DNA of 64,000 nucleotides, taken from NCBI RefSeq assembly GCF_001050195.2, contig NZ_DF967965.1, positions 1,443,150 to 1,507,149 of the forward strand. The letters are read 5' to 3'. A program made the position numbers and the translations under genes. The notes under the pieces were generated by a model. The model saw only the letters and a program-made list of their open reading frames with translations, had not been told where the DNA came from and searched no databases. Below, piece by piece: positions 1 to 64,000 of the stretch (its first letter is position 1; each line of letters opens with the position of its first letter). This DNA comes from Anaerolinea thermolimosa. GTDB lineage: Bacteria; Chloroflexota; Anaerolineae; Anaerolineales; Anaerolineaceae.

Positions 1-48
1 TTCATATTGCCCCGGTTCAACTTTTGGTAAAATGAGGTTCAGGCGCAT
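1..48 (-). CDS. N-terminal fragment of an unidentified CDS leaving the window
   Basis: A minus-strand reading frame starts with ATG at 48 and stays open for 16 codons to the window edge, beginning MRLNLILPKVEP. No good ribosome-binding site precedes it. The peptide reminds me of the N-terminus of a transposase family seen in Chloroflexota, but that is memory rather than proof. Only the sequence beyond the window could decide between a transposase and a chance frame. Confidence 0.3.
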   Translation of the reverse strand, partial: MRLNLILPKVEPGQYE

Positions 49-156
49 TCCAGGTGTGCCTCTCTGTTCGTCGGATGTGGGGTGGCTTGCTAACTACCCC
101 TCATCCATTTAACCACCTTTTTACCAGCTTTGGAACGATCACAAAAAACATCCGGA

Positions 157-186
157 TTGTACGCCTGCCCTAAAATACCTTATAAT
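157..186 (+). promoter_or_regulatory. Sigma-70-type promoter of the M20 peptidase gene
   Basis: TTGTAC at 157-162 and TATAAT at 181-186 are separated by 18 bp. Transcription would start near 193, leaving a leader of about 30 nt that contains the GAGGT ribosome-binding site at 215-219. Confidence 0.6.
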
Positions 187-223
187 CATCTGGCGACATC
201 CCAAGTTCAACTACGAGGTATTC

Positions 224-1612
224 ATGCCAGACCAAATTGATCAGGCGATTATATATGCCCGAAACCATCATTCCGATTTTTTATCGGAATTAAAGGATTT
301 CGTATCCATTCCATCGGTATCTACCACTCCAGAATATAAGCAGGAGATGGAAAAGGCCGCTCACAAAGTCGCTCAAATGGCCAGTTCCGCCGGTTTGGAA
401 AATATCCAGATTTATCCTACTTCGGGTCACCCGATTGTTTTTGGCGAGTGGCTACACGCAAAAAACCAGCCAACCATCCTTATTTATGGTCATTACGATG
501 TGCAACCGGTGGACCCTGTCGATCTTTGGGAAACCCCACCTTTTCAACCCTCTCTCCGGGATCAATACTTCCTCGGTCGCGGCGCTTCGGATATGAAGGG
601 CCAAATTGTTGCTGTTTTTGCGGCTCTACAGTCCATTCGCCACACAACTGGATCCTTCCCGGTCAATATTAAACTTATGATCGAGGGAGAAGAAGAAATA
701 GGTTCACCTCACCTGAGAACCTTCATTGAAGATCACCGATCCATGTTATCTTGTGATGTATCTCTTAATCCCGACGCCGGGATGATCGCTCCAGACCTTC
801 CCACCCTGGTGTATGCCCTGCGTGGTCTGGTGTTCTTCGAGCTGAAAGTTTTTGGGCCTGAACACGACTTACATTCCGGAGTCTTTGGTGGGGTTGTTCA
901 TAACCCTGCCCAGGCATTATGCGAAATTATTGCTTCGATGCATGACGAAAATGGCAGGATTACCATTCCTGGTTTTTACGATCATGTCCGTACTCTCTCT
1001 TTGGAGGAAAGAGAGGAACTCTCTCGCCTCCCCATGGGTGAAGACTATTACTTACAACAAACCGGGGCACCTCAGTTATGGGGCGAACCCGATTACACCC
1101 CCGTTGAACGGATTGGGGCTCGTCCGACGTTAGAAGTTAACGGGTTATTCTCGGGCTTTACCGGCCAGGGTACAAAAACTGTTCTTCCTGCATACGCGAT
1201 GGCAAAAATTTCCTGTCGTATTGTTGCTGATCAGGAACCTGACGAAATTCATCGACTTCTACGGCACTATCTTGAACAACACATTCCCTCAACTGTTCGC
1301 TGGGAATTGAACTATTTCGGAGGAGCCCCCGCATCCATCACAGACCCCAATCACCCGGCAGCCACAGCAATGAAGAAAGCATTGGAATTAGTATGGAAAA
1401 CACGACCGCTTCTTAAAAGAGAAGGAGGGAGCATACCGGTAGTTGGTGATATTCAAAAGATCCTGGGAGCCGATTCGGTTCTAACAGGATTTGGTCTACC
1501 TGACGATCGCATCCACAGCCCTAACGAGAGACTTCACCTCCCCACCTGGTTCAAAGGGATCGAAGCCCTTATCGCCTTTTTTTACCTCATGAAAAGCAAC
1601 CTCCAGGAGTGA
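224..1612 (+). CDS. M20 family metallopeptidase (dipeptidase-like)
   Basis: This 462-residue protein is a cytoplasmic di-zinc peptidase of the M20/M25/M40 family. It probably hydrolyses dipeptides or related amide bonds. The metal-binding landmarks are present: GHYDVQP (His about 90, Asp about 92), the bridging Asp in ASDMKG (about 123) and the catalytic Glu pair in IEGEEEIG (about 156-158). The lid or dimerisation domain lies between roughly residues 200 and 320, with HDLHSG at its beginning. The length is normal for the dipeptidase subgroup. GAGGT at 215-219 supports the ATG at 224. The stop sits 5 nt before the preferred start of the next gene, so the two are probably co-transcribed. The exact substrate cannot be read from sequence. 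Confidence 0.9.
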   Translation: MPDQIDQAIIYARNHHSDFLSELKDFVSIPSVSTTPEYKQEMEKAAHKVAQMASSAGLENIQIYPTSGHPIVFGEWLHAKNQPTILIYGHYDVQPVDPVDLWETPPFQPSLRDQYFLGRGASDMKGQIVAVFAALQSIRHTTGSFPVNIKLMIEGEEEIGSPHLRTFIEDHRSMLSCDVSLNPDAGMIAPDLPTLVYALRGLVFFELKVFGPEHDLHSGVFGGVVHNPAQALCEIIASMHDENGRITIPGFYDHVRTLSLEEREELSRLPMGEDYYLQQTGAPQLWGEPDYTPVERIGARPTLEVNGLFSGFTGQGTKTVLPAYAMAKISCRIVADQEPDEIHRLLRHYLEQHIPSTVRWELNYFGGAPASITDPNHPAATAMKKALELVWKTRPLLKREGGSIPVVGDIQKILGADSVLTGFGLPDDRIHSPNERLHLPTWFKGIEALIAFFYLMKSNLQE

Positions 1613-1617
1613 TCATT

Positions 1618-2508
1618 GTGAAACCTTCTCGCATGCCCGCATACGGTGGACAGGCTATTATTGAGGGAGTTCTCATGCGCGGTCGCCATGCAATGGCTGC
1701 CGCCATGCGTTCTCCCGAAGGGGAGATTGTACTGCAGACCGAAGAGCTCTCCGGAATTTATACCCATTCCCTCTTCAAACTTCCTTTTCTTCGCGGCCTG
1801 ATTGGGCTATGGGATGCCCTGGGATTGGGCATGCGTTATTTAACAATTTCAGCCAACCTTCAAAGCAAAGAGGAAGAGAAAATCGAAGGCAAATCTGCTT
1901 TCATCACGGTTGGGATCTCCCTTTTAATAGCAGTGGCCCTTTTCTTTGCTGGCCCAGCATGGATAGGCCATGTAGCAGAGCGGTTGTTTCACCTTAATGC
2001 CTTTTCCAGTAATTTATTGGAGGGCTTCATCCGGCTCGCAGCTATTATTGGATATATCTGGGGGGTAGGAAAACTTCCAGAAATTGCCCGCGTATTTGCC
2101 TATCACGGTGCAGAGCATAAAACCATTAATGCCTTTGAAGACGGCGCAGAGTTATCCCCATCCATAGTAAAAACCTATCCGCTGGAGCATCCCCGTTGTG
2201 GAACGGCTTTTCTTCTCACGCTGGTAGTCTTTTCCATTATTCTTTTTACCATCATTGGTCCACTCTCTGGACTCTGGCGTGTCTTGAGTCGGGTGATCTT
2301 GTTACCTGTATTAGCCGGACTGGCTTATGAATATATCCGCTTTACAGCTAATCACCTGGATCATCCTCTGGTGCGTATTTTCACCCAACCCAATCTTGCT
2401 CTTCAGCGTCTTACTACACGAGAACCCGACCTTTCCATGATTGAAGTAGCTATTACAGCCTTTTCAGCTATGCGCAGACTAGAAGAGGAACACAACGCTA
2501 AGGATTAA
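1618..2508 (+). CDS. DUF1385 family membrane protein (YqhQ-like)
   Basis: The protein begins with the family signature YGGQAIIEGVLMRG near residues 8-21. Several hydrophobic segments follow (around residues 90-110, 200-225 and 230-245), so it is an integral membrane protein of the DUF1385/YqhQ type, function unknown. A frame extending to GTG 1609 exists, but AGGAG at 1605-1609 is spaced 8 nt from GTG 1618, which I therefore choose. It lies between a peptidase and comEA and starts right after the peptidase stop. Family assignment is firm; biochemical role is open. Confidence 0.85.
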   Translation: MKPSRMPAYGGQAIIEGVLMRGRHAMAAAMRSPEGEIVLQTEELSGIYTHSLFKLPFLRGLIGLWDALGLGMRYLTISANLQSKEEEKIEGKSAFITVGISLLIAVALFFAGPAWIGHVAERLFHLNAFSSNLLEGFIRLAAIIGYIWGVGKLPEIARVFAYHGAEHKTINAFEDGAELSPSIVKTYPLEHPRCGTAFLLTLVVFSIILFTIIGPLSGLWRVLSRVILLPVLAGLAYEYIRFTANHLDHPLVRIFTQPNLALQRLTTREPDLSMIEVAITAFSAMRRLEEEHNAKD

Positions 2509-2526
2509 AAAAACAGAGGTGCTCTG

Positions 2527-3093
2527 ATGACAGCCTGGCCAGACTGGTGTAAAGTAACATTTGGGATTTTCGTTGGTTTGTTGGCTGGAGCAGTCATTTT
2601 TTGGATTGCCCGGCAACCGGATGGCACCCCCATTACCTTAATGCCCAGGCCAACCCCATCTCCATTTCAGGTTTTTGTTACTGGCGCAGTAGCAAACCCC
2701 GGAGTTTATGGAATTGAGCCCGGAGGCCGTGTAATAGCCGCTCTTCAAAAAGCCGGTGGAGAAACCTTTGATGCAGACCTCTCTCAGGTGAATCTCGCAG
2801 CATTGGTTAATGATGGGGAGAAAATCTACATTCCCCGGAAGGGAGAACCCTTGCCCGTTGAGTATAAGAGCAAAAGTTCTACTTCCACATCCAATCGGGT
2901 TGACCTTAACAAAGCGTCTCTTGAAGAATTAATGCAATTACCAGGAATTGGGCAGGATCGTGCTCAGGCTATTATTGCCTATCGCCAGAGTCATGGAGGA
3001 TTTACATCTATCGAAGAAATAACTTTAGTAGAAGGGATAGGTCAGGGCACCCTGGAACGTCTGAAAGACCTCATCATAATTAATCAACCATAA
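2527..3093 (+). CDS. ComEA-like helix-hairpin-helix DNA-binding protein
   Basis: This 188-residue protein has one N-terminal membrane segment (about residues 9-26). Next come a SLBB-type domain (VTGAVANPGVYGI onward, about 50-105), a Ser/Thr-rich linker, and a tandem helix-hairpin-helix domain (VDLNKASLEELMQLPGIG, about 125-185). That order is the ComEA architecture: a membrane-tethered receptor that binds double-stranded DNA outside the cytoplasmic membrane during natural transformation. No comEC or other competence gene lies in the window, so competence itself is not shown. GAGGT at 2516-2520 supports the start. Confidence 0.88.
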   Translation: MTAWPDWCKVTFGIFVGLLAGAVIFWIARQPDGTPITLMPRPTPSPFQVFVTGAVANPGVYGIEPGGRVIAALQKAGGETFDADLSQVNLAALVNDGEKIYIPRKGEPLPVEYKSKSSTSTSNRVDLNKASLEELMQLPGIGQDRAQAIIAYRQSHGGFTSIEEITLVEGIGQGTLERLKDLIIINQP

Positions 3094-3133
3094 CATCCAA
3101 AATTCATGAGATGAACATTGAGCCAGTGGGAGT

Positions 3134-3139
3134 TATAAT
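3134..3139 (+). promoter_or_regulatory. Possible -10 box giving a leaderless yqeY transcript
   Basis: A perfect TATAAT ends 6 nt before the yqeY start codon, and no ribosome-binding site lies at normal spacing (GGGAG is about 15 nt upstream of the ATG). If used, transcription would begin at or next to the A of the ATG. No convincing -35 hexamer is visible. Confidence 0.4.
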
Positions 3140-3145
3140 CATCCT

Positions 3146-3592
3146 ATGAACATTAGAAAATCTCTCGAAAATGCACTGCATGACGCTATGCGCCAAAAAG
3201 ATACTCTGACCATGAATGCTATTCGCTCGGTCATTGCCGCCATCAAACTCGCCGAGGTGGAGACAGGCTCCCCACTCGATGACGTGGCGGTTTCCGGAAT
3301 TATCCAAAAAGAAATTAAATCTCGCCGTGAGTCAATCGCGGATGCAGAAAAAGCTGGACGATCTGACCTGGTGAACCTCGCGAAGCAAGATATTGCTGTT
3401 CTGGAGCAATTCCTCCCCCAACAACTCTCCGAAACCGAACTTGAAGAATTAACCCGGCAGACCATACAGGAAGTTGGTGCGACATCCATTTCAGATATGG
3501 GAAAAGTAATGAAAGCCCTCCTTCCTAAAGTACAAGGAAGAAGCCCCGGCGATAAAGTGAGCCAGATGGTGAAGCGCTTACTTACAGGTTAA
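3146..3592 (+). CDS. GatB/YqeY domain protein
   Basis: This 148-residue protein matches the stand-alone YqeY family over its full length. The family relates to the C-terminal tRNA-interacting domain of GatB and may bind tRNA or act in aminoacyl-tRNA quality control. The N-terminal helix pattern ending in a long charged helix (KEIKSRRESIADAEKAGR) and the ISDMGKVMKALLPK motif near residue 115 are typical. The stop abuts the next start (TAA then ATGATG), indicating one operon with the 7TM-HD gene. The start lacks a normal Shine-Dalgarno sequence. Confidence 0.88.
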   Translation: MNIRKSLENALHDAMRQKDTLTMNAIRSVIAAIKLAEVETGSPLDDVAVSGIIQKEIKSRRESIADAEKAGRSDLVNLAKQDIAVLEQFLPQQLSETELEELTRQTIQEVGATSISDMGKVMKALLPKVQGRSPGDKVSQMVKRLLTG

Positions 3593-5734
3593 ATGATGGA
3601 TTTTTCAAGGTTTAGAGCAGGCCTTCTAAATGCTAAGGTGCGAAAAGCAATCCTGATCTTAATCTGGACTGCCACTAGCCTGCTTTCGGCAGCGGCTCTG
3701 GTCTCTCCAATTGCCACCAGACCCTCGGCTTATGTATTATCTCCAGGAGATGTAGCTCCCCAGGATATTCAGGCGCCCTACTCCCTCAGTTTTCCAAGCG
3801 AAATTTTAACCGAGCAGGCCCGCCAGGAAGCAGAGCAGCGAGTACCGGCCCTTTACTTACCTGCTGATCCAGCCATCTCAAGAAAACAGATTGAACAGTT
3901 ACGCACCGCACTCAATTACATCAGTGTTGTCAGGCTCGATGCTTACTCCAGTGACGAGGAGAAAATATCGGATCTCTCAAATTTAACCACCATAAAAATA
4001 GATGCGGATTTAGCGCGCACAATTCTCAACCTCAATGAGGTTCGCTGGCAAGCCATCCAGAACGAGGCCTTGAATGTTTTAGAGCAAATCATGAGAGATT
4101 CAATTCGTGAAGATCAGGTCAATGAAGCAGTTCGCCGAATCCCCTCTTTAATTAGTTTTTCTCTTCCCCAAGAACAGGCTGTTATTGTAAATGAGCTGGT
4201 TGCACCATTTATTGTTCCAAACAGTCTTTTCGACCGTGAGCAGACCGAAGCCGCGAAAAAAAAGGCGCGTGAATCCGTTCAGCCAGTAATACGAAATTAC
4301 ATTTCGGGTGAAATCATCGTCCGGCGAGGTCAGGTGATCACTCCCATGGTATGGGAAACCCTGCAACAATACGGTTTAATTCGATCCCAGACCACTCATG
4401 AAGATTACATTTCATCCCTGGCATTGGTGGCTGTGGTTACCGGTTTTGGAATATTATTTTTCACCAGACGTTCCAACGAACCCGGAAACAATCTAAAAAT
4501 ATTAAAACGGCTCCCCAGCCAGGTCTTAATTGCAGCCCTTTTCCTTCTCTTTTTATATTCCGCGAAACTCGTAATTCCCAACCGAACCGTTGTCCCCTAT
4601 TTTTTTCCTTTACCAGCATTCGGGTTAACGATCTCTATTTTATTCAACCTTGAAATTGGGCTAATTTTGTCATTAATGCTTTCTATTCTCACCGGGTTCG
4701 GGTTGACCAATGCCCTCGACCTAACCATTTTCTATATTCTCACCAGCTTTATCGGGGCGCTTACTTTGGGACGAGGAAAACGTATCAGCGCCTTTATCTG
4801 GGCAGGAATCGCCATTGGGCTTTCGGGCAGCGCTGTCATCCTTGCTTACCGCCTCACCAGTCCCTATTCCGATCTGATCGGTCTGGCCACTCTGGTTGCC
4901 GCAGCCTTCGTGAATGGAATTGCGTCATCAAGTCTGGGATTATTATTCCAGTATATCTTTTCTCAATTTCTCGGAGCTACCACAGCCTTACAATTGCTGG
5001 AAATTTCTCGCCCCGATCATCCCCTTCTTCAATTTATCCTTCAAAACGCCCCTGGTAGTTACCAGCACAGCCTGCAGGTTGCTGTTCTGGCGGAACAGGC
5101 CGCAGATAAAATTGGCGCCGATTCAATGCTTGTGCGAGTCGGGGGGTTATATCACGATGCGGGTAAAGCGCTAAACCCTTCTTTCTTCATTGAGAATCAA
5201 ATCGGTGGCCAGCTAAACACTCATGACGATCTGGATCCATCGGAAAGCGCACGCATCATAATTGAGCATGTTAATCACGGGGTAATGCTTGCCCGGAAAT
5301 ATCGATTACCCAATCGAATCCAGGATTTTATTCGTGAGCATCATGGTACACTGATGACTCGTTACCAGTATGCAAAAGCGCTCGAATTGGCCGGGAATGA
5401 TACGAGCCGGGTGGATTCAACCAAATTTCGGTACCCGGGACCTGAACCGAGATCAAGAGAGACAGCCATTCTCATGCTTGCAGATGGATGCCAGGCACGG
5501 GTACGTGCAGAACTCCCTCAGACTGAAGAAGAAATCCGCTCAGTAGTTCGAAAAGTAATCGAATACTGTGAAAAGGAAGGCCAATTGGATCACACACAGC
5601 TCACGATGAGAGATTTAAGTGTTATAACCGAGTCGTTTGTCTCAACTCTGAAAAACACTTATCATCCCCGCATCCGATATCCCGAAATAGCTCCCGCAAC
5701 ACAACCTTTATCTATTGAGGAAACAGCTAAATGA
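3593..5734 (+). CDS. 7TM-HD phosphohydrolase (PgpH-like, putative c-di-AMP phosphodiesterase)
   Basis: This 713-residue protein has an N-terminal membrane helix and a large extracytoplasmic region (about 40-280). Seven or so membrane helices follow (about 280-470), then a cytoplasmic HD domain. HD-domain residues include HSLQVAVLAEQAA (about 497) and YHDAGK (His-Asp pair about 520), followed by the conserved IIEHVNHG and REHHGT motifs. This is the PgpH/7TMR-HD architecture; characterised members hydrolyse cyclic di-AMP. The gene sits directly before ybeY, as in many Gram-positive genomes, and its stop overlaps the ybeY start (ATGA). A second in-frame ATG at 3596 is an equally possible start. 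Confidence 0.9.
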   Translation: MMDFSRFRAGLLNAKVRKAILILIWTATSLLSAAALVSPIATRPSAYVLSPGDVAPQDIQAPYSLSFPSEILTEQARQEAEQRVPALYLPADPAISRKQIEQLRTALNYISVVRLDAYSSDEEKISDLSNLTTIKIDADLARTILNLNEVRWQAIQNEALNVLEQIMRDSIREDQVNEAVRRIPSLISFSLPQEQAVIVNELVAPFIVPNSLFDREQTEAAKKKARESVQPVIRNYISGEIIVRRGQVITPMVWETLQQYGLIRSQTTHEDYISSLALVAVVTGFGILFFTRRSNEPGNNLKILKRLPSQVLIAALFLLFLYSAKLVIPNRTVVPYFFPLPAFGLTISILFNLEIGLILSLMLSILTGFGLTNALDLTIFYILTSFIGALTLGRGKRISAFIWAGIAIGLSGSAVILAYRLTSPYSDLIGLATLVAAAFVNGIASSSLGLLFQYIFSQFLGATTALQLLEISRPDHPLLQFILQNAPGSYQHSLQVAVLAEQAADKIGADSMLVRVGGLYHDAGKALNPSFFIENQIGGQLNTHDDLDPSESARIIIEHVNHGVMLARKYRLPNRIQDFIREHHGTLMTRYQYAKALELAGNDTSRVDSTKFRYPGPEPRSRETAILMLADGCQARVRAELPQTEEEIRSVVRKVIEYCEKEGQLDHTQLTMRDLSVITESFVSTLKNTYHPRIRYPEIAPATQPLSIEETAK

Positions 5735-6189
5735 TTTACGTCACGATTTCAGAAAATTTTTCATCCAGTGTGCCTGAAGAAGCAGTAATAACAGCGGCTC
5801 GAGCGGCTCTCCAGACCCGGCACGTAAAAGAAGATGAAGTAGATTTAACCATCGTTTTCGATGACGATGCAAGGATTCAAGAACTTAATCAACAATTTAG
5901 TGGTATTAATGCTCCAACCGATGTCTTATCGTTCCCTGCAAACGTAATTGACCCAGAAACAGGCCGACTCTACCTGGGTGATATTATTATTTCGGTTCCT
6001 CGAGCTGAAGTGCAGGCTGTAGAGGCCGGGTTAAAAGTAGAAGAAGAATTAACAATTCTTGTAGTTCATGGAGTTCTTCATCTGCTAGGATTTGATCATT
6101 ATACCGATGTGGATAAGATGAAAATGTGGGCTACACAGAAAAATATCCTGGCAGAATTAGGAATTGCCAGCGATAAACTCCCTGAATAG
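5731..6189 (+). CDS. ybeY: Endoribonuclease YbeY, rRNA maturation factor
   Basis: YbeY is a zinc-dependent endoribonuclease acting in 16S rRNA 3'-end maturation and ribosome quality control. The family zinc motif HGVLHLLGFDH is present at about residues 113-123, with three His ligands, and DVLSFP lies upstream at about 71. The length of 152 residues is normal. The start overlaps the preceding stop by 4 nt, so translation is coupled to the 7TM-HD gene, and dgkA follows 6 nt after the stop. This gene order is widely conserved, which strengthens the call. Confidence 0.95.
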   Translation: MIYVTISENFSSSVPEEAVITAARAALQTRHVKEDEVDLTIVFDDDARIQELNQQFSGINAPTDVLSFPANVIDPETGRLYLGDIIISVPRAEVQAVEAGLKVEEELTILVVHGVLHLLGFDHYTDVDKMKMWATQKNILAELGIASDKLPE

Positions 6190-6195
6190 GATTGT

Positions 6196-6576
6196 ATGTT
6201 TCCTTTTCTTCGTTCTCGGTTTAATGCCTTCCGGTATGCCTTTTCTGGATGGTGGTATGTTATTAAAACCCAAAGAAACGCCTGGATTCATGCCATCGCC
6301 TCCATGGGGGTCATTTCTATTAGCCTGTGGTTAAAACTTCCTCCTCGCGATTGGGCAGTGTTAATCCTTACCATCGCTTTAGTCTGGACTGCAGAATTTC
6401 TTAATACCGCGCTTGAAGCCGTTGTGGATCTTTCTATCCCCTCCCAACATCCTCTGGCACGGGTTGGAAAGGATGTAGGTGCTGCAGCGGTTTTGATCGC
6501 CGCATTATCATCTATCGTCATTGGAGTTTTGATTCTTGGCCTCCCTTTAATCAACCGACTCCGTTCTATATTCTAA
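6196..6576 (+). CDS. dgkA: Diacylglycerol/undecaprenol kinase family protein
   Basis: This 126-residue membrane protein has an amphipathic N-terminus and three membrane helices. It carries the DgkA active-site signature EFLNTALEAVVD at about residues 65-76. In Gram-positive-type lineages such enzymes mostly phosphorylate undecaprenol for cell-wall lipid carrier recycling; in Proteobacteria they phosphorylate diacylglycerol. The sequence does not settle the substrate. AGGA at about 6187 precedes the ATG at good spacing. It belongs to the yqeY to ybeY run. Confidence 0.88.
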   Translation: MFPFLRSRFNAFRYAFSGWWYVIKTQRNAWIHAIASMGVISISLWLKLPPRDWAVLILTIALVWTAEFLNTALEAVVDLSIPSQHPLARVGKDVGAAAVLIAALSSIVIGVLILGLPLINRLRSIF

Positions 6577-6588
6577 AGGGTGAGAACT

Positions 6589-7437
6589 ATGGATAATTCT
6601 CCTTTTTTATTTGGTACGGTTGGTGCTCCTCTTTCAACTCCTAAAAAACCAGGAGGGAGTGTGGGAGCCATCCAGACGCTTGCTTCCCTTGGACTATATG
6701 CCTTTGAGTTGGGTTGGGTCCAATCCGTCCGGGTGACTGAAGAGACCTGCTTTGCAATTAAAAAAACCGCTTCAGAATATTCTGTACACTTAAGCGTCCA
6801 TGCACCTTATTTTATAAATCTAAATGCAAACGCAGAGGAATGGCCCAAATCTCGCAAACGGCTCATGGACGCGGCCCATTATGGATACCTTGCTGGAGCT
6901 ACCGATATTATTTTCCATCCGGGTTCTTATTTTAATGTCGATCCAGATCAAGTAATTCCTCTGGTTGTTAGCCGCCTGCGGGAATGCGTCCGGGAACTAC
7001 GCGTCGATGGAAATCCGGTCACCCTGCGTCCGGAGACCATGGGTAAAAAGTCTATGCTCGGTTCGCTTGAAGACACTTTGACAATGAGCGCAGAGATTGA
7101 TGGGGTAGAACCCTGTTTAGATTTTGCGCACTTGCATGCCCGAGCAGGAGATGGAACCATGAACACGAAAGAAGAATGGCTCGAAGTGCTTGAGAAATAC
7201 GAAAAGTCCCTCGGTAAAGAGGCTCTCTCTCGTTTACATATTCACATGTCAGGAATTGAGTATTCTGAAAAAGGAGAACGGAACCATTTAAAAATTAGCG
7301 ATTCTGATTTTAACCTGGTAGATCTCTTTGAAGCTCTTCACGAGGCTGGGGCACGGGGGCGCATTGTATGTGAAAGTCCGGTCCTCGAAGAAGACGCTTT
7401 ATATATGATGGAAAAGTGGCATATCCTCTTTGGTTAA
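6589..7437 (+). CDS. Sugar phosphate isomerase / endonuclease IV-like TIM barrel protein
   Basis: The protein resembles the AP endonuclease family 2 / xylose isomerase-like TIM barrel fold and is close to endonuclease IV in size. Metal-ligand-type motifs are visible: SVHAPYFINL (about 67), IIFHPGSYF (about 107), RPETMGK (Glu about 146), CLDFAHLHAR (about 177) and HIHMSG (about 217). These correspond to the His/Glu/Asp zinc ligands of Nfo, so DNA repair is plausible, but a sugar-related role remains possible. GTG 6580 is an alternative start. AAGGG at 6576-6580, spaced 8 nt from ATG 6589, favours the ATG. Confidence 0.75.
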   Translation: MDNSPFLFGTVGAPLSTPKKPGGSVGAIQTLASLGLYAFELGWVQSVRVTEETCFAIKKTASEYSVHLSVHAPYFINLNANAEEWPKSRKRLMDAAHYGYLAGATDIIFHPGSYFNVDPDQVIPLVVSRLRECVRELRVDGNPVTLRPETMGKKSMLGSLEDTLTMSAEIDGVEPCLDFAHLHARAGDGTMNTKEEWLEVLEKYEKSLGKEALSRLHIHMSGIEYSEKGERNHLKISDSDFNLVDLFEALHEAGARGRIVCESPVLEEDALYMMEKWHILFG

Positions 7438-7455
7438 AAGGGCGAGCCGCTGTAC

Positions 7456-8112
7456 TTATAAGTATTCTTTGAGGTTATGCTCAACAGCGTAAGCCGCGGC
7501 TTCAGCGCGATTGCTTACCCCCAGTTTAGATAAAATACTGCTGACATAATTCCGAACCGTCCCCTCGCCGAGGAAAAGCGCCTTGGCAATTTCCCGATTC
7601 GTTTTTCCTTCAGAAACCAGCATTAATACATGCCTTTCTTGTTGAGAAAGGTTAGCAAAGGCCGATGCTTCCTCTTCTTTAACCGCTCGCCTCACTTCCT
7701 GAAAAACTCTCTGCGTTACAGCCGGGTCTAGTAGAGCTTCTCCCTTACCTACCGCCTCAATGGCTTTTATTAAATCCTCACCTGCAATTTGCTTTAAAAC
7801 ATACCCCGAAGCTCCCGCCCGAATCGCAGAAAACAGCATTTCATCTTCCGCATAGGACGTCAACATAATCACCCGGGTATTCGGATATTGCGTGGTTATC
7901 TCTTCGCAGGCCTCGATTCCACTGGCTCCTGGAAGACGAATGTCCATGAGAACAATATCCGGCCGGTGTCGGGCAACCTGTTCCACCGCTTCTCTGGCCG
8001 ATGCTGCTTCGCCCACCACCTCGAAATTTTCCCGATGCTCCAGTAAAGATTTCAATCCCAGCCGAACAACTTCATGATCGTCAACCAGTACGATCCGATA
8101 TTTCGTTACCAT
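7456..8112 (-). CDS. NarL/LuxR-family response regulator
   Basis: This 218-residue regulator has an N-terminal receiver domain ([17 protein letters not shown]; phospho-acceptor Asp in [11 protein letters not shown], about residue 56). It also has a C-terminal LuxR-type helix-turn-helix ([20 protein letters not shown], then [14 protein letters not shown]). It should bind DNA when phosphorylated. A longer frame reaches 8163, but GGAGG about 10 nt upstream of ATG 8112 and the domain boundary favour the shorter form. No histidine kinase is adjacent. It is divergent from the single-domain regulator that begins at 8234. No terminator is visible between it and the convergent TIM barrel gene. Confidence 0.92.
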
Positions 8113-8233
8113 AATCGCTGATCCTCCAGTGATGAGTATAAATGAGCCTTTCATTCCTTGCAAGAGAAAAATCTTTTTCCTGAATAAACACCCTCATCCG
8201 AGGGGTTGTGGTAAACTAAACGGGAGGGAGCCT

Positions 8234-8626
8234 ATGGAAGAGCAGAGAATTCGAACCATTGTATATGTCGAGGACGATCTCGAAATGATCGACCTGGTGT
8301 CACTTATCCTGAATCGACGAGGTTTCCAGGTTCATGGTGCCCACGGCGGGAGGAACGGGTTAGATTTGATTAATCGTGAACTTCCGGATCTGATCCTGCT
8401 CGACCTGATGATGCCTGGAATGGATGGCTGGGAAGTATTCCAGCAGGTGAAAGCCAACGAGAAAACCCGTAATATTCCTGTAATCGTCATTACCGCAAAA
8501 GCACAGGACATCGACCGTGTCCTCGGGTTACATATAGCCAAGGTCGATGACTACATCTGTAAGCCATTCCGTCCCCAGGAACTGGTCGATGCCGTAGAAA
8601 AAGTGCTCCAGCGGATTTCACCATAA
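8234..8626 (+). CDS. Single-domain (CheY-like) response regulator
   Basis: A stand-alone receiver of 130 residues. It has the acidic pair in VEDDLE, the phospho-acceptor Asp in LILLDLMMPGMDGWE, the conserved Thr in VIVITAKAQ and the Lys in DYICKPF. There is no output domain, so it must act through a partner protein or as a phosphate sink. The frame extends upstream to 8129, but GGAGGGAG at 8223-8230 places the start at ATG 8234. The gene is divergent from a NarL-type regulator, with about 120 bp between the two starts. The cognate kinase is not in the window. Confidence 0.9.
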   Translation: MEEQRIRTIVYVEDDLEMIDLVSLILNRRGFQVHGAHGGRNGLDLINRELPDLILLDLMMPGMDGWEVFQQVKANEKTRNIPVIVITAKAQDIDRVLGLHIAKVDDYICKPFRPQELVDAVEKVLQRISP

Positions 8627-8643
8627 TAAGCATCTTTACCGGC

Positions 8644-9012
8644 ATGAAACAGGTGCTCCTGACCAACTTCTCGAATCCTTCTGCTCCCACCTTGCGAGTG
8701 AAGTTCTGCGATGATTTTTTTTCCCGATTTCGCGGTTTAATGTTTACTGCTTCTTTACCCAAAGATCATGGCATCTTACTGGTAGAACCTCAAGAAAGCA
8801 TCATCAATACTTCCATTCACATGTTCTTCATGAATTTTGATATCGCCGTTATCTGGTTATCTTCGCATTACAAAGTGGTTGACGCCTGTTATGCCAGAGC
8901 CTGGCGACCGCTTTATAAACCCAGAACGCCGGCGAAGTTCGTACTTGAAACCCGCACTGAAAACTTGCCCTTTTACCACATCGGTGATGAAATCCAAGTT
9001 CACGAAATATAA
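8644..9012 (+). CDS. DUF192 family protein
   Basis: This 122-residue protein matches DUF192. It has the SRFRGLMF motif near residues 28-35 and the FMNFDIAVIWL stretch in the middle, where the usual consensus is close to FPMDVLFLD. DUF192 proteins form small beta-rich domains, often secreted, of unknown function. Here no signal peptide is evident. The gene follows the receiver protein by 17 nt and overlaps the start of the downstream LysM/M23 gene by 26 nt, suggesting joint expression. The Shine-Dalgarno sequence is weak. Confidence 0.8.
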   Translation: MKQVLLTNFSNPSAPTLRVKFCDDFFSRFRGLMFTASLPKDHGILLVEPQESIINTSIHMFFMNFDIAVIWLSSHYKVVDACYARAWRPLYKPRTPAKFVLETRTENLPFYHIGDEIQVHEI

Positions 9013-10390
9013 CCTTTTCTTTTTGGGTCTACTCCTTTGCCTGGTTATTTTTCCTGTCAGGGTGCGTGCTCAGAATCAACCAGATGGCCCGGTTTATGTG
9101 GTTCAACCTGGAGATACGCTGTATAGTATTGCCCTCCGGTTTGGAATCACAGTGAATGACTTGATTTCAGCCAATTCAATCAGCGACCCAAACCAGGTTA
9201 ATGCAGGCACAGAATTGATCCTTCCTGGCCTGGAAGGAGTCACCGGAAAATTGGTAACTGAAACCCTTCCTCTAGGAATGGATCTTTCAGCACTTATTAA
9301 ATACCGCGGATTAGATGAGGCGTTAATTGTCCGCTTGAACCGGATAACCAGTCCCGCCGAGATTTACGCCGGTTCTAATCTCATTCTTCCCCAAACAGAT
9401 ACCCCTTCTTATCGAAAGCCCTTACAACCCCCGGCAGAGGGAAGTGCATATCTACAATATGCGGCCTTCCATAGGCTAAATCCATGGGAAGTTATCCTTG
9501 CCAGTCAAGAAATTTCTTCGGCCTATGTCACTCCAGGAGAAAACCTGGTTGCTGCATCTTCCGGAGAAAGCCCGCCTTATACACCTCTATCCCCCCTGGT
9601 ATCCCGCCTTGAGATGAACCCCTTGCCTCTGGTACAGGGGCATACAACCGTCATCCAAGCATCGGTTTTACCCGGTGTTCAATTAGAAGGTAATTTAAAT
9701 GGTTACCCACTCCATTTTATGCAAAGTTCACCCGGAAATTTTGTTGCCCTGCAAGGGATTCATGCCATGGCCGATCCGGGATTAGCACCATTATCCCTGA
9801 AAGCTACAGACGAAACCGGGAAAAGTTTGTTCTTTTCACAAATGGTACTTCTACAACAGGGCTATTACGCCCAGGATCCTCCTCTGACCGTTGACCCGGC
9901 GACGATTGACCCTGCCAATACCCGGCCCGAGGATGAACTTGTTCGACAACGAACAGCTCCTGTAACACCCGAAAAGTTCTGGTCGGGAATTTTCCGTTTA
10001 CCGGTAGATGAGCCTTATTGCATAAAGTCGTGGTTTGGGAACCGCCGTTCTTATAATGGTGGATCTTACTCATATTTCCACACCGGTCTCGATTTTGGGG
10101 TATGCGCTTCATTAAACATTTATGCTCCCGCCCCTGGAGTTGTCGTTTTCGCCGGTCCATTAACTGTCCGTGGAAACGCCACCATTATCGATCATGGCTG
10201 GGGCGTTTACAGCGGGTTCTGGCATCAGGAACAAATTCAAGTTAAAGAGGGCGATCGGGTAGAAGCTGGCCAACTTATTGGCCTGATTGGAGGTACGGGG
10301 CGGGTCACCGGTCCTCACCTCCACTGGGAAGTATGGGTTAATGGGGTGCAGGTTGAACCTCAAGATTGGTTGGATCGAGAATTTCCATGA
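8987..10390 (+). CDS. Secreted LysM / M23 metallopeptidase
   Basis: The protein of about 467 residues begins with a signal peptide (MKSKFTKYNLFFLGLLLCLV, ending near AQN). A LysM domain follows at about 35-80 (YVVQPGDTLYSIALRFGI), then a second weaker LysM-like segment, a central beta-rich region and a C-terminal M23 (LytM) domain from about 360. M23 zinc ligands are seen in HTGLDFG (about 364) and HLHWEVW (about 444). It probably cuts peptidoglycan cross-links or acts as a murein hydrolase activator. The frame is open upstream to 8837, but that part runs inside the DUF192 gene; ATG 8987 gives a proper signal peptide. Confidence 0.88.
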   Translation: MKSKFTKYNLFFLGLLLCLVIFPVRVRAQNQPDGPVYVVQPGDTLYSIALRFGITVNDLISANSISDPNQVNAGTELILPGLEGVTGKLVTETLPLGMDLSALIKYRGLDEALIVRLNRITSPAEIYAGSNLILPQTDTPSYRKPLQPPAEGSAYLQYAAFHRLNPWEVILASQEISSAYVTPGENLVAASSGESPPYTPLSPLVSRLEMNPLPLVQGHTTVIQASVLPGVQLEGNLNGYPLHFMQSSPGNFVALQGIHAMADPGLAPLSLKATDETGKSLFFSQMVLLQQGYYAQDPPLTVDPATIDPANTRPEDELVRQRTAPVTPEKFWSGIFRLPVDEPYCIKSWFGNRRSYNGGSYSYFHTGLDFGVCASLNIYAPAPGVVVFAGPLTVRGNATIIDHGWGVYSGFWHQEQIQVKEGDRVEAGQLIGLIGGTGRVTGPHLHWEVWVNGVQVEPQDWLDREFP

Positions 10391-10395
10391 ACAAC

Positions 10396-10423
10396 TTGTT
10401 CTAAATGAAACCTAAGGTATAAT
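10396..10423 (+). promoter_or_regulatory. Sigma-70-type promoter
   Basis: TTGTTC at 10396-10401 and TATAAT at 10418-10423 are 16 bp apart. This would start transcription near 10430 for the unrecognised 529-residue gene at 10481. Confidence 0.6.
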
Positions 10424-10480
10424 GAGGACGCACCGGTTATTACCCGGTCGGGAATTAATCGTGGAGTAAACAGGGAAGCA

Positions 10481-12070
10481 ATGGGTATAACTCCTCTGAC
10501 ACTGAAACCAGATTACTGGAAAAACTTCGAAATTACCGAAGAAGATCTCCAATTTATCTATAACCACCTATTAGAATTAGAGACCCCTCTCACGGCTGAA
10601 GAATTGGTCGAAACTCTGGTTATTGAACGCATTCGCCGTGAAAAGGACAACCTGCTTCAGCAACAAAATCACTCCAACCAGATCTACCGCCCCGGTGAAC
10701 CATACCAAATAGGCCAACAACTCCTGTTCCCAGCCTTTAATTGGAAACGTGGTCGGGTGTTGTCTATTAGAGAAGGAAATAATCCGGAGATTTCATCTTT
10801 CAAAGTTATAGAAGTCGAATTTGAAAATGGTGAAAGGCATCTGTTTGCCTCGGAATTACCCGATCATAAATTGAATACTCCTATAGAAATTTCACTGGAT
10901 GATCCAGAATTAGATCCCAAATACGTTTTAAAATCACACGGCCAACAGTTAATAAAAGTTCTTACCCAGCACCTGGAGGGAAACCCGGAACTGGTAAAAA
11001 TCGCTGGTCGATGGTTCCCGCGTGCCTTACTGGTAGATATCAACATGGGTCATCTGAATTTGGCAGAGGCCATTCTGGAAGTCGCGAATGGAGGTCCCCT
11101 TCCAACCCACGAGCTAATGGAACAGCTCGATCTTCCTCAGGATGTCAATCCTAAACTCACCGAATTTTCATTAAATCTGGCGTTACAAAATGACGAACGC
11201 TTTGACGAAGTGGGCCCGGCAGGGAAAATCCTTTGGTATCTTCGCCGACTTGAACCGGAATTTGTAAAACAACCCCCTCCTCAATTAACCTATACTCCAT
11301 ACCCATACCAGCCCGAAAAGGTCGCCGGATTACTTGCCCAATTTGAGGGACACATAGCTGACGAACTGGATCAATGCATTGCTCCTCCGGCTACGAACGA
11401 TGAGGTCACCATCACTCTGCTCTATCCGCACTTTCGCGTTGGGGCATTGCCTGTTTGTGGAGATCTGTACCGTTTCTTCCCTACCGCATACGAATCACCG
11501 CGAGTTCGTTTTACTTTTGTAGATGCCGAAACCAGGGCACAATTCGAAGGTTGGGTAGTTCGCGAACACGGCTATGTCCTGGGTCTTCGGGAATGGTTTT
11601 TAAAAAATGAATGTTTTCCCGGCAGTCTCATCACCATCCGTAAAAGCGAAGTACCAGGAGAGGTGATCGTCTCTTCGGGTCATCGACGCCCCACTCGTGA
11701 ATGGCTTCGCACTGCTATGGTTGGCTCTGATGGTGGCATTGTATTCGCGATGTTAAAACACAACATCAGTACGCCCTACGACGAACGGATGGCCATCGTA
11801 GTTCCTGACCAGGAAGCTCTGGATAAAGTATGGGAGCAATCCAATTCACGGAATCGGTCACTTCCTCAAATAGTAAAGAAAGTGATGTTTGAGCTTGCCA
11901 AGCTCAGCCCTCAAGGCCACGTTCATGCACAGGAACTTTACGCTGCTGTTAATATCATTCGGAGGTCTCCCCCAGGCCCCATTGTATCCATCCTTCTCGA
12001 AAGTGAATGGGCTCAGCATCTGGGCGACCTCTATTTCCGCTTCCATGATTCCAATTCCACTGAAGGGTAA
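10481..12070 (+). CDS. Unrecognised 529-residue protein
   Basis: I do not recognise this protein. It is soluble, with no signal peptide or membrane segment. The N-terminal 60 residues are predicted helical with a long charged stretch (IERIRREKDNLLQQQN). A beta-rich part follows (residues about 75-135) that reads like a small barrel: LLFPAFNWKRGRVLSI, then a VEVEFENGE-like strand. The remainder mixes helices with beta strands, including a segment around 290-400. It has its own promoter and is followed after 5 nt by a second unrecognised gene that shares short helical patterns. The two probably act together. Confidence 0.7.
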   Translation: MGITPLTLKPDYWKNFEITEEDLQFIYNHLLELETPLTAEELVETLVIERIRREKDNLLQQQNHSNQIYRPGEPYQIGQQLLFPAFNWKRGRVLSIREGNNPEISSFKVIEVEFENGERHLFASELPDHKLNTPIEISLDDPELDPKYVLKSHGQQLIKVLTQHLEGNPELVKIAGRWFPRALLVDINMGHLNLAEAILEVANGGPLPTHELMEQLDLPQDVNPKLTEFSLNLALQNDERFDEVGPAGKILWYLRRLEPEFVKQPPPQLTYTPYPYQPEKVAGLLAQFEGHIADELDQCIAPPATNDEVTITLLYPHFRVGALPVCGDLYRFFPTAYESPRVRFTFVDAETRAQFEGWVVREHGYVLGLREWFLKNECFPGSLITIRKSEVPGEVIVSSGHRRPTREWLRTAMVGSDGGIVFAMLKHNISTPYDERMAIVVPDQEALDKVWEQSNSRNRSLPQIVKKVMFELAKLSPQGHVHAQELYAAVNIIRRSPPGPIVSILLESEWAQHLGDLYFRFHDSNSTEG

Positions 12071-12075
12071 GGAAC

Positions 12076-12510
12076 ATGCCGGATTTAAAACGCTTCAGCC
12101 TCATTAAACCCACTTCCCAGACTCCATTTCACATCGATTTTGATTGGTGGAAGAGTCAGGATAACAACTGGCGTGTGTATCTCTTTGGTTACTTATGTCC
12201 TGAGCATCAAAAAGCCTTTTCCGAGAGCTCATTAAACATTCAGGTTGACTGGGTGGACAAAGAAACTGCTGAAGTGACCACGGTGGATGGATTGCAGCAT
12301 ACCTTAATTACTCATTGTGCCCGTCAACCAGACTTTGTTACCAAAAACACCTCGTTAGTCGATGCAGTTTTTCGGATCTTTCTTGCCAACGGGAATTCTC
12401 CCCTTACCCCTGAAGAACTTGCCAAAATGATCGGACGCCCCCCTGAAACAATTTTACGCACTCTCGCCGGAACAACAGTTTATAAAGGAATCAGGCCTGT
12501 TCAGGCTTAA
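12076..12510 (+). CDS. Unrecognised 144-residue protein
   Basis: A small soluble protein with no recognised domain. The N-terminal half is beta-rich with many aromatics (FHIDFDWWKSQDNNWRVYLF). The C-terminal part (about 95-140) is helical and looks like a winged-helix-type segment: NGNSPLTPEELAKMIGRPP then ETILRTLAG. That tail resembles the 'template' helix-turn-helix regions used to detect start sites, but I cannot name a function. It is 5 nt downstream of the 529-residue gene, preceded by AAGGA, and overlaps the convergent phosphatase gene by 4 nt. Confidence 0.65.
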   Translation: MPDLKRFSLIKPTSQTPFHIDFDWWKSQDNNWRVYLFGYLCPEHQKAFSESSLNIQVDWVDKETAEVTTVDGLQHTLITHCARQPDFVTKNTSLVDAVFRIFLANGNSPLTPEELAKMIGRPPETILRTLAGTTVYKGIRPVQA

Positions 12511-13232
12511 CTGAAAATATTATTCATCACCTCTGCTCTATCACTCAAATGACATAAAAAATTGTGGTAAACAATACGTCGATCACCATCCATAAAATCG
12601 ATACGGGTAATGCCGCAATTATTCAATTGAAACCAGGCGATAACAATTTCCTCCACTCCCAGTACAGCAGCCAGAAAGTTCATATAAAAACCCCCGTGAC
12701 TCACCACTAACACCCTATCATCCGTCCCTCCGTGCCGATCTAACAGCTCATATAGAACTCTACGTGCTCTTACAGGGCGCTCTTCCCTCTCCTCATATGG
12801 ACGATCCCACCAACCATTTTCGGGGATACTCTCATCCAGGATAACGTCTGGGAAGTTTTCCCGAATCTCCTCAAGACATAGACCCGGAAGACCTATCTTC
12901 TGATTCGTTGTTCGATCATCCAGGTATATACCACCGTTTTCATGCCAGTCCTTCCAAGGAATAACTTTTACTCCCAGTCTCTGCCCAATGACCGATGCCG
13001 TGCTCAAAGCCCTGACCATCAGGCTGGAATACACGTGAGTGATTCCATAGTTGGTCTCATCCATGTCACCCACAGGGTCTCTATGGGTGGCAAGGAAATT
13101 AGCCGTAGCCTGTGCCTGTTTCCATCCGATATCGGTCAATTTTGGATCGTGACTTCTACCCTCATCTGACCCAGTCCGCCTGTAAAGCTCATTATTTTCT
13201 GACTCACCATGACGCACAAAATAAAGTCGCAT
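12507..13232 (-). CDS. Histidine phosphatase family protein (phosphoglycerate mutase-like)
   Basis: The catalytic RHG motif is at the N-terminus (MRLYFVRHGESENN, His at residue 8) and the second catalytic His lies in VVSHGGF near residue 180. This is the phosphoglycerate mutase / acid phosphatase superfamily; the substrate cannot be predicted. The frame opens at 13247, but GGAG at 13242-13245 is 9 nt from ATG 13232 and only this start places the RHG motif at the usual position. The gene converges on the 144-residue gene with a 4-nt overlap. Confidence 0.85.
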   Translation of the reverse strand: MRLYFVRHGESENNELYRRTGSDEGRSHDPKLTDIGWKQAQATANFLATHRDPVGDMDETNYGITHVYSSLMVRALSTASVIGQRLGVKVIPWKDWHENGGIYLDDRTTNQKIGLPGLCLEEIRENFPDVILDESIPENGWWDRPYEEREERPVRARRVLYELLDRHGGTDDRVLVVSHGGFYMNFLAAVLGVEEIVIAWFQLNNCGITRIDFMDGDRRIVYHNFLCHLSDRAEVMNNIFS

Positions 13233-13350
13233 CGATCCAATCTCCATTGTTTTTTGTTTTAGCCCGTATTCTACTCTGCCCTTAACCAGGAACCATATAA
13301 AATAAGTTTACCCATAATTTAAATTTCACAACACTAAACGGAGGTTTTCC

Positions 13351-13806
13351 ATGGAAGAAAGGGTTGGGTTAGGAACCAACATTATCACTCAAATTGGTAT
13401 TGTTGTTCATGACATTGAAAAATACATCGACGCATATTGTTCCATTCTTGGGTTACCACGCCCACAGGTTATTCTGACAGACGAATACGAAAAAGCCAGG
13501 ACAATTTATCAGGGTAAACCGACTTATGCTCGAGCTAAATTAGCCTTTTTTGATATGGGGCAAGTACAAATTGAGTTGATCGAGCCAGTAGATGGCCCCA
13601 GTACATGGAAAGAATTCTTGGAAAATAACGGTGAGGGAGTTCATCATATTGCATTCCAGATCAAGGATACCCCGGATGTTGTTACTTACCTGGAAAACAA
13701 AGGCATTCCCATGGTCCAACAGGGTTATTACACCGGCGGAATGTACTCATACCTCGACGCCAGTTCTCAACTTGGTGTCATTCTGGAATTGCTTGAGAAT
13801 TTTTAA
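13351..13806 (+). CDS. VOC family protein (methylmalonyl-CoA epimerase-like)
   Basis: A 151-residue vicinal-oxygen-chelate protein with two beta-alpha-beta-beta-beta modules. Likely metal ligands fit the epimerase pattern: ITQIGIVVHDIEKY (His about 21), IELIEP (Glu about 78), GVHHIAFQI (His about 93) and a C-terminal ILELLE (Glu about 146). Methylmalonyl-CoA epimerase is the closest match in size and motifs, but the partner mutase is not in the window and other lyases share the fold. GGAGG lies just upstream of the ATG. A strong hairpin terminator follows. Confidence 0.75.
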   Translation: MEERVGLGTNIITQIGIVVHDIEKYIDAYCSILGLPRPQVILTDEYEKARTIYQGKPTYARAKLAFFDMGQVQIELIEPVDGPSTWKEFLENNGEGVHHIAFQIKDTPDVVTYLENKGIPMVQQGYYTGGMYSYLDASSQLGVILELLENF

Positions 13807-13813
13807 AAAGTCA

Positions 13814-13842
13814 AGGCCCCCGCGGAACTCCGCCGGGGGCCT
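13814..13842. terminator. Bidirectional hairpin between the VOC gene and glmS
   Basis: AGGCCCCCG (13814-13822) pairs with CGGGGGCCT (13834-13842), and the inner bases can extend the helix. A T-rich run (tatattttt) follows on the plus strand. It lies between two convergent genes. Confidence 0.75.
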
Positions 13843-13848
13843 ATATTT

Positions 13849-15690
13849 TTACTCGACTGTCACCGATTTTGCCAGATTTCGCGGCTGATCAACATCTAAC
13901 CCCCGTAAGGATGCAATATGATAAGCAAATATCTGCAACGGGATCACCGTAACCACCGGGGCTAGCAACCAGTTCACCCGGGGTACCCAAAAAACGTGGT
14001 CTGCCAGGCTTTCAACTCTTTGGTCCCCTTCCGTTGCCACTGCCACCACCACTCCTCCCCGGGCTTTCACCTGTTCAATCTGGCTGATCATTTTGTCGTA
14101 CCATAAATCCTGCGGGGCAATCGCAACCACGGGCATATCTTTATCGACCAGGGCAATCGGGCCATGTTTCATTTCCCCTGCCGGATATGCTTCTGCATGA
14201 ATATAGGAAATTTCTTTAAGTTTCAACGCGCCTTCATAGGCTATCGGCATATTAATTCCTCGGCCAAGGTATAATGCGTCTCGCGTATCCTTTAAGGCCC
14301 GTGCCACAGCAAGAACTTCATTTTCCCGATCGAGGCATCGCCCTACAGCATCCGGTAAAACCGAAAGATCGGACACCAGTTTTTGTCTGTCTCTCTGAGT
14401 CAGCACACCGCGCAGATCTCCTAACAGGATTGCCAGAAGGTATAAATCGACCAGAGGGGCTGTGAAAGCCTTGGTAGAAGCTACCCCAATTTCTGGCCCA
14501 ACCTGCATGGAAATACAGCCATCTGCTATTCTCATAGCCTGAGAGCCAATAGCATTTACGATAGACCATACCATAGCTCCTTTACGCCTGGCCTCTTCCA
14601 TAGCTGCCAGCGTATCAGCAGTTTCGCCTGACTGACTGATTGCCAATACTACGGTATTGGCATTCACAAGGGGATCACGATATCGAAACTCTGATGCAAT
14701 ATCCACCTCAGTCGGAATTCGAGCTATGTGCTCCAGCAGGAACTTTCCAACCATTCCTGCATGAGCCGCAGTTCCACAGGCCGTAATGGTTATTTTTTGA
14801 ATCTTTTCTGCGATCTCCCGGTTAAGGTTTAACGAAGGCAAAAGTACTCTGGCGTCTTCCCAATCCACCCTTCCTGCCAGTGTATCGGTCAGGGAACGTA
14901 CCTGCTCATGAATTTCTTTTTGCATAAAGTGCCGATACTCTCCCTTTTCAGCTGCCACAGGATCCCATGAAATGACATGGAACTCCGGCTTTACTGGCAG
15001 GCCTGTCAGAGTCGATAGGCTGGCCCCATCTCGGGTTATCACTGCCATTTGTCCCGATTCAAGAAAGACAACCCTTCGGGTATGATCCAGGATTGCGGGG
15101 ATGTCCGACGCCACAAACATCTCCCCCTCACCATACCCTATGACCACTCCGCCGGCATTCCCAATACGGGCTGCAACTATCTTGTCCGGTTCCAACCGTG
15201 ACATCATAACCACTCCATGAGCCCCTTTTAATGCCAGTAAGGTCTTTCGGGCTGCTGAAATTAAGTCATGGGTCAGGGTATAGTTTTTCTCTAGCAGGTG
15301 GACTATGGTTTCTGTATCCGTATCCGATTGAAAAACCACTCCCTCGGCCTCCAGTTCTTCTTTGAGCGTGAGGAAATTTTCAACGATACCATTGTGAACC
15401 ACAACAAAATTCCCATCCTTACTCAGGTGAGGATGTGCATTTCTCGCCGATGGAATCCCATGGGTCGCCCAACGCGTATGACCAATACCTGCAGACCCAG
15501 CTATAGGAGACTCTTTGATCAAAGCCGCCAATTTTTCCAGCTTTCCGGCATCCCGTCGTACTTCAATTCGCCCATCCATCAAAACGGCCATGCCCGCTGA
15601 ATCGTACCCTCGATATTCCAATTTTTTCAATCCCCCAAGAATAATCGGGGTTGCATTTTTCTCCCCAATATAACCAACTATTCCGCACAT
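13849..15690 (-). CDS. glmS: Glutamine--fructose-6-phosphate aminotransferase (isomerizing)
   Basis: This 613-residue enzyme makes glucosamine-6-phosphate from fructose-6-phosphate and glutamine, the first step of UDP-GlcNAc synthesis. The N-terminal class II glutaminase domain begins MCGIVGYIG with the nucleophilic Cys at residue 2. Two SIS sugar-isomerase domains follow (SQSGETADT about 355; GRGINMPIAYEGALKLKE about 478). The C-terminus VDQPRNLAKSVTVE is the classical GlmS ending. GAGGT 6 nt before the ATG is its ribosome-binding site. The leader contains a glmS ribozyme, so expression is probably repressed by glucosamine-6-phosphate. Confidence 0.97.
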   Translation of the reverse strand: MCGIVGYIGEKNATPIILGGLKKLEYRGYDSAGMAVLMDGRIEVRRDAGKLEKLAALIKESPIAGSAGIGHTRWATHGIPSARNAHPHLSKDGNFVVVHNGIVENFLTLKEELEAEGVVFQSDTDTETIVHLLEKNYTLTHDLISAARKTLLALKGAHGVVMMSRLEPDKIVAARIGNAGGVVIGYGEGEMFVASDIPAILDHTRRVVFLESGQMAVITRDGASLSTLTGLPVKPEFHVISWDPVAAEKGEYRHFMQKEIHEQVRSLTDTLAGRVDWEDARVLLPSLNLNREIAEKIQKITITACGTAAHAGMVGKFLLEHIARIPTEVDIASEFRYRDPLVNANTVVLAISQSGETADTLAAMEEARRKGAMVWSIVNAIGSQAMRIADGCISMQVGPEIGVASTKAFTAPLVDLYLLAILLGDLRGVLTQRDRQKLVSDLSVLPDAVGRCLDRENEVLAVARALKDTRDALYLGRGINMPIAYEGALKLKEISYIHAEAYPAGEMKHGPIALVDKDMPVVAIAPQDLWYDKMISQIEQVKARGGVVVAVATEGDQRVESLADHVFWVPRVNWLLAPVVTVIPLQIFAYHIASLRGLDVDQPRNLAKSVTVE

Positions 15691-15734
15691 AGGTTTACCT
15701 CGGTGCTATGATTCTTCCCCTGTCAGGTGTGCAG

Positions 15735-15937
15735 GGGTGTTCTCATGCAAACCTTACTGGTCGCTCAGCCAGCTCGGTTTGCATTCTTCTGTTTCGGGGA
15801 TTCAGGAGATGATCCTGGAGGGCTTCCGCTGATCTTTCGATTTTCCCACATCATGGTGGTTAACTCTACCTCGCGATAGAGAACCCTCTTCCTCGTCAAT
15901 CTACCGTCCTTCCCCCTGCCGGCAGATCCATGCGCTT
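15735..15937 (-). ncRNA. glmS ribozyme (self-cleaving riboswitch)
   Basis: Reading the minus strand upstream of glmS, the core of the glmS ribozyme is recognisable. AAGCGC at 15937-15932 gives the cleavage site between A15936 and G15935. The strongly conserved block GATTGACGAGGAAGAGGG lies near 15845, then ATCGAAAGATCAGCGG, AAGCCCTCC (pairing with GAGGG), and a P4-like stem built from AATGCAAACC and GGTTTGCAT. I infer cleavage on binding glucosamine-6-phosphate. Two extra hairpins are inserted between the GAGGG strand and the AUCGA core: CTCTA/TAGAG and a CCAC/GTGG arm. The 3' boundary is approximate. Recognition is by eye, not by a covariance model. Confidence 0.88.
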
Positions 15938-16001
15938 ATTCTCCCCATGCATAACCATTTTAGTAGAACGTTCTCACCTCCTGGGTCTAAAAACTTACCG
16001 G

Positions 16002-16025
16002 ATTATACCTGATCTTGTCCTATAA
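16002..16025. promoter_or_regulatory. Back-to-back -10 elements of glmS and the AAA ATPase gene
   Basis: A minus-strand TATAAT (16007-16002) lies about 65 nt upstream of the ribozyme cleavage site. A plus-strand TATAAT lies at 16020-16025, 43 nt before the AAA gene. Neither has a strong -35 box. The two start sites would face away from each other within about 30 bp. Confidence 0.5.
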
Positions 16026-16068
16026 TTGGAAATGAAACGCAGGTATTATTTAGCACCAAAGGTGGTTT

Positions 16069-17595
16069 ATGGATTTCATTAATTTACTGGATACTTACCT
16101 TCGTGCTCGGTTTACTTTGATTATCCTGATCACTCACGAGGAAGAACGGGCGCTGTCTGCCGTCCTCAGCGCCTGCAATACTACTCAACGGCTTTGCTTG
16201 AGTTGGGATATTGCCGACCATTTTCAATGGGTCTCCGATGGCTCCTTCCCTATTCCAGTTGGACGTGACCCCCTCACTGCCCTGGAGCAAATGGAAAAAA
16301 TCGACCTTCCCCACCCCGTTGTTTTCATTCTGAAAGATTTCCATGATCTCTGGGGGAATCCCTCAATTCGGCGAAAACTCCGCACCCTTTCTCAACGGTT
16401 CAGGTATTCTCGGAAGACTCTCGTCATCATTACTCCCTCCAGTAAAATACCACCTGAATTGAAAGACGAAGCTGTAGTCCTGGATTATCCCTTGCCTGAT
16501 TCCCATGAACTGGCTCAGGTACTTACACGAATGACTCAATCTGCAGGGGTAAAAGTTTCACTCACTCCCCTTGGACAGGAAAAATTAATCCAGGCTGCCC
16601 TTGGCCTGACTGCCTCTCAGGCTCAGCGTGCTTTTGCTCGGGCAATCATACAGGATGGAGTGCTTGACGATCGTGCTATTGATCTGGTCACCGAAGAAAA
16701 AAGACAAATGATTCGTGAAAGTGAAGCACTGGAATTCTTCCCTGCGAATGAAACCATGGAAGATGTGGGTGGATTAAACGCTTTAAAAGAATGGCTACGC
16801 CTGCGAGAAACTGCCTTCACCCAGAAAGCCCGTGAGTACGGCTTGCCTGCTCCAAAAGGGATCGCCTTGATCGGCATTCCTGGTACTGGCAAAAGTCTTA
16901 CCGCTAAAATGATTGCCGGTTCATGGAAACTCCCTCTGTTACGTCTTGATGTCGGGGCCTTATTCGGTAGCCTTGTAGGGGAATCAGAGGAACGAACACG
17001 TCGGGCATTGCAATTGGCTCATACCATTGCTCCCTGTATCCTCTGGATTGATGAGATGGAAAAAGCCCTTGCTCATGGTGGATTGGATAGTGGAACCAGT
17101 ACCCGCGTCTTTGGTTCGATATTAACCTGGATGCAGGAAAAAACCTCACCTGTGTTCGTCGTCGCAACCGCCAATGATATTTCAAGCCTTCCACCTGAAC
17201 TCCTCCGCCGTGGCCGCTTTGATGAAATTTTTTTCCTGGATTTACCCTCACGCAAAGAGAGAGCCGAAATTTTCTCGGTTCACCTCAAAAAACGCAGGCG
17301 AATACCTGAAGATTATGATCTTGATCTTCTGGCCACTCATTCCGATGGCTTTGTAGGAGCAGAAATTGAACAGGCAGTCATCGACGCCATGTATATCGGA
17401 TTCAACGACCATGAACGTGAATTTACCACAGAAGATATTCTCTTTGCCCTTAAACGTCAGGTTCCTTTATCGGTCTCCCAAAGAGAGACCGTGCAATACC
17501 TTCGCAGTTGGCTGAACGAAGGAAGGGCTATTTCTGCTTCAGGCATTATCCTCGAACCATCTGAAGCTGAAACCAAAGGTATTCATCTATCATGA
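16069..17595 (+). CDS. Ycf46-like AAA+ ATPase
   Basis: The protein has 508 residues. The N-terminal 240 residues form a degenerate AAA-like or adaptor region ([13 protein letters not shown], about 85-97). The C-terminal half is a canonical AAA module. It shows Walker A GIPGTGKS (about 269), Walker [11 protein letters not shown] (about 325), sensor 1 VVATAND and the arginine-finger/sensor stretch [18 protein letters not shown]. No membrane segment or protease domain follows, so it is not FtsH. The overall plan matches the Ycf46 family of cyanobacteria and plastids. AAAGGTGG precedes the ATG. It opens a six-gene cassette with an Hsp70-like protein, DUF1257 and DUF2997, suggesting a remodelling or chaperone role. 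Confidence 0.85.
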
Positions 17596-17621
17596 ATTTC
17601 ACCCTGCATTAATAATAAAAA

Positions 17622-19205
17622 ATGAACGGTTACCTGGGAATTGACTTTGGTACCTCCAACACAGTTATAGCCCTCTGGAATCCAGATACTTCTGAAGCGA
17701 TCCCTCTCAAGATTTCAGAATACAGTTCTATGGTACCCGGAATTCATGGCGAAGTCCCGGTGATTCCATCGTTAATTCATTATGCGGAAGATCAGAGAAT
17801 ATGGATTGGACAACAAGTCCTCCTTCGTGGAATCGCTGACTCTCCACACACCTTTCGTTGGATGAAGCGTTATATCAGTCATCGAAGCCCCATGCGGATT
17901 CGTATCCACGACCGTGAAATTACCCCCTATCAGGCCGGAGCTGATTTCCTAAAGACTGTGCTTCTTTCAATCATCAACGAATACGAGCCGCGCGGAGAAG
18001 AAGTGGGGCTAAGTGTACCCGTGGAGTCGTTTGAGCATTACGAAAACTGGCTCGCTTCAATTGCGGAAAACGCAGGGATAAACCGCTTCCGCCTCATCGA
18101 TGAGCCTTCTGCTGCCGCCCTGGGATATGGAGCCCACATCCAACCGGGGAATATTTACCTCATTTTTGATTTTGGGGGAGGCACATTCCATGCCTCTGTT
18201 GTCTTGATTGAGGATGAAGACCGGGCTCATCATGGCCGCCGTTGCCGAGTGTTAGGAAAAGCCGGACGGGATATTGGGGGAGCCACTATTGATCAGTGGT
18301 TATTTCAGGATATTCTCAAGCGCCATAAGCTTGATGATTGGAACGATGAAATTCGCCAGATTAGCACAATTCTCTTGAATAAATGTCAGGTATTGAAAGA
18401 GACCCTTTCGATAGATAACGCTGCCCGTCTGGAACTCACATCTCCAGAACTATCAATTAGTGCTTCGTACACCCGCGAACAATTTGAAAACCTGCTTGAA
18501 AACCAGGATTTATTTACTGAAATCAACCGAACCGTTAGAGAGGCCTTAAATAAGGCTCTGGAACGTGGTTTCAGCGAAGATAACCTGCAAGCAGTCTTGC
18601 TGGTCGGTGGGAGCTGCCAGATACCCTGTGTGCAGCGTGTTTTTCGGCAGCTCTTTGGAAAAGACCGGGTATTTTACCACCACCCTTTGGATGCCGTCGC
18701 TAGGGGAACAGCCGCTTTTGCGGCAGGAGTAGATTTCTACGATCATATTCAACATGACTACGCCATACGCTATCTGAATACCCGGGCAGGAAAATATGAA
18801 TTCAGAGTCATTGTTCCTAAAGGGACACCATACCCAACAAAAACACCCGTGAGCCGGCTCACAATAAAGGCTACCCACCCCGGACAAAAATACCTGGGGA
18901 TTGCGATCTTTGAAATGAGTGATATGAAAACTCGATCCTCATCCAATTTTGAACTCGTTTTTGATATGGATGGTTCGGCTCGTATTGCTAACCTCACCCC
19001 CTTTGAGTTGGAGCAACGATCATCATTCTGGATGAATCAACAAAACCCAACCTTCCTTGTAGCAGATCCACCGGCTGAGCCAGGAGAACCCTGTTTTGAG
19101 GTAGAATTCAACATTGACTCAAATAAAAGGTTGGTCATTTCGGCTCGAGATCTTCGAACAGGCCAAATGATCTTGAAAGATGCGCTGGTAGTTCGTCTCT
19201 CTTGA
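17622..19205 (+). CDS. Hsp70-like (DnaK superfamily) protein
   Basis: This 527-residue protein starts with the Hsp70 phosphate-1 motif GYLGIDFGTSNTVIALW. It has the DEPSAAALGYG segment (about 160), the phosphate-2 motif IFDFGGGTFH (about 186) and the adenosine motif VLLVGGSCQIPCVQ (about 328). A beta-rich substrate-domain-like region follows (about 390-525). It is clearly shorter than DnaK (about 610-640 residues) and lacks the helical lid and acidic tail. It is therefore a specialised Hsp70 rather than housekeeping DnaK; no dnaJ or grpE is adjacent. The start lacks a Shine-Dalgarno sequence but is fixed by the domain. It overlaps the next open frame. Confidence 0.88.
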   Translation: MNGYLGIDFGTSNTVIALWNPDTSEAIPLKISEYSSMVPGIHGEVPVIPSLIHYAEDQRIWIGQQVLLRGIADSPHTFRWMKRYISHRSPMRIRIHDREITPYQAGADFLKTVLLSIINEYEPRGEEVGLSVPVESFEHYENWLASIAENAGINRFRLIDEPSAAALGYGAHIQPGNIYLIFDFGGGTFHASVVLIEDEDRAHHGRRCRVLGKAGRDIGGATIDQWLFQDILKRHKLDDWNDEIRQISTILLNKCQVLKETLSIDNAARLELTSPELSISASYTREQFENLLENQDLFTEINRTVREALNKALERGFSEDNLQAVLLVGGSCQIPCVQRVFRQLFGKDRVFYHHPLDAVARGTAAFAAGVDFYDHIQHDYAIRYLNTRAGKYEFRVIVPKGTPYPTKTPVSRLTIKATHPGQKYLGIAIFEMSDMKTRSSSNFELVFDMDGSARIANLTPFELEQRSSFWMNQQNPTFLVADPPAEPGEPCFEVEFNIDSNKRLVISARDLRTGQMILKDALVVRLS

Positions 19206-19216
19206 GGAGGACAGGA

Positions 19217-19597
19217 ATGTCTCACTTCAGTCGTATAAAAACCCAGCTCGCTGATAAGGATCTTCTGATTCAGGCCCTGAAAGCTCTGGGATTTACCCCT
19301 GAAGAAGGGGACTTACTCCTTCATGGATTTGGGGGACAGCATACGCCCGTTGAAATACTGGTAAAGCTTCCCCAGTCTTTTCCTATTGGCTTCCGGAAAA
19401 GCGGTGACTTCTTCGAGATTATTGCAGATTGGTCTGGTGTTCGGGGTGTTCAGGCCAAAGAGTTCACCCAAAGTCTCCTGCAGCGATATGCTTACCTGGC
19501 TACCAGACAAAAATTGGAAGCGCAAGGATTTACCCTTGTTGAGGAACAGATTGCCTCCACAGGTGAAATCCGGTTACTCCTTCGAAGAATGGTATAA
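19217..19597 (+). CDS. DUF1257 family protein (Ycf35-like)
   Basis: A 126-residue protein beginning MSHFSRIKTQ, the characteristic start of DUF1257/Ycf35 proteins, followed by the DLLIQALKALGF segment seen in the family. No function is established for the family, which occurs in cyanobacteria, plastids and scattered bacteria. GGAGG at 19206-19210, 6 nt from ATG 19217, fixes the start; the frame opens 5 codons earlier inside the Hsp70 stop region. A DUF2997 protein follows 15 nt later. I am confident of the family from the N-terminal signature and the context. Confidence 0.8.
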   Translation: MSHFSRIKTQLADKDLLIQALKALGFTPEEGDLLLHGFGGQHTPVEILVKLPQSFPIGFRKSGDFFEIIADWSGVRGVQAKEFTQSLLQRYAYLATRQKLEAQGFTLVEEQIASTGEIRLLLRRMV

Positions 19598-19612
19598 CCT
19601 GAGGAGCGCTAT

Positions 19613-19825
19613 ATGGAAATTCATGAAATATACGTCCAAATAAAACCCGATGGTCAGGTTGAAATTGCAGTCCAAGGGGTAAACGGGAGTGATTGCCTGG
19701 ACATTACCGCAGAACTTGAAGTAGCTCTTGGTGGAAATGTGGTGCTCAGAGAAATGAAAACCGAAGCCATTGAACCAACGACGCTCGATCATTCTCAGAT
19801 TGATCCTTTGAGGTCAGGTGGATAA
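19613..19825 (+). CDS. DUF2997 family small protein
   Basis: A 70-residue acidic protein with the pattern IYVQIKPDGQVEIAVQGVNG then CLDITAELEVALG, fitting DUF2997 (a small domain that commonly accompanies DUF1257). The shape suggests a beta hairpin followed by a helix, perhaps a binding partner or substrate of the radical SAM protein. GAGGAG lies 6 nt before the ATG. Its stop overlaps the following radical SAM start. Confidence 0.7.
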   Translation: MEIHEIYVQIKPDGQVEIAVQGVNGSDCLDITAELEVALGGNVVLREMKTEAIEPTTLDHSQIDPLRSGG

Positions 19826-20399
19826 TCTCGAAAAGGGGGGCGCCTTCCTTCGCCTGCATGGCATGTTACCTTCCAGCCAGGCTAATGGACCTGGATTGCG
19901 CTGGGTCCTATGGCTTCAGGGATGCAATCTCGCCTGTCCCGGTTGTTTCAACCCTGAAACTCATCCCTTTAACGCCGGCCAACGAATGGAAATCTCATCC
20001 CTGGCAAAATCCATCCTTGATGCTCAGGAACATATTGAGGGGATATCAATTAGTGGTGGCGAACCCTTTATCCAGGCCCAGGAACTTGCCGTATTCCTGG
20101 AAATGATTCGTCAGCAATCCCGGTTAAGCGTGTTAATTTTTACCGGTTATTCCTTGAATGAATTGGGTTCTATACCCTCAGCTTCTCGTGTGCTCCAATT
20201 GACCGATGTGCTCATTGCAGGAAGATATGTTCAAAGCCGACGCATCGCATCGGGATTAATCGGATCAGATAATAAAAAAATCCATCTCCTGACCAATCGT
20301 TATACTCGTGAAGATATTCTCGCCTCGTTTGAAGCCGAGGTACACATTCAAATCGATGGAGGTATCCTCTTGACGGGGATTGACCCACTCCAATGGTAG
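19818..20399 (+). CDS. 4Fe-4S single-cluster (radical SAM activase-like) protein
   Basis: A 193-residue protein related to NrdG and PflA activating enzymes. The cluster motif is CNLACPGC (C-x3-C-x2-C, about residues 34-41) within WLQGCNLACPGCFNPETHP. A SAM-binding-like GGEP motif follows at about 79 (ISGGEPFIQ). The spacing matches NrdG-type activases. The GTG start overlaps the DUF2997 gene and is preceded by GAGG; no nearby ATG precedes the cluster motif. Its stop overlaps the next gene by 7 nt. A glycyl radical substrate is not present in the window, so its target may be a protein of this cassette. That is inference. Confidence 0.82.
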   Translation: MDNLEKGGAFLRLHGMLPSSQANGPGLRWVLWLQGCNLACPGCFNPETHPFNAGQRMEISSLAKSILDAQEHIEGISISGGEPFIQAQELAVFLEMIRQQSRLSVLIFTGYSLNELGSIPSASRVLQLTDVLIAGRYVQSRRIASGLIGSDNKKIHLLTNRYTREDILASFEAEVHIQIDGGILLTGIDPLQW

Positions 20400-22651
20400 C
20401 AAAGCTCCTGCTTCCAATTGACATCGAAACCCTTCAAAAGCTGCTCGTTGATAAACCATCCCTGGATGATCTCCTCTCTATAGAGCAACGGGATTTCCTT
20501 ATCCAACTCGGCGTCATTTCTGCGCTACAGGAACTTGGCGATAAAAATGCCATTCAGATCTTGATTGAGACTGCCCGGCATCACTCTCACGCTCTCGTTC
20601 GCCGGGCCTCTCTTCTGGCTCTCCTCAACCTTGCCGGGAGCAAACTTCCCAATGCTATCGATGCAATCTATTACCTCAGTATTTTCGACCAATTCCTGGC
20701 GGCCAGACAGGCTATTATTGCCAATCAATGGCAACCTTCAAAACCTTTCTTAAAAACCCTCTTCGATTGGGTGATCGGGCTGGAAGAAAATGAACGCCCA
20801 TCTATAAACCTGGATGAACTTACAGAGATTTTTTTTGAGAAAGCTGACGCTCAATTACAGGAACGAATTTTATCGTTGGCCTCTGCAGTTAAAGATTATC
20901 AAAATTGGTCTCGTTTAGTTTTCTTGCTCCAGGTTCCACAACCAGAACAACTCGCTCAGGTTGTTGATCTTTTTCCATTCCTCAACCAAACCGAGCAAAA
21001 TATCGCCCGATCTCGTTTGGCCTTACTGGCACATTCCTTACTACCAGCGCAAGAGGCATTATGCCAGTTGTTCTTACGGTTTGACGACCAGCTCTCCGGG
21101 ACTCTGGCACGGGAAAATGGCTATCTCCCTTCCAATCCCAGCGACCGGGCGCTGTTCTTCTTCCTTTGTGGAGACTGGAACCGTTATAACCAGATCGATT
21201 TTAACCGTTCTTTACTCCTTTCGGCTTATATATCTGGTGAAAAAAACCTTCGTCGACGTCTTATTACTTTTAGCCGCCAAACTGGTCAGGTAGATTGGCT
21301 CCAGGCTATCGAGCACTCGTCTGAAACCCGTTTAATAGAGGATCTTTCGAGCTCCGATTGGGAGATTGCCATCTCCCGGCTTAACCAGACAGCCCGGTAT
21401 GTTGAACTCTGGCAACTGGCTCAGGCTGCCCCCCCTTTTTGGAGCGCCCGCATCTTGACCCTGCTTTCAGATGCCGGCTGGTTCCCTGAAGAGACCTTTG
21501 AAAAAGAAAGTTTCCTTTCTCTGGCATCCCTGGCGGCCGCCTGTAAAAATCTCCCCTTGGAAATGCGCAGTGTGATGCAAAATCAATTTTCCGAGGGCTC
21601 TATAATCAGTCTGGCCATCGATCCTCAACAAAAGCACCTGGCCATCGGATCGGATAAACAATCAATCGCAATCTGGCCTATTCCTGATAGATGCCCCCAA
21701 TTAACCATTCAGGGGCCAGCTTCTATTACTCGCTCTCTTTTATTTAGCCTGGATGGAGACCTTCTGGTAGCGGCCAATGGAGATCAGCAAATTCGTATTT
21801 ACCGCCTGAAAGATGGTCAAATGCTAAAAGCCCTGACCGGCCATCAAGGGTTGATTAAGCAGCTTGCCCTCACTCCCGACAACCGATCTTTACTGAGTGT
21901 TGGCTTTGATGGAACCATTCGCTTCTGGCGATTTCCTTTAGGTATAGAATTTAATCGTATTCAATCACTAATCCACGAACTGTTCGGTATTTCAGTGCTG
22001 GGAAAAAGGAAATGGATCGCTGTAGGCGGGGCCAGTGAAGAAGTATTCGTCTGGAGCTTCCCTGAAGGCACCCTCGTTCGAACCATCCCGGCATCCAACC
22101 AGGGCACACTCCATATCGCCACCACAGCCAACTCTGATTTACTTGCCATTGCCGGGCGCGATCACAGCCTTTCCATCTGGAATGCTGCCAGCGGGAACAA
22201 GATTGCGCAATTTCCAACCCATCCTTCTCCGGTAATAGGTATAGCCCTTCATCCTGAAGCTCCAATCATTTTTTGCGGAAATCGAGATGGAACTATCCGA
22301 TTAGGAGACCTGAACACAGGAACATGGCTCCATACCTTCAATCCTCATAAGTCCTCCCTGAGTGCAATGGCCTTATCAAAGAACGGTAATTTTCTCGCCA
22401 TGGCCTACGAAGATGGTGCTGTTTATGGGTGGGATTGCACTACCTTTCTTTGGGCATTCACTCCACGCGTCCCAGGGTTCCTGCTCCCTATCTCTGAAGT
22501 AGAAAATAAAATCACTTCAGCCGAACAGGGCTCTGCCGAAAAGGCCTGGCTTCATTACATTTCTGCATTATGGAAGTTTTCAGCACGCTTTGAAATTGGC
22601 GTCGGCGATCCCACAATCATCGACATCGGAGAATTTGATATCGAATTATGA
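20393..22651 (+). CDS. HEAT-repeat / WD40-propeller protein
   Basis: A 752-residue, probably cytoplasmic scaffold. The first 370 residues or so are helical repeats resembling HEAT/armadillo units (ISALQELGDKNAIQILIETA and ALVRRASLLALLNLAG). From about residue 400, at least seven WD40-type blades follow, such as SIISLAIDPQQKHLAIGSD, LTPDNRSLLSVGFDGTIRFW and IAGRDHSLSIW. Such a propeller would serve protein-protein contact. The gene overlaps the radical SAM stop and is followed by an MFS gene whose ATG overlaps its own stop. It looks like the last member of the AAA/Hsp70/DUF1257 cassette. Confidence 0.82.
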   Translation: MVAKLLLPIDIETLQKLLVDKPSLDDLLSIEQRDFLIQLGVISALQELGDKNAIQILIETARHHSHALVRRASLLALLNLAGSKLPNAIDAIYYLSIFDQFLAARQAIIANQWQPSKPFLKTLFDWVIGLEENERPSINLDELTEIFFEKADAQLQERILSLASAVKDYQNWSRLVFLLQVPQPEQLAQVVDLFPFLNQTEQNIARSRLALLAHSLLPAQEALCQLFLRFDDQLSGTLARENGYLPSNPSDRALFFFLCGDWNRYNQIDFNRSLLLSAYISGEKNLRRRLITFSRQTGQVDWLQAIEHSSETRLIEDLSSSDWEIAISRLNQTARYVELWQLAQAAPPFWSARILTLLSDAGWFPEETFEKESFLSLASLAAACKNLPLEMRSVMQNQFSEGSIISLAIDPQQKHLAIGSDKQSIAIWPIPDRCPQLTIQGPASITRSLLFSLDGDLLVAANGDQQIRIYRLKDGQMLKALTGHQGLIKQLALTPDNRSLLSVGFDGTIRFWRFPLGIEFNRIQSLIHELFGISVLGKRKWIAVGGASEEVFVWSFPEGTLVRTIPASNQGTLHIATTANSDLLAIAGRDHSLSIWNAASGNKIAQFPTHPSPVIGIALHPEAPIIFCGNRDGTIRLGDLNTGTWLHTFNPHKSSLSAMALSKNGNFLAMAYEDGAVYGWDCTTFLWAFTPRVPGFLLPISEVENKITSAEQGSAEKAWLHYISALWKFSARFEIGVGDPTIIDIGEFDIEL

Positions 22652-23952
22652 CCCGGCTATCTTTGGCTTCTTTTAAAAAATGGTTTACTACTCCCCAGAC
22701 CACAGACCACATCGACCGGGGGAATTTTATCAATGTGCAAATCGATGCCATCGGAGTGGGGTTGGCCAGTGCAGCTGCCCCCTTTCTTCCAGTATATCTT
22801 ACCCGACTGGGCGCAGGCACTTTCGAAGTAGGTCTCTTAACCTCCATGCCCGCCCTGACTGGGCTGGTGCTTTCTATTCCGCTCGGTCAGTTTTTACAAC
22901 GGCAAAAGAATATTGTCCCCTGGTTCAGTCTTGCCCGGCTCCTGGTCATCGCCAGTTACGCTCTTACAGGCATCATTTCTTTCTTCTTATCAGGTCATCT
23001 CGCCATTGTCGGTATATTGAGTATCTGGGCTCTGGCTACTATTCCACAAACACTTGTGGCCATTGCATTCTCAGTAGTGATGAATAATGTCGCCGGACCA
23101 ACGGGACGCTACGAATTGATGACCCGCCGCTGGTCTATCCTTGGATTAACCACAACCCTCACGGTGATTCTCGTCGGACAAATGTTGGACGATATCCAAT
23201 TCCCTCTGAACTATCAGGTTATGTTTTTATTTTTATCCATTGGAGGGTTGATCAGCTATTACTTTTCATCGCATATTAATCTTCCTGACTCAGAACCCTT
23301 TGAAAGCCATGCCCATAATTTTCGAGAACAAATACAGGAATTTGTCCAGCAAATCAGTCAAGAGAAACCATTCGTTTCTTTTACGGTTAAACGATTTATT
23401 TTTCTAACCGGAACTACTCTGGCAGCTCCGTTGTTCCCGGTTTATTTCGTGAGAGTTCTCAATGCCCCAGATAGCTGGATTGCCACCATCAACACCGCCC
23501 AAACGGCCATCCTTATTCTTGGCTATTTCCTCTGGACACGGATCTCCCGTCGTTATGGCTCACGTGCCGTCTTACTGGCCACAACCTTCGGCATATCCTT
23601 CTATCCACTTTTAACCGGACTCAGTCATACCTATTACCCGATTCCTCTTTATGCCGGGTTATCTGGCATCTTCCAGGCTGGCCTGAACCTGGTATTTTTT
23701 GATGAACTCATGAAACGTGTTCCCGTCCAATACTCCGCGACCTTCGTTTCGGCAGCCCAGAGCATCCAATATTTATCTTCTATCCTTGCCCCTTTTCTTG
23801 GCACATATCTTTCCAACACCTTTGGATTCACCCCGGCTTTCGCAACCAGCAGCATCATCAGCCTTCTCGGTTTTCTGTTATTTTTAAATGAGGAAGGGAC
23901 TCTTATCGGAGTAAAATCTCTCTTTCATGGGAAATTAAGGTTTCGCAGGTAA
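22648..23952 (+). CDS. MFS transporter
   Basis: A 434-residue integral membrane protein with about twelve hydrophobic segments in two halves. The halves are separated by a hydrophilic loop around residues 215-245 (SEPFESHAHNFREQIQEFVQ). The opening YLTRLGAGTFEVGLLTSMPAL and the following LGQFLQRQK fit the loop 2-3 region of MFS permeases. Substrate unknown; a drug or metabolite exporter is possible. The ATG overlaps the stop of the HEAT/WD40 gene (ATGA), so it is translationally coupled to the cassette, though it may not share its function. Confidence 0.85.
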   Translation: MTRLSLASFKKWFTTPQTTDHIDRGNFINVQIDAIGVGLASAAAPFLPVYLTRLGAGTFEVGLLTSMPALTGLVLSIPLGQFLQRQKNIVPWFSLARLLVIASYALTGIISFFLSGHLAIVGILSIWALATIPQTLVAIAFSVVMNNVAGPTGRYELMTRRWSILGLTTTLTVILVGQMLDDIQFPLNYQVMFLFLSIGGLISYYFSSHINLPDSEPFESHAHNFREQIQEFVQQISQEKPFVSFTVKRFIFLTGTTLAAPLFPVYFVRVLNAPDSWIATINTAQTAILILGYFLWTRISRRYGSRAVLLATTFGISFYPLLTGLSHTYYPIPLYAGLSGIFQAGLNLVFFDELMKRVPVQYSATFVSAAQSIQYLSSILAPFLGTYLSNTFGFTPAFATSSIISLLGFLLFLNEEGTLIGVKSLFHGKLRFRR

Positions 23953-23993
23953 AATATCTCCAATTCAATCCACCTTAAAGGTTCAAGATCAAT

Positions 23994-24464
23994 ATGCCCG
24001 TGAAAAAGAAAAATAATCAAGTATCAGTTCCTTTCCTTTTAATTTTCGGCGGTTTGGTTTTATTATCGATTGGCCTTATCTTCCTGGCATTGAATGCACC
24101 AACTACCAATGCCTCACAAGGGGGCACACTCGATATCCCTTTTCCCCAAATCGCTCGGGTTTCTCTCGCGGACGCGAAGTCAGCCTATGATAAGAACATG
24201 GCCATCTTTATTGACGTCCGTGACTCGGGCTCTTATGCAGCCAGTCATATCGCCAATGCACTCAACATCCCCCTCACTGAATTAGAAGGTCGGTTGGCCG
24301 AAATACCCAGGGATCGGTGGATAATCACCTACTGCACCTGACCGGCAGAAAATAGTAGTGCCCGTGCGGCAGACATACTTCTCTCCCAAGGATATACACA
24401 AGTCAACCCTCTCCAGGGCGGTTTTCAGGCCTGGATTAATGCAGGTTACCCTGTAGAGCCCTGA
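23994..24464 (+). CDS. Membrane-anchored rhodanese with in-frame TGA (candidate selenoprotein)
   Basis: Conventional reading stops at TGA 24339-24341 after 115 residues, in the middle of the active-site loop. The same frame then runs on to TGA 24462-24464 and completes a rhodanese domain. The composite of 156 residues has an N-terminal membrane helix (about 13-35), IDVRDSGSY, HIANALNIPL, then TYCT-U-PAENSSARAA, and finally LQGGFQAWINAGYPVEP. Family members usually read YCxCPxExxSAR here, so the TGA stands where a Cys is expected, at codon 116. A short hairpin sits downstream at SECIS-like distance. The alternatives are a pseudogene or a single-base error. The domain faces outward. AAAGG precedes the start. 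Confidence 0.75.
24342..24379 (+). promoter_or_regulatory. Candidate bacterial SECIS hairpin
   Basis: After the TGA, TGCC (24359-24362) pairs with GGCA (24368-24371) around the loop CGTGC, which has G at its second position. AGT/ACT (24354-24356 with 24377-24379) can extend the stem past an internal loop. The apical loop begins 21 nt after the TGA. This fits what I recall of bacterial SECIS rules (loop 16-37 nt from UGA, G among the first two loop bases). The stem is short, so support is moderate. Confidence 0.45.
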
Positions 24465-24470
24465 TCCTTC

Positions 24471-24599
24471 CTATAGATATTTTTTCAGAGAGCCACCTGC
24501 TTCCAACCTGAAGGTGGCTCCATTTACATTCTTCCTTACATACACGCCGTCTCGCAAGGTATGACCACCCTTCGCCACAACAACGTGATTTTTAGCCAT
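24471..24599 (-). CDS. Possible 42-residue basic small protein
   Basis: A minus-strand frame from ATG 24599 to TAG 24471-24473 encodes MAKNHVVVAKGGHTLRDGVY and 22 more residues, ending GGSLKKYL. The composition is basic and the pattern looks like a small beta-rich domain. No clear ribosome-binding site is seen. It fills most of the gap between the rhodanese and the epimerase genes and overlaps a hairpin that could instead be a plus-strand terminator. Confidence 0.35.
   Translation of the reverse strand: MAKNHVVVAKGGHTLRDGVYVRKNVNGATFRLEAGGSLKKYL
24490..24520 (+). terminator. Hairpin downstream of the rhodanese gene
   Basis: GAGCCACCT (24490-24498) and AGGTGGCTC (24512-24520) form a perfect 9-bp stem with a 13-nt loop. 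The following bases are T-rich but lack an uninterrupted T run. It lies 25 nt after the final stop of the rhodanese frame, which suggests that the longer frame is the true transcription unit. Confidence 0.5.
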
Positions 24600-24658
24600 A
24601 GTGTCATCATCCATATCCTGCTACAATAAACAGTAGCTTTTCATTGAAAGGATCAGGA

Positions 24659-25684
24659 ATGCGAAAAGAAGTTGTACTAATCACAGGCGCCAACGGTGAA
24701 ATGGGGCATGGGTTAATAAAATATTTGGGGCAAAAAAAATATATCAACATCATCGCACTGGACGTGCAACCGCTGGATGATGAGCTCAAACCCTTTTGCA
24801 CACGTTTTATTCAAGGAGATATTTTAGATCAAATGCTCCTGGGAAGGATGGTGGTTGAATTCGAGATTCGCACCATCTTCCATCTCGCATCTATTCTATC
24901 AACAAAGGCGGAATACAACCCCGAGACAGCTCATAAAGTAAACGTAGAAGGCACATTGAATCTCCTCAGGTTAGCCGTCGAGCAATCCCAGTGGCAGGGC
25001 CAACCTGTAAAATTCATTTACCCAAGTTCGATAGCGGTTTATGGATTACCCAATCTTCTCGAAAAACAACGCGCTGGAAAAGTAAAAGAAGATCAATGGT
25101 GTCAGCCTATAACCATGTACGGATGTAATAAATTATATTGCGAGCATTTAGGGCGGTACTACGCCCATTATTACCGCCAACTTGCCGCTGATCCCGAACG
25201 GAGCAGTGTTGATTTTCGGGCCATTCGTTTTCCTGGATTGATCAGTGCTGATACTATCCCCACAGGCGGAACCAGCGATTACGGTCCTGAAATGCTTCAT
25301 CATGCCGCCCAGGGGCTTCCATACCAGTGTTTTGTGCGAGAAGATACACGGATCCCCTTCATGGCCATGCCTGATGCCATAAAATCCCTGCTCATGCTTC
25401 ACGCCGCTCCTAAAGAAGCACTCACTCAATCGGTATACAATGTGACCAGCTTCAACCCCGCCGCAAGTGAGATCTACGAGATCGTAAAATCCTATTTTCC
25501 CGATGCTGATATCACCTTTAAACCTCATCAGAGCCGGCAAAGGATTGTTGATAGCTGGCCAGTCGACATTGATGATACCGCCGCCCGTAACGATTGGGGA
25601 TGGGCACCGGACTTTGACCAGAGCCGTGCCTTCTCTGAATACCTGATTCCTGCCATTCGCCAGCGTTATATGGCCAATGCCTGA
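24659..25684 (+). CDS. L-threonine 3-dehydrogenase, SDR type
   Basis: A 341-residue extended short-chain dehydrogenase. The NAD-binding motif is GANGEMGHG (about 9-17) and the catalytic YxxxK is YGCNK (about 153). The C-terminal pattern is that of SDR-type threonine dehydrogenases: RFPGLIS, GGTSDYGPEM, DTRIPFMAMPDA and IVDSWPVDIDDTAARNDWGW. It would oxidise L-threonine to 2-amino-3-ketobutyrate. AAAGGA, 6 nt before ATG 24659, fixes the start; an upstream TTG is unlikely. A possible partner, the alpha-oxoamine synthase, lies far away at 59591. A nucleotide-sugar epimerase is the main alternative but fits the motifs less well. Confidence 0.8.
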   Translation: MRKEVVLITGANGEMGHGLIKYLGQKKYINIIALDVQPLDDELKPFCTRFIQGDILDQMLLGRMVVEFEIRTIFHLASILSTKAEYNPETAHKVNVEGTLNLLRLAVEQSQWQGQPVKFIYPSSIAVYGLPNLLEKQRAGKVKEDQWCQPITMYGCNKLYCEHLGRYYAHYYRQLAADPERSSVDFRAIRFPGLISADTIPTGGTSDYGPEMLHHAAQGLPYQCFVREDTRIPFMAMPDAIKSLLMLHAAPKEALTQSVYNVTSFNPAASEIYEIVKSYFPDADITFKPHQSRQRIVDSWPVDIDDTAARNDWGWAPDFDQSRAFSEYLIPAIRQRYMANA

Positions 25685-25706
25685 TATTTTCCAGGAGGGA
25701 ATGTCC

Positions 25707-26252
25707 ATGACCAGTGCAACACAGGGAACAACAATCCCTAAAGGCCAGGATGAAAAATCCGAGAAAATTATGGTCTATACCTCTACCTCATTATACTGGG
25801 GCGAAGTAGTTGTAAAAGAAGTTATTAGGGTGAGTACATGGTTGCGAACCAATGCCGCTCCAGACCGCATCACTCTATACAACGCAAGCGGAATCATCGC
25901 CACCACAGCGGTAAACACCAAACCGTTGAAATTTGGGGAATTAAATATCCCCTTATCCCAGATCTATGCCTACCATCTCATGCCACCAGCCAGAGACCCT
26001 CTCGATTTCGATCCTACTGAACCCAATCGGCGGATGGAATCAGTAACAGCACTGGTAAGCACCTTCATCATCAAAGGCTCATTACGCCTATCTACTAACT
26101 CAGATTTGAAAAAATATTTAGAAGTGACCAGGGAATCATTTACCGCAATATACGATGCAGAAATTACCAACGGTGTTATTCCCTCTCTTGGCCCAATCAC
26201 AGTGCCATTTGTGCTGGTCAGACAGGATACCACTACCTTTGCCAAACGTTAA
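25707..26252 (+). CDS. Unrecognised 181-residue protein
   Basis: I do not recognise this protein. It has no signal peptide and is predicted beta-rich with a soluble composition (IMVYTSTSLYWGEVVVKEV, then FIIKGSLRLSTNSDL). The frame opens at 25677 inside the preceding gene, but AGGAGGG at 25693-25699 suits ATG 25707, 7 nt downstream. It probably shares a transcript with the threonine dehydrogenase-like gene. The middle of the protein contains a Pro/Asp-rich loop (PPARDPLDFDPTEPNRR). Confidence 0.65.
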   Translation: MTSATQGTTIPKGQDEKSEKIMVYTSTSLYWGEVVVKEVIRVSTWLRTNAAPDRITLYNASGIIATTAVNTKPLKFGELNIPLSQIYAYHLMPPARDPLDFDPTEPNRRMESVTALVSTFIIKGSLRLSTNSDLKKYLEVTRESFTAIYDAEITNGVIPSLGPITVPFVLVRQDTTTFAKR

Positions 26253-26318
26253 TCACATATAAAAATCTTATCAAACGGGGATATATTAAGGGTCGATTAT
26301 TCGATGGAGGTGAGTAAT

Positions 26319-28175
26319 ATGTCAGATAACAAGAAGGAATTACAAGCCATCCCCTTTAAAGCCGAGACCCGCCAACTCCTCAATATCCTGATCCATTCCC
26401 TCTATTCTGAACGAGAGGTATTTTTACGAGAATTAATATCAAATGCCAGTGACGCTCTAACCCGTCTGCATTTTGAAACTTTAACCAATCGGAACATCCT
26501 GGATCCTGATGTTGAAATGGGGATTTGGATTACCCCCAACGAAACAGAACGCACCCTCACCATTCGTGACACCGGGATTGGCATGACCCTGGAAGAGATG
26601 GTTGAAAACCTGGGAACCATCGCCCAGTCCGGAGCGCGTGTCTTCCTTCAGGCGGCTGAATCCAACCCCGGTAATCTTTCTGACATCATCGGGCAGTTTG
26701 GTGTGGGTTTTTATTCGGCCTTTATGGTTGCCGAATGGATTCGGGTTGAATCTCGCTCATTCAGGCCAGAAGCTCAGGGAGCAATCTGGTTCTCTACGGG
26801 TGATGATACATTTACTGTCGAACCGGCAGACATCCACACCCGTGGAACCACAGTGACCATTAAACTCAAAGAAGATGCTTTGGAGTTTACCAGGTCCTAC
26901 CGCCTGCGGGAAATTATTAAAAAACATTCTGATTACATTCCATATCCTATTTATCTTGGTGAAGACAAGGAGCAGGTCAACCAACAAACCGCCCTCTGGA
27001 GAACCCCTCCTCGTGAGGTTGCAAAAGAACAAGCGTTTGAATTTTACCGACAATTAACCCTCGACTTCAATGAACCATTGACTTATCTTCATTTGAATAT
27101 TGATGCGCCGGTTCAGTTGTATGCCCTTTTATTCATTCCTTCCACTCCTGAAAAGCCCCTTTTCTCCCCAAGGAAGGAAGACGGGCTAAAACTGTATGCC
27201 AGAAAAGTACTGATCCAGGAATATTGCCGGGACATTCTCCCTAATTATTTCCGCTTCGTTCAGGGTGTCGTTGATTCAGAGGATATTCCTTTAAACGTTT
27301 CCAGAGAAACCATTCAGGCATCAAAAGCCATGCCGCAATTAAAGAAAGTTGTAACCCGAAAACTTCTGGATCATCTCAACGCAATGGGAAAAGACCAGGC
27401 CGATAACTATGCGAAGTTCTGGAAGGCTTTTGGTGCATACATCAAAGAAGGTGTGGCCACCGATCACGAAACCCATTCAGATCTTGTTCCCCTTTTGCGT
27501 TTCGTAACGCTCAACCATCCCGATTCGCTGATTTCCCTCGACCAGTACATCGAGGAAGCCCACCCAGACCAGAAAAAAATTTACTACCTTCTTGGAGATG
27601 ACCCTCGAGCTGTTTTCCACAGTCCACACCTTGACCTGTATCGCAAGAATAAGGTAGATGTTCTTCTTCTCTCCGACCCCCTTGATCCTTTTGTTATGCT
27701 CTCTCTGACCCAGTATAAAGATTATTCTCTGGTCAATGCTGCTCTTGAAAAACCTCAAACCTCGAGCCAGGAGCCTGAACCAGAGCCAGAAGAATCCCTC
27801 CCTCTTGATGAAGTGAATCGCCTCATTCGCCTCTTCAAAGAACGACTGGGAGAGAAAGTATCTGAAGTGCGGTCAACAGACCGATTAACGACATCACCGG
27901 TACGGCTGGTGAATAAAGACGGATCACTGCAACAGGAAGTACAGAAAGTGTATCAGCTCATGCGAAAAGAATATACCTTACCGGAAAAAATCCTTGAGAT
28001 TAATCCATCCCATGAGCTGATCAAGCAATTATCCTCCCTTCCGGAAGAGGATGAAAGGGTACCTCTAGCCATCGACCAGCTGTTCGAAAATGCTCTCCTA
28101 ATCGAGGGCTTGCACCCCGACCCCGCAGGAATGGTCGACCGAATCAATCGACTTCTGAAAACTGCCTTAAAATAA
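26319..28175 (+). CDS. htpG: Molecular chaperone HtpG (Hsp90)
   Basis: A 618-residue bacterial Hsp90. The N-terminal GHKL ATP-binding domain contains the ELISNASDAL helix (about 34-43), DTGIGMT (about 84), GTIAQSG (about 105) and GQFGVGFYSAFMV (about 127). The middle domain has the RGTTVTIKLKED stretch and SREtIQ-like residues (LNVSRETIQ). A short C-terminal dimerisation domain follows. Length is close to E. coli HtpG. GGAGG at 26306-26310 is 8 nt before ATG 26319, which I prefer over 26304. A strong terminator ends the unit. A CIRCE element is not seen upstream. Confidence 0.95.
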   Translation: MSDNKKELQAIPFKAETRQLLNILIHSLYSEREVFLRELISNASDALTRLHFETLTNRNILDPDVEMGIWITPNETERTLTIRDTGIGMTLEEMVENLGTIAQSGARVFLQAAESNPGNLSDIIGQFGVGFYSAFMVAEWIRVESRSFRPEAQGAIWFSTGDDTFTVEPADIHTRGTTVTIKLKEDALEFTRSYRLREIIKKHSDYIPYPIYLGEDKEQVNQQTALWRTPPREVAKEQAFEFYRQLTLDFNEPLTYLHLNIDAPVQLYALLFIPSTPEKPLFSPRKEDGLKLYARKVLIQEYCRDILPNYFRFVQGVVDSEDIPLNVSRETIQASKAMPQLKKVVTRKLLDHLNAMGKDQADNYAKFWKAFGAYIKEGVATDHETHSDLVPLLRFVTLNHPDSLISLDQYIEEAHPDQKKIYYLLGDDPRAVFHSPHLDLYRKNKVDVLLLSDPLDPFVMLSLTQYKDYSLVNAALEKPQTSSQEPEPEPEESLPLDEVNRLIRLFKERLGEKVSEVRSTDRLTTSPVRLVNKDGSLQQEVQKVYQLMRKEYTLPEKILEINPSHELIKQLSSLPEEDERVPLAIDQLFENALLIEGLHPDPAGMVDRINRLLKTALK

Positions 28176-28186
28176 AAAAAGGACTT

Positions 28187-28222
28187 CGAAACTGTGGAGA
28201 TGCTCTCCACAGTTTCGTTTAT
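28187..28222 (+). terminator. Rho-independent terminator after htpG
   Basis: A perfect 14-bp hairpin joins 28187-28200 and 28204-28217 with a 3-nt loop, followed by TTTAT. It begins 12 nt after the htpG stop. Confidence 0.85.
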
Positions 28223-28303
28223 AAATGATTAATGGCTTCAAAATTCGTTACTTTCAGGTCATTAAATGTGTTTAAAATAAGTTTGGTTAATTCATATATG
28301 ACC

Positions 28304-28331
28304 TTGTTAGTCAACTTATCATTCTTGTAAT
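28304..28331 (+). promoter_or_regulatory. Sigma-70-type promoter of the acyl-CoA synthetase gene
   Basis: TTGTTA at 28304-28309 and TGTAAT at 28326-28331 are 16 bp apart within an AT-rich stretch. The leader contains GGAGG at 28341-28345, 6 nt before the GTG start. Confidence 0.55.
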
Positions 28332-28351
28332 GATCTTTTTGGAGGATAACA

Positions 28352-30466
28352 GTGAAGAACTCAGCGATAGATGCCATCATGCACCCGGAATCCCTGGCCG
28401 TGGTTGGTGCTTCCACCACCCCTGGAAAGATCGGATATACCGTTCTCGAAAACCTGGTTAAGCAAGGATATACAGGGAAAATTTACCCGATCAATCCCAG
28501 TGCTGATGAGATCCTGGGATTGAAATGCTATCATTCCATCCTGGAAGTTCCAGGCACGGTTGATGCTGCTGTCATGACTATCCCTGCCAAACTCGTCCCT
28601 CAGGCTGTTGAGGAATGTGGTAAGAAGGGCGTTAAAGGGTTGATTATCATCACTTCTGGTTTCAGCGAAGTCGGGAAGAGAGAACTGGAAGAACAAATCG
28701 TCGATATAGCCCACCAGTATAATATGAGGATTCTGGGGCCAAACATTGTAGGTGTTTTATCGAACTCAGATAAAATGAATGCTTCGTTTGCCCCTTACCT
28801 GCCATTACCAGGAAAAGCCACCCTTGTCAGCCAGAGTGGTGCATTGTTGATCGCCATTGATGCATCCACCTATACCCGGGGCGTTGGCTTCGATAAGCTG
28901 ATTTCTATCGGCAACATGTCAGACCTCGACTTTGCCGATATGATCGCCTGGCTTAATGACGATCCCAATACATCTTGCGTGACTCTTTATGTAGAAGGAT
29001 TTAAAAACGGTCGACGTTTTATGGACGTTTGCCGGGCGTCATCCAAACCAATCATTGCATTAAAATCGGGTGTTTCTGCTCATGGAGCAGCGGCAGCAGC
29101 ATCTCATACCGGTTCGCTTGCCGGCGCAGCCAAGGTATATGGGGCAGCTTTCGAGCAGGCTGGTGTCGTTCAGGCTTCAGACCTGGATAATCTCTTCGAT
29201 CGAACCCTTGCCCTATCCCTGCAGCCTCCTATGAAAGGGGATAATCTTTTAATCATCACCAATGGTGGAGGTGTTGGTGTACTTGCCACCGATGCTGCTG
29301 AACGTTATGATCTGCCTCTGAAATTTGCCCCTGCCGAAGTTCAGGCCGAGCTGAAGAAACATATGCCTGAATTTGGATCGGCAAAGAACCCGGTTGATCT
29401 GACCGGGATGGCAGGGAATGAGTGGTACCACGACGCGATCAAATTCGCCTATGCCCACAATTGGGTAGATGGACTGGTCGTCCTGTATTGTGAAACTGCT
29501 GTAACCGATCCTTTGGAGATTGCCAAAAGCATCAAATCCGCCCTTGATGAATCAGGCACTAAGGGGAAGCCCGTGACTGTTTCTTTCGTCGGTGGAGAAC
29601 GTTCCGAAAAAGCCATGAGCTGGCTGGTCGATCATGGCATTCCCGCGTATGGTGCTCCCGATACCGCAGTCAATGCAATGGCCGCCCTCAGGGAATTTGC
29701 CCGCATGAAGGAAATGGTGAACGAATCAGTCGCCGCCTGCGGAGAGGAAGGTCGGGCTGAGGCTTTGAAAGTCATTGAACATGCCCGGGCTGAAGGTCGG
29801 GATTCGCTGACTGAAATTGAAGCGAAACAGGTTTTCTCTGCCTACGGCCTCCCCGTAACGCGAACAAAGCTTGCCACCTCCGAAGACGAAGCCGTTGCCA
29901 TTGCCAGGGAAATTGGTTTCCCGGTAGTGATGAAAATTGTATCCCCTGATATTCTCCACAAATCCGATGCAGGTGGGGTCAAGGTCAACATCAAAGACGA
30001 AGCTGCAGTACGTGAAGCCTACCGGGCTATCCTGACCAACGCGCGAAATTATAAATCAGACGCCAATATTCACGGCATCGCCATCCAGGAAATGGCACCC
30101 TGGGGGACCGAGGTCATTCTCGGGTCAGTTAACGACCAGACTTTTGGCCCAACGATGATGTTTGGTCTCGGCGGGATTTTCGTCGAAGTCCTTAAGGATG
30201 TAACCTTCCGGGTGGCTCCAGTGGCAACCAGCCAGGCTCTGCGAATGTTGGCCGAAATCCGTGGAGCGCCCATCCTCGCTGGCATTCGGGGAGAAGAACC
30301 TCGCGACCGAAAAGTCCTTGCAGAGACGATCTGCGCTTACTCCAATATGATTCTCGACCTGGCAGATGAAATTGCCGAGTCGGATGCCAATCCCGTGCTG
30401 GTATATGCCGAAGGCAAAGGGGTCAAAGTAGTCGACGCCCGGATTATTTTGAAACCCCGTCCATAA
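28352..30466 (+). CDS. ADP-forming acetate/acyl-CoA synthetase (fused alpha-beta)
   Basis: This 704-residue protein fuses the parts of an ADP-forming acyl-CoA synthetase. A CoA-binding Rossmann domain comes first (SLAVVGASTTPGKIGYTVLENL). Two succinyl-CoA-ligase-like domains follow, with the catalytic His in AAASHTGSLAG (about 250). A C-terminal ATP-grasp domain starts near 475 (ILHKSDAGGVKVN, about 535). It converts acyl-CoA, ADP and phosphate to acid, CoA and ATP, giving substrate-level ATP in fermenters. No GNAT domain follows, so it is not a Pat-type acetyltransferase. The start is GTG with GGAGG upstream. A strong terminator follows. Confidence 0.9.
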   Translation: MKNSAIDAIMHPESLAVVGASTTPGKIGYTVLENLVKQGYTGKIYPINPSADEILGLKCYHSILEVPGTVDAAVMTIPAKLVPQAVEECGKKGVKGLIIITSGFSEVGKRELEEQIVDIAHQYNMRILGPNIVGVLSNSDKMNASFAPYLPLPGKATLVSQSGALLIAIDASTYTRGVGFDKLISIGNMSDLDFADMIAWLNDDPNTSCVTLYVEGFKNGRRFMDVCRASSKPIIALKSGVSAHGAAAAASHTGSLAGAAKVYGAAFEQAGVVQASDLDNLFDRTLALSLQPPMKGDNLLIITNGGGVGVLATDAAERYDLPLKFAPAEVQAELKKHMPEFGSAKNPVDLTGMAGNEWYHDAIKFAYAHNWVDGLVVLYCETAVTDPLEIAKSIKSALDESGTKGKPVTVSFVGGERSEKAMSWLVDHGIPAYGAPDTAVNAMAALREFARMKEMVNESVAACGEEGRAEALKVIEHARAEGRDSLTEIEAKQVFSAYGLPVTRTKLATSEDEAVAIAREIGFPVVMKIVSPDILHKSDAGGVKVNIKDEAAVREAYRAILTNARNYKSDANIHGIAIQEMAPWGTEVILGSVNDQTFGPTMMFGLGGIFVEVLKDVTFRVAPVATSQALRMLAEIRGAPILAGIRGEEPRDRKVLAETICAYSNMILDLADEIAESDANPVLVYAEGKGVKVVDARIILKPRP

Positions 30467-30496
30467 ATTATTCGCTAATTAGGGAAAGAAAAAAAA

Positions 30497-30528
30497 CAAG
30501 GCCGGTGGGCTTCCACCGGCCTTGTTTT
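30497..30528. terminator. Bidirectional terminator
   Basis: CAAGGCCGGTGG (30497-30508) and CCACCGGCCTTG (30513-30524) form a perfect 12-bp stem with a GCTT loop. An A-run lies on the left and TTTT on the right, serving the convergent genes on both sides. Confidence 0.88.
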
Positions 30529-30531
30529 GCA

Positions 30532-30948
30532 TCAGGTTTTTTCTCTTAATGATTGTCTAGCCCCTACCCATGGTTGCCCCAGACGGTTACGCTCTGCCAC
30601 CTGAACACTTGATAATTTTCCTCCTATCTGAGCCGCAATTAAAGCCACCTGTCCCCAATCTTCTGCCAGAACCGCCTTTTCCATTTGCTCCCCCAGCCGG
30701 GCAGACCAATCCCACTCCATACGGAATCGGTCGGCTTTTAACCAGTATCCTTTCTTTTCCCAGGCGGTCACCGAGGTTTCAATCGTCTCAGAAATTGCCT
30801 GTAATGCCAGAGCAATGTAAGCCGCCAAATCTCGGCTGGTATCATCTGGCTGCGTCTGCTTCATCAGTTCCCGGAGCGCAAGGACTGTAGATTTTGCCAG
30901 TCGATTTCGCTCTTTACCCGCGCTATCCGGATTGATGACTCTTCCCAT
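30532..30948 (-). CDS. Unrecognised 138-residue helical protein
   Basis: A soluble, mostly alpha-helical protein without a recognised domain. Its start is well marked by GGGAGG about 5 nt upstream of the ATG. The N-terminus reads MGRVINPDSAGKERNRLAKS, followed by long helices rich in Ala, Glu and Leu and a Trp-rich stretch (YWLKADRFRMEWDW). No signal peptide or membrane segment. It precedes alaS in the opposite order on the same strand, about 100 nt downstream of the alaS stop, so it may be expressed from its own promoter or by read-through. Confidence 0.7.
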   Translation of the reverse strand: MGRVINPDSAGKERNRLAKSTVLALRELMKQTQPDDTSRDLAAYIALALQAISETIETSVTAWEKKGYWLKADRFRMEWDWSARLGEQMEKAVLAEDWGQVALIAAQIGGKLSSVQVAERNRLGQPWVGARQSLREKT

Positions 30949-31050
30949 GAAAACCTCCCAATGGTTTAATCCCGAGGATTATACTGGAAAATTCCAGCCT
31001 TAGTAATAAATGGATTCCAAGAAAACCGCCCCAGGAAGGGGCGGAGAGAT

Positions 31051-33792
31051 TTAAGCCGTTTTCTCTCGAATGTAATTTTCCACTTCATGAAGGGCTTGCG
31101 GTAGCTTTTCAGCATCCCGACCACCGGCCTGGGCCATATTCGGGCGGCCTCCTCCTCCGCCCCCTACCACCTGTGCAACTCGCTTCACCAATTCACCGGC
31201 GTGAAATCCCCTTCGTATTAAATCATCGGTTACTGAACCGACAATGAGCGGCTTTCCATCCATCACACTGGCCAGAACAATGACTCCCTGCTGTGGATGT
31301 AGTTGGCGAAACCGATCAGCCAGCGAACGCAACGCATCAACATCAGCCCCGGGAATCTCTACGGCGAGGTATGTAATATCATTCAGGACTTTGGTGTTTC
31401 GTAATAGAGTTTCAAAACGCTGCGTAACCAGTGCCTGACGTAAGGTATGATTTTCCTTCCGAACCGCGGCCAATTCATCGAGTAAATTCTCCACTTTTAC
31501 AGGAATTTCATCCAGTGATGAGCTTAATTTCTCAGCTGTGGCTCGTAAGATACGGAACCGTTTCTGAACCAGCTCATACGCAGCTCTACCTGTGACTGCC
31601 TCGATACGCCGAATACCTGCCGCAGCGCTTCCCTCGCTGGTGATTAAGAAGAGTCCAATATCTGCTGTTTCTTCCACGTGAGTGCCACCACATAATTCAT
31701 ACGATATGGGTTCAGTGGCCCCAATGGTCACGGTTCGCACATTTTCGGCATACTTTTCACCAAATAACGCCATGGCGCCTTCTGCCACAGCTTGCTGTAA
31801 TGGCTTTACTCGTGTCTCAAGCCGATAATTAGCCAGGATTGCATGATTAACCCCCTCTTCGATTCTCTCAATCTGCTCCTGTGTCAGAGCTTCTGGATGC
31901 GTAAAATCGAATCGTAGACGATCCGGAGCAACCAGCGACCCGGCCTGACGAGCATGGGAGCCAAGAACGGCCTGGAGTTCAGCATGAAGGAGATGAGTCG
32001 CTGTGTGATTTCTCATGATGTCTCTGCGTCTCGCAGCATCCACCCGAGCAATCGCTCCATCTCCAACTTTTATTACACCGCGAAGAACACGACCGCTGTG
32101 CACAATGATACCCGCGGCGGGTTTCCGCATTGCTTCCACCTGCAGCTCCCAGCGCGGCTCAGATGTAGAGACTATCTTCCCTGTATCTGAGACCTGCCCC
32201 CCCGATTCAATATAAAAACACGTTTTTGGAAGAATCACCTCTACTACGTCTCCAGGGAAAGCCTCGCCTACCACCTCTCCTTCCCGGACGATCGCCAGCA
32301 CTTCTCCTTCAACCTCAATCGCAGAGTAAGGGTCGTAAACCACACCGTCGTTGTTTAACTTTGCCTCTTTTCGTAAATTTTCAAAGACCCGACGATAAAT
32401 GTCCACATCCTCGCCACCAAGAGGCCCAAAGGCTTTCCCCGCGCCTGATGCTACCCGGTGTGCTTCCATTGCCTCTCGGAAGCCCATTTGATCCACTTCC
32501 AGGCCCTGTTCACGAGCAATATCTCTGGTTAACTCAAGAGGTAATCCATGGGTTGCATACAGTTCAAAGGCCACCTGGCCATCAAGTACCTGTTCTTTCC
32601 GTTCCTTCAAATCATTCAGATAAACCTGAAGTTGACTCACCCCGGTTTCAACAGTGCGTTGAAAGCGTTCTTCTTCTCGGGTGATATTTGAAAGAATTGC
32701 ATCCCGATTTTTAACCAGTTCAGGGAAAAAATCGCCATAACGATCAATCACCACTTCCGCAACCTTTGCAAGGAAAGGTTGGTTTAAGCCAATTTTGCTC
32801 CCAAATCGCGCTGCCCGTCGGATAATCATCCGGCACACATAATTACGTCCGGTATTGCCCGGAACAACCCCATCAGCAATTAAAAAGGCTGAAGCTCTGG
32901 CATGGTCAGCAATTACCCGGTAAGGGGTGAAATTATTCTCCCGCTCTTCATCGGTATGACCGGTCATCTCTTGAACTTTCATAAGCAACGGCCAGAAGAG
33001 ATCGGTACGGTAATTAGAGTTTACTCCTTGGAGTAAAGAGACGATACGTTCAAACCCCATTCCTGTATCCACGTGCCTGGCCGGTAATGGCTCAAGGGTA
33101 GACGGCCCTGTCCGATTATATTGAATAAACACAAGATTCCAAATTTCCACAAACCGTTTACAGTCCCCGTTAACCTGACACACATGACCGGGAACTCCCC
33201 TCTTATCACAGGCCTCTTCGCCGCGATCATAATTAATTTCACTGCACGGACCGCAGGGGCCTGTATCGGCCATTTCCCAAAAATTATCTTTTCGGCCAAA
33301 GAACAGAACATGGTCTGTAGCCATTCCCGGCTGTGATTTCCATATCTCAGCCGCTTCCTCATCCGTCGGGATTTCTCCCTTTTCATCTTTGAAACAGGTG
33401 GCGTACAACCTTGATGGATCAATTTCAAAAATCTGAGTTAGCAATTCCCAGGCCCAGCTAATAGCTTCTTTTTTGTAATAATCCCCAAAGGACCAGTTCC
33501 CCAGCATTTCAAAGAAGGTATGGTGCGTATCATCACGACCCACATCGTCCAGATCATTATGTTTTCCAGCAACCCGCATGCATTTTTGTGAATTGACCGC
33601 CCTTTTATAGGGTCGGTGATCCGTGCCGAGAAAAACATCTTTGAATTGAACCATACCAGCGTTGGTAAACAACAAGGTTTGATCCCCGCCTGGAACCAGA
33701 GAGGACGAGGGCACAAAAGTATGTCCTTTTTGTTCAACAAAAAACCGGATAAATGTCTGACGAATTTCTGAGCCGCTCAACTTGTTTTTCAT
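31051..33792 (-). CDS. alaS: Alanine--tRNA ligase
   Basis: A 913-residue AlaRS of standard arrangement. The N-terminal class II catalytic domain is seen in RQTFIRFFVEQKGHTFVPSS and LFTNAGMVQFKDVFLG. A tRNA-recognition domain follows, then the editing domain with zinc ligands HTATHLLHAEL and CGGTHVEE, and a C-terminal DHHA1 domain with the glycine-rich GGGGGGRPNMAQAG motif. An upstream frame opens at 33852, but the -10 box at 33832-33837 lies inside it. ATG 33792 also matches where the family begins (MKNKLSGSEIRQTF). The gene is divergent from the SpoIIE-type phosphatase. Confidence 0.97.
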   Translation of the reverse strand: MKNKLSGSEIRQTFIRFFVEQKGHTFVPSSSLVPGGDQTLLFTNAGMVQFKDVFLGTDHRPYKRAVNSQKCMRVAGKHNDLDDVGRDDTHHTFFEMLGNWSFGDYYKKEAISWAWELLTQIFEIDPSRLYATCFKDEKGEIPTDEEAAEIWKSQPGMATDHVLFFGRKDNFWEMADTGPCGPCSEINYDRGEEACDKRGVPGHVCQVNGDCKRFVEIWNLVFIQYNRTGPSTLEPLPARHVDTGMGFERIVSLLQGVNSNYRTDLFWPLLMKVQEMTGHTDEERENNFTPYRVIADHARASAFLIADGVVPGNTGRNYVCRMIIRRAARFGSKIGLNQPFLAKVAEVVIDRYGDFFPELVKNRDAILSNITREEERFQRTVETGVSQLQVYLNDLKERKEQVLDGQVAFELYATHGLPLELTRDIAREQGLEVDQMGFREAMEAHRVASGAGKAFGPLGGEDVDIYRRVFENLRKEAKLNNDGVVYDPYSAIEVEGEVLAIVREGEVVGEAFPGDVVEVILPKTCFYIESGGQVSDTGKIVSTSEPRWELQVEAMRKPAAGIIVHSGRVLRGVIKVGDGAIARVDAARRRDIMRNHTATHLLHAELQAVLGSHARQAGSLVAPDRLRFDFTHPEALTQEQIERIEEGVNHAILANYRLETRVKPLQQAVAEGAMALFGEKYAENVRTVTIGATEPISYELCGGTHVEETADIGLFLITSEGSAAAGIRRIEAVTGRAAYELVQKRFRILRATAEKLSSSLDEIPVKVENLLDELAAVRKENHTLRQALVTQRFETLLRNTKVLNDITYLAVEIPGADVDALRSLADRFRQLHPQQGVIVLASVMDGKPLIVGSVTDDLIRRGFHAGELVKRVAQVVGGGGGGRPNMAQAGGRDAEKLPQALHEVENYIREKTA

Positions 33793-33831
33793 ATAACGCC
33801 TGATCTCCGTTTCTCTCCCAATCGTGCCTGA

Positions 33832-33860
33832 ATTATACGCAACAAGAGGCATGGAAGCAA
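33832..33860 (-). promoter_or_regulatory. alaS promoter
   Basis: On the minus strand TTGCTT (33860-33855) and TATAAT (33837-33832) are 17 bp apart. Transcription would begin near 33825, leaving a leader of roughly 30 nt before ATG 33792. Confidence 0.65.
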
Positions 33861-33972
33861 TGAAACACCAGCCAGCAGCAGGATTATTTCCAAACCGGGC
33901 TTTCTAAAAAAGTCGTGAACGTTTGTAAAAAGCTGGTTTCAAAAATTATTACTTTTGTATTAAAATCAATTC

Positions 33973-34692
33973 ATGGAAATTCAAATCGCCGTTGCAAAGA
34001 CCAATAAATACGCAACATCCGAAAGCGGAGATACTCTGGAAACTGTCGAACGGCCCAACGGAGGCGTTTCGGTTGTTCTGGCTGATGGACAAACATCAGG
34101 AAAAGGGGCCAAAGTTATATCCTCTATGGTCGTTCGCAAGGTGATTAGTCTGCTCGCTGAAGGGGTTCGAGATGGAGCTGCAGCTCGGGCAGCTTCAGAT
34201 TATCTCTACACTGAACGGGGCGGGAAAGTCTCAGCCACCTTGAACATCCTTTCAGCAGATCTGCAATCTCACACCATCGTGATTACCAGTAATAATCATT
34301 GCCCGGTCATCATTGCTCAAGGTGATCATATCGAATGCCTGGCTACTGAGAGCTCACCCATTGGCACATCCCGAAACATTCGCCCCACTATTACCGAGAT
34401 ACCTTTAGAAGGGCGTACGACGGTAGTGATGTATACTGATGGCCTGATGCACGCCGGAGAACAGTACGGCGAGTCACTGGATATTTGCACCCTCCTCGAG
34501 TCTCATCTGGAAGAACAGGAACCCACTGCTCAGCAAATAGCCGATGCCATCTTATTGCAGGCCCTTCGTCTGGACCAGAATCGTCCCAATGACGATATGA
34601 GCGTGGTCGTCCTCCGGGTATTACCTCGGAACACAGATCAAATTCGCCGCATGGTCGTCAGATTGCCATTTGGGCCTGTTGCCGATGAGTGA
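33973..34692 (+). CDS. SpoIIE/PPM-type serine phosphatase
   Basis: A 239-residue single-domain phosphatase of the PP2C/SpoIIE family. Metal-binding acidic residues are present: VVLADGQTSGKGAK (Asp about 38), VMYTDGLMHAGE (Asp about 157) and DQNRPNDDMSVVVLR (Asp about 207-208). There is no sensor domain, so it resembles stand-alone RsbU/RsbX-like phosphatases that reset anti-sigma partner switches. No anti-sigma factor kinase is present in the window. It lacks a normal Shine-Dalgarno sequence; a TAAAAT box at 33961-33966 ends 6 nt before the ATG. A channel protein follows 3 nt after the stop. Confidence 0.8.
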   Translation: MEIQIAVAKTNKYATSESGDTLETVERPNGGVSVVLADGQTSGKGAKVISSMVVRKVISLLAEGVRDGAAARAASDYLYTERGGKVSATLNILSADLQSHTIVITSNNHCPVIIAQGDHIECLATESSPIGTSRNIRPTITEIPLEGRTTVVMYTDGLMHAGEQYGESLDICTLLESHLEEQEPTAQQIADAILLQALRLDQNRPNDDMSVVVLRVLPRNTDQIRRMVVRLPFGPVADE

Positions 34693-34695
34693 GTT

Positions 34696-35745
34696 ATGCC
34701 TTCGATATCCTCGAGGCAAAACTGGAGAAAACTTAAAGCTGGGTGGCGTGATACCCGAATCTTACTCGGACAATTTCGCCGTCCCCTTTATATTTTTATT
34801 TTTTTAATGGTAGGGTGCGGCGCTCTTTATGACCGCCTTTCCCAGTTTACTGCTTCCCCTACATCATCCTTTATTGAAGGTGTGTATGATGTTCTCACCC
34901 TGGTTTTTCTTCAACCCATCGAACCTTTTCCGAACGAATGGTATTTACAGCTTTTTTACTTTATCCTTCCAGTAGCCGGTATTGGTCTTCTTGCACTGGG
35001 GCTGGCCGAATTTGGAATCATGTTTTTTAATCGGAGCGCACGAGGAAAGGAATGGCAAATGGCCGTAGCATCCACACTTTCAAACCATATCATAGTGGTG
35101 GGTTTAGGCCATCTTGGTTATCGGGTTGTGTTGCATCTCCACGATCTGGGCCATGACCTTGTAGTCATCGAATTATCTTCCAAACCTCACCTCTGGAATC
35201 ACCTGCAGAAACTCGGAATTCCCGTCCTCGAAGACGATGCAACCCGCCCGGATATTCTCTCTGCAGCGGGGGTACGGCAGGCTCAAACGATCATCCTTTG
35301 TACTCAGAATGACAGTTTGAACCTTGAGGTCGCCCTTAAAGCCCGAAATTTTAATCCTTCGATCAGGGTAGTGATTCGAATTTTCGATAATGATTTTGCC
35401 GAATTACTCCAGAAGCAATTTGGCTTTTACGCCTTGAGCGCCACAGGAATGGCCGCCCCTCTTTTTGCTGCAGCTGCTACCAATATCGATCTCACGCCCC
35501 CCATCCTGATCGAAGGACAACCTCACATTCTTGCTCGCCTTGAGATTTCCGAATTCTCCAGCCTCGACGGTTTAAGTGTAAACGAGATTGAAGAAAAATA
35601 CCACACAAGCCTGATTTACCTGGCTCAAGATGGTCGAACAATGTTTCATCCTGAAGGATCAATCTCTGTGCACAAAGGAGCCTCTCTGGCCCTTTTTGGC
35701 ACACCAGCCAATATCAACCTGGTCTTAAATGAGAACCGAAGTTGA
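34696..35745 (+). CDS. Two-TM channel-like protein with RCK (TrkA-N/TrkA-C) domain
   Basis: A 349-residue protein. Two membrane helices (about 29-47 and 90-115) flank a pore-loop-like region. A cytoplasmic Rossmann TrkA-N domain follows (HIIVVGLGHLGYRVVLHLHD, about 132-250), then a TrkA-C domain. This is the layout of MthK-type potassium channels gated by ligands. However, the pore region (VYDVLTLVFLQPIEPFP) lacks the TVGYGD-type selectivity filter, so potassium selectivity is doubtful. The gene is 3 nt downstream of the phosphatase and overlaps the next gene by 17 nt. Confidence 0.82.
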   Translation: MPSISSRQNWRKLKAGWRDTRILLGQFRRPLYIFIFLMVGCGALYDRLSQFTASPTSSFIEGVYDVLTLVFLQPIEPFPNEWYLQLFYFILPVAGIGLLALGLAEFGIMFFNRSARGKEWQMAVASTLSNHIIVVGLGHLGYRVVLHLHDLGHDLVVIELSSKPHLWNHLQKLGIPVLEDDATRPDILSAAGVRQAQTIILCTQNDSLNLEVALKARNFNPSIRVVIRIFDNDFAELLQKQFGFYALSATGMAAPLFAAAATNIDLTPPILIEGQPHILARLEISEFSSLDGLSVNEIEEKYHTSLIYLAQDGRTMFHPEGSISVHKGASLALFGTPANINLVLNENRS

Positions 35746-36112
35746 TATTCCACTAATCGGCGTTGTTGGCCCCTGCACCGCAGGAAAAACCACACTCATC
35801 CAGGGCCTGAAAACGATCGGGATCACTGCCCGGCATATCGCACAGGAACATTCCTTTGTTCCCACCATGTGGCAAAAAATCACCAATCCCGACGTTTTAA
35901 TTTTTTTGGATGTAAGTTATCCCGAATCCTTAAAACGGCGAAAAATAAACTGGAATGAAGCCGAATACCTGGAACAACGGAGGAGGCTGGCTCATGCTCT
36001 CGCCCATGCCGATTATTATATCCACACCGATTCTCTCACTCCCACAGTGATTCTCGAGCAGGTCTTGGCTTTTTTAGAAAATCATTATCCAGCCCTCAGG
36101 CTCCAGAAATAA
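35729..36112 (+). CDS. Small P-loop NTPase
   Basis: A 127-residue protein with Walker A GPCTAGKTT (about residues 11-19) and a Walker B-like LIFLDVSYP (about 57). It resembles very short nucleoside or adenylate kinase-like folds. The Arg-rich RRRLAHALAHADYYI region is reminiscent of a lid. The ATG is inside the channel gene, a 17-nt overlap that indicates translational coupling. No clear substrate. The tight link to a phosphatase and an RCK channel suggests a signalling or ion-homeostasis unit. Confidence 0.7.
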   Translation: MRTEVDIPLIGVVGPCTAGKTTLIQGLKTIGITARHIAQEHSFVPTMWQKITNPDVLIFLDVSYPESLKRRKINWNEAEYLEQRRRLAHALAHADYYIHTDSLTPTVILEQVLAFLENHYPALRLQK

Positions 36113-36130
36113 TAGTATAATCCCCCTTTA

Positions 36131-36147
36131 GCCAGCCATTGGCTGGC
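36131..36147 (+). terminator. Short hairpin ahead of secD
   Basis: GCCAGCC (36131-36137) and GGCTGGC (36141-36147) pair around ATT. A TATAAT lies just before it at 36116-36121. It could be a weak terminator of the upstream unit or a secD leader hairpin; no T-run follows. Confidence 0.35.
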
Positions 36148-36175
36148 ATTTGCATGATCGGAGGCATTTGAAGGA

Positions 36176-37558
36176 ATGAGACGCCACTACATTACCCTGG
36201 CTCTAATCGTCTTGCTTCTCGCTTTGGTGATCTGGTTAAACCTTCCAGGCCCCGGCATTTCGATCGGTTCTTTTTACCGGAGCATGCAACCTGTATTAGG
36301 GCTTGACTTGCGGGGAGGAGTTCAGGTGCTTTTAGAAGCTGACCTCCCTGAATCCACCACCATTGACCCTCAGGCTATGGAAGATGCCCGTCAGATTCTT
36401 GAAAACCGCACCAACGCACTCGGCGTGGCCGAAAACCAATTCCAGGTGGCTGGCGAACGCCGCATTGTGGGTGAGTTCCCAGGCCTGAGTGACCCGGAGC
36501 GGATTATTTCTGTCATCCGTGAAACAGGGCTGTTGGAATTTGTAGACCTGGGTGATACCCCTATTCCCGATGGAACTGTCATCAAGACAGACTTCGGGCA
36601 AACCGGGCAAGATGTCAGTCCTACTCCCACTCCTCAAACCGATTCAACAACTTCTGGAACTGAAGACCCAACCAGTAAAATCTGGCATACCATTATGACC
36701 GGAAAAGAGCTGAAAAGCGTTGGGGTCTCTACAGATGGGAAAGGCGGTTATGAGATCAATTTTGTCCTCACTACCAACGGCGCCCAAATATTTAAAGATT
36801 ACACTACCAACAACGTGAACAAACACCTTGCAATTGTTCTGGACAAAAAGATTATCTCAGCCCCCAGGATAGAAAGCCCAATTCCAGACGGACAGGGACG
36901 AATTACTGGCCAATTTACCTACGATTCAGCCAATGCCCTGGCAATCCAGATGCGTTACGGGGCTCTACCCATTCCCTTTAAGGTAGTAGAAAGCCGGGTG
37001 ATTGGCCCAACCCTGGGAGAAGACTCATTGAAAAAGAGCCTTCAGGCGGGTTATATCGGTTTCGCAATTGTTATCCTCTTTATGGCCATTTATTACCGAT
37101 TGCCCGGTATAATGGCCAATCTTTCCATCGGTGTCTATGCCTTAATCGCCCTGGCATTGTTTAAATTAATCCCTGTCACCCTCACACTTCCTGGTATTGC
37201 CGGCTTCCTGCTCAGTACCGGAAGTGCCCTGGACGCCAACATTTTGATTTTCGAGCGCTTTAAAGAGGAAATCCGCAGCGGACGGACCTTCTTCCAGGCA
37301 TTAGATTTAGCCTGGAAACGTGCTTTGCCCTCCATTCGAGACTCCAACATTGCAACATTAATTACCTGCATCATCCTCTACTGGTTTGGTTCTCAGTTTG
37401 GAGCGACGATTGTCAAGGGCTTTGCATTTACACTCGCCCTCGGAATTGGGATTTCCCTCTTCTGTGCCCTGGTGGTTACCCGGACACTCCTCTACGTTTT
37501 GGTTGACCAGATGAAACCCCAGGCCAAACACCTGAAATGGTTTGGGCTGGTTGAATAA
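36176..37558 (+). CDS. secD: Protein translocase subunit SecD
   Basis: A 460-residue SecD of the short bacterial type. It has an N-terminal membrane helix, a periplasmic P1-like region ([13 protein letters not shown], about 41-53) with a Thr/Pro-rich insertion near 150 ([13 protein letters not shown]), and the five-helix RND-type membrane domain ([34 protein letters not shown]). SecDF uses the proton gradient to help proteins finish crossing the Sec channel. GGAGG at about 36160-36164 supports the ATG, with AAGG closer in. secF follows after 10 nt, the usual order. Confidence 0.95.
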
Positions 37559-37568
37559 GGAGTTAGTC

Positions 37569-38492
37569 ATGCTTGACATCCTCGGTAAACGCTATGTCTT
37601 TTTTGGCATTTCATTACTGCTGATCGTCCCGGGTCTGATTGTCATGGCCATTTTTGGGCTCCCGCTCTCCATCGATTTTAAAGGCGGAACCCTGCTCGAG
37701 ATCCAGTTCGCGTCAGGAAACCTCCCTTCCACCGATCAGATCCTATCAGTGTATAACGACCTTGGCCTCACTGATGCTCAAGTGACGACCACCAGTAATG
37801 GCGTCATGATCATTCGTTCATCTTTTATGAGTGACGAATTACGCTCCACGGTCGTCAATGAACTTGAGAAAAAGGTCAATGATCAGATTACCGTTCGACG
37901 CTTCGATAGCGTTGGCCCTACCATTGGACGAGAAGTGGCCGGTCGGGCAGCCATTGCAGTCGGTGCTGCAGCAATTGCTGTGATTATCTATATCACCTTT
38001 GCTTTTCGCGGTATCCCCAATGCTTTCCGTTATGGGGTCTGCGCGGTGATCGCCATGCTTCATGACGTACTGGTGGTGATTAGCCTCGTTTCAATCGGTG
38101 GCCAATTATTCGGGTGGCAGGTCGATGCTCTCTTCTTGACCGCTCTCTTATCTGTTATCGGATTCAGCGTTCAAGATAAAGTTGTGGTCTTTGATCGTAT
38201 CCGCGAAAACAGCATGATCTATCGAAAATTAGACTTTGAGAAACTGGCCAACCATTCCATCGTCCAGACCCTTCAACGCTCGATCAATACTCAGCTCATG
38301 ACGGTAGAATACATGCTTCTGGCCCTTGCACTGTTTGGCGGTGTGACTCTCCGTGAGTTCGCGGTCATCCTGTTGGTCGGTCTATTCATGGGAACCTACT
38401 CCTCCATTTTTATTGCCGCTCCCACCCTGGTGATCTGGGAGAATGGCGAATGGCGGCGGTGGTTCCATCGCAAAAACCAGGCCGCGGCCTGA
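37569..38492 (+). CDS. secF: Protein translocase subunit SecF
   Basis: A 307-residue SecF partner of SecD. The N-terminal helix is followed by DFKGGTLLEIQF (about 33-44) and the membrane domain with the family motifs (LTALLSVIGFSVQDKVVVFDRIREN). The frame runs upstream to 37542, but AAGGAG at about 37558-37563 is well placed for ATG 37569. The pair ends in an 18-bp perfect terminator. No yajC is in the window. Confidence 0.95.
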   Translation: MLDILGKRYVFFGISLLLIVPGLIVMAIFGLPLSIDFKGGTLLEIQFASGNLPSTDQILSVYNDLGLTDAQVTTTSNGVMIIRSSFMSDELRSTVVNELEKKVNDQITVRRFDSVGPTIGREVAGRAAIAVGAAAIAVIIYITFAFRGIPNAFRYGVCAVIAMLHDVLVVISLVSIGGQLFGWQVDALFLTALLSVIGFSVQDKVVVFDRIRENSMIYRKLDFEKLANHSIVQTLQRSINTQLMTVEYMLLALALFGGVTLREFAVILLVGLFMGTYSSIFIAAPTLVIWENGEWRRWFHRKNQAAA

Positions 38493-38506
38493 TTGGATAC
38501 TCCCTA

Positions 38507-38548
38507 AAAAAGCAAAGGCTGACCATGCAAGGTCAGCCTTTGCTTTTT
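38507..38548. terminator. Bidirectional terminator after secF
   Basis: An 18-bp perfect stem joins 38507-38524 and 38531-38548 with loop ATGCAA. The outer pairs are A/T-runs, so it works on both strands for two convergent genes. Confidence 0.92.
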
Positions 38549-38564
38549 CGTTAACAAATCGACG

Positions 38565-39218
38565 TCATTGAATTTCTCTCGGATCGGGGTCTTTTTTCCT
38601 TAACCCAAAGGCCTCCAGACGATCGTAGAGAGCCCGTGTCCCCAATACGGGAATAAATAACGGAACACCAAGGAAAGCGGGAAGAATAAGGAAGACGCAC
38701 AACGCAATGATTAGAATCTCAAGGATCATTAATCCCACAGTAAAGAAAAGTGTTCCAACAGCCATAAAAAAGCCATTTCTCAAAGCAAGCAATATCCGCT
38801 CTTCCTGCTGAGCCATGAAAAACGGCACCGTATAAAATTGTGTCATTAACCACAAACCAGTCAACACCATGACGAACACCTGGGCCGCAAATGCAAAGGG
38901 CGAGTTGACCTGTGAATAAAAAGTGAAATTCACCACGGCAATAACCAGCACCAGGAGGTTAAGCGCTCCCCAACCGAGTGATTGCCAGAAATACTTTTTA
39001 GCCCCTTCAAACATCCCTTTAATCCCACGGTTTTCGCCGGTACGGATCATTAAATTAACGACGTAATATACACCAAAGGTTGCGGGCGGTCCAAGGATGA
39101 TGGTAACCTGAGCTATTAACCAGAGAATACCCATCACAGTCATGTCAAGCCAGGCGTCATACCAATCCACCGCGCTTTTTCCAAAGACTCTCAGAAATGC
39201 AGGCAGGTGTAGTTTCAT
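38565..39218 (-). CDS. YesL/DUF624-like membrane protein
   Basis: A 217-residue integral membrane protein with about five to six hydrophobic segments. The arrangement resembles the YesL (DUF624) family: WYDAWLDMTVMGILWLIAQV at the start, GPPATFGVYYVVN, then a helix ending in MIRTGENRGI. These proteins often sit near carbohydrate uptake genes, but here there is none. The function is unknown. ATG 39218 has GGAAG 6 nt upstream; longer forms to 39245 are possible. Confidence 0.7.
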   Translation of the reverse strand: MKLHLPAFLRVFGKSAVDWYDAWLDMTVMGILWLIAQVTIILGPPATFGVYYVVNLMIRTGENRGIKGMFEGAKKYFWQSLGWGALNLLVLVIAVVNFTFYSQVNSPFAFAAQVFVMVLTGLWLMTQFYTVPFFMAQQEERILLALRNGFFMAVGTLFFTVGLMILEILIIALCVFLILPAFLGVPLFIPVLGTRALYDRLEAFGLRKKDPDPREIQ

Positions 39219-39264
39219 GACCATCTTCCATTCTAAAAACAACATTTTTTCGCTATCATATCAT

Positions 39265-39292
39265 AAAAACTGGAGCCTTTTACAGGCTCCAG
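39265..39292 (-). terminator. Terminator of the lipoprotein gene
   Basis: CTGGAGCC and GGCTCCAG (39270-39277 with 39285-39292) form an 8-bp stem. On the minus strand it is followed by TTTTTATG, a good U-run. Confidence 0.8.
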
Positions 39293-39325
39293 TCGGGAAC
39301 AGCAAGTTGGTTATACGAAATCCAG

Positions 39326-40522
39326 CTACTTATGCACAATTCGCGGTGCCAGCCATTGCGCCCGGTCCTGGTTCATTGCTCCATTAGCCATCACGGTCAG
39401 GATAAATTTAACCTCCTTACCAGCCAGGCTGCTTAAGTCCACACTGACACTCTGGTATTTATCATCATATTTCTCGTTCCAGGATGCCAGGGTAACGATC
39501 GATTCGCTACCAATCTGGTAATCGAGCTGGAACTTGACATCACAGTTAGTCGCCTTGTAGGAACACATCACGATTGCAAGAAATTTATCTCCGTCTTGCA
39601 CTTTGTAGGCTGGATATTTACCGCGAATGATTCCATCGGTAATTGCCTGCGGTTGGGTAACCAGAGCTGGTTCGTCATCTTGCGTACCGGTTTCCAGGAC
39701 AGCATTTTCGACCCGGAGCACAAAACCCTTAGAATCTCCATCTGAACCAGGGCAGGTTAAGGTACCGGCACCACTCGTCCATTCAGCCGCGCAGAAAGAA
39801 TTGACAAAATCATAAGCATAACCTGATGGAGACGCTTTCACTACTATTTCCACATAAAATGCGGAATTTTTACTCCCAAGACCGAACTCAACCCCTGATG
39901 CATTGCGAAGTTTCCAACTGCTTCGGTATTTTCCTTCTGATGTTGGCGCCGTTAACGTCACCGAAACATCAATCGTTTCACCAGGTTTTACATTGGCACT
40001 CAGAGGCTGAGGAGAAGCTCCTCCCATCCTTTCGCCTGAGGAAAAGATCAGAGCATACCCTGTAGTCCAGGTACAGGCCCCGGTGTTCTTGATCCGCCAG
40101 ATTTTTGTAAAGCTCATTCCCGGAGCTACTACCGTACCATCCGGTATCGTTACATCAGCCACAAATCCCGCCTGATCACACGGAATGGAAGTCGCCGTGG
40201 GTAGAGGTGGAACCGGGGTAAACGATGGTAATGGAGTAAAAGAAGGTAGCGGGGTGGCTGAAGGATATGGCGTCTGGGTAGGTAGAAGCATCGTTGGTGT
40301 TGGGGATGCTTCAGTTGTGGTTTGTTTTCCGGCTTCGGTTTGAAGTGCAGATATCTGGGTTTGCAATGCAATCACCGTAGCCGTCATTCGCCCCTGTTCA
40401 ATGATAGCAGCGCTCTGCGTGGCAACTTCACTTTCGCTTACCCCAGGAGCAAATAGATTACAAGATAGAGCGACGAAAAGGATCATGAGGGCAACCGGAA
40501 TTATGGAAAGGGAACGTTTCAT
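39326..40522 (-). CDS. Lipoprotein with NBR1-like Ig domain
   Basis: A 398-residue secreted lipoprotein. The signal peptide (MKRSLSIIPVALMILFVALS) ends at a lipobox with Cys near residue 21. A Thr/Ser/Pro-rich linker follows (about 60-115). Next is an Ig-like domain of the NBR1 type (about 125-225; WRIKNTGACTWTTGYALIF is its hallmark) and a C-terminal beta-rich domain (about 235-398) that might be a jelly roll. NBR1-like domains in such lipoproteins are common in Anaerolineae. AGGAGG is 6 nt before ATG 40522; in-frame ATGs further upstream are less well placed. Likely surface adhesion or ligand binding. Confidence 0.82.
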   Translation of the reverse strand: MKRSLSIIPVALMILFVALSCNLFAPGVSESEVATQSAAIIEQGRMTATVIALQTQISALQTEAGKQTTTEASPTPTMLLPTQTPYPSATPLPSFTPLPSFTPVPPLPTATSIPCDQAGFVADVTIPDGTVVAPGMSFTKIWRIKNTGACTWTTGYALIFSSGERMGGASPQPLSANVKPGETIDVSVTLTAPTSEGKYRSSWKLRNASGVEFGLGSKNSAFYVEIVVKASPSGYAYDFVNSFCAAEWTSGAGTLTCPGSDGDSKGFVLRVENAVLETGTQDDEPALVTQPQAITDGIIRGKYPAYKVQDGDKFLAIVMCSYKATNCDVKFQLDYQIGSESIVTLASWNEKYDDKYQSVSVDLSSLAGKEVKFILTVMANGAMNQDRAQWLAPRIVHK

Positions 40523-40599
40523 CTTCATCCTCCTGCTCCCGCCACCATATGTGGACGGATGCAATGTCATTTTCACATTAAAGACGAATTATGGATTAA

Positions 40600-41250
40600 T
40601 CAAGTTCCTGTATCTTTTTTAATGGGCATAATAGAATTATAAGCGGTATTAACAAGGACAATGTTAGTCTGTCCACGCGAAAGATCTCTCAACCCATTGC
40701 AAAACATAGAAACATTTTCTTCTCTGAGTCTAACGCTTATGGTTACATCGCCAGCAAAATCTTCGTCGAGAATAACTCCCTGAAATTCTTCAATCAATTT
40801 TCTTGTGCGCTCGAAGAGGGAATAGGGAATAGTCATCATCACATCCGATACCACAACCTTTTCAGCAACGGGCAAAACGGCCAGTACCTCTTTGGCAGCC
40901 TCAGAATAAGCTCTTACCAACCCTCCTGTGCCCAGCTTAATACCTCCAAAATACCTGGTTACCACTATCCAAATGTCACCCAAACCACTCCCCTGTAAAA
41001 CCGCCAGAATTGGCCGTCCAGCAGTACCAGATGGCTCTCCATCATCACTGCAATGCATCGTAACACCCGCCCCATGACCAATAATAAAAGCAGGCACATG
41101 ATGGGTTGCATCCGGAAATTCGTTGCGAATATTTTGGATCGAACTACGTGCCTCTTCAACCGAGAAAGCTGGTCCTGCAGTGGCAATGAATTTTGACTTT
41201 TCAACTACCATTTCAATACGTGCAGTTTCAAAAGGAACAATCCAGGCCAT
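40600..41250 (-). CDS. YigZ/IMPACT family protein
   Basis: A 216-residue protein of the YigZ (UPF0029/IMPACT) family. The N-terminal half has the conserved signature CSDDGEPSGTAGRPIL (about 67-82), then VTRYFGGIKLGTGGLVRAYSE (about 96-116). The C-terminal half is the small ferredoxin-like domain. Function is uncertain; the eukaryotic relatives regulate translation. AAGGAG lies just before the ATG. It is divergent from the glycosyltransferase at 41319. Confidence 0.92.
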   Translation of the reverse strand: MAWIVPFETARIEMVVEKSKFIATAGPAFSVEEARSSIQNIRNEFPDATHHVPAFIIGHGAGVTMHCSDDGEPSGTAGRPILAVLQGSGLGDIWIVVTRYFGGIKLGTGGLVRAYSEAAKEVLAVLPVAEKVVVSDVMMTIPYSLFERTRKLIEEFQGVILDEDFAGDVTISVRLREENVSMFCNGLRDLSRGQTNIVLVNTAYNSIMPIKKDTGT

Positions 41251-41318
41251 GGTCTCCTTCTATACAAATCCAGGTACAATGATTACCAATCTTGATCGAA
41301 AGGTTCTAAAAATTAGCA

Positions 41319-42395
41319 ATGCATCTCGCATATTTTATTACCCCCCATGGTTTTGGTCATGCAGCCCGTGCCTGTGCTGTAATGATCGCTCTCCAAAAGA
41401 TAGAATCTTCTATTCATTTTGATATCTTCACCACGATCCCGGAATGGTTTTTCCACGAATCAGGAATCGTTTCTTTTACTTACCATAAAATTGTAACGGA
41501 TATTGGATTAATCCAGCATAATGCGTTTGAAGAAGACCTGGAGGAAACCTCCAAAGCGTTACATCGGTTTATTCCATTTTCCCGGGATTTAGTTTCTGGT
41601 TTGGCTGAACATCTTCAGCAACTGGGAACCCGCCTGGTTTTATGCGACATTGCTCCCCTGGGACTCTCCATCGCCGCTCAGGCAAAAATACCTTCAGTGT
41701 TAATTGAAAACTTCACCTGGGACTGGATCTATAACGGGTACACGGTTAATGACCAGCAATGGCCGCAAATGATCCATTATCTGCATGAGCAATTCCAAAA
41801 GGCGACCTGCCATATTCAAACTCGCCCCGTTTGTCTTCCTGTTTCATGTGATCTGGAAACCGAGCCTGTTAGCAGACCTACTCGATCTCCTTCTTCAATC
41901 CGTCCCAGACTGGGCATCTCTCCAGAAGAGAAAATGATATTGATCACCCTGGGTGGAATTGAAGGACAAATGGATCATTTTCTTCCGCCCCATTTTCCGG
42001 ATCATTGGATACTGGTCTTTCCAGGGGCTGCGCGTAATTGCCAGCGGGACGGAAATATCCTCCGGCTTCCTCATCACCATGGATTTTTTCATCCCGATCT
42101 TGTAAGCGCCGCTGATGTTGTAATCGGTAAACTGGGATATAGCACTTTAGCAGAATGCTACCACACAGGCACTCCCTTCGCCTTTATTCCTCGAGACCAT
42201 TTTCCCGAATCCGTTCCGCTGACAAACTTTGTTCTTGAGCGCATGCATGGTATCCGAATCGATCCGGCAAATTTTATCCATGGCCATTGGATTGATCAGC
42301 TCGCCACTCTCGTCAACTCCCCGACGATAAAAAGATCAGCCCCCAATGGAGCTGATCAAATCGCCGATTTTATCCTTGATCGATTCTTTCCCTGA
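41319..42395 (+). CDS. Glycosyltransferase-like protein (GT-B fold)
   Basis: A 358-residue protein with the GT28/MurG-like layout. The N-terminal domain opens HLAYFITPHGFGHAARACAV (a glycine/histidine-rich nucleotide-sugar loop), and the C-terminal domain contains ILITLGGIEGQ and DVVIGKLGYSTLAECYHTG, the donor-binding signature. Related proteins are often L-arabinokinase-associated or unspecific glycosyltransferases. Acceptor and sugar are unknown. No ribosome-binding site is visible before the ATG. The stop lies 5 bp from the convergent dehydrogenase stop. Confidence 0.72.
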   Translation: MHLAYFITPHGFGHAARACAVMIALQKIESSIHFDIFTTIPEWFFHESGIVSFTYHKIVTDIGLIQHNAFEEDLEETSKALHRFIPFSRDLVSGLAEHLQQLGTRLVLCDIAPLGLSIAAQAKIPSVLIENFTWDWIYNGYTVNDQQWPQMIHYLHEQFQKATCHIQTRPVCLPVSCDLETEPVSRPTRSPSSIRPRLGISPEEKMILITLGGIEGQMDHFLPPHFPDHWILVFPGAARNCQRDGNILRLPHHHGFFHPDLVSAADVVIGKLGYSTLAECYHTGTPFAFIPRDHFPESVPLTNFVLERMHGIRIDPANFIHGHWIDQLATLVNSPTIKRSAPNGADQIADFILDRFFP

Positions 42396-42400
42396 AAAAA

Positions 42401-43489
42401 TCAATCGACCCTGCCAAGAACCTCAAGGTCAAAAGGAACGCCAATTTCCTGACCAGTCGTAATCAACTGCCGCACCACTTCTTCCATCAGAGGCACCCCC
42501 TCGCGCTCATACTTCTCAGTCAACTCAAACTCCTTTTCTCCATGGATGTAGATCCGTTCTTGGCCGGCTGCTTTAGGTGCATCTTTCAACAATTGGATAT
42601 AGCGATCCAAATGTTCCTTAAATTCCTCCAGGGGCCGGAATGCATCAATGCGTACAGCCGCGAAGAAATGCCCCACATCTGCCGGGAGATTGGTATTGGG
42701 ACGCCCAACCTCCGGCCCGGTAGCGGCACCAGAAAGTACTCCTGAAAAAATATCCACAAGCAGGGATAAACCATATCCTTTGTACCCTCGCATGATATCC
42801 GTCCCGCCGAGAGGCATTAAGGCTCCCCCCTTTAAGACAGCATTCGGGTCTCTGGTAACCTGTCCATCCTTATCGATACCCCATCCTTCAGGAATCTCTT
42901 TCCCTGCCTTTTGATACACCGTGATTCTCCCTATGGGCACAATACTCGTCGCCATGTCGAGAACATAGGGACGTTGTTTCCCGGCAGGAACCGCCACAGC
43001 AATAGGATTGGTTCCAAGCAGGGCTGTGCGCCCATACGTGGGAGCCACCAGCGGCTGTGAATTGGTAAAGCTGATACCGATCATATCGTATGGAAGGGCC
43101 ATCATGGCATAATAACCAGCGATCCCATAATGGTTGCTATTTCGAACCGTCACCATGCTAATTCCGGACTCTCGGGCTTTCTCGATACAACGAGTCATGG
43201 CATAGTAGCCAACCACCTGGCCCATTCCCGCTCCACCATCCAGGGCAAGGGTAGTAGCAGTTTCGTTAAGCACCTTAATTTCAGGTTTTACAGCAATAAG
43301 CCCTCGGCGAATACGGCTCCCATAATAAGTGTCCAGACGAATAACACCGTGCGAGTCCACCCCGCGAAGGTCTGCTGCAACAAGAATATCTGCGATGATT
43401 TTGGAATCCTCATCCGAAATTCCATGCTTTTTAAAAAACCGTACAACATATTCCCGCAAATCGTTTGCCCGGTACAGTAACTTCGCCAT
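42401..43489 (-). CDS. Ldh2/malate dehydrogenase family oxidoreductase
   Basis: A 362-residue enzyme of the Ldh2 (malate/L-lactate/ureidoglycolate/sulfolactate dehydrogenase) family, an unusual NAD(P)-binding fold. Conserved points include DLRGVDSHGVIRLDTY (catalytic His about 46), VRNSNHYGIAGYYAM and YGLSLLVDIFSGVLSG. Substrate specificity cannot be told from sequence. AGGAGG is 4-5 nt before ATG 43489; the frame extends 6 codons further. It is divergent from the aldehyde:ferredoxin oxidoreductase, so both may respond to the same regulator at the shared promoter region. Confidence 0.85.
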   Translation of the reverse strand: MAKLLYRANDLREYVVRFFKKHGISDEDSKIIADILVAADLRGVDSHGVIRLDTYYGSRIRRGLIAVKPEIKVLNETATTLALDGGAGMGQVVGYYAMTRCIEKARESGISMVTVRNSNHYGIAGYYAMMALPYDMIGISFTNSQPLVAPTYGRTALLGTNPIAVAVPAGKQRPYVLDMATSIVPIGRITVYQKAGKEIPEGWGIDKDGQVTRDPNAVLKGGALMPLGGTDIMRGYKGYGLSLLVDIFSGVLSGAATGPEVGRPNTNLPADVGHFFAAVRIDAFRPLEEFKEHLDRYIQLLKDAPKAAGQERIYIHGEKEFELTEKYEREGVPLMEEVVRQLITTGQEIGVPFDLEVLGRVD

Positions 43490-43530
43490 TGTTCCTCCTG
43501 CTTCCAAGCGAATAACACACCATCAAAGGA

Positions 43531-43550
43531 TACACTACGTGTATTATAAT
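43531..43550. promoter_or_regulatory. Palindrome next to divergent -10 boxes
   Basis: TACAC-TAC-GTGTA (43531-43543) is a perfect inverted repeat immediately before TATAAT (43545-43550), in the intergenic space between the divergent ldh2-like and aor genes. The position suggests an operator. No regulator gene is adjacent. Confidence 0.35.
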
Positions 43551-43600
43551 CATGTTCAATCACTGGCGACCCGATTTTTTTCACACAAATGAGGTCTATA

Positions 43601-45643
43601 ATGGCATATCCTTTGATGCTACGTGAACTGATCATTCACCTGGATACAGGTGAATACAATATTCTCCCGGTGAATAATCCCAAAATCATCGGACCAGTAG
43701 ATTATGGGTGGGATAAGTACCACACCAATTTGCACATGACCGGTCGCCGTGATCCTGAAATCATGACCTTTGGGGGTGGGCCGCTGGCCGGATCTCGCAT
43801 TCCGGGAACCCGCCGCCTCGTCTTTACTGGTTATTCCCCCCTTTGGGACGGATTTTATATTTCCAGCCTTGGCGGGGCAGCTTATATCTTCCATCGTGTT
43901 GGAGTAGATTTTGTTACTCTGATTGGCGCGGCCCCAGAAGATTCAGTCCTTTTGTTGAATCATCGAAACGGTGATGTTCAGATCCGCCTCGAGCCTATCA
44001 ATCCTGACTTAATCTGGACAGGATATGCAGATAACGAGGGCAACCGTACTATCGGTTTTTATGCCCTTCAACAGGCCATCTATGATCGCTATAAGCACGA
44101 ATATGATGATGACTGGGTCCGGGTTTTCTGTGTCGGGCCCGCCGCGAGAAACACTAATCAGGGCATTATTGGTAGCAATCACATCCGAAAAGGAGTCATC
44201 ACTCCCATTGACGATTGGGCTGGAAGAGGAGGCTTGGGGAGCCGTTTATTGCAGGTGCATCATCTTGCCGGTTGTATCTTCGGAGGAGACTGGATCGACC
44301 CTGACCTTCAGGATTCCAAGGAAATCGACGCCTATTTCCAGACCTATTACCAGCAATCCATGATTAAAACCGATCTGGGTGCAACCGAAAAATATCGATA
44401 TGTACCTGGCTTTCAGACCGGAGGTACTTTTGGTGTTAACATGCACACCGTTGAGGAAAAACTATTGAGCTTTAACTATACCTCGGTCTATTACGAAATT
44501 TCTCAACGTCTAGAGCAACATAAAAATTTTATCCTCAATCATTATCTCAAACAATTTAACGAAGAAATCATTGAACCTAAATTATTCAGCCATTGCGGTG
44601 AACCCTGCTCTGTAGTTTGCAAAAAATACAAAGATCAGTACAAAAAAGATTACGAACCTTATCAGGCCCTTGGCCCGCTGTGTGGTGTATTTGATCAGCG
44701 TGCTGCAGAGGAATTGAACCATTTTGTAGATGCGATGGCCCTGGATGCAATTCAGATTGGGGGTACAGTATCCTGGCTGATGGAATTAATCACCGAAGGA
44801 TTGATAGATCCTTCAGATTTTGGCCTTCCTCCAGCCGATCAGCTTCATTTCCAGTTTGCCTCTGGTCCTGATGAGTTCGACGTGGTGAAAGATTCACAGA
44901 GAAATGCTGACTATGCAAAGAATATCATCTCCATGATTTTATTCGAGCCCCAGGGAGAACCCTTCCGCAAAGGGATTCGCTTTGCGGCAAAATACCTGGA
45001 TGAAAAAGCTCATCGAGATGAACCGGGAAAAAGAAGCATCGACCGGGCAGTTTTTACCTCTCATGGCCGAACAGGATGCATGACCCCCAACCAGTACTGG
45101 GTTCCTGGTATGCTCGCCCCCATGCCGATGATGGGAAAGTATTTCGTATATTATGGAGGCGAATACCTTGCACCACGTGAGCTTGGCAGGCAATGTGTAT
45201 ATCGCATGGTTTACGAGCTTTTCAGCGAAAATAGCGGGGTATGTCGATTCCACCGAAAATGGGTAGAAGCCATCATTGATGAAATCATTACCGCTCATTA
45301 TGATCTGAACCTGGATTATAAAAAACACCAGTTCTTGTTAAGCCGGGAGATTTTTGATCATGAAGGCCCAACTGTAGTTTTCTGGGAAAGTGGCCGTGTG
45401 ATCGACATGCTTGAGCGCTTTTTACAAGATTGGGTCGACCGTGGCCTTCAAAATGCCGATCTGCAAAATTGGCTGGAACGATTTAAACAGAACAAACGTC
45501 AGGCGGCCTGGGAATTTTGGGAAGAGGTACGCGCAGGGATTGAAGAGGCCTTTATGGCTGGCCCAGAAGCTGTCCCCGATATTCTCCCACCTTATCGGGC
45601 AGCTCGATTGGATATTATGGAACAGAAAAAAAACTCTAGCTGA
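43601..45643 (+). CDS. Aldehyde:ferredoxin oxidoreductase family protein
   Basis: A 680-residue tungsten (or molybdenum) pterin enzyme of the AOR family. The N-terminal cofactor domain contains PGTRRLVFTGYSPLWDG and GRGGLGSRLLQ (about 205). The [4Fe-4S] ligands appear in CGEPCSVVCKK (about 331-341) with a later Cys in GRTGCMTPN (about 490). The spacing C-x3-C-x3-C differs slightly from the classical C-x2-C-x3-C. It would oxidise aldehydes (or reduce acids) with ferredoxin. GAGG 6 nt before ATG 43601 favours this start over 43589. No moaD-like partner follows; a membrane protein gene does. Confidence 0.88.
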   Translation: MAYPLMLRELIIHLDTGEYNILPVNNPKIIGPVDYGWDKYHTNLHMTGRRDPEIMTFGGGPLAGSRIPGTRRLVFTGYSPLWDGFYISSLGGAAYIFHRVGVDFVTLIGAAPEDSVLLLNHRNGDVQIRLEPINPDLIWTGYADNEGNRTIGFYALQQAIYDRYKHEYDDDWVRVFCVGPAARNTNQGIIGSNHIRKGVITPIDDWAGRGGLGSRLLQVHHLAGCIFGGDWIDPDLQDSKEIDAYFQTYYQQSMIKTDLGATEKYRYVPGFQTGGTFGVNMHTVEEKLLSFNYTSVYYEISQRLEQHKNFILNHYLKQFNEEIIEPKLFSHCGEPCSVVCKKYKDQYKKDYEPYQALGPLCGVFDQRAAEELNHFVDAMALDAIQIGGTVSWLMELITEGLIDPSDFGLPPADQLHFQFASGPDEFDVVKDSQRNADYAKNIISMILFEPQGEPFRKGIRFAAKYLDEKAHRDEPGKRSIDRAVFTSHGRTGCMTPNQYWVPGMLAPMPMMGKYFVYYGGEYLAPRELGRQCVYRMVYELFSENSGVCRFHRKWVEAIIDEIITAHYDLNLDYKKHQFLLSREIFDHEGPTVVFWESGRVIDMLERFLQDWVDRGLQNADLQNWLERFKQNKRQAAWEFWEEVRAGIEEAFMAGPEAVPDILPPYRAARLDIMEQKKNSS

Positions 45644-45652
45644 TTCAATAGC

Positions 45653-46738
45653 ATGGCGAAACAATCTCCATATTCTCGCCTTGTTCTTCGAGAAAAAAGC
45701 CAGTCATACCTGCTTGTTTCGCTGATCAGTTTTGCAGGTACGGTTATCTTAACTCGTCTGTTCCTGGAAATTACAGGCTACCCGCGTCTGGGTCATGGAG
45801 AAATCCACATCGCCCACGTCCTTTGGGGAGGATTAGCCTTGTTCATCGCTGCAATTCTCCCTCTCATCTTTATCCATCGCCGGGTTTTCATGCTCAGTGC
45901 ATTATTGAGTGGAGTGGGCATCGGCCTTTTCATCGATGAAGTTGGAAAATTTATTACAACTACCAATGATTATTTTTATCCGGTTGCCGCACCCATTATT
46001 TATGCGTTTTTCCTGGGCTTAGTACTCCTCTATATACGCTTGAAAAAATTTGAAAAACCAGACCCCCGGACCAGGCTCTATCAAATTCTGGAAGATTTTT
46101 CTGAAATTTTAGATGGTGATTTGGAAATTGAAGAACAGGAAGACCTTGAGACTCGAATTTCTCAACTTGTCCAGGAAACCGAGGATCCAGATCTTGGTAG
46201 ACTCGCACAGTCTTTATTACAGTTTATCCATTCAAAAGATCTCAAGCTTGTTGTTCACCAACCCGGTAGATGGGAACGCCTTATTCGTTCCGGCATGCAA
46301 TTCCTTGGTTGTATCCCAGAGCGAACCTTCAAATGGTTCCTTATCACTGCTTTATCCATCGTAGGGGGCATTGCATGGTTTGAGCTGGGTAGTCTGTTAC
46401 AGGCCATTTCTGCTGATGGAAGCTTTTTAGAAAACCTGATCTTTTTGGGGGTGATTCATGGCGAAGTACGATCGCAAATTGGGGCTTTCTGGTTCATTAT
46501 TCACCTCATCCTCCAGGGATTGGTTGGGTTATCAGCCATATCAAGCAGTTTGTTTCTGATTTTTAAAAAGGATCAACTTGCCCTTTCACTGGGAACCATG
46601 AGTATGATTTTTTCCTTAACTGCCGTCAACCTTTTATATTTTTTTGTCGATCAATTCAGCGCTGCCTTTGCTGCGATCTTTCAATTATTGGTTCTACTCG
46701 GTCTATCTCAATACCGCCGGAAATTATCCTCCCGCTAA
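45653..46738 (+). CDS. Unrecognised polytopic membrane protein
   Basis: A 361-residue membrane protein. Four hydrophobic segments in the first 125 residues (from LLVSLISFAGTVILTRLFLE onward) precede a hydrophilic, acidic region (about 130-215, with EDLETRISQLVQETEDPD). Four more segments follow to the C-terminus. The motif HIAHVLWGGLALFIAAILP lies near 45, and DEVGKFITTTNDYFYP near 90 is noticeable. I do not recognise a family. It starts 9 nt after the aor stop, so may be co-transcribed, and overlaps the convergent TrmH-type gene by 15 nt. Confidence 0.7.
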   Translation: MAKQSPYSRLVLREKSQSYLLVSLISFAGTVILTRLFLEITGYPRLGHGEIHIAHVLWGGLALFIAAILPLIFIHRRVFMLSALLSGVGIGLFIDEVGKFITTTNDYFYPVAAPIIYAFFLGLVLLYIRLKKFEKPDPRTRLYQILEDFSEILDGDLEIEEQEDLETRISQLVQETEDPDLGRLAQSLLQFIHSKDLKLVVHQPGRWERLIRSGMQFLGCIPERTFKWFLITALSIVGGIAWFELGSLLQAISADGSFLENLIFLGVIHGEVRSQIGAFWFIIHLILQGLVGLSAISSSLFLIFKKDQLALSLGTMSMIFSLTAVNLLYFFVDQFSAAFAAIFQLLVLLGLSQYRRKLSSR

Positions 46739-47368
46739 ATCTATTCTTCCAAATCTAAGCCAGTACATGGCGATACTCCCGGCAATCGCCACGTTGAGAG
46801 ACTTTTTATCTCCCATCATCGGTAAATAAACCACATTCTCACATACATCCATAATGCCGGCATCAATGCCGGTCAATTCATTTCCAAGCACCAGAGCCAA
46901 TGGATCTGGAAGCTTCAAAGAAGTATCAAACAGTGATCTGGCCCTTTCTCCTCCTTCCAAAGCCCAGACATGGTATCCTTGTTTTTGTAGGGCGATACAG
47001 GTTTCGTATCCGTCAGAGTAATATTGCCAGGCGACATGATTCTCAGCTCCCAGCGAAGTTTTACGCACCGCCATGGCTTCGGGGGTGGGTGTGATTCCAC
47101 AGAGGTGGATTTTCCGAACCCCCGCCCCACTCGCAGTGCGGAAGATGGATCCTACATTCCACCCGCTGCGAAGATTGTCTAATACAATTTCAAGAGTTGG
47201 TTTTCCTGCTTTCTCTATCTGAGGTATTTCAAAAGCCGATGAACGACTTGTGACAAGAAAAGTATCTGACCGACAACGTGGACAACGTCTTCCACGGCCC
47301 ACCCCGGACAGTTGTGAAAACCTTAATCCACAATCCGGGTTTTTACATTTCAAAGTTTCAATCAACAT
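46724..47368 (-). CDS. TrmH-type RNA methyltransferase with zinc-ribbon N-terminus
   Basis: A SPOUT-class methyltransferase of about 214 residues. A Cys-rich zinc-ribbon-like segment leads (CKNPDCGLRFS, then RRCPRCRSD). The SpoU/TrmH domain follows: VLDNLRSGWNVGSIFRTAS (motif 1), LALVLGNELTGID (motif 2) and VVYLPMMGDKKSLNVAIAGS (motif 3). Such enzymes 2'-O-methylate tRNA or rRNA using SAM; the target is unknown. The frame opens at 47446, but the Cys motif begins just after Met 47368, which I choose; the ribosome-binding site is poor. Confidence 0.85.
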   Translation of the reverse strand: MLIETLKCKNPDCGLRFSQLSGVGRGRRCPRCRSDTFLVTSRSSAFEIPQIEKAGKPTLEIVLDNLRSGWNVGSIFRTASGAGVRKIHLCGITPTPEAMAVRKTSLGAENHVAWQYYSDGYETCIALQKQGYHVWALEGGERARSLFDTSLKLPDPLALVLGNELTGIDAGIMDVCENVVYLPMMGDKKSLNVAIAGSIAMYWLRFGRIDLAGG

Positions 47369-47550
47369 AGGACTGATTCGGTGACTCCAGTGAGAAAATA
47401 AAAATGAAAACTCATGAAGGAATGATAGAATTATGATGAATCCCAACCAAAATGAGGAGGTTTTCTTTCGGAATATTAAAAACGGCCCACTAAAAATTGA
47501 ATTTTGATTGTACTCGAAAATTCATTTATTTATATCTACAGGAAAAACGT

Positions 47551-48393
47551 ATGACACCAATCCAAAATAATCTTCGTATAGGGGTATATGTTGATGTGGC
47601 CAACATCTATATGAACGGAGGTCAGCGAATGCAATATGATGTGCTCCGTGAATTCGCCTGCCGTGATGGAGCAGAACCCATTCGATTAAATGCCTATGTC
47701 ACCTACGATACTGAGCGCGCCAATGACGATGAAGAATATCGAAAAGGAGCTTCCAGTTTTCACGCCGCTCTTCGCGACCTTGGCTATAAAGTAATTGTAA
47801 AAGAATTACACTGGTATATTGATGATGAGGGGAACCGCATAGCAAAGGCAAACTCTGACCTTGAACTTGCAGTAGATGTCATGCTCCAGGCTGATAAACT
47901 TGACCGGGTGCTCATTGCATCCGGAGATGGTGATTTTATCCAGGTGGTGAGAGCACTCCAAAACAAAGGTTGTAGAGTAGAAGTAGTTGGGTTGGAAAAT
48001 GTTTCTACTCGGCTGAAGCAAGAGGCCGACCTATACTTATCAGGATTTCTCATCCCCAACTTGATCCCGGTTGATTATGAAGGGCGTTATGAACAACCCC
48101 CCGCCTGGGGAGATATAGGTTCCCGAGTGCGTGGTTGGTGCTACTGGCACAGCGAGCAGGGATACGGTTTTCTCCGCTTTATTAAAAATATCAGTCCGTC
48201 TTTATGGATAACCGATACCCGCCACCCCGATTCTCCTTACGGTACAGTTTTCTTCCACGACTCAAACCTGCCCACTTCCATTAACCCATCCAATCTTCCA
48301 AGCAGATCATTCATCTTTGAGTTCGAGCTCAGTAAGTCAGACCGCGGATCAGGGATACAGGCCATTGAAATAGATCTGGTCAGCCGATCGTAA
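47551..48393 (+). CDS. NYN (LabA-like) domain protein with cold-shock-like C-terminus
   Basis: A 280-residue protein. The N-terminal NYN/PIN-like nuclease domain has the acidic residues expected of a metal site: YVDVANIYM (Asp about 13), SDLELAVDVML (about 104) and IASGDGDFIQVV (Asp about 126-128). It is followed by a C-terminal beta-barrel-like region (about 195-280), GWCYWHSEQGYGFLRF onward, resembling a cold-shock OB fold but with a low match. RNA cleavage or binding is plausible. AGGA 7 nt before ATG 47551 fixes the start. It converges with the Mo hydroxylase gene, 2 nt apart. Confidence 0.8.
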   Translation: MTPIQNNLRIGVYVDVANIYMNGGQRMQYDVLREFACRDGAEPIRLNAYVTYDTERANDDEEYRKGASSFHAALRDLGYKVIVKELHWYIDDEGNRIAKANSDLELAVDVMLQADKLDRVLIASGDGDFIQVVRALQNKGCRVEVVGLENVSTRLKQEADLYLSGFLIPNLIPVDYEGRYEQPPAWGDIGSRVRGWCYWHSEQGYGFLRFIKNISPSLWITDTRHPDSPYGTVFFHDSNLPTSINPSNLPSRSFIFEFELSKSDRGSGIQAIEIDLVSRS

Positions 48394-48395
48394 CC

Positions 48396-51239
48396 CTATA
48401 GAAAAATAGTTTTATCCGGCACAACGCCGGATTTTTTAATTTCATGCAAAATCCATTCCTGATCTACCGGTAATCGATTCACCCTGACTCCTACAGCATG
48501 GTAAATGGCATTGGTAATTGCCGGCACCGTTGGAATAATTACAATTTCCCCTACCCCTTTGGCTCCGTAAGGCCCTTCAGACGTCGGGTGTTCCACCACG
48601 AAAGAATGAATTTCTGGAGTGTGAATGATAGAAGGAATACGATATTTCGAAAATCGATCCGTAACCACCTTTCCTTCTTCCACCCAGAAAGCTTCAGTCA
48701 GAGCATGGCCAATTCCCATCATTACGCCGCCTTCGATCTGTCCTTGTAACCCCAAAGGATTCACAGCAAAACCAACATCATTAGCAGTAATTACCCGAAT
48801 TACCCGAACCTCACCCGTCAACCGATTGACTTCAACCTCCACCGCCTGGGCCGCAAATGAATAAGCAAAATGCATATCGCCATCTTCACCAAGCGGTCGG
48901 GTTTCAGGAGCATAATAAGTATAAGTCGTCACCGGCGAACGTCCTTCCCGGATCATGAGATCAGCTATTTTTTCTAGGGTTACCCGTTCATCCCCTACCA
49001 CAGCCAGCCCTTCTTCAAAACGAATTCGCTCCGGAGAAATATCATAATGTTCAGAGAGGAATCCAATGATCAGTTCCCCAAGGGCATGGGCTGCATACCT
49101 TACAGCATTTCCTGTTACATAGGTCTGTCTGGATGCCGTCGTAGGACCACCGTCGGGCGTTAAATCAGTGTCTGATAATAAGACTCTCACCCGCTGGGGA
49201 CTTTGCATTAATTCCTGCGAAGCAATCATCTGAAGTACAGCTGGCAAACCCTGACCGAGTTCAGCGGAGGCAGTCCGCACTTCAAAGGTACCATCCGGAT
49301 ACAGCTCCACCTGGGCACCGGCTTTATCGGGAGCTCCTCCTCCCAGGCCTGTATTTTTATAAGCCGTTGCAAACCCCCAGCTCCTTACCAGGTGGGGAGC
49401 TCCATCTACCATTTTCGGAGAAAATGGATCACTACCCCCAATTCGCCGCATTTCTGCTTCAACCTTGTCTATGCATTCCTGTAAACCCGCCGAATCCTTT
49501 AAAACTTGCCCGGTACTTGTGACGCTCCCTACACGCAATGCATTTTTCCTTCGCAGTTCCACAGGGTCCATCCCCAGGGCTTCTGCCAGACGATCCATCA
49601 TAGATTCCACTGCAAAGGCCGATTGAAGCACCCCAAAACCCCGGAAGGCCCCCGCCGGGGGATTATTGGTATACATCGCATAACAATCTGCTCTGACAGA
49701 CGGAACCTCATAAGGGCCCGAGGAATGGGTTGTGGCACGAGTCATGACTTTTTCCCCCAATGATGCATACGCCCCCGTATCGCCATAAAGTTCAGTTTGC
49801 ATTGCCATCAGCGTTCCATCTCGCCTGACACCTACTTTTACCTTTATCTGAGTGGCATGGCGTTTCGGGTGAACAAGCATACTTTCATGGCGATCAAACA
49901 GCAGTTTCACCGGACGACGGGTCCTTTGAGCCAGTAACGCAGCATGGATTTGTCCGGCAATGTCTTCCTTTCCGCCAAATCCACCACCGATTGTCATCCC
50001 AATGACCCGAACCTGCTCATCTGGTACGCCGAGAGCTCTCGCCACCTGGCTCCGATCGGAATAAGGGATTTGTGAGCCAACATAAATTTCCATTCTACCG
50101 TCCGGCAAGGGTTTGGCGACACTGCATTCAGGTTCAATAAAAGCATGTTCGTACATAGGAGTGTAAAAAGTATCTTCCAGAATGATGTCCGCTTTTAAAA
50201 AGCCCTCGTTGATATCCCCTTTTCTCACCTTGATATGTTTTAACAGGTTGCCCTTTTCATGGACACGTGGGGCGTCTTCAGCCCTGGCCTGCACAGGATC
50301 AGACACTACGGGCAATACATGATATGAAACCTCAATTTCATTCATCGCCCTTGTTGCAATCTCACGAGTCTCTGCTGCGATAATCGCCACCGCGTCACCT
50401 GCTGTGCGCACTCTTTCCCCCACTCCTACCAGAATCGGCCAGTCCTGTATCACCAGGCCGTGATTCTTCTCCCCGGGAAGATCTTCGGCAGTCAGGATCG
50501 CAACCACTCCCGGAATTTTCTCGGCTTTGCTAAGGTTAATATCCATCACAATACCCGACGGAATCATTGCTCTTTTCACCCGGGCATGGAGCATTCCATC
50601 AAATGTAAGGTCATCAGCATACCGAGCAGTCCCGGTGACTTTTTGAATACCGTCTGGTCGAATATGTATCCGCCCCACAACCTCGTGAGCCTTCACCGCT
50701 TCAGGCACTTCAGGGGGTTCAACGGGTTTCCCCGTACGAATAGCTTTAGCCGCAGCCAGGATCGCCCGGATAATTGCTGTATATCCGCCACATCGGCAGA
50801 GGTTATCTTTCAAAGCATACCGAATATCTTCAGCCGTTGGATGATTATTATTCACCAAGAGGCCATACGCAGCCATAATCTGGCCTGGAATACAAAAGCC
50901 GCACTGCACAGCTCCATATAGGACGAAGGCTTGTTGTAAAGGGTGAAGAATTCGTTCATCGGGTTTCTCACCCGGTGAAGCCAGACCCTCAATGGTGATG
51001 ATCTCACATCCGTGGGCACGTTTTGCCGGAAAAGAGCAGGAAAGAATCGCCTTCCCATTTAAAAGGACGGTACAGGCACCACATTCTGCTTCATTACACC
51101 CGATTTTCGTCCCAGTCAGCCCGAGCCGATACCTTAATAAATCAGAAAGCATTTCTCCGGGAATTTCCGGTAGGTGGTAATCAATCCCATTAACATTGAT
51201 ATCGATCCATTGACCATTAAAATTCATACCTTCTACCAT
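48396..51239 (-). CDS. Molybdenum hydroxylase, fused [2Fe-2S] and molybdopterin subunits
   Basis: A 947-residue enzyme of the xanthine oxidase family. N-terminal [2Fe-2S] domains (about 1-160) have CNEAECGACTVL and a second cluster motif CGFCIPGQ with CRCGG. They are followed by the large molybdopterin-cytosine-dinucleotide domains: GMTIGGGFGGKED, PPAGAFRGFGVLQ and the active-site Glu in GAKGVGEIVI. The fusion of small and large subunits recalls E. coli XdhD (YgfN). Likely substrates are N-heterocycles or aldehydes. The ATG overlaps the upstream FAD subunit gene; AGGTGA precedes it. A second ATG lies four codons later. Confidence 0.9.
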   Translation of the reverse strand: MVEGMNFNGQWIDINVNGIDYHLPEIPGEMLSDLLRYRLGLTGTKIGCNEAECGACTVLLNGKAILSCSFPAKRAHGCEIITIEGLASPGEKPDERILHPLQQAFVLYGAVQCGFCIPGQIMAAYGLLVNNNHPTAEDIRYALKDNLCRCGGYTAIIRAILAAAKAIRTGKPVEPPEVPEAVKAHEVVGRIHIRPDGIQKVTGTARYADDLTFDGMLHARVKRAMIPSGIVMDINLSKAEKIPGVVAILTAEDLPGEKNHGLVIQDWPILVGVGERVRTAGDAVAIIAAETREIATRAMNEIEVSYHVLPVVSDPVQARAEDAPRVHEKGNLLKHIKVRKGDINEGFLKADIILEDTFYTPMYEHAFIEPECSVAKPLPDGRMEIYVGSQIPYSDRSQVARALGVPDEQVRVIGMTIGGGFGGKEDIAGQIHAALLAQRTRRPVKLLFDRHESMLVHPKRHATQIKVKVGVRRDGTLMAMQTELYGDTGAYASLGEKVMTRATTHSSGPYEVPSVRADCYAMYTNNPPAGAFRGFGVLQSAFAVESMMDRLAEALGMDPVELRRKNALRVGSVTSTGQVLKDSAGLQECIDKVEAEMRRIGGSDPFSPKMVDGAPHLVRSWGFATAYKNTGLGGGAPDKAGAQVELYPDGTFEVRTASAELGQGLPAVLQMIASQELMQSPQRVRVLLSDTDLTPDGGPTTASRQTYVTGNAVRYAAHALGELIIGFLSEHYDISPERIRFEEGLAVVGDERVTLEKIADLMIREGRSPVTTYTYYAPETRPLGEDGDMHFAYSFAAQAVEVEVNRLTGEVRVIRVITANDVGFAVNPLGLQGQIEGGVMMGIGHALTEAFWVEEGKVVTDRFSKYRIPSIIHTPEIHSFVVEHPTSEGPYGAKGVGEIVIIPTVPAITNAIYHAVGVRVNRLPVDQEWILHEIKKSGVVPDKTIFL

Positions 51240-52114
51240 TCTTCACCTGCCCTTTCCCATGCTACTGAAAACACCTCAACAAATAACTGTTTACAAACCT
51301 GGAGCCGGTATTCTGCCGTGGCTCTGTAAGGGCTGGTTCTGAAAGAAAACGTCTGCCGCATTAATTGGATGGCTTCGGAAATTGTTTCACGATTCCACGG
51401 CTTTCCCGCCAGGAAGGTTTCAATTGTAGAGGCTCTCTGAGGTTTGGGCCCCGATGGCCCAACCGCAATTCTTGTCTGAGTGATCGTGGTGCCCTCCCGT
51501 TCGATCCAGACTGCCATATTAAGAATCGGCAGGGCCACGCCCTGTGGTCGCATGATTCTCTGAAAACTCGAAGCCTGCCCGAAGTGGCGGAGAGGTATTC
51601 GAAAGCCTACCAGAATATCCTTACCCAGCATCAATGATGACCTGCCGGGGCCCTGGAATAAATCCAGGATGGGAACCAAACGGCTATCCTCGGCGTCTAT
51701 AATCTCAGCCAGAGCATCCAGGGCCACAAGCCCGATTGTTCCATCTGCCGCTGGAAGTGCGTGGGCTACATTCCCGCCCAAAGTAGCCACGTTTCTCACC
51801 TGTGGCCCGCCAATCATGGAGCATCCTTCTGCAAGAGCCCGGGCGTGAAATTTGACGAGAGGCGAATCTGCAATACAATGGATTGGCACCGCCGCTCCAA
51901 CAAAAAGGTAATCGCCATCCACCTCAAGGCGATTGAGTTCCTGGATGCGAGTTACATCAATAAGCGTGTGTACAGGTGCTTGGCGGCCTTGCTGGATATC
52001 CAGGAGAAGGTCTGTTCCTCCGGCAATGATTCGAGCCGGTTGTGGACTTTCAGATAGAAGTTGAAGCGCTTGCTTCAGAGTAGAGGGAAAATAATATTCT
52101 TTCCAGAGGCTCAT
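51233..52114 (-). CDS. FAD-binding subunit of the molybdenum hydroxylase
   Basis: A 293-residue CoxM-type FAD protein, the electron-transfer partner of the fused hydroxylase. FAD-binding signatures are RIIAGGTDLLLDIQQG (about 30) and MIGGPQVRNVATLGGNVAHA (about 101). It precedes the hydroxylase gene and overlaps its start by 7 nt, so the two are translated together. Its own start is 2 nt downstream of a strongly base-paired leader. AGGAG lies 11 nt upstream of the ATG, a rather long spacing that may be linked to folding of that leader. Confidence 0.88.
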   Translation of the reverse strand: MSLWKEYYFPSTLKQALQLLSESPQPARIIAGGTDLLLDIQQGRQAPVHTLIDVTRIQELNRLEVDGDYLFVGAAVPIHCIADSPLVKFHARALAEGCSMIGGPQVRNVATLGGNVAHALPAADGTIGLVALDALAEIIDAEDSRLVPILDLFQGPGRSSLMLGKDILVGFRIPLRHFGQASSFQRIMRPQGVALPILNMAVWIEREGTTITQTRIAVGPSGPKPQRASTIETFLAGKPWNRETISEAIQLMRQTFSFRTSPYRATAEYRLQVCKQLFVEVFSVAWERAGEEW

Positions 52115-52116
52115 TA

Positions 52117-52218
52117 GATCGGCGGCTCCTTACTACGGCGGCACTTTTCGACGGACTTCTAGCCCGACGCCGGTATGTTCATGACACACACCGACCGCCG
52201 ATCGAATGACAGGTTTCT
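52117..52218 (-). ncRNA. Structured 5' leader of the Mo hydroxylase operon (possible riboswitch)
   Basis: On the minus strand, 52203-52195 (GATCGGCGG) pairs perfectly with 52125-52117 (CCGCCGATC), ending 2 nt before the ATG. Inside are an 8-bp stem CGGTGTGT/ACATACCG and a stem GGGCT/AGTCC with loop AGA, extended by CGTC/GTCG with one mismatch. This gives a three-way-junction-like shape. A second CCGCCG (52141-52136) could compete for the 5' strand. The ribosome-binding site AGGAG (52130-52126) lies between the two alternative partners. I could not match it to the molybdenum-cofactor riboswitch from memory. Confidence 0.5.
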
Positions 52219-52232
52219 TTCGCCATTATAAT
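52206..52232. promoter_or_regulatory. Overlapping divergent promoters
   Basis: A plus-strand ATGACA (52206-52211) and TATAAT (52227-52232), 15 bp apart, would serve the deacetylase gene. The minus-strand TATAAT (52230-52225) with TTCTAC upstream would start the hydroxylase leader near 52218. Confidence 0.5.
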
Positions 52233-52253
52233 ACAAGCAATAAAAAGGTAGAA

Positions 52254-53198
52254 ATGACTCGCATTAAAAAAACGACACTAATATTCCTTGGGTTCGTCGC
52301 GGTTTTTGTTATTTCATGCAACCTGTCTCTCTCGATTCATCCATCTGATCATTTTGCTTTGATGGACGGGGAAAAAATAAAGGCCACTTTTACTACCACG
52401 CCATCCTTAACCCCAACCCCAACCTCAACATTTACGCCAACCACAACATTTACACTCACTCCAACACTCACTCCATCTCCTACATCAACCCTTACCACCA
52501 CTCCCACGACTCAATTGGTAACCGTCGGGCCGGGTGTGGTACCCGTTCCAGTCCTTTTATACCATCACATCGCCTCACCTTCAGGTAAGATAAACCGGTA
52601 TTATGAAGAACCTGAAACCTTTAAAAATCAAATGGAATACCTGAAGAAAAATGGCTACCATACCGTTAGGGTTAGCGACCTGGTAAATGCTGTACGAGAA
52701 GGTTCCCTTTTTCCTGTAAAGCCAGTAGTCATCACATTCGATGACGGAGATCGTGATGTATACGAAAATGCTTATCCCATTCTCCAACAATTCGGCTTTA
52801 CAGCAACCATATACCTGATTGGAAATGCCCTTAATGCCGATACTAACCTGTCGGTTGATATGGTGCACGAACTTTTAGCGAATGGTTGGGAAGTTGGTAG
52901 CCACAGTATGAGTCATACCGATTTAATCCAAAGCCAGAATCAGGCTTACGAAGTATGCACCTCACGGCAAAAGTTAATGGAGCAACTGGGCGTTCCTATC
53001 GATACATTTGCCTACCCTTACGGTCTGGCCGACGATCACTTAATGCAAATGGTTCGAGATTGCGGATACACTTCGGGTGCAGGATTGGGTTATTGGAACA
53101 AACACACACCGTACAATTTATATTATTTCAGCCGAAGAGAAGTAGAAGGTACTTTTACCCTCCAAAAATTCGACCGCCTTCTCGATACCTCAAACTAA
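52254..53198 (+). CDS. Secreted polysaccharide deacetylase (lipoprotein)
   Basis: A 314-residue protein. The signal peptide (MTRIKKTTLIFLGFVAVFVI) ends in a lipobox with Cys about 22. A long Thr/Pro-rich linker follows (about 45-85; SLTPTPTSTFTPTT-like). The C-terminal NodB-type CE4 domain starts at about 100. Its metal site is seen as VITFDDGDRD (Asp-Asp about 162-163) and SHSMSHTDL (His-x3-His about 218-222). It likely removes N- or O-acetyl groups from cell-wall glycans. AAGG, 5 nt before ATG 52254, sets the start. The gene converges with the larA region, 2 nt apart. Confidence 0.88.
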   Translation: MTRIKKTTLIFLGFVAVFVISCNLSLSIHPSDHFALMDGEKIKATFTTTPSLTPTPTSTFTPTTTFTLTPTLTPSPTSTLTTTPTTQLVTVGPGVVPVPVLLYHHIASPSGKINRYYEEPETFKNQMEYLKKNGYHTVRVSDLVNAVREGSLFPVKPVVITFDDGDRDVYENAYPILQQFGFTATIYLIGNALNADTNLSVDMVHELLANGWEVGSHSMSHTDLIQSQNQAYEVCTSRQKLMEQLGVPIDTFAYPYGLADDHLMQMVRDCGYTSGAGLGYWNKHTPYNLYYFSRREVEGTFTLQKFDRLLDTSN

Positions 53199-53200
53199 GT

Positions 53201-53796
53201 TCAATCGACGATATCAGGGTAAGTGATCCCTCCATGTGGAAAAACCAGTACTCTGGTATTTCGAGGAAGGGCTTTGGATGCTAAGATCACACCTTCTTCT
53301 GGCCGATTAATAAAATCAACAAAAGGAAGGCGCTCTTTAACCTCAGATGGGATCGTCGGAGCATACATTAACAAACGAGCATGCCTCATGGCCTGAAGGG
53401 CAAAATACAGGAAAAAACGATCTTCTTCTCCCATACCTTTTAGTTTAAGCCTCGGCACCAGGGGTAATAATGCCGGTGCAAGTATCCTGAGGGCTCCCTT
53501 ACTCAGAGGAAGTTTCCGATTGGCAAGTCCAAACACCCCCGTCCCTTCATCAGCTTTCACCAGGGTAAGCAATATTCCCCCTTTTTTTACTGCGCGAATC
53601 GTATTGGCTAATGCTTTTACACCCTGGCGGAGATCAATATCCATAGGATGAGAGGCTGTAATGACCATATCGACCGGCTCGGAAACTTTTGCGCCGTAAA
53701 GCTCAGCACTGACTCTAACGCCTTCTCGATGGGCTAAAATTGGATCTCCCGATACAATCTTCACTACCTGTTGCTGATAATCAAGAATGGCGTTGA
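53201..53796 (-). pseudogene. larA: larA 3' fragment, tandem copy carrying the true C-terminus
   Basis: This is the second-generation copy of the larA 3' part. It has no start of its own apart from an internal GTG at 53764 (VKIVSGDPILAHREG). It carries the end that the full gene should have (PHGGITYPDIVD). The whole of 53228-53796 repeats 53797-54365 exactly, as far as I checked. In the sequence as given this segment is separated from its gene by a frame change of 2 nt (569 is not a multiple of three). Confidence 0.75.
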
Positions 53797-54365
53797 CCCT
53801 CCATGTGGAAAAACCAGTACTCTGGTATTTCGAGGAAGGGCTTTGGATGCTAAGATCACACCTTCTTCTGGCCGATTAATAAAATCAACAAAAGGAAGGC
53901 GCTCTTTAACCTCAGATGGGATCGTCGGAGCATACATTAACAAACGAGCATGCCTCATGGCCTGAAGGGCAAAATACAGGAAAAAACGATCTTCTTCTCC
54001 CATACCTTTTAGTTTAAGCCTCGGCACCAGGGGTAATAATGCCGGTGCAAGTATCCTGAGGGCTCCCTTACTCAGAGGAAGTTTCCGATTGGCAAGTCCA
54101 AACACCCCCGTCCCTTCATCAGCTTTCACCAGGGTAAGCAATATTCCCCCTTTTTTTACTGCGCGAATCGTATTGGCTAATGCTTTTACACCCTGGCGGA
54201 GATCAATATCCATAGGATGAGAGGCTGTAATGACCATATCGACCGGCTCGGAAACTTTTGCGCCGTAAAGCTCAGCACTGACTCTAACGCCTTCTCGATG
54301 GGCTAAAATTGGATCTCCCGATACAATCTTCACTACCTGTTGCTGATAATCAAGAATGGCGTTGA
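53228..54365. repeat. Perfect tandem direct duplication, 2 x 569 bp
   Basis: Unit 1 is 53228-53796 and unit 2 is 53797-54365. The two encode the same larA segment, identical over the stretches I compared. The junction shares only one base (C at 53228, 53797 and 54366). Removing one unit restores a normal larA of 436 codons ending in PDIVD. Confidence 0.9.
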
Positions 54366-55080
54366 CGATGAAAACTTTACCCCGCAGCATTTTCCCTGCT
54401 TCTTCCAGGTCAAGCCGCATCGGGTTTTTCTCAATATCTCTTCCCACGTTATTAAATGTGTCAGGACGGCAGTTAATTGCATGGTTATGCGCAATTGTCT
54501 CGCGGCCAGCGACCCCGGGAAGAATGTTTTTATAACCGCCCCCAAAACTGGCGATGATATGGGGTTCAATACATCCAATAGAAATGACTAAATCTGCAGT
54601 TGCTGTAGTTTTATTTATCCAAACCGGCGTTCCCCGACTCGTAGTACCGAGATAAACCATTTTTTCTGGATCATCACAATCCGGATTCTCCCAGGAAATA
54701 TCCTTTATAAAATCCTCCCCAACCCGGGAGGCCAGCTCTTCCTCAGTTATTCCCCGATGCACACCGAGAGCTGGAACTATGGTTATTTGTTTTCTTTGCA
54801 CTCCCGCTCGTTCCAATTCAGAGAGCACCGCCGGGAAGATTTTCCTCACAGGTGTCGGTCGGCTCGAGTCATCTACTACAATGGTCACCCTGTCTACCCC
54901 CTGTGCTAAATCACTGATCTTTCCTGAACCAATGGGTTCATTCAGGCTCCGGATGAGCTCTTCATTAACATTATCAACCGGGGAGATGGCAGCTGGCTGC
55001 ATGATTCCAACAATCTCCCAGTTTGCTGGCAGTTCAAGGTTAATGAATTGATTTCCCCACGGAATTTCTACTTGGGCCAT
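53764..55080 (-). CDS. larA: Nickel-dependent lactate racemase family protein (LarA/DUF2088), C-terminus altered
   Basis: LarA-type enzymes use a nickel-pincer nucleotide covalently bound to a Lys. Here the expected residues are DDSSRPTP (Arg), LGVHRGIT (His) and the EPHIIASFGGGYKNILPG block with the attached-Lys position and His. NHAINCRP follows. As given, the frame passes through repeat unit 2 and then ends out of frame (HGGSTPFLIISNR). Without the duplication it would be 436 codons, 55080 to 53201. GGGAGG 11 nt upstream favours ATG 55080 over 55113. larB, larC and larE are absent from the window, so racemase activity is not assured. Confidence 0.78.
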   Translation of the reverse strand: MAQVEIPWGNQFINLELPANWEIVGIMQPAAISPVDNVNEELIRSLNEPIGSGKISDLAQGVDRVTIVVDDSSRPTPVRKIFPAVLSELERAGVQRKQITIVPALGVHRGITEEELASRVGEDFIKDISWENPDCDDPEKMVYLGTTSRGTPVWINKTTATADLVISIGCIEPHIIASFGGGYKNILPGVAGRETIAHNHAINCRPDTFNNVGRDIEKNPMRLDLEEAGKMLRGKVFIVNAILDYQQQVVKIVSGDPILAHREGVRVSAELYGAKVSEPVDMVITASHPMDIDLRQGVKALANTIRAVKKGGILLTLVKADEGTGVFGLANRKLPLSKGALRILAPALLPLVPRLKLKGMGEEDRFFLYFALQAMRHARLLMYAPTIPSEVKERLPFVDFINRPEEGVILASKALPRNTRVLVFPHGGSTPFLIISNR

Positions 55081-55101
55081 GATTTTTATTACCTCCCATG
55101 A

Positions 55102-55131
55102 TGACAATCTCACTGCAACATAATTTATAAT
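55102..55131 (+). promoter_or_regulatory. glpK promoter
   Basis: TGACAA (55102-55107) and TATAAT (55126-55131) are 18 bp apart, in the divergent space between larA and glpK. The start site would lie near 55138. Confidence 0.6.
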
Positions 55132-55175
55132 ACTTTAAATTTAGAATTCGACGAAATCATTTCAGGAGGTTCTCC

Positions 55176-56672
55176 GTGTCAAAATATGCTGCTTCCATCG
55201 ACCAGGGAACTACCAGTACTCGATTCATGGTGTTTGACGCTCACGGCGAAGTAGTTGCTCTCGAACAACGCGAACATCAGCAATTTTACCCTCAACCGGG
55301 ATGGGTCGAACACGACCCTCTTGAAATTTGGCAAAGAACTCGCGAAGTGATCACCACAGCACTCAATAAATTTCGCATCGATCCTCAAGACCTTGTCGCC
55401 CTCGGCATCACCAACCAGCGAGAAACCACATTAGTCTGGAATCGAAAAACCGGCAAACCTTATTATCCTGCCATCGTCTGGCAAGATACCCGAACAGCCT
55501 CTATTTGTGCCAGCCTGGCTGAAGAGGGTGGACAGGATCGTTTTAGAGAGCGCACCGGCTTGCCTCTGGCGACTTATTTTTCAGGGCCTAAATTAAAATG
55601 GATTCTCGACAACATCCCTGGGGTTCGCGAGGATGCACTCAAAGGCGAGGCCATTTTTGGCACAATCGATACCTGGTTAATCTGGAATCTCACAGGAGGC
55701 CCTGCCGGCGGTCTCCACATGACCGACGTCACCAATGCTTCCCGTACGCTATGCATGAACCTTTCAACTTTAGAATGGGATAGCGAAATTTTAGAAATTT
55801 TGGGTATCCCACGCTCAATGATGCCCCAAATTCGGCCTTCCTCTGAAGTATACGGTTATTGCACCGATGTACTCCCCAGAATACCGGTTGCCGCAGACCT
55901 CGGAGATCAGCAAGCAGCTCTGTTTGGCCAGGCCTGTTTTTCACCGGGAGAAGCCAAAAACACGTATGGTACAGGTTGTTTTTTACTCTTGAACACGGGA
56001 GAACGTCCAACCCCGAGCACGTCAGGATTATTAACCACACTGGGTTACCAGATTGGGAAAAATCCCGCAGTCTATTGTCTTGAGGGTTCTATCGCCATCG
56101 CGGGAGCTCTCGTACAATGGTTGCGCGATAACCTTGGCCTTATCGAAAAATCATCCGACATTGAACCTCTCGCCCGTACCGTTGTCGACAATGGGGGTAT
56201 TTATTTCGTTCCGGCTTTTTCAGGTTTATTTGCACCCTACTGGCGTAGTGACGCCCGTGGAGTCATCGTAGGGTTGACTCGATACATTCATCGCGGCCAT
56301 ATTGCCCGGGCTGTGTTGGAAGCCACTGCCTATCAAACCAGAGAAGTTGTCGAAGCCATGGAGAAAGATTCAGGAATTCCATTAACCAGCCTTAAAGTGG
56401 ATGGTGGAATGGTGAAAAATGACCTGCTTATGCAATTCCAGGCCGATATCCTCAACGTCCCTGTTGTTCGTCCTAAAGTCTCTGAAACTACCGCCCTTGG
56501 TGCAGCTTATGCCGCCGGCCTCGCATTAGGTTTCTGGCCCGATCTTTCTGTCTTGCAGGCGAACTGGAAAAAGGATCAGGAATGGCGTCCGCGAATGGAT
56601 GCTGAAATACGCGAAAAGTACTATTTATCATGGAAAAAAGCCGTCACTCGCACCTTTGACTGGGTAGAATGA
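55176..56672 (+). CDS. glpK: Glycerol kinase
   Basis: A 498-residue FGGY-family kinase that makes glycerol-3-phosphate from glycerol and ATP. The [16 protein letters not shown] start, the GITNQRET motif (about 80) and the active-site region [20 protein letters not shown] (about 350) are typical of GlpK. The start codon is GTG, preceded by AGGAGG at good spacing. The next gene begins in its stop codon (ATGA), so glpK and glpA are coupled. No glycerol facilitator gene is in view. Confidence 0.95.
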
Positions 56673-57922
56673 CCGGATACAATTTTTCCAATTCCAGAAA
56701 TAGAAACTTAACCTTTCCTTCAGGATCGTTTATTCGAATGACCCAAACAAAAGCCCATGTAATCATCATTGGAGCAGGATTCACCGGTTGCGCCCTTGCA
56801 TATGATTTGGCGCGTCGGGGCCTGGCAGTTACAGTGGTCGACCGTGGTGAAATTGCCTCAGGCACTTCTGGCCGAACCCATGGCTTACTACATAGCGGGG
56901 CACGTTATTGCGTGAACGACCAGGAATCGGCCATAGAATGCATTCACGAAAATATAATTCTGAGAAAAATCGCCCACCAGTGCATTGAATACAATGGCGG
57001 TTTCTTCGTCGCCCTCAACGAACAAGATCTCGCTTATCAGGCTCGTTTTGAAATTGGTGCTCAACAATGTGGGATTGAGATTGACGCAATCCACCCACAA
57101 AAAGCCAGGCAGCTTGAGCCTAATCTCAATCCAGCCGTGCTGGCTGTTTACCATGTTCCGGATGGCGTCTTCGATCCATTGCGGCTGGCACTTGCTTTTG
57201 CTGCTTCTGCTCGATTCTTTGGGGCGGAATTCCTTCCATACCATGAGATGGAGAATTTTCTCACCAATGGGCAGGGAACTGTCACAGGGATTAAACTCTG
57301 GAATCGACTGACCAATGCTCACAGCGAACTCAAAGCCGATCTGGTTGTGAATGCTACGGGAGCATGGGCAGGTATGATCCTGAAAAAAATTGGCGCCTCG
57401 GTTGTTGTGACGCCAACACCAGGGATCATGGTAGCTTACAATCGTCGTTTGATCAACCGGGTGATTAACCGGCTCAATGAACCAGGGGACGGTGACATTC
57501 TCATTCCTCAACGCAGAATGGTGGTCATCGGAACAACGTCCTATGAGGCAGAAGAGGTCGATTACATCCCTGTGGAGAAAGAACAGGCCATCCAAATGGA
57601 TCGAGATGCTATTTCCCTGGTCCCTGGAGTGGCTACCTGTAACCGACGGGGAGTATATATGTCTGCCAGACCTTTGATTGGGAAAGGAGAAGCTGGTAGA
57701 AGCCTGGCGAGAACCTTCAAGTGTTTTGATCACCGGGAGACAGATGGCATCGAGGGCCTGGTGACCATCACCGGCGGGAAAGCCACTACATGCCGGTTGA
57801 TGGCTGAAAAAACAGCCGACCTTGTCTGTCAGAAACTGGGCCTGACAGCAACCTGCGAAACAGCCTGTGAACCATTACGATCTTATCGTGAATATTACCG
57901 ACCATCAGGAGTTAATCGATGA
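56669..57922 (+). CDS. glpA: Glycerol-3-phosphate dehydrogenase flavoprotein, GlpA type (short form)
   Basis: A 417-residue FAD protein of the DAO/GlpA family. The Rossmann motif [17 protein letters not shown] is at about residues 31-47. [18 protein letters not shown] and the C-terminal [19 protein letters not shown] (substrate/FAD region) match E. coli GlpA. The C-terminal BFD-like domain of E. coli GlpA (542 residues) is missing; the protein ends soon after the point where that domain would start. ATG 56669 overlaps the glpK stop; a later ATG (56738) would also give a complete FAD domain. The ATGA overlap with the following iron-sulfur gene indicates a complex. Confidence 0.87.
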
Positions 57923-58656
57923 CCGAGGGGCACTGGCACGTAACTTTTTGTATTTATCGAAAAAAAGGAGATCAACCTCCTTTTTACCAGGATTTTCCGC
58001 TGGAGGTTGACCCTGATGAGTATGTTTTAGACGGGATTGAAAGAATCTGGGCATTTCATGACCGTAGCCTTACCTTCCGGCACGCCTGCCATCATTCAAC
58101 CTGTGGTGCCTGCGGCATGCTCGTGAACGGGGTTGAAAAACTCACCTGCATTACCCCCATTCGGGCAGTCACAAAGAACGGTGGAACAATCAGGGTGGAA
58201 CCCTTACGAAACTTTCCCGTCCTGAGTGACCTGGTAGTCGATATGGCAGAATTTTACCTGCGAATGGAACAAGCCCATGCGCTTCAGGTTGTGCCGGTTG
58301 CACAGTCAACTCTCCCATACGAACCACCGCCCTTTCCGGACGATGGACTTCCTCACCAACGCCTGAATGATTGCATCGAGTGCGGCATGTGTGTTAGTGC
58401 TTGCCCCATTGCATTAACAGCTTCTAGTTATCAGGGCCCAGCTGCATTAGCAGCAACCCAGCAGACTTACTCGCTGACTGGCGAGAAAAGCCTCTTGTCT
58501 CTCGTAGATTGTGCAGATGGTGTCTGGCGGTGCCATAGCGGTTTCGAATGCACCGCAGTCTGCCCTTCAAACGTCGATCCCGCCTGGCGTATCATGGAAT
58601 TGCGCCGACAGGTGATCCGTCATCGCATTCAACGCATATTTCACCAGGATAGATGA
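57919..58656 (+). CDS. Succinate dehydrogenase/fumarate reductase-type iron-sulfur protein
   Basis: A 245-residue SdhB/FrdB-like subunit. The N-terminal plant-type [2Fe-2S] domain has CHHSTCGACGMLVNG with a fourth Cys in KLTC (about 57-78). The C-terminal bacterial ferredoxin-like domain has CIECGMCVSACPIA (about 154-167) and CHSGFECTAVCPSNVDP (about 203-219). It overlaps the glpA stop by 4 nt and is followed 4 nt later by a cytochrome-b-type anchor. No flavoprotein SdhA is present; GlpA stands in its place. By position it should pass electrons from GlpA to quinone. Confidence 0.9.
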   Translation: MTEGHWHVTFCIYRKKGDQPPFYQDFPLEVDPDEYVLDGIERIWAFHDRSLTFRHACHHSTCGACGMLVNGVEKLTCITPIRAVTKNGGTIRVEPLRNFPVLSDLVVDMAEFYLRMEQAHALQVVPVAQSTLPYEPPPFPDDGLPHQRLNDCIECGMCVSACPIALTASSYQGPAALAATQQTYSLTGEKSLLSLVDCADGVWRCHSGFECTAVCPSNVDPAWRIMELRRQVIRHRIQRIFHQDR

Positions 58657-58660
58657 ATGT

Positions 58661-59050
58661 ATGAAAAATAATCAACCCGCTCCAGGAAAAGCCCTTCGCT
58701 GGTTTGACCCAAGGCATCGGCAACCCGGAACCTGGGCCTTTATTTTGAACCGTATCACTGCTCTTGGCCTTACCCTTTATCTGGCATTACACCTGATCAT
58801 GCTTGGAAAACTGGCCCAGGGGCCCGATGCGTACGACACTTTCATCGCTCTGGCGAAAACACCATGGATTAAAGTAGGTGAATTACTGGTCATCTCTGCA
58901 GGCTTAATACATGGCCTGAATGGGATTCGTATTGCCCTGACCAGTTTTGGTATTGGAGTAACTGTGCAGCGCCAACTTTTCTGGGGTTTTTTGACCCTGG
59001 CACTCCTTGGCACGGTCATCTTTGGATATTTCATGTTTTTCGTCCATTAA
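58661..59050 (+). CDS. Succinate dehydrogenase-type membrane anchor, SdhC-like
   Basis: A 129-residue protein with three membrane helices (about 25-48, 65-90 and 104-127). The SdhC signatures include a His within LYLALHLIMLG (about 45) and the HGLNGIRIALTSFG stretch (about 86), where His is a candidate heme b or quinone ligand. It follows the iron-sulfur gene by 4 nt and is followed by a second anchor. The ribosome-binding site is weak, which fits coupled translation. Heme content is inferred only. Confidence 0.82.
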   Translation: MKNNQPAPGKALRWFDPRHRQPGTWAFILNRITALGLTLYLALHLIMLGKLAQGPDAYDTFIALAKTPWIKVGELLVISAGLIHGLNGIRIALTSFGIGVTVQRQLFWGFLTLALLGTVIFGYFMFFVH

Positions 59051-59062
59051 GGGAGTACCCAC

Positions 59063-59431
59063 ATGCCTGGAATTCAACCCAAAGCACGTGAAGGAGCTTT
59101 CCTCTGGCTCATAAAAATCCTCGCAGGGCTATCCATCGTTATTGTTCTGGGAATTCATTTTGTAGTCAATCACCTGGTCGCCCCTGAAGGCCTCCTCAAT
59201 TATTCCGATGTCGTTCGTTATTATCAAAATCCATGGGTGGTTACCATGGAAATATTCTTCCTGATCACAGTGGTAACCCATGCCTTGATTGGAATCCGAA
59301 GCATTCTCCTGGACCTCAACCCATCCGATTCGCTTCTATCCATCATTAATTTGATACTTGCCGTTGCTGGGGTTGGAGCGGTGACCTACGGTATCTGGCT
59401 TGCACTTGAAATTGCCAGCCGGGGGCAATAA
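59063..59431 (+). CDS. Succinate dehydrogenase-type membrane anchor, SdhD-like
   Basis: A 122-residue three-helix protein, the second anchor of the complex. It has the anchor motif THALIGIRSILLDLNP (about 73-88), with H-x3-G-x-R and a following Asp, resembling the one in the SdhC-like partner. GGGAG lies 6-8 nt before the ATG. The gene ends the glpK-glpA-sdhBCD-like run. A weak hairpin terminator follows at 59525. Confidence 0.78.
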   Translation: MPGIQPKAREGAFLWLIKILAGLSIVIVLGIHFVVNHLVAPEGLLNYSDVVRYYQNPWVVTMEIFFLITVVTHALIGIRSILLDLNPSDSLLSIINLILAVAGVGAVTYGIWLALEIASRGQ

Positions 59432-59524
59432 CCTGAACCTTCGAGTTATTTAAGGGCTTCGTTTTTTTTTCAAAGTATAATGAAATATCATCGTGAGGTA
59501 ATTCACAAAAACCTTCATTGTTTG

Positions 59525-59564
59525 AGGCCGGCTCTTTTTTCTTAATCAACGGCCTTCCTTTTTT
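59525..59564 (+). terminator. Probable terminator after the glp/sdh-like operon
   Basis: AGGCCG (59525-59530) pairs with CGGCCT (59550-59555), followed by a T-run (TCCTTTTTT). The loop of 19 nt is long and the stem only 6 bp. It sits about 30 nt before the next start codon. A TATAAT at 59476-59481, with no clear -35 box, could make it an attenuator instead. Confidence 0.5.
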
Positions 59565-59590
59565 CATATCATTTTTCTGAGAGGTTATTC

Positions 59591-60769
59591 ATGGATATTT
59601 TTGAGAAAACCAAAAGCTTTACCGCCGCAAGAGAGGCCATCAAAGAAGGATACTATCCTTACTTCATACCTCTGGATGAAAACGAGGGTACCGAAGTAGT
59701 CTATAAGGGGCATCGGCTCATTATGTGCGGCTCGAATAATTATCTTGGTCTCACTACTCACCCCAGAGTTCGGCAGGCAGCTTGCGAGGCCATTGAACGT
59801 TATGGAACTTCCTGCACCGGATCACGCTTCCTTAACGGAACCCTGGAAATGCATGAAGCTCTGGAGAGGAAACTGGCTACATGGGTCGGGAAAGAATCGG
59901 CTTTGGTGTTTTCCACAGGGATGCAGGCGAATTTAGGTGCAGTAAGCGCAATTGTTGGCCGGGGAGATTACGTAATTTTAGACAAAGATGACCATGCCAG
60001 TATTGTGGATGGTGCCCGCCTCAGTTATGGAGAAATCCAACGCTTTCGCCACAACGATGTGGAGCACCTTGAAAAAGTACTTAAATCACTCCCAGAATCA
60101 GCAGGAAAGCTGGTAGTGGTGGATGGTGTCTTCAGTATGGGCGGAGACCTTGCTCCTCTGCCTGAAATGATCCCCGTTTGTCAGAAATATGGGGCCCGTC
60201 TTATGGTAGATGATGCTCACGGTATGGGCGTCATGGGTTGTGGCCGCGGTACCGCAGCACATTTTGGCGTTACCGATAAGGTCGATCTAATCATGTCCAC
60301 CTTCAGCAAGTCATTCGCCTCTTTAGGCGGGTTCATCGCTGGAGACGAAGATATTGTCCATTACATTAAACATTTTGCCCGCTCAATGATTTTCAGCGCA
60401 AGTATTCCTCCTGCAAACGCTGCTGCTGCTCTGACAGCCCTGGAGATCATGGAACAGGAACCCGAGAGAGTTAACCGGGTAAATCAAATCGGTGAATATA
60501 TGCGGAAGGAATTTTCTGCCTTGGGCTTTAACATAGGTCAATCCGTTACACCCATTGTGCCCATCATCATCGGGGATGATAACCTCACCTTTGCCTTTTG
60601 GAAAGCCCTTTTTGAAGCCGGTGTCTTCGTAAACCCGATCATTTCACCTGCTGTTCCCGCGGGAATGCAGTTGCTTCGCACCAGCTATATGGCTACTCAT
60701 ACCGATGACCAGCTTAATCGGGTACTTGAGATCTTCCAAAAAGTAGGAAAACAAATCGGCGTTATATAA
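59591..60769 (+). CDS. PLP-dependent alpha-oxoamine synthase (KBL / serine palmitoyltransferase-like)
   Basis: A 392-residue fold-type I PLP enzyme. The substrate-binding GSNNYLGLTTHPRV (about 47-60), TSCTGSRFLNGTLEMH (about 76), VDDAHGMGVMG (about 207) and the PLP Lys in STFSKSFASLGGFIAG (about 239) are seen. The FSKSFASLGGFIAG block and FSASIPPANAAAALTALEI resemble serine palmitoyltransferases more than classical 2-amino-3-ketobutyrate CoA ligase. Sphingoid base synthesis is therefore as likely as threonine catabolism. The last part of the gene lies in a tandem duplication, but the gene itself is complete. A terminator follows. Confidence 0.78.
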   Translation: MDIFEKTKSFTAAREAIKEGYYPYFIPLDENEGTEVVYKGHRLIMCGSNNYLGLTTHPRVRQAACEAIERYGTSCTGSRFLNGTLEMHEALERKLATWVGKESALVFSTGMQANLGAVSAIVGRGDYVILDKDDHASIVDGARLSYGEIQRFRHNDVEHLEKVLKSLPESAGKLVVVDGVFSMGGDLAPLPEMIPVCQKYGARLMVDDAHGMGVMGCGRGTAAHFGVTDKVDLIMSTFSKSFASLGGFIAGDEDIVHYIKHFARSMIFSASIPPANAAAALTALEIMEQEPERVNRVNQIGEYMRKEFSALGFNIGQSVTPIVPIIIGDDNLTFAFWKALFEAGVFVNPIISPAVPAGMQLLRTSYMATHTDDQLNRVLEIFQKVGKQIGVI

Positions 60770-60792
60770 GTTGATGAAGTGCTCTGGTCATC

Positions 60793-60826
60793 AAAGAGGT
60801 TCGGGATGATTTTCCCGAACCTCTTT
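60793..60826. terminator. Bidirectional terminator between the oxoamine synthase gene and degV
   Basis: AAAGAGGTTCGGG (60793-60805) and CCCGAACCTCTTT (60814-60826) form a perfect 13-bp stem followed by AATTTTTG. The same hairpin recurs at 61445-61478 in the duplicate. Confidence 0.9.
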
Positions 60827-60842
60827 AATTTTTGCGAATGTA

Positions 60843-61075
60843 TTATTTCACCATATACAAAATACCAATCGTATCAGGCCCGCAATGGCTGGCAATGACG
60901 CTTCCGGCACGTGTAATCAGGATTTCTTCAATCTTCGCTCTCGACATTAACTCTGATTTTAAAAACTCCGCATCTGCAACGCATCCGGTATGAGTGATAA
61001 ACACTCGATGGAGATCAATCTCTTCGAGGTGTTCTTCAAAATCCTTGACCAATTCCATTAACCCTTTTTTTCTGG
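60843..61075 (-). pseudogene. degV 3' fragment from the tandem duplication
   Basis: This is the C-terminal 77 codons of the DegV gene at 61495, from KKGLMELVKDFEEHLEEIDL onward, without a start or the fatty-acid-binding N-terminal part. Upstream it runs out of frame into duplicated oxoamine synthase sequence. It should not be expressed as a functional protein. Confidence 0.8.
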
Positions 61076-61421
61076 TGCTGCTCTGACAGCCCTGGAGATC
61101 ATGGAACAGGAACCCGAGAGAGTTAACCGGGTAAATCAAATCGGTGAATATATGCGGAAGGAATTTTCTGCCTTGGGCTTTAACATAGGTCAATCCGTTA
61201 CACCCATTGTGCCCATCATCATCGGGGATGATAACCTCACCTTTGCCTTTTGGAAAGCCCTTTTTGAAGCCGGTGTCTTCGTAAACCCGATCATTTCACC
61301 TGCTGTTCCCGCGGGAATGCAGTTGCTTCGCACCAGCTATATGGCTACTCATACCGATGACCAGCTTAATCGGGTACTTGAGATCTTCCAAAAAGTAGGA
61401 AAACAAATCGGCGTTATATAA
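61076..61421 (+). pseudogene. Oxoamine synthase 3' fragment from the tandem duplication
   Basis: The last 114 codons or so of the gene at 59591 are repeated here without the PLP Lys or a start. The longest ATG-initiated piece (61101) encodes 106 residues (MEQEPERVNRVNQIGEY onward), identical to the tail of the complete gene. Confidence 0.8.
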
Positions 61422-61494
61422 GTTGATGAAGTGCTCTGGTCATCAAAGAGGTTCGGGATGATTTTCCCGAACCTCTTTAATTTTTGCGAATGTA

Positions 61495-62328
61495 TTATTT
61501 CACCATATACAAAATACCAATCGTATCAGGCCCGCAATGGCTGGCAATGACGCTTCCGGCACGTGTAATCAGGATTTCTTCAATCTTCGCTCTCGACATT
61601 AACTCTGATTTTAAAAACTCCGCATCTGCAACGCATCCGGTATGAGTGATAAACACTCGATGGAGATCAATCTCTTCGAGGTGTTCTTCAAAATCCTTGA
61701 CCAATTCCATTAACCCTTTTTTTCTGGTGCCGCGGGTTTTTGCCTTAACGCCCAGTGTCCCATCAGGTCGAACTGCAATAATCGGGCGGATCGAAAGGAG
61801 ACTGCTCATGAGGTTTTGCAGAGCTGTGCACCGTCCCCCTTTGTAAAGATAGTCCAGAGTCTCAATGATGAAGGAAGTTCTCACTTTGGGAACCAGTGCC
61901 TTAATCGTTTCTGCTATATCCCGGGCAGACATCCCCTCATCGCGAAGTTCTGCAGCCCGGAGGGCTAGCAAACCTATACCAGTAGATAAATTCAACGAAT
62001 CCACAATATAAATATTCTCTTTGCCAAGCGTTTCTGCAGCTATAGTAGCGTTCTTAATCGTAGCAGATAACTGGCTCGAAATACCGATGTAGACAATGTC
62101 TTCCGAGCCATTGAATTTTTTGACGAAGTCACCAATAGAAGCCGCTGAGGTTTTGGGAAGTTGCCCGGTTTCCTGAACTGACCGGAAAAGATCCTCCAGG
62201 CTAATATTCACTCCATCCAGAAAGGATTGTTCTCCCATCAGAACATACAACGGGATCATTTCAATCCTGTAGTGCGATAAGAGATCCATTCCAAGGTCTG
62301 CTGTGCTGTCGGTGATAATGCGTATCAT
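61495..62328 (-). CDS. DegV family protein
   Basis: A 277-residue DegV/fatty-acid-binding protein. Landmarks are the opening IITDSTADLGMDLL (about 3-16), the TSAASIGDF segment (about 60), VYIGISSQLSAT (about 76) and VDSLNLSTGIGLL (about 107). In Firmicutes such proteins (FakB-like) present fatty acids to a kinase; the kinase is not in the window. AGGAG lies 5 nt before the ATG. The gene converges on the oxoamine synthase, with the duplicated 652-bp block including its 3' third. Confidence 0.92.
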   Translation of the reverse strand: MIRIITDSTADLGMDLLSHYRIEMIPLYVLMGEQSFLDGVNISLEDLFRSVQETGQLPKTSAASIGDFVKKFNGSEDIVYIGISSQLSATIKNATIAAETLGKENIYIVDSLNLSTGIGLLALRAAELRDEGMSARDIAETIKALVPKVRTSFIIETLDYLYKGGRCTALQNLMSSLLSIRPIIAVRPDGTLGVKAKTRGTRKKGLMELVKDFEEHLEEIDLHRVFITHTGCVADAEFLKSELMSRAKIEEILITRAGSVIASHCGPDTIGILYMVK

Positions 62329-62376
62329 GAATACTCCTGTGAAAATAAAATATAAAAAAATAAATTGAAAACGAGA

Positions 62377-63357
62377 CTAAAACCAATTTCGTCGTTTAAA
62401 CCAGGTCAGCATCCCTACAAAAATAGAAACAAAAACAATCCAGACGAAAAGATACCCCCAACGCCAGGACAGCTCGGGCATATAGTGAAAATTCATACCG
62501 TACACTCCAGCCACGAACGAGAGGGGCAGGAAAATGGTAGAAACCACCGTAAGAGCTTTCATTATCTCGTTTAAACGCAATGAAGTTGAATTCAAATAGA
62601 TGTCCAGTACTCCAGAGACAATATCTCTTAAGGTATCGCTTAAATCCTGCAATCGCACCAAATGATCATATACATCTCGAAAGTAGATTCTACTTTGCCG
62701 GTCGATCATTGGAAAATCGTCCCGGCTTAAGCGATTCATCACCTCTCTTTGAGGAGAAACTATTCTTCGAAGGGCCATGAGAGAGTGTTTAATTTCAAGC
62801 AACTCGGGTAAAACCCTGGATGTTGGTTGCTGAAGAACCTGGTCCTCAATGAATTCCAATTTCTCATCCAATCCGTCAATCAAAGGTAAATAAGCATCTA
62901 CCAGGTGGTCTAAAATACTATGACATAAAAAATCCGCCCCATTTTTAATTAATCGATCATCTCGTGCCAGTCGGTCCTTCACGGCCTGGATAGGATGGGC
63001 ATCACCACTGGTACAGCTCACCAGGTAATTAGCTCCTAAAAAAAGATTAATTTCTACAGTATTCTCTAAATCTATCGGGGTGCTTCCATTGGGCAGAGCA
63101 TGCACCACAAGAAAAAGATAACTACCAAAATCATCCACTTTGGGCGTTTGATATCCATTACTCAAACAATCTTCGATGGCCAACGGGTGAAATTGTAAGG
63201 TATCTCGCAAAACCTGGTTAATTTCATCCAGATCAGGTTTGACTAAATTTACCCAGAGTAAGCCATCCGGGTTTTGAAGAGCACGCTTAATCTCCTCCAC
63301 CGAGAGATGAGTGTTGAAAGTGCCTATGGCAGAAGGGAAATAATAGGTTTCGATCAT
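62377..63357 (-). CDS. corA: CorA family magnesium/cobalt transporter
   Basis: A 326-residue CorA. The large cytoplasmic domain is followed by two C-terminal membrane helices with the pore signature YGMNFHYMPE (about 288-297) and a basic tail (FKRRNWF). The intracellular region shows FHPLAIEDCLSNGYQTPKVD (about 56-75), typical of the family. Channels of this family import Mg2+ and sometimes Co2+/Ni2+. No metal riboswitch is visible upstream. The ribosome-binding site is weak. Confidence 0.93.
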   Translation of the reverse strand: MIETYYFPSAIGTFNTHLSVEEIKRALQNPDGLLWVNLVKPDLDEINQVLRDTLQFHPLAIEDCLSNGYQTPKVDDFGSYLFLVVHALPNGSTPIDLENTVEINLFLGANYLVSCTSGDAHPIQAVKDRLARDDRLIKNGADFLCHSILDHLVDAYLPLIDGLDEKLEFIEDQVLQQPTSRVLPELLEIKHSLMALRRIVSPQREVMNRLSRDDFPMIDRQSRIYFRDVYDHLVRLQDLSDTLRDIVSGVLDIYLNSTSLRLNEIMKALTVVSTIFLPLSFVAGVYGMNFHYMPELSWRWGYLFVWIVFVSIFVGMLTWFKRRNWF

Positions 63358-63459
63358 AATGAAAAGGCAATTCAGGAGACAGTATAGTCAACAAGGGTAA
63401 TTTTCGCAACCTGTGTTTTCATGTTTTCTCAATGAGCAACATCACTTCCCCCTTTCATC

Positions 63460-63487
63460 GTCTCGCTGAACGAGTCTCGCTGAACGA
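63460..63487 (+). repeat. Two tandem 14-nt repeats upstream of the SCP2 gene
   Basis: GTCTCGCTGAACGA occurs twice with no spacer (63460-63473, 63474-63487). TACAAT boxes follow at 63496-63501 and 63505-63510, before the start at 63531. The position near the -35 region could be regulatory or accidental. Confidence 0.5.
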
Positions 63488-63530
63488 AACTCATGTACAA
63501 TTAATACAATAACTCAATCCCGAGGAAAAT

Positions 63531-63869
63531 ATGACAACATCACTACCTGACCCCAACAGCGTGGTAGACCTCTTATCATCAGCGTTTCAATCAGACAAGG
63601 CTGATGGAATTGAAGCAACCCTTCAATTACGTATCACCGGTCCTGAGGCCAGGAATTATTACCTGCAAATCAAGGATAAAGCTATATCAGGTGGTGAAGG
63701 TATTGTTGAGAAACCAAGGGTAACAATATCAGCGAATTTAAAGGACCTTCTTAATATTTTTGAAGGACGCTTAGACCCTATGACAGCCTATTTTCAGGGA
63801 CGGCTGATCGTACAGGGTGATTTAAGCTTTGCGATGAAGCTTGCAGGATTATTTAAGCGAAAGAAATAA
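63531..63869 (+). CDS. SCP2 sterol-binding-domain protein
   Basis: A 112-residue stand-alone SCP2-like lipid-binding domain. It has the expected pattern of a beta-sheet core (ATLQLRITGPEARNYYLQIK), AISGGEGIVEKPRVTISANL, and the ending GRLDPMTAYFQGRLIVQGDL. Such proteins bind hydrophobic ligands non-specifically. GAGG 5 nt before the ATG supports the start. No signal peptide. The stop lies 3 bp from the stop of a convergent partial gene. Confidence 0.85.
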   Translation: MTTSLPDPNSVVDLLSSAFQSDKADGIEATLQLRITGPEARNYYLQIKDKAISGGEGIVEKPRVTISANLKDLLNIFEGRLDPMTAYFQGRLIVQGDLSFAMKLAGLFKRKK

Positions 63870-63872
63870 ACT

Positions 63873-63998
63873 TTAATAAATACCCCAATCCCCCGCCAGG
63901 CCCTCTTCCATATAGGAAAAATCCCACATTTCATTAGCCACAAAATCGATCCGGGTGGGAACTCCCAGAGCCTCTTCTGCTTTCTGGCGGGTTGCTTC
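63873..63998 (-). CDS. C-terminal end of a CDS entering from the right edge
   Basis: A minus-strand frame runs from the edge to TAA (63873-63875), encoding 41 residues that end YMEEGLAGDWGIY. The stop is 3 bp from the convergent SCP2 stop, the same tight convergence seen elsewhere in the window. The start and the domain lie outside the window. I do not recognise the C-terminus. Confidence 0.55.
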   Translation of the reverse strand, partial: EATRQKAEEALGVPTRIDFVANEMWDFSYMEEGLAGDWGIY

Positions 63999-64000
63999 CA

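Follow-up and report, generated by a model that had tools for sequence, protein, structure and literature searches.

The gene at positions 23994-24464 (+ strand) of the analyzed stretch of Anaerolinea thermolimosa DNA (64 kb, in the following the window) carries a TGA within its frame, which raises the question of whether this codon terminates translation or is read as selenocysteine (Sec). The frame starts with an ATG at 23994 and ends with a TGA at 24462-24464; the only internal TGA is located at 24339-24341 (+), corresponds to codon 116 and is followed by 40 sense codons up to the final stop. Read through, the frame encodes a putative membrane-anchored rhodanese selenoprotein of 156 aa, in which residue 116 is Sec and the active-site loop reads ITYCTUPAENSSARAA, i.e. 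C114-T-U116-P (YCTUP). Ordinary ORF calling would stop this protein at residue 115, within the active site.

A preliminary description of the locus had stated that the TGA interrupts a rhodanese with a single transmembrane segment where the second Cys of the YCxCP loop is expected, and that the frame stays open for 40 more codons with C-terminal rhodanese features. These statements were confirmed. The read-through protein matched the Pfam family PF00581 (Rhodanese) over residues 59-149 (24168-24440, +) with 58.4 bits (cut-off 22.2), a range that includes the part behind the TGA. The AlphaFold2 model (16 sequences in the input alignment) had a mean pLDDT of 88, and its best matches among solved structures in a Foldseek search were rhodanese domains, with 3tp9_A on top (E 1.3e-10). 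A single predicted membrane helix at residues 12-33 (24027-24092, +), modeled with ends of lower confidence, follows a lysine-rich N-terminus. From the sequence we infer its role as a membrane anchor as well as its orientation, which would presumably place the rhodanese domain outside the cytoplasm. Lipoprotein-like starts replace the N-terminal helix in some relatives (read by eye). At the position of the TGA, 76 homologs from other phyla have Cys and read YCTCP, the motif that the scan for them required.

All four components of the Sec machinery that the preliminary description had suggested looking for were found in the genome to which the window belongs (G000; 4.17 Mb, 6 contigs, 99.99% complete, 4.69% contaminated), so that a lack of machinery does not count against Sec. 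These were tRNA-Sec (75.4 bits, cut-off 47; called tRNA-SeC with anticodon tca by ARAGORN), SelA (551 bits, cut-off 268), SelB (319 bits, cut-off 242) and SelD (350 bits, cut-off 125). Within the window, neither a tRNA nor a match to Rfam at gathering scores was found. The SelD gene (L087, G000:C1:2315532-2316464) contains an in-frame TGA, and SelD is therefore probably a selenoprotein too. A simple change of the genetic code was rejected, as TGA serves as an ordinary stop in 19 of the 47 other ORFs considered in the window (53 ORFs of at least 140 aa minus six overlapping ones) and also ends the rhodanese gene itself. Another candidate for an in-frame TGA in the window (6102-6572, minus strand) matched no Pfam family and was dropped.

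To see how the sequence behind the TGA evolves, the gene was compared to its counterpart in the sister genome G001. The 120 nt after the TGA showed 9, 6 and 27 differences at the first, second and third codon position, very similar to the 120 nt before it (11, 6 and 27), while the differences were evenly spread (27, 26 and 25) over the 120 nt past the second stop. Identical residues numbered 30 of 40 before the TGA, 30 after it and 5 past the second stop. The remaining pairings of the three same-genus genes gave a similar pattern, and over all pairs 27-30 of 40 residues were identical after the TGA versus 2-5 of 40 past the second stop. By this comparison, the 40 codons downstream of the TGA are evolving as coding sequence. 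The openness of the frame alone proves little, since a 40-codon open frame has a chance of 12% at this base composition. That the TGA is a true stop, leaving a truncated protein of 115 residues or a pseudogene with the downstream frame as a relic, would agree with this chance and with the ordinary use of TGA as a stop in the window, but is extremely unlikely in view of the third-position-biased divergence, the drop in identity past the second stop, the TGA kept in at least 60 genomes (see below) and the C-terminal half of the rhodanese, which still matches the profile.

We then followed codon 116 through a set of 61 genomes of relatives, the own genome included. Some rhodanese match was present in 59 of them. 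The 19 best matches, from 16 genomes, contained exactly one TGA each, and in 19/19 this was the same codon. Matches ranked below these 19 had no TGA, and those that were read were of the classical CRSGNRS kind. The alignment of homologs at codon 116 that had been proposed for checking the locus thus gave TGA in the closest homologs and Cys in those from other phyla. Another counter-argument raised in advance, a true stop with decayed downstream sequence in sister genomes, did not apply either: two of the four sister genomes of the genus (G001 and G003) have the TGA form and kept the TGA as well as the conserved sequence behind it. No TGA form was found in the sister genomes G002 and G004, which are 84% and 61% complete. 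Cys114 (24333-24335, +), which occupies the canonical position of the catalytic Cys in rhodaneses, belongs to a YC pair that is invariant in alignment A2; six relatives described below have TGA there.

The occurrence of the TGA form was linked to that of the Sec machinery. tRNA-Sec was present in 16/16 genomes with the TGA form versus 43/61 overall (Fisher p 0.0013), and SelB in 16/16 versus 47/61 overall (Fisher p 0.0074). The gene is patchy: of the 45 relatives' genomes that lack the TGA form, 27 nevertheless carry tRNA-Sec. When 400 genomes of the phylum were searched with a profile and the loci extracted, the TGA form of the loop appeared in at least 49 genomes, and both sets combined gave at least 60 genomes (49 and 16, five of them shared). 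Among the matches listed, 43/49 TGA-form genomes had tRNA-Sec versus 262/351 of the others, which is a weak contrast without a completeness filter (p 0.028). The TGA-form genomes lacking it (G186, G353, G373, G198, G083 and G178) are all less than 90% complete, and among those of the at least 49 TGA-form genomes with a completeness of ≥90%, tRNA-Sec was present in 35/35. Restricting the set to genomes that are ≥90% complete and ≤5% contaminated resulted in 29/29 for the TGA form, again counted from the list of at least 49, versus 223/284 overall (p 0.0006). Judged from the assembled genomes, a sequencing error was rejected as an unreasonable explanation for the same codon being TGA in at least 60 genomes. 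Among plasmids, only distant rhodaneses were found (359 records, each below 60% identity).

The preliminary description had also pointed to a small hairpin with G in the loop at a SECIS-like distance, and this hairpin was present. It consists of a 4-bp stem (24359-24362 with 24368-24371; whole element 24359-24371, +) and the 5-nt loop CGTGC (24363-24367), with G at the second loop position. Its foot is 17 nt and the start of its loop 21 nt away from the TGA. The bSECIS model as outlined in PMC13188914 calls for 4-16 bp in the upper stem, a loop of 3-9 nt with G among its first two bases, a spacing of 16-37 nt between UGA and loop, and a minimum free energy of ≤-7.5 kcal/mol. The hairpin of the window fits this geometry with its 5-nt loop, 4-bp stem, G at the second position and distance of 21 nt, and its energy lies below the limit when 52 nt are folded (-9.0 kcal/mol) and above it for 25 nt (-5.3 kcal/mol). 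Five relatives reached -7.9 to -11.4 kcal/mol over 25 nt. The 52-nt fold of the window sequence alone was unremarkable (z -0.02), and single-sequence folding was therefore discarded as evidence for the hairpin; a comparison of homologs was used instead.

For this comparison, 66 distinct Sec sequences were available, obtained from 73 loci after removal of seven that were identical over 90-nt windows; all have the conserved TGA. In these sequences, the UGA is followed by a stem with a maximum of five pairs and by a loop of five bases, which starts 21 nt past the UGA and contains two invariant G residues. The outermost pair was formed in 64/66 Sec sequences and is G-G in the window gene (24358/24372). 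Over 63 distinct rows, 98.7% of 315 cells paired, while slid versions of the hairpin reached only 20 to 60% pairing. Compensatory changes occurred at 5/5 pairs in 13 cells, compared to means of 0.8 and 0.9 after shuffling. None of 500 shuffles, which ignore relatedness, reached any of the five measures. The gene L190 illustrates the constraint: one stem pair is changed on both sides and yet kept, by exchanges of Ala to Val and Ala to Thr relative to the consensus. Two of the pairs lie at third codon positions. They were formed in 65/66 and 66/66 Sec genes versus 28/76 and 22/76 of the Cys homologs, a control from other phyla with different residues around the stem (codon 124 is mostly Lys). 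Shuffled columns at these two pairs still paired in about 60 and 61 of 66 sequences. Most of the pairing is therefore explained by the composition of the columns, and it is the 13 compensated cells, together with the Cys control, that carry the signal. Support for the predicted SECIS-type hairpin comes solely from the comparison of homologs, which bore it out.

A hairpin terminator had been placed after the second stop, and this claim was only partly borne out. The sequence there (24490-24520, +) does contain a perfect inverted repeat, with arms of 9 bp and a loop of 13 nt, that may act as a terminator, but it is missing from the list of the terminator scan, for which loops of 3-8 nt and a T-rich tail were required.

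Translation past UGA116 could in principle also be due to programmed read-through by a near-cognate tRNA that inserts Trp, Cys or another residue and no Sec. The identity of the inserted residue is not deducible from sequence alone, which leaves some room for this explanation. We nevertheless regard it as very unlikely, because tRNA-Sec accompanies the TGA form in 35/35 of the more complete genomes of the phylum and in 16/16 of the nearer ones, homologs elsewhere have Cys at the place of codon 116, and the covarying hairpin with its two invariant loop G residues lies at SECIS distance and is not kept in the Cys homologs. Judged by sequence comparison, UGA116 is, with high probability, decoded as selenocysteine, and the gene would then code for a selenoprotein, as had been proposed. 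This reading is favored because an in-frame UGA faces the Cys of homologs, has conserved sequence on both sides and occurs together with the Sec machinery; the presence of the TGA in many genomes and the covarying hairpin add to it. SelB and tRNA-Sec would decode UGA116, directed by the small hairpin with its loop 21 nt downstream.

In 6 of the 66 Sec sequences, TGA was found at both active-site positions (YUTUP or YUAUP; hereafter UxU), so that the canonical catalytic Cys is also replaced. These are L189 (G186), L190 (G147, with YUTUP), L192 (G323), L194 (G162), L202 (G210) and L203 (G264). The hairpin was kept in 6/6 UxU genes; its loop lies 27 nt behind the first UGA and 21 nt behind the second, and both distances are within the 16-37 nt given in PMC13188914. 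tRNA-Sec was detected in 5/6 UxU genomes, the exception being G186, which is 82% complete. A tree of 93 domains and 112 columns, which includes 13 of the 76 Cys loci and has many open forks, was used solely to count changes of the UxU label, i.e. gains or losses. The label required three changes, at least two of them by well-supported branches. Table 1 of the catalog in PMC13188914 does not list a UxU rhodanese. A literature search, largely of freely accessible journal articles, returned no paper combining UxU, selenoprotein and rhodanese. We consider it probable that these relatives contain two Sec one residue apart, the first at the catalytic position, encoded by UGAs 6 nt apart with one hairpin. 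They may have arisen repeatedly from the CxU form, which would result in a series of CxC, CxU and UxU and in a possible diselenide rhodanese. The UxU relatives pose the testable question of which role a second Sec has in a rhodanese site, and also ask how one SECIS serves two UGAs one codon apart.

What the protein does can be addressed less firmly. Cys114 occupies the position at which rhodaneses form a persulfide, as is established for the family. In our model, Cys114 would take up sulfane sulfur as a persulfide or become oxidized, and U116 would resolve it through a Cys-Sec bond or take over the sulfur. The product would be an extracytoplasmic sulfurtransferase or a persulfide/disulfide reductase and would not work in the manner of the classical CRxGxR rhodaneses. 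That the six relatives have Sec in place of Cys114 fits such a catalytic pair. We propose this sulfur-transfer function tentatively, as a reading that is plausible but short of probable, and the catalytic role is likewise putative.

A different function, compatible with Sec at residue 116, would be metal or thiol homeostasis outside the membrane, e.g. of copper together with efflux pumps, with the rhodanese fold as a redox or metal-binding scaffold. An ORF resembling a P-type ATPase adjoined the gene in 7 of 66 loci, which is a lower bound, as many loci had flanks of only 500 nt; at the one locus tested (L255), the ATPase was confirmed by Pfam, with HMA domains. In addition, one copy in G047 is located among genes for SCO1, PCu(A)C, a cupredoxin and a multicopper oxidase. 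Other neighbors, however, were found in the branch of the window gene and in further branches, including an MFS transporter and oligopeptidase-like and response-regulator-like ORFs. Since the neighbors vary by branch, the link to copper belongs to some lineages only, and we judge this role to be rather unlikely as the main function of the selenoprotein. G000 and G003 share the gene order radical-SAM, WD40-repeat, MFS, Sec rhodanese, epimerase, an unknown gene and HtpG (MFS, epimerase and HtpG of G003 assigned by eye), with which the ORFs of G001 agree over the part that they cover.

Upstream of the gene, the window holds a run of AAA ATPase, Hsp70-like, DUF1257, radical-SAM and WD40-repeat genes (16069-22651). 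The Sec rhodanese of G034 (L254) is also flanked by Hsp70-like, DUF1257 and radical-SAM genes, the last recognized by eye. In G047 (L170) and G113 (L168), the Sec rhodanese and its surrounding 3.46 kb are identical, and G177 (L169) shows 98.7% identity. G113 and G177 belong to another genus than G047, so the shared region spans two genera, which looks like recent transfer or contamination.

Other variants of the active site were observed within the phylum. A separate rhodanese type has the in-frame TGA five residues past the canonical Cys: L226:504-839 (+; YCTGATUGSSY), L233:498-848 (-; YCSGSTUGESY) and L241:483-758 (-; YCIGKTUGESY). This type is perhaps form 1 (UxxS) of the catalog in PMC13188914. 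In L235:483-758 (-), the only TGA takes the position of the canonical catalytic Cys (YUNMQHRGSS), where the related L225 has Cys. L205:483-878 (-) joins, within the same reading frame, a classical CRSG domain to a Sec rhodanese domain behind it (by eye). The active-site Cys is replaced (YGDA or YGDS) in L207, L208, L210, L216, L218, L220, L221, L224, L228, L242, L243, L247 and L249. All of these domains are from one family of the phylum (f36), and L213 of the same family reads YTDQ. Because the active-site Cys was lost from such related domains (AYGDA type), a sulfurtransferase function need not apply to every relative.

That rhodanese-like proteins are among the bacterial selenoprotein families, as the preliminary description had stated, agrees with the literature, in which the CxU kind is already cataloged. 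Table 1 of PMC13188914 (119 families) contains five rhodanese selenoprotein forms, of which form 3 is CxU (NF041203), and PMC9312934 likewise sets apart a CxU form. The tables of PMC1088965, PMC2398784 and PMC5029168 name rhodanese-related selenoproteins and give neither the CxU motif nor Chloroflexi for them, and the sole rhodanese passage found in PMC1794560 is a reference. With a rhodanese domain and Sec in a C-x-U motif, the window protein corresponds to form 3 as described there. NF041203 (rhodanese_LYCAU) was also its best curated model, but the score of 76.8 bits was below the cut-off of 115. The same model was the best family match for five relatives scanned, all below 115. Ten further proteins were all (10/10) under this cut-off; NF041203 was the best match for eight of them (three Cys homologs, three UxU proteins, L231 and L205) and not for L226 and L235. 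The curated model of the nearest family thus does not reach the window protein. We concluded that the CxU kind is known and that the window gene represents a separate branch of it, which falls outside the family if the curated model is applied strictly.

Compared to form 3, the window protein has the fold and the position of Sec two residues after the canonical Cys in common; it differs by its predicted membrane anchor and by YCTUP instead of LYCAU. Its relatives include UxU, whereas the entry in Table 1 of PMC13188914 lists one Sec in CxU. TsoB (NF045694), a rhodanese/DsbD fusion-like protein with UxxxxU in the same catalog, shares the Sec-containing rhodanese domain and, with the UxU relatives, the number of two Sec. 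It is a fusion protein with another Sec spacing, and the window protein reached only 32 bits against its cut-off of 805. The YCTCP rhodaneses (76 loci, mostly from Acidobacteriota) have the same loop with a Cys codon in place of Sec; they did not keep the third-position hairpin pairs, and some lie behind other membrane segments (by eye). The scan for them back-translated a Cys motif, so that it could find only Cys homologs and is silent on Sec in those phyla; its loci served as the control. Classical single-domain rhodaneses such as GlpE, PspE and YgaP share the PF00581 fold and the place of the first Cys, but have a CxxGxR-type loop with one catalytic Cys and no known Sec. A paralog of this type with the loop CRSGNRS is encoded in the same genome as the window gene (G000:C2, L244). 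The gene and its relatives offer a well-sampled case of a putative RNA hairpin within a coding region, backed by compensatory changes, third-position pairs and a Cys control in 66 distinct sequences and at least 60 genomes.
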